IMG/VR virus record: IMGVR_UViG_3300017748_000096
Location: 1 to 27,889 of that record
Length of the DNA: 27,889 nucleotides
Source: a virus
Strand: one strand, 5' to 3'
This document shows, one piece after another, positions 1-27,889 of the stretch. The notes under the pieces are model-generated. The model was not told where the DNA came from. It ran no database searches and saw only the letters and a list, made by a program, of their open reading frames with translations. Numbering within the stretch: position 1 is the stretch's first letter; the number at the start of each line of letters is the position of its first letter. Both the position numbers and the translations under genes were made by a program.

Positions 1-1451
1 ATATTTCCACTTGCATCTGATACTAATGTACCAGCTCCGTATGTGTTTAATTGTAATGCTCCAGCAGAATCAATATTCATTGCATCAGAAGTAGATGTAC
101 CTGATGGTGCGCCTGTTTTTATTTGAAGATTTTGTACATTAAATTCTAATTGCCTTACATTGCTATTAGTAGAACCTTGATAAGCAGTTATGGTTGCTCC
201 TCCATCTCCATTTGCACCTACTTTTAATCCACTTATAGAATTTATTCCAACATCTAGCTTTTCACTTGGAATAACACCTATTCCAATATTAGAACTATCC
301 TCTGTAATGACAGAATCAGTCAAAGTAACCGAATTACCTGAACCTGCCCACTTGCTTATCTTGCCTCCTGTTCCGTTACCATCTAAAACAGAACTATTGT
401 CTACCTTTTCCCATTGGTCAGTTGCTCCTTGCTCAACAAAGACTGCCCAGTCACCTACTGCCCAATCCGTTACACCATCTAAGTCAGTAGAACCAGCAAC
501 AGATACAATATAGAAATGACCAGTCGTTCCTGTGCCACTTGCTAGAGTAGGAGTGTTTGTGTTTGCGTTCCATGTTCCCTGAAATACTAGACCAGCAGGA
601 ATAGTTCCTACAACGTCTTGAACAAATGCAGTAGTCGCTACCTTAGTTGAGTCATCAGCAACCGCTTGTGTAGTTCCTATAACACCATCAGCGAGAACAG
701 ATGTAGCAGTTACATTTCCTGTCAAATCTCCTGTAACGTCTCCTGTAAGATCTCCTGTTACGTTACCTTGTAAGTTTCTGTGTACTGTAGAAGGTAAAGA
801 AAGAGCTAAACCAGTTCCTGAAGCAGTAGTTTCTATTTGATTTGTTGTTCCTGTGACTGCAAATGTTTCTGTATTTAGGATCACCGCCCCTGTTCCTGTA
901 TCTCCTGAGAAATCTAAATCTTGGGCTAGGCTCTCTGAGCTTACAAAAGCAGTAGTTGCAATCTTAGTAGATGAATCGCCTGCTGTTTGAGTTACTGCTG
1001 TTGAATTGTCAGGTAGATTTACACCACTAGAATCTAAAGAAAAAGTCAACGACTGATTCGATGCAGCAGTTACTATCTCATTGGCAGTACCTGAAACCTG
1101 AAAAGTCTGCGTATTGAGCAAAACATTACCTGTGCTTGCATTATCACCACCAAAATCTAGGTCAGCATTCCCTGAGCTGTTATCAACATACGCTGTTGAA
1201 GCTGCCTTTGTAGAGTTGTCATTCGCTGATTGTGTGGCTACAGTCAATACTGCACTAGTAGCATCTACATTAGCACTAAATGTTGCGTTCCCTGTAATAG
1301 TAATAGCAGTCGAAGAGACAGTTAAAGGTAAATCATTACCTAAACCATCACTCAAGACTTTTAAATTGCTAGTTAGTGGTGAGTTGTCTCCTATCTTGAT
1401 AAGAGCATCGTATGTATTTGCAGGCGTTTTGCCAGTTAGTGGTGTTCCCAT
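1..1451 (-). CDS. Tail fibre protein, N-terminal part (runs off window start)
   Basis: The ATG at 1451 opens a frame with no stop down to base 1 (483 codons plus two bases). The protein is Gly/Ser/Thr/Asn-rich. It carries three copies of a motif resembling DSTKVATTAFV (near nt 1190-1240, 950-995 and 630-675), a VTGD/LTGD tetrapeptide run and a segment like NIGIGVIPSEKLDV. These are typical of phage tail fibres that end in an S74 intramolecular chaperone. Two blocks starting DLDF(S/G)GD look like duplicated shaft domains. The start lies directly after the stop of the preceding small gene (TAAATG). The missing C-terminus is most simply the S74-containing frame at 27556-27889, which joins in phase. 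Likely role: receptor binding at the tail tip (inferred). Confidence 0.85.
   Translation of the reverse strand, partial: MGTPLTGKTPANTYDALIKIGDNSPLTSNLKVLSDGLGNDLPLTVSSTAITITGNATFSANVDATSAVLTVATQSANDNSTKAASTAYVDNSSGNADLDFGGDNASTGNVLLNTQTFQVSGTANEIVTAASNQSLTFSLDSSGVNLPDNSTAVTQTAGDSSTKIATTAFVSSESLAQDLDFSGDTGTGAVILNTETFAVTGTTNQIETTASGTGLALSLPSTVHRNLQGNVTGDLTGDVTGDLTGNVTATSVLADGVIGTTQAVADDSTKVATTAFVQDVVGTIPAGLVFQGTWNANTNTPTLASGTGTTGHFYIVSVAGSTDLDGVTDWAVGDWAVFVEQGATDQWEKVDNSSVLDGNGTGGKISKWAGSGNSVTLTDSVITEDSSNIGIGVIPSEKLDVGINSISGLKVGANGDGGATITAYQGSTNSNVRQLEFNVQNLQIKTGAPSGTSTSDAMNIDSAGALQLNTYGAGTLVSDASGN
712..767 (-). repeat. 12-bp tandem repeat in the tail fibre gene
   Basis: About four degenerate copies of a 12-base unit (plus-strand form like TCTCCTGTAACG) encode the tetrapeptide repeat (V/L)TG(D/N) in the fibre. 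Such short Gly/Thr/Asp repeats usually form shaft or hinge segments in fibres. Copy number could vary by slippage or recombination. Confidence 0.7.
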
Positions 1452-1673
1452 TTATAATTGATTGTAAGTGTCGTGAATCCTATTCCATTTATTTTTCTGA
1501 AGCTCCCATACCTCGTCAGAGAATGGTATTAATGCGCTTATTGTCTGCCCAATTCCTTGTGCATGAAGGCTGCCATCACAGCAACTCTTTGAGTATGTGT
1601 TTGAATCCCAGCAAAGGCAACCTCTACTCGCTCCTTTTGGTGATACTACAGGTAGTCTTACTGCGCCTCTCAT
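1452..1673 (-). CDS. Small cysteine-containing protein upstream of the tail fibre
   Basis: A 73-residue protein of unknown function. The ATG overlaps the stop of the prohead protease (ATGA at 1673-1670), and its own stop directly abuts the fibre ATG, so it is translationally coupled on both sides. It has four cysteines in a C-x-C ... CC arrangement (about residues 19, 21, 31 and 32) followed by AQGIG. This suggests a small disulfide- or metal-stabilised fold. The C-terminal part is amphipathic (EVWELQKNKWNRI). Its place between protease and fibre suggests a virion or fibre-attachment part, which is inference from position only. Confidence 0.75.
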   Translation of the reverse strand: MRGAVRLPVVSPKGASRGCLCWDSNTYSKSCCDGSLHAQGIGQTISALIPFSDEVWELQKNKWNRIHDTYNQL

Positions 1674-2260
1674 AGTAATGCTTCTTTAGCTAACATTAAC
1701 AAAACTTCAGCAGCAGCATCTTCCTCAGATATCTCTTGAGCAGAAAAATCTACCTTATCTACAAAGAATCCTTCTATTGAGAAGCCTTTGACCTTGTTGG
1801 TCTTTACATAGTTATTCCAAATGTCATCGTTGTTGACCTTCATAGAAACCATCCAAGTTCCTACTGGAACATCTAAACCATAAATTCTAGACTTATCTTT
1901 TTCGTCATCCTCAACAAGCCAAGACTCAACAACGCTAAGTCCGTTAAGCTCTACCTCATGCTCTAGTGTAGACTCGTTTTGGTTGCTGTTTTGAAAAAAC
2001 AACTCACTAGCCTTTCTGATCGTTTCTTTTGTAAAGTACACATAAAACTCCTCATCTCCATTTTGACGATAGATGGGTTTGTTAGGGATTAGAGCTGCGC
2101 CTAATAGTATTCGCTTCTCTTCATCTTGCTTTGCAAACTCTACCTCTTGGGATTTTAAGGCTACAAAGTTTTCTTCTATTGCTGGATTCTCTACAATACT
2201 AATGGCTTGAATGCCCATTAGCTCTTCCATCTCGTCTAAAATTAATTCTACTATCTTCAT
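1670..2260 (-). CDS. Prohead protease, XkdF type (Peptidase S78_2-like)
   Basis: A 196-residue protein matching the XkdF-type phage serine protease pattern as I know it: an LIPNKPIYR-like segment (about 58-65), a conserved His in STLEH (H101), GLSVVESW (108-114), VPVGTWMVSMKV (131-142) and GFSIEG (159-164). His101 and Ser161 are the likeliest catalytic residues by analogy with S78 proteases (inferred). It would cleave scaffold and capsid N-termini during head maturation. The ATG overlaps the tape-measure stop (ATGA). It is oddly placed: it follows the tail genes and is separated from scaffold and capsid by the whole fibre gene. Confidence 0.85.
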   Translation of the reverse strand: MKIVELILDEMEELMGIQAISIVENPAIEENFVALKSQEVEFAKQDEEKRILLGAALIPNKPIYRQNGDEEFYVYFTKETIRKASELFFQNSNQNESTLEHEVELNGLSVVESWLVEDDEKDKSRIYGLDVPVGTWMVSMKVNNDDIWNNYVKTNKVKGFSIEGFFVDKVDFSAQEISEEDAAAEVLLMLAKEALL

Positions 2261-3927
2261 GGGAATGTTGCTGTTCTTATTCGTTGTCTATCTAATTGAG
2301 AACCTGAGAGAACCTCGCCACTAACGACATAAGCTCTTACAGGTCGGTCAAATGTTCCTGCTATACCTTCAAGTAACTGATTTGTTCCGCTTTGTCCCAC
2401 AATATTAAATTGAGCAGGTTGTGTTGGAGCTGAAACAGTTGTAGATGGTGAGGTCGTAGCCTGTTGTTCAAATTTAGTGCTTTTTATTGTTGCTATCTGT
2501 GCAAGTCCTGTAGTCAAAGCAATTCCTGCCTTAACAAAGTTTGCTCCTGTCAAAGCATCTTGAGGAACTGCTAACTGAGCAGTAACTGCTGCTGCTGTAT
2601 TTGCAATCGCTCCAGCAAGTTGTAATGCTTTAGTTCTTTTAAATGCCTCCTCTGCGTTAGCCTGATCACCTGCGCTTAGTGCATCATTTAAGTCAGCAAA
2701 GGCTTGTGCGCTTTGACCAGCTAATTCAAATCCAGTTTTTAAATCTTCAATTTCCATATTAAAAAGATTTATCCTTTCCTCTGAAATTGCTCTTGATTGT
2801 TCTGCGTTTGCTTTATTGTATTCTGCAAACAATAACTGTCTTTGAGCTAGAGCTTGTTCATAAGCTACTGTTTCTGTTTCTTCAAAATCGACTAAATCTT
2901 GAAGTCGTTGACTTGCATTATTTATACGCAATTCCATTGAAGCTCTATATCTGTCTCGTTCTAATTTTAATAATTGTAAATTAAAATCTCTTTTTCTTTT
3001 TAATACTTTATTGTCACCTGCAACATTAACATCTTCTAATTCAATATTTTTTTCTATGTTTTCAAGTTGCTCTTTTTCTCTGTCAATTATTGAACCTCTT
3101 AATAATAAAGATTGAGCATCATTTTCGTTTTTTAACTCTTGCAAACTAACAAATTCTTGAAGAAGTCCATTTTGATTTGCAAGCCTTTCAGAACTAACGC
3201 TTGTCGTTCTTTCATTTAACTCTTCAATTTGTAGTTGTTTTTGGGCAAGAGCAACACCATCTGAATGTTTCTTAGTTATAAATTCTCTTAATTGAGCAGC
3301 TTTTATTTGAATTTCAATTTGACCTTTTTCTAGGGAGATTTGTTCTTGAGTTAATGAAGCAATTTTGTCATTTGCTTGAAGTCTTCTTTCTATGCTTAAA
3401 GTTATGTCATCTCTTATTTGCCTTTCAACTTCAATTAACTGTTGTTGCTGTAATTGGATTCTTTGTCTTTCAACTTCTGCATCTAATGCTTTTTTCTCTA
3501 ATTCTACTAACAAAGCTGCTTTATCTGCAACATCTACTATTGCTCCACCAATTCCTGATGGGCCTAAATTTGTTAATATTTGAGGAAGATTATTAATGAA
3601 TCCAGTTAAAGTTAACATTGCTTGATTAACTTTGTCAATAGCAAATTGAGTCTGTTCAAAAATTCCTTTAACAATAGCAAATGCACCAGCAGCTACTACT
3701 GCTCCTTTTATATTTTTAACAAATGATTTAAGAGTGCTATCTGTTTTTTTTAGAGTTTTGCCTGACTCTTTAACTTCTTTGTCCATTTTGTCAAAGCTCT
3801 TCTTTGACTCACTACCGACATCTTCTACTGTATCTACTAAATCTTCAATAGACTTATTTAACTTCTGTATCTTGTTTTCAATACCTGAAGTATCACCCTC
3901 AATTCTTATCGTTTCAACTACTGCCAT
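2257..3927 (-). CDS. Tail tape measure protein (short)
   Basis: A 556-residue protein. The N-terminal part (about 1-75) is Lys/Asp/Ser-rich heptad-like sequence. Next comes a Gly/Ala hydrophobic stretch (about 70-130), then a long, highly charged coiled coil (about 135-420). An Ala-rich hydrophobic segment follows (about 440-490, AGAIANTAAAVTAQLA) and then a Gln/Thr/Pro-rich tail. Coiled coil plus internal hydrophobic helices, and the position after tail genes, fit a tape measure that sets tail length and enters the host envelope. At the usual ~0.15 nm per residue it predicts a short tail (~80 nm). The start overlaps the stop of a 45-codon gene (TAATG). Confidence 0.75.
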   Translation of the reverse strand: MAVVETIRIEGDTSGIENKIQKLNKSIEDLVDTVEDVGSESKKSFDKMDKEVKESGKTLKKTDSTLKSFVKNIKGAVVAAGAFAIVKGIFEQTQFAIDKVNQAMLTLTGFINNLPQILTNLGPSGIGGAIVDVADKAALLVELEKKALDAEVERQRIQLQQQQLIEVERQIRDDITLSIERRLQANDKIASLTQEQISLEKGQIEIQIKAAQLREFITKKHSDGVALAQKQLQIEELNERTTSVSSERLANQNGLLQEFVSLQELKNENDAQSLLLRGSIIDREKEQLENIEKNIELEDVNVAGDNKVLKRKRDFNLQLLKLERDRYRASMELRINNASQRLQDLVDFEETETVAYEQALAQRQLLFAEYNKANAEQSRAISEERINLFNMEIEDLKTGFELAGQSAQAFADLNDALSAGDQANAEEAFKRTKALQLAGAIANTAAAVTAQLAVPQDALTGANFVKAGIALTTGLAQIATIKSTKFEQQATTSPSTTVSAPTQPAQFNIVGQSGTNQLLEGIAGTFDRPVRAYVVSGEVLSGSQLDRQRIRTATFP

Positions 3928-4064
3928 TATCTACGTTTTAAAAACTCATTCCAAGTCTGTGGAATCTTATATTTTCCTTTTGCTATTTCCACATCATGAC
4001 TAATACCTTTCCATTCGTCAGATTGTAGGAGTTCTATTAAGTAACTTAAATAACTATTTTTCAT
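3927..4064 (-). CDS. 45-residue protein upstream of the tape measure
   Basis: This small gene has a clean ATG at 4064 overlapping the stop of the 680-residue tail gene (ATGA). Its TAA overlaps the tape-measure ATG (TAATG). It begins MKNSYLSYLIELLQSDEW and ends KIPQTWNEFLKRR: a hydrophobic amphipathic helix followed by a charged tail. Without it there would be an unexplained 133-base gap in an otherwise overlapping gene chain. Function unknown. A small tail-assembly factor acting with the tape measure is possible from position, but nothing in the sequence proves it. Confidence 0.7.
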   Translation of the reverse strand: MKNSYLSYLIELLQSDEWKGISHDVEIAKGKYKIPQTWNEFLKRR

Positions 4065-6103
4065 ACCTCATTAAGCAATTCAAATTTTACTTCATTTGTA
4101 GCCATGTTTACAGATGCTGTGTTGATAATCCATTTTTGATTATTCCAAATGATTTTGTTGTTCAGTTGCAAATTGATTATGTCACCCAAAGGCAACTTTG
4201 CTTTTACTTGATAAACCCTTCTGTTCTCATTATAAAGACCTAGTATGTAATTTGACCAGTAAGTCTGATACAGGCTTTTCCCAACACTAACTAAATAAAA
4301 AGGATCAAGGTCACCGCCAAAGTTTAAAGACAACGCTTGTCCTGTGCCTGCGCTTGTAGAGGAGACGTTTGCATACCATACCTCATCTACTTGAGTTGAG
4401 TTTCCTGCATCATCAATAAATCCAATAGGGTTTGCAGATATATTTAAAGAAAACTCACCATAAACCAATACAGGCGCACCTAAGTATGGGTTAAACTCGT
4501 TTGATGTGTTTGTGTTCTGTGTTATACTCTTGTAGACTAAGACATTTGTTAGTGCTGAATTATTAAGATTTGTTAATCTCTCAAATAAAGGATTCTCAAA
4601 TGGTAACTCTAGTTTAAAATCAGGCCCATCCCAAGAGAAGTCAGAGAACAAATCTCCATATCCTGATACATTTAACCTTTGAAATTCAAATCCTAATATT
4701 TGATTAGTGTCTTTGTAAGCAAACTCAATCTGTCTATACAGAGAAGGCCTTTGTACAGATATCTCATCAACATTAATGTATTGCTGAATGTCTTGATCTG
4801 TACCAGCAGCAAACCAACTGTCTAATGTTTGAAAGGTAAAAGCTGTTTGACTTGTTGGAATAACTACTAAGTTGTGCATTTGTATAATACCTCCTAAAAA
4901 GTCTTTAACCTTTATCTCAGGTAGTAATGGACTAACTGCTAATTGAAAATTATATATTGCACCCAACGACTGATCTACCTCAAATTTTTTGTCTAAAGCA
5001 ACATCAATAGCTTCATAATCTGTAACTTGATAGTTGAATTGAACTGGAGTTTGTGGCCTTATGTAAAGGTTTACTGTGTCGCCAGCTTCAAAACCAAAAC
5101 CATCAAATGTTGTAGTAACTGAAGAACTTGCGTGAGCATTTATTTGAGATATTCCTACCTCTGTTCCATTTTGGAATATTGCTAATTCATAATCTACAGA
5201 GACATTTTGAACTGTTATGTTTAGCTGATAAATATTAGTTGTAACAACTGTCCAAGTGTCGGTTGTTAAATTAAACTCTGTTCCTCCACCTGTTGTTCTG
5301 TTAAAATTTACAAGCTGCCAATCAATAGCAGAAGCTGAATTAAATAAATACCCTTCATAACGATGAAGCCACAAAAACAACTTAGTAAATGGTGAAGTAG
5401 TTAAAAATGATCCGCTAAACGTCAATCCATACTTTGTAGCAATGGCATTTAATATCTTATCTACTTTCAAACAGGGTTTTAACTGATTCCAAGTTACTCC
5501 ATGACTATGTGTGTTATGAAAAGCAATGTTTGATGAGCTGTGAGATGATGCTGAACTATTATAGAACCAGTTGTTCTGTGGACTCATTAATGGGTAAAAC
5601 ATATCACCACTATTTAAGGCATCTGAATCAAATCCTGATTGTACTGTAGTAGCATCGTAAGTGTGATCGTATGCACTTAAATCTAAATCGTAGAGATAAT
5701 CCTCTCCAAACAAATCAGATAAGTTTACTAAGTCACCAAAGAATGTTAATGAATATGAGTTTGGCTCGTTGTCTTTTATCAAGACATTGTTCATCTGAAT
5801 GACTCCTGTCCTAAATGGTACTGAGTTAATCTCTATCCTTGCTGCTTGTCTTAACCTAAAGTCAAATGTGTTTGCAGATGATCCGTATGATGTTGTTATC
5901 TGTGAGGCTGTAATGTCTGTCCTGTAATAGTTGTGCATTACCTCATTGTTCCAATCACTAGCAGGAACAGTAAAAGGCTGCGTAACGTCAGTAAACACCT
6001 TAGAGATATCTTGATAGTTCTGAATAGCTAGATCAATACTTATTTGCTCGTCTTGAAATAAGTCAAGCCTATAATCCCCAATGTAAATATCAATTTGATT
6101 CAT
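4061..6103 (-). CDS. Large tail protein (probable tail tip/baseplate component)
   Basis: A 680-residue protein rich in Ser, Thr, Asn, aromatic residues and predicted beta strands. The N-terminus includes TDVTQPFTVPASDWN (about 38-52), a segment I associate with tail proteins of Bacteroidetes phages. There is no signal peptide or membrane segment. It lies between a beta-rich structural gene and the tape measure, with ATGA overlaps at both ends. A tail-tip or baseplate hub role is inferred from size, composition and position. No catalytic motif was recognised. Confidence 0.65.
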   Translation of the reverse strand: MNQIDIYIGDYRLDLFQDEQISIDLAIQNYQDISKVFTDVTQPFTVPASDWNNEVMHNYYRTDITASQITTSYGSSANTFDFRLRQAARIEINSVPFRTGVIQMNNVLIKDNEPNSYSLTFFGDLVNLSDLFGEDYLYDLDLSAYDHTYDATTVQSGFDSDALNSGDMFYPLMSPQNNWFYNSSASSHSSSNIAFHNTHSHGVTWNQLKPCLKVDKILNAIATKYGLTFSGSFLTTSPFTKLFLWLHRYEGYLFNSASAIDWQLVNFNRTTGGGTEFNLTTDTWTVVTTNIYQLNITVQNVSVDYELAIFQNGTEVGISQINAHASSSVTTTFDGFGFEAGDTVNLYIRPQTPVQFNYQVTDYEAIDVALDKKFEVDQSLGAIYNFQLAVSPLLPEIKVKDFLGGIIQMHNLVVIPTSQTAFTFQTLDSWFAAGTDQDIQQYINVDEISVQRPSLYRQIEFAYKDTNQILGFEFQRLNVSGYGDLFSDFSWDGPDFKLELPFENPLFERLTNLNNSALTNVLVYKSITQNTNTSNEFNPYLGAPVLVYGEFSLNISANPIGFIDDAGNSTQVDEVWYANVSSTSAGTGQALSLNFGGDLDPFYLVSVGKSLYQTYWSNYILGLYNENRRVYQVKAKLPLGDIINLQLNNKIIWNNQKWIINTASVNMATNEVKFELLNEV

Positions 6104-7311
6104 TTTATTAATGGTCGCTCATTAAATGCAAAGGTGAAGATAACTGTGTAGTTGATTACTCCTACATTGACACTTTTTTGATATTCTACTGTTCCTCTTG
6201 TTGGGTTAACAGCAATCCAGCTTCCGTTTACTAGAACAGCAACTTGTTCACTCATCATTATGTCTTGGATAACATCTCCATAATTCTCATCAACCCAGCC
6301 AGTATTCATTGTGATGCTGTTTTGACTGTTTATGTTAAAATCTTCGTATTGTCCACCTTGAAGACTTACAGTTGTAAACCCATCTTGATAGATGCTTTTC
6401 TTGAATGAGCTATTTGTGAAATTACCTGCTTCTGTACTTGCTTTAAAAAATGTTATGAAGTCTGTAACACCATAGCGATTTACAAAGGCTATCTGATAAG
6501 GTGTGTATTTAGGCTCACAAGTAAGCTCATACCTTACAGTATTTATTATATTATTTGATGAATCTTTAATTACAATATCATAATAATCCCCTGTGTTGTG
6601 TTCAGAAGGGTGTAAATTTTGTACAATACCTTGATTATTCTGTAAGTTAGCTGGCCCAACACCAGCATAAATGACTTGATCTTGAGTGTTTAATGTTGTT
6701 TCATCAGGAAGATCACCGCTACCATCATTATTTACAAACTCTCCTTGTTCTCCATTATTCCAAACGATTTCAATTTTATCTAAATTGCTATTGTTATAAA
6801 GAGCTAAAGACTCATAATTAGAAGTTAAAACATATCTTTTTCTAGGCGTAGAAAGCAAAACAGATGTTACTGAAGTGTTGCTAACATTAGGCAAAGGTGA
6901 CCATCCGCTTGTAGTTAAAAAAGCATCGCCTGTTGTAGCTTGCCAAATCGCAGTAACTGGAGCAGCTCCATTGTCTGAGTATGTCCATTCACCAGTTCCG
7001 TTTGTCCATAACACCTCTCCTAATGGAGATTGTGAATAGCCTAGATCATTATAAATATCAAAGTCATGCAAGAACTCTGATTTGATTAAATTGCTAACTT
7101 CAAAATTTATTACTTGATTGATAGATGTGTTTTTACTCAAGCTGTAATTGTTAGCAGATGGCACAGCAGACTTTAACCCTGACCAAACTTTTAATCCCAA
7201 TGACATATAATCTAAAGTGTCATTTGTTTGTGCATTGTTTTTGCCTGTGTAAAAGATAGGACTTCTTGCCATCTTTAATGATGTAGGAACACTTTTTACT
7301 GGTACGCTCAT
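6100..7311 (-). CDS. Putative structural (tail) protein, beta-rich
   Basis: A 403-residue Asn/Ser/Thr-rich protein with no cysteine cluster, signal peptide or transmembrane segment. The start overlaps the stop of the gp10-like gene (TAATG) and the end overlaps the next tail gene (ATGA). The C-terminal third (VAVLVNGSWIAVNP and following) looks like a folded beta-sandwich. In related phages proteins in this slot are virion-associated, possibly distal-tail. I do not recognise a named family, so the role is inferred from position. Confidence 0.6.
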   Translation of the reverse strand: MSVPVKSVPTSLKMARSPIFYTGKNNAQTNDTLDYMSLGLKVWSGLKSAVPSANNYSLSKNTSINQVINFEVSNLIKSEFLHDFDIYNDLGYSQSPLGEVLWTNGTGEWTYSDNGAAPVTAIWQATTGDAFLTTSGWSPLPNVSNTSVTSVLLSTPRKRYVLTSNYESLALYNNSNLDKIEIVWNNGEQGEFVNNDGSGDLPDETTLNTQDQVIYAGVGPANLQNNQGIVQNLHPSEHNTGDYYDIVIKDSSNNIINTVRYELTCEPKYTPYQIAFVNRYGVTDFITFFKASTEAGNFTNSSFKKSIYQDGFTTVSLQGGQYEDFNINSQNSITMNTGWVDENYGDVIQDIMMSEQVAVLVNGSWIAVNPTRGTVEYQKSVNVGVINYTVIFTFAFNERPLIK

Positions 7312-7823
7312 TATTTCTTAGTTTTTCTTGTAAATGCTTGAAAATCGTCTACGTTTAATTCAAAGGCTGTTACTATCTCAGCGGGTAATTGTTGAAACGC
7401 TAGGTTGAATGGTTTTGTAAAAAACTTGGTTGGTTTTATTCCGTTGTAGTATATGCTTTTTGCTATTGCATACTGCATACTTTTTCTTTTTATAAACCTT
7501 CCTGTTTTTTTATCTCTCACCCCTGATAACCCTCTCTTGATTACCCATTGAGAAAACACACGAGATGGAGGCATCTTATTCGTATAAGCATAAGGGGTGT
7601 CGTATTTTCTTTTTGTACCACTAACACCTGAATCAAGGAACTCACCATATTTCTCCATATCTATTTCCATAGAGAATGAATTTGGCCCTGTATCTGTTTC
7701 ATAGGTTATTGACTCTGATAAAGCTCCTGTTACATTGTGCTTTCTTAGATTCTTTCTTGACTGCTCTACTATTTGAGTAGCAAACCTATCTAGTACCGAT
7801 TTTATGTTTTGCTCTCTTGCCAT
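7311..7823 (-). CDS. HK97 gp10-like tail completion / neck protein
   Basis: A 170-residue basic protein. The segment RKNLRKHNVTGALSESI (about 23-39), the following EKYGEFLDSGVSGT and the Lys/Arg-rich middle match the pattern of HK97 gp10-type connector/tail-completion proteins: N-terminal helix, TGxLxxSI motif, then YGxFLDxG. These proteins finish the head-proximal end of the tail. It overlaps the preceding gene (TAATG), which is probably the tail terminator. The family call is from motif memory, not a search. Confidence 0.7.
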   Translation of the reverse strand: MAREQNIKSVLDRFATQIVEQSRKNLRKHNVTGALSESITYETDTGPNSFSMEIDMEKYGEFLDSGVSGTKRKYDTPYAYTNKMPPSRVFSQWVIKRGLSGVRDKKTGRFIKRKSMQYAIAKSIYYNGIKPTKFFTKPFNLAFQQLPAEIVTAFELNVDDFQAFTRKTKK

Positions 7824-8290
7824 TAGCAGGTACTGATTTCTGTGTTAGGCATTAGCACATCAAACGTAGCTCCCCATCCTGCTAGTAAGTTTTCAAAGCG
7901 TTCTGTGAAAGGTGTGCATACCACATTACCATCTAATTGATACAGGTCTTTGTACAGGTCACCTCTACGAAGCTCAACGACTACAGAATTGATGACAGCC
8001 AGTTGTGTGTTTAGTATGTCCTGCTCATTGCTTATGCCAAAGAAGGGATCGTTTTGGTCACGAATGTTCTCTTTAGTTTCATCAACAACATCCATTGCCA
8101 TGACTGTCAAGTTCACTCTTACAATCTGTCCTTCAAAAGATGTTTGGTTTACTATGATATGACCTAAAGGAAATATGGTTTGTTTGTTTAAGTCTACATC
8201 AAAGATGTCTCCAAAGGTTACTACGTTACATTGGCTGTTTGCAAGTAGTTGTGTTTTTATGGTTTCTGTAATTTTATAAAACTGCCTCAT
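7823..8290 (-). CDS. Probable tail terminator / minor tail protein
   Basis: A 155-residue alpha/beta protein with an N-terminal helix (KITETIKTQLL), a beta-rich middle (VNLTVMAMDVV) and a Trp/Gly-rich end (LLAGWGATFDVLMP). Its size and its place directly before a gp10-like gene fit the tail-terminator family. The ATG overlaps the stop of the -1 frame extension (ATGA at 8290-8287), coupling it to the chaperone gene. Assignment is by context and overall pattern. Confidence 0.6.
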   Translation of the reverse strand: MRQFYKITETIKTQLLANSQCNVVTFGDIFDVDLNKQTIFPLGHIIVNQTSFEGQIVRVNLTVMAMDVVDETKENIRDQNDPFFGISNEQDILNTQLAVINSVVVELRRGDLYKDLYQLDGNVVCTPFTERFENLLAGWGATFDVLMPNTEISTC

Positions 8291-8544
8291 TTCATTTTGC
8301 TTTTGAGTATGTTGTTTTCTGTTTCGCTTTTGTGTTTTTCAAAGGATAAAAAGGTAAGACATTGTCTAGCTGATAATTTTGAGACTTCGTCAAATCTTCT
8401 AACATCTCCTTGACTAAGCGAATAGAATGTAGTGTACCATCCCCATCGTTTGGCGAATGCTCCTTGTCTGCTGAAATCTTCTTGTTCCTGCTGTTCTCCA
8501 AAGAGGTCAGGGTAGTTGTTAGCAAATCTTTTCCTAAAGTCCAA
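8287..8544 (-). CDS. -1 frame C-terminal extension of the tail assembly chaperone
   Basis: 85 codons in the -1 frame relative to the 243-codon gene that covers the same DNA. There is no ATG; the frame opens with TTG inside a run of nine T residues. It encodes a domain-like sequence (GAFAKRWGWYTTFYSLSQGD then FDEVSKLSARQCLTFLSFEK) resembling the T part of G/GT-type tail assembly chaperones. Its stop overlaps the next ATG (ATGA). Expression by -1 frameshifting would give a fusion of 160 + 85 residues. The alternative is a homopolymer sequencing error that split one gene. Confidence 0.7.
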   Translation of the reverse strand: MDFRKRFANNYPDLFGEQQEQEDFSRQGAFAKRWGWYTTFYSLSQGDVRRFDEVSKLSARQCLTFLSFEKHKSETENNILKSKMK

Positions 8545-9023
8545 AAAAAAACCACAGCTCCCATCACTACATCCATAGGCGCATCCTTCATCAAGTGTGA
8601 GTAGTTATCAGAACTCTCATACTTTTCTATTGTATATCTCTTTCCGATCTTCCTTTTGATTGGCCTGTATAGAACTGCCATTGTCTTGTGGAGGTTTTTG
8701 ACATCTGCCATGTATGTATCTAGATCAACAAACTCACCATAGGAAATGTCTTCTAATGAAGGGATGAATCCAAACTCTTTATTGTCTAATTTAAATCTTT
8801 GCGTTAGACGAGGTCTTTCTCTCATCATATTCGTTAGCTTATGAGAAACCTTAGAAACGTCTTTAAATCGAATGTTAGGCAACTCATTAAACGGAACATT
8901 GCAGAATATGTCAAGCATCTTTTTACTAATGAACTCATCATCACCATCAAGCCTAGCAAAGCGTTGATACTGACTTAGTGTGATTTCCTTTAATGAAGTG
9001 GGCACAATTACTTTGAGTTCCAT
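8292..9023 (-). CDS. Putative tail assembly chaperone (G-like), 0-frame product
   Basis: A 243-residue protein starting at an ATG 21 bases after the large terminase. Residues 1-160 are mixed helical, with segments such as TSLKEITLSQYQRFARL and GEFVDLDTYMADV that resemble chaperone N-domains of Bacteroidetes phages. At residue 159-160 (FF) a T9 run allows a shift into another frame. The 0 frame continues for 83 more residues that overlap the -1 extension almost completely, both frames ending within five bases. Two C-termini of nearly equal length from one DNA segment would be unusual. The chaperone call is by pattern; it is separated from the tape measure by five genes, unlike the usual adjacency. 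Confidence 0.6.
   Translation of the reverse strand: MELKVIVPTSLKEITLSQYQRFARLDGDDEFISKKMLDIFCNVPFNELPNIRFKDVSKVSHKLTNMMRERPRLTQRFKLDNKEFGFIPSLEDISYGEFVDLDTYMADVKNLHKTMAVLYRPIKRKIGKRYTIEKYESSDNYSHLMKDAPMDVVMGAVVFFWTLGKDLLTTTLTSLENSRNKKISADKEHSPNDGDGTLHSIRLVKEMLEDLTKSQNYQLDNVLPFYPLKNTKAKQKTTYSKAK
8544..8550 (-). promoter_or_regulatory. Candidate -1 ribosomal frameshift site (T TTT TTT)
   Basis: On the minus strand the codons are GTT TTT TTT TGG, so nine T residues (8551-8543) contain the heptamer T_TTT_TTT in the phase needed for -1 slippage (X XXY YYZ). After slippage the next codon is TTG at 8544-8542, which enters the 85-codon frame. I did not establish a downstream pseudoknot or hairpin. 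Confidence 0.6.
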
Positions 9024-9044
9024 CCTATAAATAACCTTTTTTGT

Positions 9045-10202
9045 TTATCTTATTGCATACCTTCCGTAATTGGGTTTGCTTAGTCTGTTAAAGGTAGCAT
9101 ATCTGACCGCATCTATGGCATGATTGAACTTGTCAATGGGTTTGTTTAATAGGTTACCGTTCTTGTCCTCTTGCCATTTGTAATTTTGAAACTCTCTAAT
9201 TGTGTTGTCACTTCCTTTGGTTACATATATCTTATGACGTTTTAAGATGTCTATGCCTGCCATTATGCTATCAGCACCTTTTGCAGTAGGCTTTATGTTC
9301 CATCCAAATCTGTGAAGCTCTTCTATACTTTTAGGCTCTGCTGAGTCTGCCCATATCTCATCATATCTTGTAAGACCTAACTCTGCAAACTTATCTGATA
9401 TGTCTGAATTTGTAAGCTGTGTGTGATACATCATCTCGTGAATGTATAAGTCATCACCATCCTTGTAAACCTGAACAAGAGATGTTGGATCATTCGTGAA
9501 TCCAAAGTCAAGACCAAATGAAACCAACTGACCTTTGGGATCATCTACTACATTAAACTGAAACACAGTAGCTCTTGATAAACCTCTCTCACCTAATCCA
9601 TAGATTCTCCAGTAATCATCATCTGTACCCTGTAACCTTTCTATCTCATCTACGATTGTTTGCTCTAGGAACGGATTGTCTTTATATGTGCTTTGTATGT
9701 ATGTTACATCATCCCTTACAAGGAGCTTATCATATATCCAATGAAAAGAGTCAGATGGGTTGTAGTCAAGCCATATCTTATCAGTTGTTCTAACAAGTAA
9801 TTGAAAGAAATCTTCCCACGTTAGTTCATTTGCCTCATTGCAGAATAAGAAGTCTCTTCTTGCTCCACGTTTCTTCTGTGGTTGATCTAATGATACAAAC
9901 TCAAATAAGTTTCCATTAAGAGTGTAGGTGTAGTCAGATTTATTATGGTCTGTCTCTGAATATAAGTCTAAGTTGTTTAGTATCTCAAAGAAATCCCTGT
10001 ACGCTGTCATTTTAAGCGATGGGAGTGACTTTCTTACAATAGTGAATACTTTGCCTTTGTGCTTAAATGCTTTGACGATCAGGAGCTGCAACAAAGAATA
10101 TGTTTTACCACTTCTTGTTCCTCCTTGATTGATTACAATTTTGCTTTCCGCTTGCCAGTTCTTAATGAATAATGGCCCATAATTAATCTCTAGAGTCGAC
10201 AA
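9045..10202 (-). CDS. terL: Terminase large subunit (PBSX type)
   Basis: A 385-residue ATP-driven packaging motor and nuclease. It shows Walker A GGTRSGKT (27-34), Walker B with catalytic Glu in FLFCNEANE (118-126; E123), and RNase H-like nuclease acidic residues in FGLDFGFTND (D232), ADSAEP (D286) and HAIDAVRYA (D364). Length fits the PBSX/phage_terminase_3 family. It lies just after TerS and HNH genes. No ATG is available at the start: TTG at 10202, overlapping terS by 20 bases, is the best candidate and gives an N-terminus reading EINYGPLF, normal for the family; an ATT at about 10187 is the alternative. Confidence 0.95.
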   Translation of the reverse strand: MSTLEINYGPLFIKNWQAESKIVINQGGTRSGKTYSLLQLLIVKAFKHKGKVFTIVRKSLPSLKMTAYRDFFEILNNLDLYSETDHNKSDYTYTLNGNLFEFVSLDQPQKKRGARRDFLFCNEANELTWEDFFQLLVRTTDKIWLDYNPSDSFHWIYDKLLVRDDVTYIQSTYKDNPFLEQTIVDEIERLQGTDDDYWRIYGLGERGLSRATVFQFNVVDDPKGQLVSFGLDFGFTNDPTSLVQVYKDGDDLYIHEMMYHTQLTNSDISDKFAELGLTRYDEIWADSAEPKSIEELHRFGWNIKPTAKGADSIMAGIDILKRHKIYVTKGSDNTIREFQNYKWQEDKNGNLLNKPIDKFNHAIDAVRYATFNRLSKPNYGRYAIR

Positions 10203-10479
10203 AATTTAATTTTATTTCGGTGATACCTTCTTCAGCTTCTAGTTTGTTTTCAACTCTTGCAAGTTTAGGAGTTGTATACTCCCCTAATTTACAAATAATA
10301 TCTAAAGCTGACTTAGGATCATCTGCTGCTACATCTGATAGCCATAAAGTCATATTGTCTAGGTTACCCTCTATGAGTTTTTGAAATGCTTCTCTTATGT
10401 TGTTTGTGACCTTGTTTGGAGTTCCAACAGGTCTACCACTATTCCCTTTAGTAAATCTTCCTTTATTGTCTTTTTCCAT
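10183..10479 (-). CDS. terS: Terminase small subunit (putative)
   Basis: A 98-residue protein placed between HNH and terL. It has a basic N-terminus with RFTKGNSGRPVGTPNKVT (8-25), a DUF5681-like GRPxG element seen in small terminase-like DNA-binding proteins. A helical part follows (NIREAFQKLIEGN, ALDIICKLGEYTTPKL) that could form the oligomerising core. It would recognise the packaging site on phage DNA and recruit TerL. The function rests on position and the N-terminal motif. Confidence 0.75.
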   Translation of the reverse strand: MEKDNKGRFTKGNSGRPVGTPNKVTNNIREAFQKLIEGNLDNMTLWLSDVAADDPKSALDIICKLGEYTTPKLARVENKLEAEEGITEIKLNFVDSRD

Positions 10480-10497
10480 TTCCGTAGATTTCCGTTC

Positions 10498-10758
10498 TTA
10501 TCGGTTTCTCTCAAGTAACTTTTTATTGTGAATATCTTGCAACCAGTCTCTGTAATCTTTTTTATCTCCGTAAATATAATGACAATTTCTGCATAGTGCC
10601 ATTAGGTTTTCTATCGTGTCAGCTTGTTTGCTTCCACCCATTCCTCTTGATTGTATGTGGTGAATGTCTACTGCCTGACCTCCGCAATGTTCACAGGCGA
10701 TAAAGTCAGTAATATCGTAACCCATCTCTTTAAGGTAGAGTTTGGTGTGTTTCTTCAT
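10498..10758 (-). CDS. HNH endonuclease
   Basis: An 86-residue HNH nuclease: zinc-binding C22-x2-C25, the HH pair at 33-34, N51, and C56-x2-C59-H60. The ATG at 10758 is preferred to a TTG nine bases upstream because it overlaps the preceding stop (ATGA), like most junctions here. HNH proteins next to terS/terL are a known part of the packaging machinery in many cos-type phages, so a role in genome-end cleavage is more likely than a homing function. The small size and lack of extra DNA-binding domains support this. Confidence 0.9.
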   Translation of the reverse strand: MKKHTKLYLKEMGYDITDFIACEHCGGQAVDIHHIQSRGMGGSKQADTIENLMALCRNCHYIYGDKKDYRDWLQDIHNKKLLERNR

Positions 10759-11597
10759 ATTCCGCAATAACCAGAATCACATTCGTTAAAGTCATTATCA
10801 AAGAGTTTTATTTGTTTTTTATATTTTATAATATCTCTATAATTGACATCACTTCTAAATGTTCCTTTATTATTTTCTTCAGTCTTTGCAAACCATTCCA
10901 TCTTCTTAGGTTGTTTGGTATTTATATGGGATAGAAGTAGAGGACTCCTCCACCAACATCCAACACAGTTATTCATATATGCAAATCTAACTTCTTTATC
11001 TTGCCAATACTTTTCTATATGATCTTTGTAAATGTTTGAAGTTATTAAAGGGAAAGAGGGTTTACAATATTCAATTGTTTTCCATTTATTTTGAGTCTTA
11101 GTTTTTGTTTTACCTACAACTATTTTAACCTCAGTCATACCATTGACATTTACTTTTTCCATCATACGCTTGGCTCTTTGTTTTTCGTTAGCTCTATATC
11201 CAAAACGCATTTCAACATCTTCCTTAATGTTTTTATATCTCCATTCTGCAATTGGTTTTGTTTTCATTTCCGTAGTACAAAATCTTTTTATTTTGTTTGG
11301 TAGATATCCACTTGCGTTTTTTATTACCTGATCAAACGAAGGGCCAGACACCCAAGTAATCTCTCTTCCTGTATATTGCTCAAGGTCTAACATAGTATAA
11401 ATAATCATATCATCTTCGGCAGTTGCAATAAACGGAGCTTGTATTTTATCTTCTACCTGTTGACGTATTTTTTTATCTGGAAACTTGCAATTATTATCTT
11501 CTATTCTAACCAGAGAAAATATATCATAATCGGCAGGGTAATGAACCGCTATATAGCTTGAAGTCTTCCCTCCTGATAATGAGTTTATGGTTGTCAT
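10755..11597 (-). CDS. PAPS reductase-like / PP-loop ATPase family protein
   Basis: A 280-residue protein with an N-terminal PP-loop SLSGGKTSS (6-14), as in the adenine nucleotide alpha-hydrolase superfamily (PAPS reductase, DndC, tRNA thiolases), and RFCTTEMKTKPI (105-116). Cysteines at 107, 211 and 214 (CVGCWW) plus 273 and 278 (CDSGYC) could bind an iron-sulphur cluster or carry sulphur. Likely reaction: adenylation or sulphur transfer on a nucleotide or DNA/tRNA substrate; the true substrate is unknown. It lies in the cluster with C5 methyltransferase and exonuclease genes, so a part in DNA modification is possible (inference). Confidence 0.75.
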   Translation of the reverse strand: MTTINSLSGGKTSSYIAVHYPADYDIFSLVRIEDNNCKFPDKKIRQQVEDKIQAPFIATAEDDMIIYTMLDLEQYTGREITWVSGPSFDQVIKNASGYLPNKIKRFCTTEMKTKPIAEWRYKNIKEDVEMRFGYRANEKQRAKRMMEKVNVNGMTEVKIVVGKTKTKTQNKWKTIEYCKPSFPLITSNIYKDHIEKYWQDKEVRFAYMNNCVGCWWRSPLLLSHINTKQPKKMEWFAKTEENNKGTFRSDVNYRDIIKYKKQIKLFDNDFNECDSGYCGI

Positions 11598-11846
11598 TTA
11601 TATATACTTTTTCCCTTTAAGCAAATCTTGTAAGATGTATTTGTGAGTGGGTGCTAATTCCAACGTATCGATTATCCATTTGATATAGTCTTTTGAAACA
11701 TCGTTTATGTGTTTTCTTTTATACTTTCCAAACTTTAATTTACCATCACTTAATCCAAAAGGTTCTGATTTTCTTGCGTTAGGATTTTCGTGGTTTTGTA
11801 TCCCTCTCCTGTTCTCGCTCCTTAGTGTTCTTTTATTGGTTGTCAT
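11598..11846 (-). CDS. Small DUF3820-like protein
   Basis: An 82-residue protein with a basic, disordered-looking N-terminus (about 1-35). Its C-terminal module, KLKFGKYKRKHINDVSKDY (about 36-54) then IKWIIDTLEL, matches the DUF3820 pattern GKYKGK-x-DVPxxYL-W. Modules of this type occur next to or fused with exonucleases and helicases, so a nucleic-acid role is plausible. The ATG overlaps the stop of a 41-codon gene. Family call by pattern, moderately sure. Confidence 0.7.
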   Translation of the reverse strand: MTTNKRTLRSENRRGIQNHENPNARKSEPFGLSDGKLKFGKYKRKHINDVSKDYIKWIIDTLELAPTHKYILQDLLKGKKYI

Positions 11847-11968
11847 TTATTGACTTGCCTCTCTATCCATTTACGATACATCAAAGCTGCCATTGCTAGT
11901 CTCTGAGGTTTGTATTTGTATTTGACTATGAGTTGAGCCATTGCAATCCTGATAAAGTCTTCTCTCAT
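11843..11968 (-). CDS. 41-residue basic helical protein
   Basis: This small gene is linked by ATGA overlaps at both ends: with the exonuclease stop at 11968-11965 and with the DUF3820-like ATG at 11846-11843. It starts MREDFIRIAMAQLIVKYKYK and ends YRKWIERQVNK. It is strongly helical, Met- and Arg/Lys-rich and without cysteines. It fills an otherwise unexplained 118-base gap. Function unknown; a small regulator of the flanking nuclease is conceivable but unsupported. Confidence 0.65.
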   Translation of the reverse strand: MREDFIRIAMAQLIVKYKYKPQRLAMAALMYRKWIERQVNK

Positions 11969-12750
11969 GTTAATGTCATTCTTAAAGTGTAGGAGTCAAT
12001 GTCATTATGGTTAACAAAAAATTCTTTGTATCTCTCTAATCCTTCTTTTAGTTTCTTATAACCCTTGTTTATGAATGACTGCTCCATTCCTATGATTCCA
12101 ATGTCTAGTGTGTTTTTGTCTACTGCTATGAAGTGAAAGTTAGAGAATGGTACATTAAACAGCTCTGTGTAAATGAATGCCTGTACGTCATATCCATATT
12201 TGTCTGCCGACCATTCAAATTTATTTAGGTCTTGAGTAGTCTTTAAGTCTGCGATGAAATTGTGTTTGGCATCATATATGTCGGCTTTACCTCTGAAAGC
12301 ATAACCCTCTAACATATCTATCGCTGGAACTTCAAAATCACAACCTCCTATCATTGATAAAACGTGTTCATTCCTTAATACAGCATCTACGATCCTCATG
12401 TTTTGGTCGTGTTCTTTTGCTGTTAATACGATTTTACTGGATTTTGCCTTTGCTTCTTTGTAGGCCTTAGAGGCCCTGCTTTGCACATTGACTATATGAA
12501 ACCTTTCCTCTATTAGATGTGGCTCTAGAACCATTGTGTGGATGAAGTTGCCTATCTCTAAAGCTGGAGAGCTTGTTTGTTGTCCGTATTGTGTTACGAA
12601 TTTGTATGTCTTAGGACTCTGATTTAAGAGCTTTATACTTGATGAACTCATCGCTGCTGATCCTAGATGACCATAATAAAAGTCATCATCATACATTTTT
12701 TTGATTAGAGCATCTCTATCCCAAGTATCTCCATTTAATAATTTTATCAT
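11965..12750 (-). CDS. RecE/exonuclease VIII-like PD-(D/E)XK nuclease
   Basis: A 261-residue protein with ALEIGNFIHTMVLEP (63-77, conserved His71), GKADIYD (154-160; D157), IADLKTT (166-172; D168-L-K170) and a downstream YGYDVQAFIY (185-194; Q190). This is the order expected of the PDDEXK_12/exodeoxyribonuclease VIII family: a 5'-3' dsDNA exonuclease producing 3' overhangs for single-strand annealing. It fits with the SSB-like and RusA-like genes in the same operon. No annealase was recognised. ATGA overlaps on both sides. Confidence 0.85.
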   Translation of the reverse strand: MIKLLNGDTWDRDALIKKMYDDDFYYGHLGSAAMSSSSIKLLNQSPKTYKFVTQYGQQTSSPALEIGNFIHTMVLEPHLIEERFHIVNVQSRASKAYKEAKAKSSKIVLTAKEHDQNMRIVDAVLRNEHVLSMIGGCDFEVPAIDMLEGYAFRGKADIYDAKHNFIADLKTTQDLNKFEWSADKYGYDVQAFIYTELFNVPFSNFHFIAVDKNTLDIGIIGMEQSFINKGYKKLKEGLERYKEFFVNHNDIDSYTLRMTLT

Positions 12751-13820
12751 TTGAATAAAAATTTACATTTTTCTGCTACTGCTTGAACTACATTTACTGT
12801 TACTGCGTTTCCACACATCTTGTACCTTTGAGAATCTGATATAGGGCCCTTTACACCTTCTTGTGTCCAGTTGTCAGGGAAACCTTGTAATCGTTCACAT
12901 TCAATAGGAGTCAATCTTCTTATTTTATCTGTATAAACTGCTTGATTGCCAGCTGTGTCTAGTGTTAGTGCTTTGCCCTTACCTACTCTGCCTCTTCTTT
13001 TTTTTGAATTTATAAAAGAATAATTAATACTGTCTCCTTTAGTTGCTTTTTCATAACCTTTTTGGGTTGCTGATTTTACTAAGATTTCATTAGACTTTAA
13101 AGTCAGAGTAGGACTATTATTATCTTTTCTCCACCTAAACCCTTCATCATATCTAAAATCTCCTATTTGTTGTGAAATTTTGTTACGTTCCATAATGTAA
13201 CTTCCTTGACTTGTTGAAGCTCTGTATCTTGTTGTGAGTGTAACGGAATTTGGGTTGGAGATTGATTTATTAATCTGTTTATTGTTTTCTGAGATAGGGA
13301 ATACTTGTCCTCCACTTCTGTCTCCAATATATCCAACAAGGTAGACTCTCTCTCGATTTTGGGGTAAAAACCAACTTGAGTTAAGCAATTGCCATTCACA
13401 TCTATAACCCCCAATGTTGGCAAAGGCTTGGATAATTGCCCAAAAGTCTTCGCCAGAGTTTGAGGAGAAAGTTCCTTTAACATTTTCCCATATAAAAAGA
13501 CGTGGTCTGCATTCGCTGATGAGTCGAATCGCTTCACTAATAAGGGAGCTTCTATCTCCTTGCATGCCTCTACGCCTTCCAGCCAAGCTAAAGTCCTGAC
13601 AAGGCGAGCCGAAAGTGATGAGATCAATTTTTGGTAAGTCTTTTCCTTGAATATCTGTAACTGATCCGACATATTTACTATTTTTAAAATTATTTTTATA
13701 TACGTCTATCGCGTATTTGTCAATCTCTGAAAAGTAAGATTCTATTTCATATCCTGCTTTTTCAAACCCTAGATGAAAACCACCTATTCCACTAAACAAA
13801 TCTAATTGTGTAAGTTTCAT
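12747..13820 (-). CDS. DNA (cytosine-5)-methyltransferase
   Basis: A 357-residue, full-length C5 methyltransferase: motif I DLFSGIGGF (7-15), motif IV GSPCQDFS with catalytic Cys74, motif VI ENV (about 111), motif VIII QNRERV (about 153), target recognition region (about 170-295), motif IX RRLTPIECERLQGFP (about 300) and motif X GNAV (near 337). It transfers a methyl group from SAM to C5 of cytosine at an unknown site. I recognise no cognate restriction enzyme with confidence, so it is probably an orphan that protects phage DNA. ATGA overlaps at both ends show stable operon membership. Confidence 0.95.
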   Translation of the reverse strand: MKLTQLDLFSGIGGFHLGFEKAGYEIESYFSEIDKYAIDVYKNNFKNSKYVGSVTDIQGKDLPKIDLITFGSPCQDFSLAGRRRGMQGDRSSLISEAIRLISECRPRLFIWENVKGTFSSNSGEDFWAIIQAFANIGGYRCEWQLLNSSWFLPQNRERVYLVGYIGDRSGGQVFPISENNKQINKSISNPNSVTLTTRYRASTSQGSYIMERNKISQQIGDFRYDEGFRWRKDNNSPTLTLKSNEILVKSATQKGYEKATKGDSINYSFINSKKRRGRVGKGKALTLDTAGNQAVYTDKIRRLTPIECERLQGFPDNWTQEGVKGPISDSQRYKMCGNAVTVNVVQAVAEKCKFLFK

Positions 13821-14065
13821 AATATGTCCATAGTATCATGAGCAATAACTAAGAAGCCTACTTGATCTGTAGCTTTCTTTTGAATGTCATAAATATCGCC
13901 TTCATCTGTTCCTTGTGGGAATACAACCTTTGAACCTTTTTCTACTAGGTATTCATTGACCTCATGCAACCAGTTAAAAGTTTCAATGTTTTCTCCGTTA
14001 ACAGTTAAATGGCCTCTGTAGAACCTTCCTGCGTTTTCTGTGTATGCTACCTCTAAACGTATCAT
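13817..14065 (-). CDS. Hypothetical protein, 82 residues
   Basis: A small acidic alpha/beta protein beginning MIRLEVAYTENAGRFYRGHL, with a beta hairpin followed by a helix (NWLHEVNEYLVEKG). No cysteine cluster, membrane segment or known motif. It is coupled by ATGA overlaps to a 40-codon membrane gene upstream and to the methyltransferase downstream. Function unknown. Confidence 0.7.
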   Translation of the reverse strand: MIRLEVAYTENAGRFYRGHLTVNGENIETFNWLHEVNEYLVEKGSKVVFPQGTDEGDIYDIQKKATDQVGFLVIAHDTMDIL

Positions 14066-14184
14066 AAACCAAATATATGTTTAATTAATGCAGTACCAGC
14101 AAGAGGTAATAAAAATACTAGACACATCAAAATGCTTGCGACTAGATATGCGATGTAGTGTTGTAGTGTTAGTTTCTTTTTCAT
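14062..14184 (-). CDS. 40-residue single-pass membrane protein
   Basis: The ATG at 14184 overlaps the preceding stop (TAATG) and its TGA overlaps the next ATG (ATGA). The N-terminus is Lys-rich (MKKKLTLQHY). One hydrophobic helix follows (about 11-33, IAYLVASILMCLVFLLPLAG), then a short polar end. The positive-inside pattern suggests a cytoplasmic N-terminus. Function unknown. An early small membrane protein of this kind could act on the host or in superinfection exclusion, which is speculation. Confidence 0.65.
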   Translation of the reverse strand: MKKKLTLQHYIAYLVASILMCLVFLLPLAGTALIKHIFGL

Positions 14185-14429
14185 TAGCTTATATATTCAA
14201 CAGGATAATTTTCATATATAACATCTTTATCTTCATCATAATATTCATCGTATTCTACCTCCCATTCCATGACAGGTTTACCATAGACTCCATAAGACTT
14301 TGATGCAGTTGCAAGCCATTTGTTACAACTAGAACATAATACTTCTGTTCCTTCTGAAACAGATTCAGGATTAGGCAATGTGTGTACTGGACTTTTATCG
14401 CACACATTACATTTGATTTTAATTTTCAT
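14184..14429 (-). CDS. Small zinc-ribbon-like protein
   Basis: An 81-residue protein with two CxxC knuckles (CNVC at 8-11 and CSSC at 32-35), typical of a zinc ribbon, followed by an acidic, Tyr-rich tail (YDEYYDEDKDVIYENY). The acidic tail may mimic nucleic acid or contact a partner. Its stop overlaps the start of the 40-codon membrane gene. It follows a 73-base non-coding AT-rich gap (14430-14502) in which I see no clear promoter. Function unknown. Confidence 0.7.
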   Translation of the reverse strand: MKIKIKCNVCDKSPVHTLPNPESVSEGTEVLCSSCNKWLATASKSYGVYGKPVMEWEVEYDEYYDEDKDVIYENYPVEYIS

Positions 14430-14502
14430 TAGAATAGTTTTATAATTGAACTCTTCTAAGATAACAATTATTTCTTTATTCCCAACAAAAAATGTTAAAA
14501 AT

Positions 14503-14949
14503 TTATAGTAAGCCTAGTTTTTTTAGCTTACTGCCTGCCCAACGCTTGCCTGCAAGACCTCCCCATAATAGAAAAGAGATAGTACCACAAGCACTTGTAT
14601 CACCTTCGTCATAGTATTCTTCTGCTCGTGACAGGTATGAATACATTCTTTTGATTGTCTTTACGCTTATGGGTTTCTTTTGTGCGAGCTGTTGCGCTCT
14701 TACCTTACCTACGCCTGTGGCGCATTTATTCTCATACTTTTTGTTTAGCTCAATGCCTCTCTTTGCGTTATTAGATACAGAGTCAGGATAATCTGAAAAA
14801 GATTCAAGTTCTAAATTTGTTCCTTTTTTCCATTGAGTGATACATATTGCCATTCGTTGCTTGGGATCAGGAAACTCTCCTTTCATCTCTTCCATGCAGC
14901 GTGGAATAAAGTCTGATTCTTTTTCGTTGTTTGGTTTAGATAGTGGCAT
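14503..14949 (-). CDS. Hypothetical protein with a phage structural-type domain
   Basis: A 148-residue protein in two parts. Residues about 12-42 (FIPRCMEEMKGEFPDPKQRM) form a short helical motif. About 53-148 read SDYPDSVSNNAKRGIELN and later RAQQLAQKKPISVKTIKRMY and LLWGGLAGKRWA. I associate both parts with extensions of head proteins or proteases in Bacteroidetes phages. Here they stand alone in the replication region, far from the XkdF protease at 1670-2260. It overlaps the upstream nuclease gene by 14 bases. Function unknown. Confidence 0.7.
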   Translation of the reverse strand: MPLSKPNNEKESDFIPRCMEEMKGEFPDPKQRMAICITQWKKGTNLELESFSDYPDSVSNNAKRGIELNKKYENKCATGVGKVRAQQLAQKKPISVKTIKRMYSYLSRAEEYYDEGDTSACGTISFLLWGGLAGKRWAGSKLKKLGLL

Positions 14950-15424
14950 ACCTAAGTAATTTAAATGATTTTAATTCTTGCAAATCTGTTAGGTGTATTT
15001 TGGTCAACACATCTTTTCTCTGATCTCTTTGATAAAGTTTCCTGTAGGCATTTTCTTTGGTTACAAACTCTGAATCAACATTTACAACACACCACTCTTT
15101 GAGTTCTTCCCTACGCACGACACAAAAACCACCTTCCTCTGCTATGTCAAATGCAATAAATTCTGCTTCGCCATGTAGCCATCCAGTTTTACCTCTGACG
15201 TTTTGAAACTCTACCCAAATAGTTTTAGGATGGCGATTACCTTTAACATCTACACCATACCAATCCCCTCTGCGTTTTACCCAATAATCAATATGAGAAT
15301 AGATATCTTCTTTGACTGTTGCTTTTTTTACTTCATATCCTACTTTTTCGCAGGCTTCAATAAATCTCTTTTCAGATAAGTCTCCTTGTTGCTTTGAATA
15401 TCTCCTTCTGCTATTCGTCACCAT
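14936..15424 (-). CDS. PD-(D/E)XK nuclease-like protein
   Basis: 162 residues from the ATG at 15424 (a TTG nine bases upstream is the alternative). An N-terminal QQGDLSEKRFIEACEKVGY supplies an early Glu. Then come SHIDYWV (Asp), YGVDVKGNRHPKTIWVEFQN (the V-D-V-K core) and GKTGWLHG. This order fits the restriction-endonuclease fold (Hjc, Vsr or type II-like). A single small domain suggests a DNA repair or structure-specific nuclease, or host-DNA degradation. The target is unknown. It overlaps both neighbours by 14 bases. Confidence 0.7.
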   Translation of the reverse strand: MVTNSRRRYSKQQGDLSEKRFIEACEKVGYEVKKATVKEDIYSHIDYWVKRRGDWYGVDVKGNRHPKTIWVEFQNVRGKTGWLHGEAEFIAFDIAEEGGFCVVRREELKEWCVVNVDSEFVTKENAYRKLYQRDQRKDVLTKIHLTDLQELKSFKLLRYATI

Positions 15425-15824
15425 AGGTGTCAAATATTTGCTTCAGTTGATCAATACGAGATTGTAAACAAGAACCGCAACTTGTTGTCTGTACGTTTTT
15501 GTGAAAGACTCTGTTGAAGATTTTATTTATAACCTCTTGCTCTTCTGCTATGATTAGATTTTTAGGCAGAACCACTTCAAGGAAATCGTATTCTTCCTTG
15601 ACTAAACACTCAGGTTGTCTGTATCTGAATATCTCGTTTAGCTTTTCCTTTCTCTTATCACAACCACAGTCAATTCCTGTTGCATCTACAAACGCATCAA
15701 CTGCTGCTTTTATACCAGTTGCCTTTGTTATCTTCTCTATCGTATCTCCTAAGCCTTTACTTCTTTGCTTTTTTGTAGATTTCGTAGCTTTTTTCTTGCC
15801 TTTGTTTGATTTTTTTTCTTCCAT
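15411..15824 (-). CDS. Lys-rich, cysteine-containing protein overlapping the sigma factor gene
   Basis: A 137-residue protein with an extremely Lys-rich N-terminus (residues 1-24, KSNKGKKKATKSTKKQRSKG), then a helical segment (GDTIEKITKATGIKAAVDAF), CGC near 54-56, a single Cys about 73 and CGSC near 115-118. Four or more cysteines suggest metal binding. Its first 68 bases overlap the 3' end of the sigma factor gene in another frame, so the Lys-rich parts of both proteins share DNA. It could be a nucleic-acid-binding partner or regulator of the sigma factor (inference from overlap only). Confidence 0.7.
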   Translation of the reverse strand: MEEKKSNKGKKKATKSTKKQRSKGLGDTIEKITKATGIKAAVDAFVDATGIDCGCDKRKEKLNEIFRYRQPECLVKEEYDFLEVVLPKNLIIAEEQEVINKIFNRVFHKNVQTTSCGSCLQSRIDQLKQIFDTYGDE

Positions 15825-16293
15825 TGTCTAATGTATTCCAAATTGAACGCTCACTAATTTTTGTTTCTTCCGATAATTTTTTTATCGTCATGTCCGTATT
15901 ATGGTACAACTTAAATAATTTAGTATCGTACCAATGCCACGTTTCGACTTCTGCCCACAGGTCATCAATTAAGTTTCTATGAGCTTCTTCAAATTCATAA
16001 TTCACATCTTCCATCTCCCCATCTAGCTCATTTAACTCTTCAATGTGTAAAGCTGCCAAATAAGATAATGATTTTTTGGATGAAAAGAATAAATTTCTTA
16101 ATACAACAAACACAAAATAAGTGTTTACCTCTGTTTCGTTGTACATAATTCTTTCAGGGTTGTCAACATACTTGTACATTCTCAAGTACATCTCTTGAAC
16201 AAGGTCTTCTGCTTCATGTGTGTCCGTACCAAACGACCTAGCCATTTTAAGCCATTCCTCGTGTCGTTGTGATAGCAGATCTAGTATCACCAC
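15757..16293 (-). CDS. RNA polymerase sigma factor (sigma-70/ECF-like)
   Basis: A 178-residue protein with region 2-like HEAEDLVQEMYLRMYKYV (26-43) and region 4-like helix-turn-helix (about 132-162, TIKKLSEETKISERSIWNTL), separated by an acidic linker. This is the two-domain layout of ECF sigma factors. It would redirect host RNA polymerase to phage promoters, probably for late genes. No ATG is available near the start: tandem GTG codons at 16293 and 16290 are the candidates, inside the end of a 54-codon gene. The end overlaps the following gene by 68 bases. Target promoters cannot be read with certainty here. Confidence 0.85.
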   Translation of the reverse strand: MVILDLLSQRHEEWLKMARSFGTDTHEAEDLVQEMYLRMYKYVDNPERIMYNETEVNTYFVFVVLRNLFFSSKKSLSYLAALHIEELNELDGEMEDVNYEFEEAHRNLIDDLWAEVETWHWYDTKLFKLYHNTDMTIKKLSEETKISERSIWNTLDNGRKKIKQRQEKSYEIYKKAKK

Positions 16294-16451
16294 ACAATTT
16301 GTAAAATGAATAGTCCTAGTCCTATTTGTATTTCCTTTCTGCTTCCTAATATCTCAAGGTCATCGTATTCGCTCTCACCCCCTGAGAAATCAAGATAATT
16401 GAGTCCAACCATAAAACCTAGAATGGGGATGAGGCGAATACTGTAATTCAT
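16287..16451 (-). CDS. 54-residue hydrophobic protein upstream of the sigma factor
   Basis: The ATG at 16451 overlaps the stop of the DnaA-like gene (ATGA) and the TGA overlaps the start of the sigma gene. Two hydrophobic stretches (MNYSIRLIPILGFMVGLNYL and IQIGLGLFILQIVW) flank an acidic linker (SGGESEYDDLE), suggesting two short membrane helices. It fills a 154-base gap. Function unknown; a membrane-bound regulator of the neighbouring sigma factor is possible but unsupported. Confidence 0.6.
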   Translation of the reverse strand: MNYSIRLIPILGFMVGLNYLDFSGGESEYDDLEILGSRKEIQIGLGLFILQIVW

Positions 16452-16852
16452 AAGACCTTTATTATATTTTCATACTTTACCTTGTACGTTGTTAAATCTT
16501 CTATTGTTTTTTCTTGGAGTCTTATTTTTTCTTTTAGCTCTTTTATTGATGACAAAAGTAAATCAACATTTAAATTTTCATCTTCATCAATAAATTGATT
16601 TTTAACTTCTAAAGCCTTATCATAGATTTTTTTGTAATCATCATACTTAATGTTTGATTCATGAGTTTTACAATAGTAAATAATTGACGAGTGATCCCTG
16701 TGTAGAACAGCACCAAGATCAATGACTCTTGAAATAGGTCTAAAAGCATTTGCAAAAGCTGCTCTTAAATATACGTTCTCACGTTTCCTGTTTAAATTAT
16801 TTGCATCTTTAAAAAAAGAGTTCTTGGCTAGTATGAGTTTGTTTATGTCCAT
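16448..16852 (-). CDS. Stand-alone DnaA domain IV-like DNA-binding protein
   Basis: A 134-residue protein. Residues about 24-66 (ENVYLRAAFANAF, then LGAVLHRDHSSIIYYCKTHE) match the DnaA C-terminal helix-turn-helix, whose signature RDHSTVxxA contacts the DnaA box; here HRDHSSII at 51-58. No AAA+ domain is present. The rest is a coiled coil (about 100-130, IKELKEKIRLQEKTIEDLTT), which may dimerise. Likely role: binding phage origin repeats or regulating replication. It sits between a small Cys protein and the sigma factor, and overlaps neighbours by 10 and 4 bases. Confidence 0.8.
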   Translation of the reverse strand: MDINKLILAKNSFFKDANNLNRKRENVYLRAAFANAFRPISRVIDLGAVLHRDHSSIIYYCKTHESNIKYDDYKKIYDKALEVKNQFIDEDENLNVDLLLSSIKELKEKIRLQEKTIEDLTTYKVKYENIIKVL

Positions 16853-17091
16853 CGTATATCGTCTGTATCAAATTTAGCATTTATTTCTTTAAGTGAAAAA
16901 TTCCATTTGCCTCTGTGTGATCTCACCACAATAAATGACATTTCTTTAAACTTATCGCAAGGTTGTAAAGGCTTACAATCACACTTACCGCAGTAATATG
17001 TTGATCGTGATATGACTGTAAAATTTTCACCAGTCTTTACAGCTTGAAAAGTGTCTTTAGGTTGTATGTTTCTAAATATTTTCTGCTGCAT
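16843..17091 (-). CDS. Small cysteine-rich (zinc-binding?) protein
   Basis: An 82-residue protein. YYCGKCDCKPLQPC (about 32-45) places four cysteines as CxxCxC-x5-C, a possible zinc site. The flanks are beta-rich and basic (FIVVRSHRGKWNFSLKEI). It overlaps the coiled-coil gene upstream by 20 bases and the DnaA-like gene downstream by 10 bases. Function unknown; a small DNA- or RNA-binding protein would fit the replication operon. Confidence 0.65.
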   Translation of the reverse strand: MQQKIFRNIQPKDTFQAVKTGENFTVISRSTYYCGKCDCKPLQPCDKFKEMSFIVVRSHRGKWNFSLKEINAKFDTDDIRWT

Positions 17092-17392
17092 TGTCTAGTG
17101 CTTTTTCGTAGTTGCTTATTCTTTCTTTTAAATCTCTGTTTTCTAGTTTTAGTTTTGCTAGGTCTAGACTTCTCTCTTGAATTTTACTGTTTGCAGTCCT
17201 TTCATAATCCATAAAATATTCCAAACATCTCATCACATCAGTTAGCTGAATTACTTGATTGATTATCTCGTTTTGAATTTCTAAATTTTTCTCTTGCATA
17301 GCGCAATCGTTCAACCAAACCAAATGGTCACCAAACAAGATGAGCTTTTCTCTTATGTGTAATTCGTTAAAGGAGCTGTCAAAAGGGAACAT
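17072..17392 (-). CDS. Hypothetical coiled-coil protein
   Basis: A 106-residue, mostly helical acidic protein with heptad-like repeats in the second half (about 70-104, LDLAKLKLENRDLKERISNY). No catalytic motif, signal or membrane segment. The ATG lies 14 bases inside the end of the helicase-like ATPase gene, so the two are coupled. A helicase-associated factor is possible by position only. Confidence 0.65.
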   Translation of the reverse strand: MFPFDSSFNELHIREKLILFGDHLVWLNDCAMQEKNLEIQNEIINQVIQLTDVMRCLEYFMDYERTANSKIQERSLDLAKLKLENRDLKERISNYEKALDNAAENI

Positions 17393-18311
17393 CTGTATCT
17401 GATTTTGATTTAGGTAAATTTATCAAAGTTTTTTGACCTACAAAATAACCAACATTTCCTTTCATTGATTGTATTCGTACTGGACTTTCTAAAGGAGTAG
17501 GTCTACCTCCTGATTCCATATCTTTTACTTTTCTTATGTGTATATCTGTATAAACCCAGTCAGTTTCGTGCTGCGTGTATCTATGTACACATATTAATTC
17601 ATCGGCCCTATTGACAAACTTTCCGCCTCCTTCTATGTCAGATGCCATTGGAGGAATTGGATGGCCCTCATAAGGATGTCCTTTGTAATGTATTTTTCTC
17701 AACGCTTCTGTATTTGGATGACAACAAAGTATCAATGTAGCATTTAAATTCTTGCAAAACAATCTCATGTGAGATGTTGCCTCGTAATGATATTCGTGTG
17801 ATGATATCTTTCCTAACTTCTTTTGATTTATAGTCATTGAGTTATATGGATCAATCATAGAGCCTTCAAATGGCCATTCGTCATAAATGTCTTGCATTGT
17901 TTCCAACAAATCAAAAACATCATATAGTTTGTCAGGATCAATAAACTGAAAGTGTCCTTGTATGTAATCATAATGCCTTGCAAACTCCGAGTCATCAATG
18001 TATTTAATCTGCTTACCACATAAAAACTCTAGTAGCTTTCTCTGTAATGTTTTTACATCGTTCTCTGAAGAGTAGATCAACCACTTTGTTCCGTTGTTCT
18101 GAGTGTGCATTAACATCAGATAAATCATTGTGTGAGTCTTTCCAACATTAGCATGACCTGTACATATTACAAAATTGCCTCGCTTGAATCTCAAATAGTC
18201 ATCAATTTCAACATGACCGAATTTTGATGATTCAGGAATCAAACCTTTTTTGGCTTTTTGGAGATAGTCGAATACCTCTCCACTTTTTGCAAGTGCAGGA
18301 TGTGTTGGCAT
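17379..18311 (-). CDS. RecA/DnaB-like ATPase (putative replicative helicase)
   Basis: A 310-residue single-domain ATPase: Walker A GHANVGKT (52-59), Walker B-like SMIDPYN (151-157), a sensor-type strand ATLILCCHPN (191-200) ending in HPN as in DnaB-like proteins, and DIEGGGKFVNRADELICVHR (225-244), the region holding the basic finger. It probably unwinds or translocates on DNA at the phage fork. No primase domain is present. The C-terminus KSDTDVPF resembles an SSB acidic tip. A stable terminator lies just upstream (18321-18353), so expression depends on read-through or a local promoter. Confidence 0.8.
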   Translation of the reverse strand: MPTHPALAKSGEVFDYLQKAKKGLIPESSKFGHVEIDDYLRFKRGNFVICTGHANVGKTHTMIYLMLMHTQNNGTKWLIYSSENDVKTLQRKLLEFLCGKQIKYIDDSEFARHYDYIQGHFQFIDPDKLYDVFDLLETMQDIYDEWPFEGSMIDPYNSMTINQKKLGKISSHEYHYEATSHMRLFCKNLNATLILCCHPNTEALRKIHYKGHPYEGHPIPPMASDIEGGGKFVNRADELICVHRYTQHETDWVYTDIHIRKVKDMESGGRPTPLESPVRIQSMKGNVGYFVGQKTLINLPKSKSDTDVPF

Positions 18312-18320
18312 AGTAAATGT

Positions 18321-18353
18321 AAAGAAAAGAAAAAAACCCTACCGAAGTAGGGC
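18321..18353 (-). terminator. Rho-independent terminator with cUUCGg tetraloop
   Basis: Minus strand: CCCTAC-TTCG-GTAGGG, a perfect 6-bp stem (18337-18342 with 18347-18352) closed by the extra-stable C(UUCG)G loop. It is followed by TTTTTT then CTTTTC. It lies between the SSB-like gene and the helicase-like ATPase and would reduce transcription of the latter relative to the former. Confidence 0.9.
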
Positions 18354-18358
18354 TTTAA

Positions 18359-18793
18359 TTAAAATGGTAAATTGTCGGCAGAGCCTTCAGACTCAAAGTG
18401 GTCTTTGTAGGTGTTAACCTTGACCTCTCCAGTTAATACAGGAAGGTACTTATCAACAAAGTCAGAAATGTTTTTGATATCTAGCTTGCTAGAAGCTACC
18501 AAATCAACTGCTCCTTTAAATACAACAGCTCTTGCAATCTGTTCAGACTTGTCGTTACCTGATCCTGAACTATTAGAACTAGTGTTTGAGTTTTGATATG
18601 GTGTTTGGTCTTTCTGTATCCTAATACCACCACCGCTTTTTTTCGTGTATTCTACTTCGTCTCCTACTTTGTAGTAAGGCGTTGTGGACTTTGCTAAGGC
18701 TTTTCCTCCACCGCCATCATCAAATTGAACATTTAAAATATGGAACTCTTTCCACATTTCTCCTGTGTCAGCTATACTTATAATTTTTGCCAT
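18359..18793 (-). CDS. Single-stranded DNA-binding protein-like
   Basis: A 144-residue protein. The N-terminal half (1-65) is beta-rich with WKEFHILNVQFDDGGGG and KVGDEVEYT, consistent with an OB-fold. A Ser/Asn/Gly linker follows (67-83), then a helical part, and the C-terminus is SEGSADNLPF, close to the acidic DDDIPF tip through which bacterial SSBs recruit partners. Likely role: coating ssDNA and recruiting replication proteins. It is followed directly by a strong terminator, fitting high expression. I do not claim orthology to host SSB. Confidence 0.7.
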   Translation of the reverse strand: MAKIISIADTGEMWKEFHILNVQFDDGGGGKALAKSTTPYYKVGDEVEYTKKSGGGIRIQKDQTPYQNSNTSSNSSGSGNDKSEQIARAVVFKGAVDLVASSKLDIKNISDFVDKYLPVLTGEVKVNTYKDHFESEGSADNLPF

Positions 18794-18799
18794 TGTGTT

Positions 18800-18979
18800 T
18801 TAATATTTAGTAAAAATGTAATTTAATTGTTGCTCATCCTCTTTGGATTTTTCATCATGCAACTTCTTTGGGTTTTTTAGATGCAACTTCTCAAGAAATG
18901 TATTACGCTTTCTTAGCGCAACAATTCTTGCCTGTTGGTATTCTATTAAGGCATCCTTGCCCTCGTGTGATAATGTCAT
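18800..18979 (-). CDS. 59-residue charged helical protein
   Basis: A small gene between the RusA-like and SSB-like genes. It starts MTLSHEGKDALIEYQQARIV and ends QQLNYIFTKY. It is Lys/Glu-rich and almost wholly helical (KRNTFLEKLHLKNPKKLHDE). The ATG at 18979 follows a 47-base AT-rich gap; the stop lies six bases before the SSB-like ATG. It explains an otherwise empty 233-base stretch in a tightly packed operon. Function unknown. Confidence 0.65.
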   Translation of the reverse strand: MTLSHEGKDALIEYQQARIVALRKRNTFLEKLHLKNPKKLHDEKSKEDEQQLNYIFTKY

Positions 18980-19026
18980 TTGAATTAATTTTATGATTGA
19001 ACACTACAATAGTAGTCATAAAATTT

Positions 19027-19401
19027 TTATGAAACAAGTCCTCTGTAAAAAACTTTAGATGTATTTTTTTCAAGATTAGGATTGTATTCCATAGTTAACT
19101 TAGGAACAAACTCCTTTGTATCGTCAGGAATACCTCCCCAGTCTTTAAAAGCATCTAACGCAAACTTAGCAACCATTATGCAGTTGTCTATGTCATACCT
19201 TAGATTCGTTTCTACCTTGACTGTAATTGATTTAAATTTTATTTTATCGTACTTGTTGAGTTGCTCAAGTATTTCCGCAGAAAACTTATCTTTTGCTTTC
19301 TTGCGAATGATCCAATGCTTGGAAGCATAGAACATATTTAGTGAAGTTACCTTTCCAACTTCAATTTCGATAACCGCATGATTCGGCAAAGTGGGGATCA
19401 A
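19027..19401 (-). CDS. RusA-like Holliday junction resolvase
   Basis: A 124-residue protein with SLNMFYASKHW (20-30), RYDIDN (68-73; D70 and D72), a later DAF (D83) and IPDD (91-94). These correspond to the metal-binding acidic residues of RusA endonucleases, which cut four-way junctions. The spacing from the D-x-D-N element to the next Asp is three residues longer than in E. coli RusA and the Lys after DxDN is displaced (K79). No ATG precedes the conserved first strand, so TTG at 19401 (or 19389) is the probable start, 41 bases inside the preceding gene. Confidence 0.8.
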   Translation of the reverse strand: MIPTLPNHAVIEIEVGKVTSLNMFYASKHWIIRKKAKDKFSAEILEQLNKYDKIKFKSITVKVETNLRYDIDNCIMVAKFALDAFKDWGGIPDDTKEFVPKLTMEYNPNLEKNTSKVFYRGLVS

Positions 19402-19558
19402 TTTTATTTATTTCAGATAATATTTGTTGCTCTTTCTCTTTTGCATCAATTCTTGCTTTACTGTTATTTGCACAGTTAGCAAATGTCAATGCAGCTTCTT
19501 TTAATAAGAAATCAATTTTTCTCCTCTTCGCTTTGTTCGTATAATATTGCCATTCCAT
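19361..19558 (-). CDS. Hypothetical 65-residue helical protein
   Basis: The ATG at 19558 is preferred to an upstream TTG at 19609 because it reduces the overlap with the DUF3310 gene to 47 bases. The protein is basic at the N-terminus (NKAKRRKIDFLLKEAAL) and then a charged helix (DAKEKEQQILSEINKI). It overlaps the RusA-like gene by 41 bases at its end. No known motif; function unknown. Confidence 0.55.
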   Translation of the reverse strand: MEWQYYTNKAKRRKIDFLLKEAALTFANCANNSKARIDAKEKEQQILSEINKIDPHFAESCGYRN

Positions 19559-19832
19559 CTTGTCTGTCTGTTTTAGTTGATGAAGCGTGGTGACTCTTGA
19601 AGTATTCAAAGTGATTTTTATTTTTAGATTGTTGATGTTCTAGTTCTTTTTCCAAATGCGCTATTGCTTTTTGGATGTCTTGAGTCATTGGATTATTTGA
19701 CTTATTTCCTGCTCTTAACAAGTAAGTAATCGCAGTTCCTAAATTATAGTTATTTTCTTGAAAATCTAGGACAACGTCAAACGCTTCAATTTTCTTATAT
19801 TTTCCAACGTAGTATTTCGGAGTTTTCCTCAT
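19512..19832 (-). CDS. DUF3310 family protein
   Basis: A 106-residue protein. Residues about 6-65 carry the DUF3310 pattern: YYVGKYKKIEAFDVVLDF, then NLGTAITYLLRAGNK and DIQKAIAHLEKELE. The family is common in phage early regions and often labelled nucleotide kinase-like, but no P-loop is present here and the function is not established. It is the first sizeable gene after the non-coding repeat region, so it probably starts the early operon. The C-terminus is polar and His/Lys-rich. Confidence 0.8.
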   Translation of the reverse strand: MRKTPKYYVGKYKKIEAFDVVLDFQENNYNLGTAITYLLRAGNKSNNPMTQDIQKAIAHLEKELEHQQSKNKNHFEYFKSHHASSTKTDRQDGMAILYEQSEEEKN

Positions 19833-19887
19833 CTACTACAAAACTAGGTAATTCATCCCAATATAAAAAATACCATTCTTCTTTCAT
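19795..19887 (-). CDS. Possible 30-residue leader peptide of the early operon
   Basis: An ATG directly after the TTAGT-repeat region opens a 30-codon frame, MKEEWYFLYWDELPSFVVDE and on to RWKI, ending 38 bases inside the DUF3310 gene. It is unusually rich in aromatic residues (three Trp, two Tyr, two Phe). It may be a real micro-gene, a regulatory leader, or chance; the position at the very start of the operon is the main support. Confidence 0.35.
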   Translation of the reverse strand: MKEEWYFLYWDELPSFVVDEENSEILRWKI

Positions 19888-20000
19888 AAATAACTACTAA
19901 CTACTAATTACTAACTAATTAACTAATAATAATAACTAATAATAACTAATAGATAGTAATAATAATACTAACTAATTAGTAAAAAATATTAATTAATTTT
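19888..20000. repeat. TTAGT / TAAT-rich direct-repeat region, candidate replication origin
   Basis: An almost pure A+T tract of about 110 bases. On the minus strand it contains roughly ten TTAGT pentamers and runs of TAG/TAA trinucleotides; on the plus strand, two copies of CTAATAATAA-type units. It is the only low-complexity non-coding block in the genome and lies between the end of the lysis genes and the start of the early genes. Easy melting plus iterated short motifs fit an origin or initiator-binding region. No rolling-circle initiator gene was seen. Confidence 0.5.
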
Positions 20001-20139
20001 TACACTACCAAATAAACTTTAAAAAAAAGCAATAATTTCTTTAAGGCGTTTTTATTTCATCTAAGGCATTTAATTTATGTCAACCATACAAACATACCAC
20101 ACACAGGGTAATATGCTATTAGAATGCTTTAAAATGGTC
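20001..20139. other. Non-coding intergenic region between late and early operons
   Basis: Continues the 19888-20139 gap. It is AT-rich, with a poly(A) run (about 20017-20028) and two copies of TAAGGC (near 20042 and 20063, plus strand). On the minus strand there is a tandem pair TATGTTTG-TATGGTTG (20096-20081). No ORF above 30 codons starting with ATG was recognised. Probably holds the early promoter and control sites. Confidence 0.5.
20089..20096 (-). promoter_or_regulatory. Candidate early promoter -7 box (TATGTTTG)
   Basis: TATGTTTG fits the Bacteroidetes -7 consensus TAnnTTTG and lies in the only long intergenic region, upstream of the early operon. No TTG was found 17-23 bases upstream, so the match is half of the consensus. 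A second similar octamer (TATGGTTG) follows directly. Confidence 0.3.
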
Positions 20140-20149
20140 TTAAAAGACC
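20128..20149 (-). terminator. Weak hairpin at the end of the lysis operon
   Basis: Minus strand GGTCTT-TT-AAGACC (20149-20136) followed by ATTTTAAAG. The stem overlaps the stop codon of the spanin gene and the T run is poor, so termination would be partial. Its place at the end of the late operon is the main support. Confidence 0.35.
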
Positions 20150-20550
20150 TTTCCTACAACTTCCTTAACTATGACCAAAAGAAATAGTATTGAAATACCT
20201 AGTCCAGCATAAAATTCCCAACCTCGTCTTTTTTCTACTATTTTTTGGTTGACAATCTTTATTTTTTCTACTCTTACAGTATCTGTTGGGCATTCTGCAT
20301 TAACAAAAACCCTTTCACCTTCTAGCCACTTTACTTCTACCTTTACCCTGTCTTGGTAAATTATTGTGTCCTTTTGGACTGTTAGCGTGTCGTGAAGAGT
20401 TCTTTCCTTTGTGATTACAACTGTGTCCTGTACAGTTACACTCTGCTGGGTATGTTGAGCAATACCGCACCCACTAACTACCACAAGAGTCACAATCATC
20501 AGGACTATCAATGTTGCAACTTGTGTTTTTAGTTTTATTTTCCAATTCAT
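20140..20550 (-). CDS. u-spanin-like lipoprotein with C-terminal membrane helix
   Basis: A 136-residue protein. A signal peptide (1-27; MNWKIKLK then a hydrophobic core) ends in a lipobox V-S-G-C28, giving an outer-membrane lipoprotein. A periplasmic part of alternating beta-type residues follows (about 36-105, VTVQDTVVITKERTLHDTLT and on). A C-terminal transmembrane helix lies at about 113-131 (GLGISILFLLVIVKEVVGKV). N-terminal lipid anchor plus C-terminal inner-membrane anchor is the u-spanin layout (phage T1 gp11), which fuses inner and outer membranes at the last lysis step. It lies 11 bases after the endolysin. Function inferred from topology and context. Confidence 0.75.
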   Translation of the reverse strand: MNWKIKLKTQVATLIVLMIVTLVVVSGCGIAQHTQQSVTVQDTVVITKERTLHDTLTVQKDTIIYQDRVKVEVKWLEGERVFVNAECPTDTVRVEKIKIVNQKIVEKRRGWEFYAGLGISILFLLVIVKEVVGKVF

Positions 20551-20561
20551 TTATAAAATCT

Positions 20562-21032
20562 TCAAAAGTTGAGGTATTTTGTTCTGCCATTTCGTTTTAC
20601 TGCTTTTAAAATTTGATTTCTATTTTTACCATAATTGTAGGAAACATGAATCCATGCTGGCCCATCACTATCAAGTGACTCATTTTCGTCACCAAATTCC
20701 CAAATTAATTGGTCAAATATCAAATTTTCTTTAATCCAATGAAAAACTTTAGACCTATCTTGTTTAAAATAAATATCTGCTGCTGCGCCATTTAAACAAC
20801 AATGCTGAGAGGTTGATGAGCTACCACCGATTGAAGCATTTAATTTTGGACTTCTATATCCTGAATTAATTATTACAGGCCCAAACTCATTGCGTACAGG
20901 TTGCAATACCTTCTCACATAGCTCAACTAAAAATTCTATTTGAGCCTCATTAGGCGTGTTGTCAAGACCTATCGACTTTGCTGTGGTACTACGAGTCATC
21001 TCAGCTAAAGAAAAGTTCTTAGATAGCTTCAT
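20562..21032 (-). CDS. Endolysin, peptidase M15 family
   Basis: A 156-residue cytoplasmic enzyme without a signal peptide. The M15/DD-carboxypeptidase pattern is present: FSLAEM near the start, INSGYRSPKLN (55-65), zinc ligands H77 (SQH) and D86 (AAAD), E112 in WEFG as a candidate acid, and WIHVSY with ligand H129. It cleaves peptidoglycan stem peptides. Between H77 and D86 there are nine positions rather than the canonical seven (HxxGxAxD), an insertion of two residues around CCLN. It needs a holin for export; a candidate lies upstream. It is followed by the u-spanin. Confidence 0.85.
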   Translation of the reverse strand: MKLSKNFSLAEMTRSTTAKSIGLDNTPNEAQIEFLVELCEKVLQPVRNEFGPVIINSGYRSPKLNASIGGSSSTSQHCCLNGAAADIYFKQDRSKVFHWIKENLIFDQLIWEFGDENESLDSDGPAWIHVSYNYGKNRNQILKAVKRNGRTKYLNF

Positions 21033-21036
21033 TTAC

Positions 21037-21381
21037 TTAGTATTTATTAATTACGCTCTGAATGTCCTGTGTTGATGTGTGTATTTGCATATCTAATCCT
21101 GCTGTCCACCGACTGACTTCTTTATTGTTTAAGAATAGAATTAACGTAGGTACATTTTTAATTGCCATATCTTTTCTTTGATTAGGACTTGTTTCAATGC
21201 AAACTCTGTTTTTGCTTACTCCTGATAATAAATCAAAGCCTTTGTAAGCGTTTTTTAAATTAAAAGGAGCGTTGTACTCTATAATTAACAAATCCTTGTT
21301 TAAGTCTTTTTCTAAATCTTTATTTGTGGTCTGAAAAATAAACCCAAATGAAATCAGTAGAATAGACAGAAACTGTCTCAT
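21037..21381 (-). CDS. Exported thioredoxin-fold-like protein lacking CxxC
   Basis: A 114-residue protein with a short signal-like hydrophobic N-terminus (1-17, MRQFLSILLISFGFIF). The rest fits a small thioredoxin fold: strand plus loop LLIIEYNAPFNL (31-42) where thioredoxin has its WCGPC, the cis-Pro element NVPTLILF (76-83), and strand EVSRWTAGL before a final helix. The redox CxxC is absent; only Cys61 remains. It is probably a periplasmic structural or inhibitory protein, not an oxidoreductase. It is coupled by ATGA to the upstream membrane protein and sits inside the lysis cassette. Confidence 0.6.
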   Translation of the reverse strand: MRQFLSILLISFGFIFQTTNKDLEKDLNKDLLIIEYNAPFNLKNAYKGFDLLSGVSKNRVCIETSPNQRKDMAIKNVPTLILFLNNKEVSRWTAGLDMQIHTSTQDIQSVINKY

Positions 21382-21746
21382 CTTGAAATTTTAATTTCAT
21401 ACAAGCGATCTTCAATGCGATTCATCTGCAATTTTATATCATGTATCTCCTTCTTGACCACTTCTATTTTTTCCTTTGTATCAATTACAGATTCTCTTAC
21501 CAGCTCATCTTTGAGTTCAAATTCTGTTCGAGAAATAGTTTGAACAGGAAGCTCTTTAGCTTCTTGAATCTGAGCATCGAGACGATAATAGAGACCAACA
21601 AACGAGGCGATGCCTATTGCAATAGCAATTAAACTTTTAACAGTTAGACCAAACGTAGTCTCTTCACCTAAAATAGATAAATTTCTTTTTGTTACGCTAT
21701 CAATGATGTTGTCTAGCTTACCTTCAGTTTGAGCTTTGTCTTTCAT
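21378..21746 (-). CDS. Membrane-anchored coiled-coil protein in the lysis cassette
   Basis: A 122-residue protein: a polar N-terminus (1-35), one hydrophobic helix (about 37-54, SLIAIAIGIASFVGLYY), then a charged coiled coil (about 85-120, KEKIEVVKKEIHDIKLQMNR). It is linked to the holin-like gene upstream and the thioredoxin-like gene downstream by ATGA overlaps. It may be an antiholin, a holin partner or an i-spanin-like protein; the downstream u-spanin makes the last less likely. Function inferred from topology and place. Confidence 0.6.
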   Translation of the reverse strand: MKDKAQTEGKLDNIIDSVTKRNLSILGEETTFGLTVKSLIAIAIGIASFVGLYYRLDAQIQEAKELPVQTISRTEFELKDELVRESVIDTKEKIEVVKKEIHDIKLQMNRIEDRLYEIKISR

Positions 21747-21991
21747 TTTTTACAGTCGCAGGGTTTTTTGTTAGATGGGAAAATGTTTTCTGCTGAAGCG
21801 ATTCCGAATGAGCCAAGCGTAATAATTACGAAGGCTTGAAATATTGTATCACTAACAATTAACTCTTTGCCATAAATCCCTGTAACGAGATCAATACCTG
21901 CAAATAATACCAATACGAAGAAACTACAAGCTCCAATAATTACTTTCTCATTCCAGTCGTTGTTGTCTTTAAAAATTTCTATAAAACTCAT
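21743..21991 (-). CDS. Putative holin
   Basis: An 82-residue protein with two predicted transmembrane helices (about 17-38, VIIGACSFFVLVLFAGIDLV, and 47-68, DTIFQAFVIITLGSFGIASA), a polar N-terminus and a short Cys/Lys tail (CDCKK). Size, topology and position four genes before the u-spanin in a lysis block fit a class II-type holin that releases the endolysin. The start overlaps the stop of a 38-codon gene (ATGA) and the end overlaps the next gene (ATGA). Confidence 0.65.
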   Translation of the reverse strand: MSFIEIFKDNNDWNEKVIIGACSFFVLVLFAGIDLVTGIYGKELIVSDTIFQAFVIITLGSFGIASAENIFPSNKKPCDCKK

Positions 21992-22104
21992 TTTTTCTTT
22001 TTATTTAAGAATGTTTTTAATTTATTTTGATTTTCTAGTTTTGGCCTGTAAGTCTTTTTACAAGTTCCAACCTGTGTTTTGTACTGTGTAGTCAGGGTAG
22101 ACAT
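21988..22104 (-). CDS. Possible 38-residue Lys-rich protein before the holin
   Basis: An ATG at 22104, inside the connector gene in another frame, opens MSTLTTQYKTQVGTCKKTYR and ends FLNKKKK. Its TGA overlaps the holin ATG (ATGA), the junction type seen throughout this genome. It accounts for the 66-base gap after the connector. It is strongly basic (about a third Lys/Arg) and has one cysteine. It overlaps the connector gene by 47 bases. Function unknown. Confidence 0.45.
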   Translation of the reverse strand: MSTLTTQYKTQVGTCKKTYRPKLENQNKLKTFLNKKKK

Positions 22105-22570
22105 CGCTTTGATTGTTAGTTGTATATTCAGGAAAAAGATTTTGATTGTAAATCATATAATCTGTAAATCTCTCTGTGTAATAATCTGCTAACTTGCGAG
22201 ATTTTTCAATTAAATAATCTACTTCTAACTTGTCAACACTTACAGATGTTTCTGAAGTATGCTTGTAAACGCCTCCGTTGCCTACTGTATAAGCAGCGAA
22301 TGGAAGGTATTCCACCATTGCATATTGGATAAGCATTGGCTGTAAATAATCAGTAACTAATTTTAAGTAATTAGGATTGTCAGCCACAGTAAGTGTGTTA
22401 TTGATAATCATATTACTGATTGCATCATACAACTTTGTTCCTGTAAAGTTCTGAATGTGTATAGTCTGCGAAATGTTTATAAACTGTATAAAACGGTCAA
22501 CATCTAAGTTCCCTGAAATCAGCGTGTTTCGTACTAAATCTTCTCTTGATATAAATAATGCTGTTGCCAT
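22058..22570 (-). CDS. Head-tail connector protein (DUF6712-like)
   Basis: A 170-residue, mostly helical protein. MATALFISREDLVRNTLIS, then IQFINISQTIHIQNFTGTKL (about 28-47), VTDYLQPMLIQYAMVEYLPF and YYTERFTDYM give the pattern of the DUF6712/gp6-like adaptor family that sits under the portal. It starts four bases after the portal gene, the expected neighbour. Family call is by remembered motif order. Confidence 0.75.
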   Translation of the reverse strand: MATALFISREDLVRNTLISGNLDVDRFIQFINISQTIHIQNFTGTKLYDAISNMIINNTLTVADNPNYLKLVTDYLQPMLIQYAMVEYLPFAAYTVGNGGVYKHTSETSVSVDKLEVDYLIEKSRKLADYYTERFTDYMIYNQNLFPEYTTNNQSDVYPDYTVQNTGWNL

Positions 22571-22573
22571 AGT

Positions 22574-24580
22574 TTATCTTGGGTTTACAAATCCTTCATT
22601 TGGCATATCAATTGGCCTTTTTGCTACTTTAGGATCATTGGTAACAATTTTAGCTCCTTCTCTTTTTGCCTTATTTACTCCTACTTCTGCTTTTGGACTT
22701 TTAGCATCTACATTCTTTGCGCCTTCTTTAGCCATATAGACTTGCCGCATCCAAAAATGATGACAAGCCCCTCCACCTTTGTAGAACCATATTGAGTAGC
22801 CTTCTGACTGCTTGCCTTTTTCTGCCCAGCCATAGTTAAGCTGAACACTATTCATTGAGACAATATCTTCCTTACGATATATCTTCTTAGCATTGACCAT
22901 CATACGACAGAAATCTCTTGTGTTTTCTTGAAGCCCTCCAGTATATTGATATCTCACTTTGTATGGTCTGCCATCAGGAGTGATTCCATCCTGTACACTC
23001 TTAGCGTTTGGTCGAGCTGTGCCTGTAGATGCAAAACTATACATCTTATCGATTGCAGCTTCATGTTCGTAATCAACAGCAGACTCTTCAATAAGCTCCC
23101 ACTCGTTTAAATCTATATCTTCACCAAGCTCACTTAAAGATTCATAGATTTTACCATATTCATCATCGTCTAAGGCTTTAATATCATCGTGACTATAGCA
23201 AGGCATATAGAAAATAATTCCATCCTCTTCGTGTTCGTGATATCCCTGACATCCTTTTGCAGATGCAGCAGCTTCTGCTTCTTCTTTTGTGTTGTAAACC
23301 TTTTGACCATCAATCTCTTTTAGCTTAACATCTTCGCTGTTGTTGATTGGAATGCAATTAGGAACTTTTCTTCCATTCTTGATTTTCATTCCATATTGCT
23401 CATAGCCTGATTGACAAGGTTTTTTCAAGTCTACTGAGTTTAATTTAACACCTGTCTCTTGCTCTCTTGTCTCTTGGTCAACAACTACATTCTCTTTGAA
23501 AGAGAGTGGCTGTAAAGTGATGAAATAAAGGTTTAGAGCGATCTCATTGTAAGCAAGTATCTCATCACAAGCATCAAGAATTGTTTCTTGCATAGGAGCA
23601 ATGACAGTATTCTCAAAAAGCTCACTTGCTGTTTTTAATTCTTCTGCGTTGTTTCCTAACCCTGTTTGATCTTTAATTCCTAAAAGCATAGGAGATGTAA
23701 CCCTGTGACCTACCATTAGCTTTTTAGATGCTTCATCTGACAAGAACTGATACTGGTCTGCTGCATCAGATAAACTTACTGGAGTAACATCAGCAGCCAT
23801 CTCCTTAGAGTCGTTGAAAGCTAAAATAAAACGACCAGCATTAGATGTGCCTGCAAACTTTTGCGCTATGCGTTGCTCTATCTCATACCTTGCATTCTCA
23901 TCAGGAACTCCATTATTGAAGTTTATGAGCATAGATGGACTAAAATTATTCTGAACTACATTGATGTAATAGTTTGCTATCTCTTCTTCTACAGATGCAA
24001 ATGGTAGTGAACCACTATAGTCGACTGGAGAATAATAGTGATAGCCTGCACGATAAGGTCTAATGTATAGAATCTCAATACCATCCTTAGAGAAACCAAA
24101 AGCAGGAATCCTCATAGGAGTCTCTTTTTTCATTTTTACATCGTGCCAATTTTTAGCATAGTAATACCCCTCAATATCTCCCTCTTCATTGCATTTTTCA
24201 GCTCTTAGGCTTTCGATAGGTATATGGTGAACCTCTGTGATTCGTGAGTGATCCTTAGAATAGATGACTTGAAATGCTGCTTGGCCCATCATCTTAAAAT
24301 CAGAACAAACTCTTCTCATTGTCTTTGGCTGAAACAATGACTTCATTTGAGCATATTGTTCAGGTCTTTTGTTGCTGTCTGAAGCATCTATACCTTTTCC
24401 ATAAATAAGCTCTGACATTCCATTAATTATAGCGTTGTTGGTCGCTGATCCGTTGTAACGCTCAATCAAATAATCGAAGTACATATTGTCCTCGCCATAG
24501 GCAATCCAATCCTCGCCTCTCTGCTCTTTTACTACTGGCGTAGTGTAACCTGATAAGTTTACTATTCTAATATCGCTCAT
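22574..24580 (-). CDS. Portal protein with long C-terminal extension
   Basis: A 668-residue protein. Residues 1-365 fit a phage portal: GEDWIAYGEDNMYFDYLIER (22-41), VTSPMLLGI (294-302), TGLGNNAEELKTASELFENT (306-325) and the following helix. It forms the dodecameric DNA channel. Beyond that lie QYGMKIKNGRKVPNCIP (395-411), a Cys/His segment CQGYHEHEEDG (444-454) and a C-terminal domain (about 515-615) with RDFCRMMVNAKKIYRKEDI and FYKGGGACHHFWMRQ. The extension is probably a fused minor structural domain. The start overlaps the adaptor gene (ATGA). Confidence 0.8.
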   Translation of the reverse strand: MSDIRIVNLSGYTTPVVKEQRGEDWIAYGEDNMYFDYLIERYNGSATNNAIINGMSELIYGKGIDASDSNKRPEQYAQMKSLFQPKTMRRVCSDFKMMGQAAFQVIYSKDHSRITEVHHIPIESLRAEKCNEEGDIEGYYYAKNWHDVKMKKETPMRIPAFGFSKDGIEILYIRPYRAGYHYYSPVDYSGSLPFASVEEEIANYYINVVQNNFSPSMLINFNNGVPDENARYEIEQRIAQKFAGTSNAGRFILAFNDSKEMAADVTPVSLSDAADQYQFLSDEASKKLMVGHRVTSPMLLGIKDQTGLGNNAEELKTASELFENTVIAPMQETILDACDEILAYNEIALNLYFITLQPLSFKENVVVDQETREQETGVKLNSVDLKKPCQSGYEQYGMKIKNGRKVPNCIPINNSEDVKLKEIDGQKVYNTKEEAEAAASAKGCQGYHEHEEDGIIFYMPCYSHDDIKALDDDEYGKIYESLSELGEDIDLNEWELIEESAVDYEHEAAIDKMYSFASTGTARPNAKSVQDGITPDGRPYKVRYQYTGGLQENTRDFCRMMVNAKKIYRKEDIVSMNSVQLNYGWAEKGKQSEGYSIWFYKGGGACHHFWMRQVYMAKEGAKNVDAKSPKAEVGVNKAKREGAKIVTNDPKVAKRPIDMPNEGFVNPR

Positions 24581-24915
24581 GGTACTATTATAAATTCGTT
24601 AGTGTTTGAATTTTCCTCTTTATACACACCCTCGTTGACAGTATATTTTGGATAATCCGTTTGTGAAGTTACAAAAACTCTATCACGATAAATTAAATTA
24701 TTCCCATCAAACACTTTCAGCCCATAGAACCTAGCATCTACAACAGTAAAAACTCCTGTCATAGTCATAAAACCATTAGCAGAAGAAACAGTAACTGTTG
24801 GCGTTGCTGTTGTATTTGTAGACTCATCAATCAATTTAACAGTTACCGCATTCGGAAATGAACGTGGAATGATAATAATGTTTTGATTGCCTGTTGATAC
24901 TTGTAATATGTGCAT
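24577..24915 (-). CDS. Small beta-rich structural (adaptor-like) protein
   Basis: 112 residues from the ATG at 24915. The longer frame from 24966 is rejected because its first codons lie in a terminator hairpin. The protein opens MHILQVSTGNQNIIIIPR, continues VTVKLIDEST and ends YTVNEGVYKEENSNTNEFII: alternating beta strands with RFYGLKVFDGNNLIYRDRVF in the middle. It resembles small neck or head-decoration proteins found just before portal genes in related flavophages. Coupled to the portal gene by ATGA. Role inferred. Confidence 0.65.
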   Translation of the reverse strand: MHILQVSTGNQNIIIIPRSFPNAVTVKLIDESTNTTATPTVTVSSANGFMTMTGVFTVVDARFYGLKVFDGNNLIYRDRVFVTSQTDYPKYTVNEGVYKEENSNTNEFIIVP

Positions 24916-24950
24916 CGTAATTAAGTAACTAAAAAACCAAAGTTTATTGC

Positions 24951-24975
24951 AAAAGAAAAGAGGCATAAAGCCTCT
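24951..24975 (-). terminator. Rho-independent terminator after the tail-tube-like gene
   Basis: Minus strand AGAGGC-TTTAT-GCCTCT (24975-24959), a perfect 6-bp stem followed by TTTCTTTT. It lies 32 bases after the stop at 25007 and before the adaptor/portal genes. Confidence 0.85.
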
Positions 24976-25006
24976 CCCCTAAAACCAACACAATAAATTC
25001 TAACTA

Positions 25007-25558
25007 TTATGAGTTTGTTCCTACAACAATCGTATCTGTTGCACTAGACATTCCTGCGTATGGGCTTGCATCTGTCGCACCGCTAATGAAGTTAGCAGGC
25101 AATTTCTCTTGCGCCACCAATGTCATTGTGTAACCACTTAAATCTCCCATTGCAGTTCCAGTTGAGATTGTTCCAGCAGAAGCATCAGCTCCGTTTTCTA
25201 ATCCCATCAAGAAAGCATTTCCGTTGTAATCAACAACTACTACTTGAGGTCTGCCATAAGCTAATAATTTTAGCTGCTTATTGTCTTCTTTGCTTAACTT
25301 GGTTAAGGTAAGTGTTAGTGTCTGCTCATAGAACGTAGTTCCAGTAGCACGAGAAACATTTACAGCCTGCTCAAAAGAAGAGTCTCCTTTAAGATCATAC
25401 TTGTAAGCATTAAAAGTTCCACTCATATCTGAAACCTCGTCATCTGCGCTTAAAGTAACTGTTCCAATGTCTCCATAATTTGTAAAGTAGACTGCTGTTA
25501 TGCCTCCTACTACATCCTTACATGGTAAGGCCCTTCCTGCTGATAAATCACACGCCAT
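25007..25558 (-). CDS. Probable major tail tube protein
   Basis: A 183-residue, beta-rich protein with MACDLSAGRALPCKDVVGGI (1-20), a central EQTLTLTLTKLSKEDNKQLK (about 80-99) and GDLSGYTMTLVAQEKLPANF near the end. This is the order seen in small abundant structural proteins placed right after the capsid gene in related phages. It stands alone between two terminators, which fits a highly expressed virion protein such as the tail tube. A head-decoration protein is the alternative. Confidence 0.6.
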   Translation of the reverse strand: MACDLSAGRALPCKDVVGGITAVYFTNYGDIGTVTLSADDEVSDMSGTFNAYKYDLKGDSSFEQAVNVSRATGTTFYEQTLTLTLTKLSKEDNKQLKLLAYGRPQVVVVDYNGNAFLMGLENGADASAGTISTGTAMGDLSGYTMTLVAQEKLPANFISGATDASPYAGMSSATDTIVVGTNS

Positions 25559-25571
25559 TTTTTGATAGTAT

Positions 25572-25610
25572 AAAAAAAGGGGATAGGGAATAAACCCACA
25601 TCCCCCTTTT
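25572..25610 (-). terminator. Terminator-like hairpin after the major capsid gene
   Basis: Minus strand AAAAGGGG...GGG-TTTATT-CCC...CCCCTTTTTTT: a GGG/CCC inner stem and an AAAAGGGG/CCCCTTTT outer stem separated by a small internal loop, ending in seven T residues. It lies 17 bases after the capsid stop. Confidence 0.8.
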
Positions 25611-25626
25611 GGTTAATTTAATAATT

Positions 25627-26556
25627 TTATGAGTACAATACAGTATCAGCTCCAATTCCGAAATTACATCCAGCGAAGAACCTCATAATTACTCTAATGT
25701 TGTCTGATCCATCAAGGTCAGCCATGTCTAGGACACGAACTTCATTTTGATCTGACTGTAAACCTGTTCCGAAGAAAAGATTGCTTTTTTCTGCCATTAC
25801 CATGTGATTTGCAGGTAAACCATTTACCATCTCAACACGAATGCCATCGAAAGATAAAGTCTGCTCTCTTCCTGCCCACATTGTACCTTGTGCAAGGTAA
25901 CCATTTGATCCAGTTGCAGCATATCCACCTAAAGCTCTTACATAAGCCTTAGCAACATTTTGTGAAACGTAAAGGATTAAGTCTTCCTTACCATATAAAG
26001 CAGCAGGAGTAGCATCAACTACCTTACCCATTTCTGCAATTACATTAGCGGAATCAACACCACCACCGACAGCAGCAACGTCATTAACTGTTGCATCAGC
26101 AGTCATCAAAGAAACAAGTCCTGCGAACTGTCCGCTTGTAGCAGCGTTACCATTCCAAATGTTCTGCTCGATTCGCTGTGCAGTCTTTCCACCTGCGTAA
26201 GCAATCAAGTAATCAGAAAAAGAAGCAGGTAATCCATCATAAGCAGAAGAACCCATTTGACCACCCATCCAAGTTGCGTAGAAGTCTTTCTTGCAAAGCT
26301 GAAGGTTAACCTGAAAAGGCTCAACCTCAAGAACTCTGTCTGAAAGAGTTAAAGTTGATGTAGGAGTGAAGTCACAAGTTGCATCTTTAACGATGTCATC
26401 TAGATTGACAGTCTGTAAAGTAGTCTTGAAATTGACATTTGGAAGAACCTCAATGAGATTTTTCGATAAAGTATCCGCAGATAGAAGACTAGCTGAGATA
26501 TATTTGGAGGCGAAATCTCCAACATAGTTTGTAGTAATAGTGGTCGTTGTGGCCAT
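25627..26556 (-). CDS. Major capsid protein
   Basis: A 309-residue protein. After a Thr-rich start (MATTTTITTNYVGDFASKYI) come DDIVKDATCDFTPTSTLTLS (about 53-72), VEPFQVNLQLCKKDFYATW (about 77-95) and IEQNIWNGN, the pattern of a group of flavophage capsid proteins. It is probably an HK97-fold shell protein without a large delta domain; the scaffold-like gene is just upstream. It is followed by a terminator, as expected for the most abundant virion protein. Cleavage by the XkdF protease is possible, but no site is obvious. Confidence 0.85.
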   Translation of the reverse strand: MATTTTITTNYVGDFASKYISASLLSADTLSKNLIEVLPNVNFKTTLQTVNLDDIVKDATCDFTPTSTLTLSDRVLEVEPFQVNLQLCKKDFYATWMGGQMGSSAYDGLPASFSDYLIAYAGGKTAQRIEQNIWNGNAATSGQFAGLVSLMTADATVNDVAAVGGGVDSANVIAEMGKVVDATPAALYGKEDLILYVSQNVAKAYVRALGGYAATGSNGYLAQGTMWAGREQTLSFDGIRVEMVNGLPANHMVMAEKSNLFFGTGLQSDQNEVRVLDMADLDGSDNIRVIMRFFAGCNFGIGADTVLYS

Positions 26557-26563
26557 TTTTAGA

Positions 26564-27217
26564 TTATTTATTTAAGTGATTAAGAACTCTCTGAAATGAA
26601 GTTAGTGGCCCTCTTTGAGTTTCACTTACATTCGCTTTTTGAGCATTTTCGGGATTGTGTTTGATAGGCTTAGTTGCTGACTCAGCAGACAACTCTTGGT
26701 TTTTAGCTTTCAACTCTTCAATTTGAGATGATGCCTCAACCTTATCTCTCTTTAGGTCAGCTATAGCATCCTCCAAGTTTTGGATTCTCTTTTCCATGCC
26801 TTCCCAATCTCCAACGTCAGCCATTTTTTCTTCCTTTTCTTCTTTCTCAGAAAAATGCTTTTCAGTAGTTTGAGATTCAATAACTTTCTTAGGAGTTTCC
26901 TCCTTAGTAGATTCTTCTGAAGCCTCAACCTCAACTTCCTCAACAGGAACTTTGACTTCAACTTCTTCTTCTTTCTTTACGTCTATGCGATCAATTATGC
27001 CTTCTTCAGAAATGACAATAACTCTGCCATCTTCTAAAGCATAATCTCCAACTGGTACAGCTATACGAGCTTCATCAGTTACAATAAAGATTTCGTTACC
27101 ACCTTCAAACTTCTCAGCCTCAAAGATAGTCCCGTTCTCAAGAGTCATTCGCTCTAGTTTAACCTCGACTGAAGACATATCAGTCATAAGTTTTTTAAGT
27201 ATTTCGGTTGCTTTCAT
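26564..27217 (-). CDS. Scaffold-like capsid assembly protein
   Basis: A 217-residue protein. A folded-looking N-terminal part (1-75, MTLENGTIFEAEKFEGGNEI and on) is followed by a highly acidic Glu/Lys/Val stretch (about 80-130), a coiled coil (about 137-178, WEGMEKRIQNLEDAIADLKR) and a polar C-terminus ending SFQRVLNHLNK. A charged, helical protein directly before the capsid gene is the usual place and type of a scaffold. The C-terminal basic helix may bind capsid protein. Confidence 0.7.
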   Translation of the reverse strand: MKATEILKKLMTDMSSVEVKLERMTLENGTIFEAEKFEGGNEIFIVTDEARIAVPVGDYALEDGRVIVISEEGIIDRIDVKKEEEVEVKVPVEEVEVEASEESTKEETPKKVIESQTTEKHFSEKEEKEEKMADVGDWEGMEKRIQNLEDAIADLKRDKVEASSQIEELKAKNQELSAESATKPIKHNPENAQKANVSETQRGPLTSFQRVLNHLNK

Positions 27218-27274
27218 AAGTATCTAAATAATTAATAAAAAAAATAAATCACATTTTCAAGCAAGTAAGCATTT

Positions 27275-27520
27275 TTACTCGCCATCCTCTGCTTCTGTAA
27301 ACTCTCCTGAGTTCAAATTCACGTTGATCTTTCCGTACTTGTCTTCAAGCTCTGCTCTTAACGCATCTTGCTCTTTCATCACCTGACTAAACATAGCCTG
27401 TAGTGAATGAGATTGCGTAGACAATAAACCTAAGTCATGCAAGATTGCACCCTTTTTCTTTTCTTGGTCTTGTAATGATGCTAATTCTTCTTCAGAGATT
27501 TTGTTTTCTTTTTTGCTCAT
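27275..27520 (-). CDS. Small coiled-coil protein at the start of the head operon
   Basis: An 81-residue charged protein: Lys/Glu-rich N-terminus (MSKKENKISEEELASLQDQE), a helical middle with LHDLGLLSTQSHSLQAMFSQ and an acidic end (GEFTEAEDGE). No known family. It lies between the fibre C-terminus and the scaffold-like gene, with a candidate promoter just upstream. It may be a minor head or assembly protein (position only). Confidence 0.65.
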   Translation of the reverse strand: MSKKENKISEEELASLQDQEKKKGAILHDLGLLSTQSHSLQAMFSQVMKEQDALRAELEDKYGKINVNLNSGEFTEAEDGE

Positions 27521-27545
27521 AATAATTGTTTTTTAATATTTATAA

Positions 27546-27578
27546 CAAATATAAACTATTTTGCTTTTAAAAGTTCAA
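27546..27578 (-). promoter_or_regulatory. Candidate Bacteroidetes-type promoter for the head operon
   Basis: Minus strand TTG (27578-27576), a 22-base spacer, then TATATTTG (27553-27546), matching the consensus TTG-N17-23-TAnnTTTG. It overlaps the end of the fibre gene and lies 26 bases before the ATG at 27520. It would drive the 81-residue protein, scaffold and capsid genes. Confidence 0.45.
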
Positions 27579-27889
27579 TCTCTGCTTTAAGCTCTTGAAT
27601 TGCACCTACTAATAACGGAACAAGTTTAGATTGGTCAATACCTTGATATTCAGGATTGCCTTCTTCATCTACCGCATCCTTTGTGCCTGTAATAGCTTCA
27701 GGTACTACTGACTGAACTTCGTGAGCTAGGAATCCATCTATTGTTGTGTCTGAATCTGCAATGAAGTTGAATCTGCTAGGCTTTAACTGAGCAACTCTGT
27801 CTAATGCTCCTGTCATATCTACTACGTTCTCTTTTAGTCTGTAGTCTGATGATGTGTTAAAAGATACTGCAGTTGTTCCATTTTGTGCA
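27556..27889 (-). CDS. Tail fibre C-terminus with S74 intramolecular chaperone domain
   Basis: The frame is open at the window end: reading starts AQNGTTAVSFNTSSDYRLKE, then a segment of the type LDRVAQLKPSRFNF, GFLAHEVQSVVPEAITG and a final leucine-rich helix QELKAEIELLKAK. This is the peptidase S74 domain, which trimerises fibres and releases itself by autocleavage, usually at a conserved Ser in the SxxRxK element (here Ser in SDYRLK). An internal ATG at 27816 is not the start. The missing N-terminus is most simply the frame ending at base 1, which fits in phase. Confidence 0.9.
   Translation of the reverse strand, partial: AQNGTTAVSFNTSSDYRLKENVVDMTGALDRVAQLKPSRFNFIADSDTTIDGFLAHEVQSVVPEAITGTKDAVDEEGNPEYQGIDQSKLVPLLVGAIQELKAEIELLKAK

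Follow-up and report, generated by a model that had tools for sequence, protein, structure and literature searches.

A flavobacterial phage gene with a predicted -1 frameshift and two overlapping C-terminal tails

How many proteins does a gene encode when it runs into nine consecutive T residues and both its own frame and the -1 frame stay open for more than 80 codons beyond them? The question was raised by a gene on the minus strand, which carries most of the genes in the 27,889-base virus record analyzed here (the window). An ORF at 8292-9023 (minus strand), read directly, begins with ATG and encodes 243 amino acids. The first-pass annotation had seen in it a tail assembly chaperone with a programmed -1 frameshift and two near-equal C-termini encoded by the same DNA segment.

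Gene layout and likely role

The first 158 codons (8550-9023, minus strand; MELKVIVPTSL...GAVV), read in the 0 frame, encode an N-terminal domain that is kept in all relatives and shared by both predicted products. It leads into a run of nine T residues (T9) at 8543-8551 (minus strand; codons 158 to 161), where direct reading of GTT TTT TTT TGG confirmed a T_TTT_TTT heptamer in phase; this is the sole A/T run of at least nine within the window. Beyond the run, the 0 frame stays open for 85 codons plus a stop (8292-8549, minus strand; FFWTLGKDLLTTTLTSLE...GDGTLHSIRLVKEMLEDL...), a C-terminal tail with signs of selection on both its openness and its residues (see below), and ends at a TGA (8294-8292) five bases before the -1-frame stop, just as first annotated. 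The -1-frame tail, without an upstream ATG, comprises 87 codons plus a stop (8287-8550, minus strand; FFLDFRKR...KRWGWYTTFYSLSQGDVRRFDE...), with coding positions 8550-8290, a TGA at 8289-8287, and a WGWY motif (KRWGWY). Both lengths include an FF common to the two tails, and 255 bases (8295-8549, minus strand) are coded in two frames. The -1-frame stop overlaps the ATG (8290-8288, in ATGA) of the next gene (7823-8290, minus strand; 155 amino acids), and a stop/ATG overlap of this kind is present in 75 of 182 relatives; reading of the sequence upheld the earlier description of a -1 frame without an ATG whose stop is coupled to the next gene. Elsewhere in the window, a 169-amino-acid ORF (13163-13672, minus strand) lies nested in another frame of a C5 cytosine methyltransferase gene (12747-13820) on the same strand; a Pfam search with this ORF gave no match.

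We consider it probable, at roughly 0.8, that two proteins, with different C-termini overprinted on the same bases, arise from this gene by -1 ribosomal frameshifting. Most ribosomes would keep frame over GUU UUU UUU UGG and make a 243-amino-acid protein, and some would slip back one base at U_UUU_UUU and make one of 245 amino acids. The predicted products would have about 160 N-terminal residues in common and differ over the entire C-terminal tail, because the same ~255 bases would be read in two frames. We infer that the slip is mainly ribosomal and that the unshifted protein predominates. The shift seems to depend on the slippery run, with no obvious RNA stimulator. In Escherichia coli, shifting is weaker at U_UUU_UUU than at A_AAA_AAG (PMC5009743), and this weakness, together with the lack of a detectable 3' stimulatory structure (see below), counts against the frameshift model.

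The terminase large subunit gene (terL; 9045-10202, minus strand; Pfam Terminase_3, E 1.5e-27) lies directly upstream. From the frameshift gene onward, the order is two small genes, genes for proteins of 403 and 680 amino acids, a probable tape measure gene (2257-3927, minus strand), and a gene for an XkdF-like protease. The tape measure assignment relies on a long coiled-coil-like sequence and a weak match to phrog_167 (E 0.0018). The frameshift gene starts the apparent tail module, with the probable tape measure gene fifth downstream, and no second frameshift pair is visible there; our best guess is therefore a role resembling that of lambda G/GT. By this analogy, which we regard as somewhat favored, the two proteins would act as tail assembly chaperones (TACs), the common domain binding one partner and each C-terminal tail another, with slip efficiency setting the ratio of the two products.

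Tail assembly chaperone genes usually lie directly upstream of the tape measure gene. The four genes that intervene here count against the chaperone reading and leave appreciable, if lesser, room for some other frameshifted morphogenesis factor, such as a head-tail joining or packaging-linked protein. That alternative would also fit the position of the gene right after terL and before two connector- or terminator-like small genes, as well as the outcome of family searches: no TAC family match above cut-off was found in Pfam, PHROGs, or the PDB, and no PDB relative of the gene was found. The sole hint of a TAC family was PF10109, seen in 2 of 99 relatives below any cut-off (best E 0.034); a search of 295 genomes from the host class did not find it. 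Against it stand the G/GT-like architecture, the lack of any other visible frameshift pair in the tail module, and the absence of another pair of small genes ahead of the likely tape measure gene. The chaperone label of the first-pass annotation thus remains plausible by synteny and architecture and found no backing in Pfam, PHROGs, or the PDB. The matches that were obtained were to families of unknown function: the N-terminal domain matched phrog_32199 (E 1.1e-20), and the -1-frame tail matched phrog_38404 in 50 of 100 relatives. The two families correspond to the halves of a single gene.

The slippery site across relatives

Searches of viral contigs and genome contigs returned 182 distinct, complete copies of the gene, a single gene family sampled largely from metagenome assemblies. 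The run was found at the same place in every copy, as T9 in 176 and as T10 in 6. No run of 7 or 8 T residues was seen among them, though tandem tRNA slippage needs just 7, and where the first T was lost (giving a GGT codon), the run was lengthened at its opposite end. The comparison of homologues suggested at the outset thus revealed no relative with 7 or 8 T residues and a single continuous frame, and a slippery site in all. Moreover, an upstream ATG for the -1 domain was absent from 181 of 182 relatives, and the -1 frame has an invariant FF..FR segment that begins at the run. Translation of the -1 frame must therefore enter at the run, and an independent start of that frame was rejected on the same grounds.

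A sister clade of 15 loci (L262 and L291-L304) carries A_AAT_TTT at the same position, in the context GTA AAT TTT ATW TAC. Both frames are open there as well, for 81 to 82 codons (0 frame) and 88 to 90 codons (-1 frame). The A before AAT, at a degenerate third position, is kept in 15/15 loci, and the longest run is 4. The sister clade looks to be a natural swap of slip sites. With the run in 182/182 relatives and another canonical heptamer in the sister clade, the programmed -1 shift originally proposed from a single sequence gained considerably in support.

The swap also bears on the idea that RNA polymerase slipping on T9, rather than the ribosome, is the main source of the -1 product. All 182 members of the T-run clade have 9 to 10 T residues, a floor above the 7 that would suffice for tandem tRNA slippage, and the loss of the first T is offset by extension at the other side; both features make transcriptional slippage a possible contributor in that clade. 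In contrast, no such homopolymer exists in the sister clade, whose runs of at most 4 and invariant A_AAT_TTT in 15 loci are unusable for RNA polymerase slippage. The different slippery heptamer at this position therefore excludes polymerase slippage in the sister clade, and as the chief source of the -1 product we hold it unlikely.

The matches on genome contigs were to Bacteroidetes/Flavobacteriia MAG contigs. One chromosome-sized contig of 3.9 Mb, found among genomes belonging to the family of one of these MAG contig matches, contains a prophage-like copy (L310, at 2636679-2640347) with T9 and C-terminal tails of 69 codons (0 frame) and 92 codons (-1 frame), and is a possible laboratory system for the detection of both products. 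The cultured relatives recovered in the searches made were the Nonlabens phages P12024L and P12024S; none turned up beyond these two.

Two frames over the same bases

In the main clade, the 0 frame was open for at least 50 codons past the slip site in 172/172 relatives (50 to 94 codons, or 150 to 270 nt). In a basal group (n = 10), which includes the cultured Nonlabens phages (27 codons), the 0-frame tails were 18 to 28 codons long except in two members, L265 (82 codons) and L214 (66 codons). The long 0-frame tail is therefore dispensable for some members, a point against the dual-tail reading. The 0 frame was perhaps lengthened over an already coding -1 tail from a short-tailed ancestor. The placement of L265 and L214 among the basal loci (L207-L212, L216, L265, and L214) may indicate that the 0-frame tail was gained or lost on separate occasions. 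The near-equal tail lengths emphasized in the first-pass annotation hold for the branch to which the window belongs (85 and 87 codons in the window itself) and fail as a trait of the family: the two lengths were within 4 codons of each other in only 27 of 182 relatives.

An ordinary G/GT-like frameshift, in which the -1 tail alone matters, might leave the 0 frame open by accident or through codon bias. Taken singly, the sequences allow this. When -1 codons were resampled by codon usage, the chance of an open 0 frame was 0.33 for the window and had a median of about 0.06 for single sequences, and the cultured Nonlabens relatives do stop after 27 codons. (Permuting synonymous codons within a sequence had too little power for a decision, since codons that would make a stop are scarce in the tails to begin with.) The family as a whole told against it. 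In a tree-based null, in which the -1 amino acids were kept on the tree and silent codons changed at the rate fitted to the N-terminal domain, a mean of 21.5 tips remained open (maximum, 51; 200 runs), versus the 172/172 observed; the tree was a quick protein tree, and the null model used pooled codon usage and parsimony. The openness of the 0 frame is therefore significant only across relatives and unremarkable in one sequence.

The pattern of substitutions pointed the same way. Sites were counted over 74 pairs of relatives, each sequence being used once and basal pairs then being dropped, an approach simpler than a full likelihood test, with effects that were large relative to the controls. 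Of the opportunities for a change that is silent in the -1 frame yet creates a 0-frame stop, 4 of 445 were realized in the overlap; the N-terminal control had 177 of 886, and the stretch beyond the 0-frame stop had 16 of 47. This amounts to a depletion of approximately 20-fold. Among transitions silent in the -1 frame, those in the overlap that altered the 0-frame residue occurred at 0.109 versus 0.270 for those that did not (ratio, 0.40), while the N-terminal control gave 0.185 and 0.180 (ratio, 1.03). In 36 deeply diverged relatives, the same codon was used for a given -1 residue at a frequency of 0.659 in the overlap, with 0.398 expected; the controls were near expectation (N-terminal domain, 0.439 versus 0.407; next gene, 0.430 versus 0.398). 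Identity in the 0 frame among these 36 was 0.469, versus 0.273 in resampled sequences. Accidental openness was thus largely refuted on the family evidence from the openness null and the stop depletion, with codon conservation and 0-frame identity far above controls, and we judge it quite improbable.

The constraint also ends together with the 0 frame, further evidence against an accident. By alignment column, it spans codons 1 to about 64 of the tail and drops close to the expected level at the point where the 0-frame stop lies in most relatives; in a clade with 0-frame stops at codons 60 to 67, silent divergence climbs to 0.55 right past the stop. The check on synonymous sites proposed at the outset therefore came out in favor of overlapping coding, with silent sites constrained in the overlap up to the end of the 0 frame. 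T is the constrained third base at positions where Leu, Ile, or Met is encoded in the 0 frame; for example, columns 4 and 8 of the tail alignment had TTT in 37/37 and T-ending codons in 36/37. The 0-frame segments LGNELL..TL.YLE and GDGI..SM..LKEML..L are probably amphipathic. A 0-frame GDG/GVG motif at column 41 lies opposite the -1-frame WGW. Among 37 diverged relatives, the residue between its two Gly residues was almost always Asp or Val (-1-frame GGA or GGT), rarely Gly, and never Ala. Constraint on the 0-frame residues was moderate, not strong.

Silent constraint peaks in the first 18 codons past the run, a position that would also suit conservation caused by an element of the RNA or DNA (for example, a regulatory structure or a stimulator of frameshifting) in place of a second protein. 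No 3' stimulatory or conserved RNA fold was found, however, in three tail stretches compared with shuffled sequences in 38 relatives (mean folding z-scores of 0.04, 0.06, and 0.31) or in the consensus structure of the alignment, which was empty. With z-scores near those of shuffled sequences and an empty consensus, the conservation cannot be put down to a stimulator or a regulatory RNA; an RNA structure, furthermore, would neither exclude stops over 50 to 90 codons nor favor T where it gives 0-frame Leu, Met, or Ile. We regard such an element as very improbable. Although long T runs are error-prone, a homopolymer error or decaying gene is refuted by the presence of this run in 182 distinct sequences drawn from many assemblies, in the cultured P12024L and P12024S, and in the prophage-like copy, and by the different heptamer at the same place in the sister clade, so the exclusion of such an error called for at the outset can be regarded as accomplished.

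Together, the joint openness of the two frames beyond chance and the purifying selection on residues of both indicate dual coding. Natural selection has maintained both C-terminal tails as well as the slippery site, and the 0-frame tail is not incidental; the original suggestion of two different tails from one DNA segment thus extends to the relatives, in which both are under selection.

Comparison with known systems

Frameshifted assembly genes of phages are usually read as giving a short and an extended form. As far as sequence can tell, the keeping of both tails by selection is unusual among frameshifted genes known from phages: conserved tails occupy both frames over the same ~200 to 255 bases throughout a broad family of flavobacterial phages. 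The chance is about even that slippage acts as a switch in two directions, selecting one or the other of two complete C-terminal domains, each of which would have a separate partner during virion assembly. If so, slip efficiency would fix the ratio of two different chaperones, not of a short and an extended form, and the pair would be the first overprinted one of its kind described in a dsDNA phage; our search of the literature (open-access papers) found no case of a dual-coded tail assembly chaperone. With conserved tails in both frames, one of the two products is lost from phage genome annotation, and programs for frameshift detection that look for a 0-frame stop close to the slip will tend to overlook genes of this kind. 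The range of 0-frame tails, from 18 to 94 codons, offers a natural series for the study of one frame laid over another.

Among the closest counterparts are the Nonlabens phages P12024L and P12024S (L050 and L051), which have a homologous gene after terL with T9 and a WGWY-containing -1 tail; their 0-frame tail is just 27 codons. In P12024L, the two parts (genes 40 and 41; L050, 5001-5695) are annotated as separate hypothetical proteins. The start assigned to gene 41 is an internal ATG, which leaves out the conserved FFLSFR segment, and the frameshift was therefore missed in that annotation.

Lambda G/GT and other TAC frameshift genes were treated by Xu, Hendrix, and Duda in 2004 (as cited in PMC5009743). 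As in lambda G/GT, one tailed-phage gene here would give two products with a common N-terminus by a -1 shift at a slippery heptamer, and the -1 domain has no start of its own. In 2,476 annotated phage genes, the 0-frame stop lies a mean of 26 nt past the slip (PMC10274946), and the figure quoted there for the Xu set is 36 nt. Unlike in those systems, the 0 frame of the main clade extends for 150 to 270 nt past the slip, and the stretch itself is conserved; the unshifted protein would not be a mere truncated form, having a long conserved tail of its own that is overprinted in the main clade. The gene order also differs from that of lambda G/GT, and a sequence relation to known TAC families was not found.

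In dnaX (tau/gamma), the -1 frame stops at once and no alternative tail is coded (PMC5009743). The present gene resembles dnaX in that a -1 shift would give two C-terminal forms and differs from it in that both tails are coded. Parallels for overprinting come from RNA viruses, in which the trans-frame proteins, as here, combine a common N-terminus with an alternative tail over the same bases and were found by silent-site constraint. Examples are PIPO of potyviruses, influenza PA-X, and the arterivirus nsp2 trans-frame protein. Overprinted alternative tails made via frameshifting or slippage are thus known in RNA viruses (PMC5009743), where the host frame is that of a long established gene running well past the overlap. 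The present gene belongs instead to a dsDNA phage of Flavobacteriia, and its two tails are both short, with stops no more than tens of bases apart.
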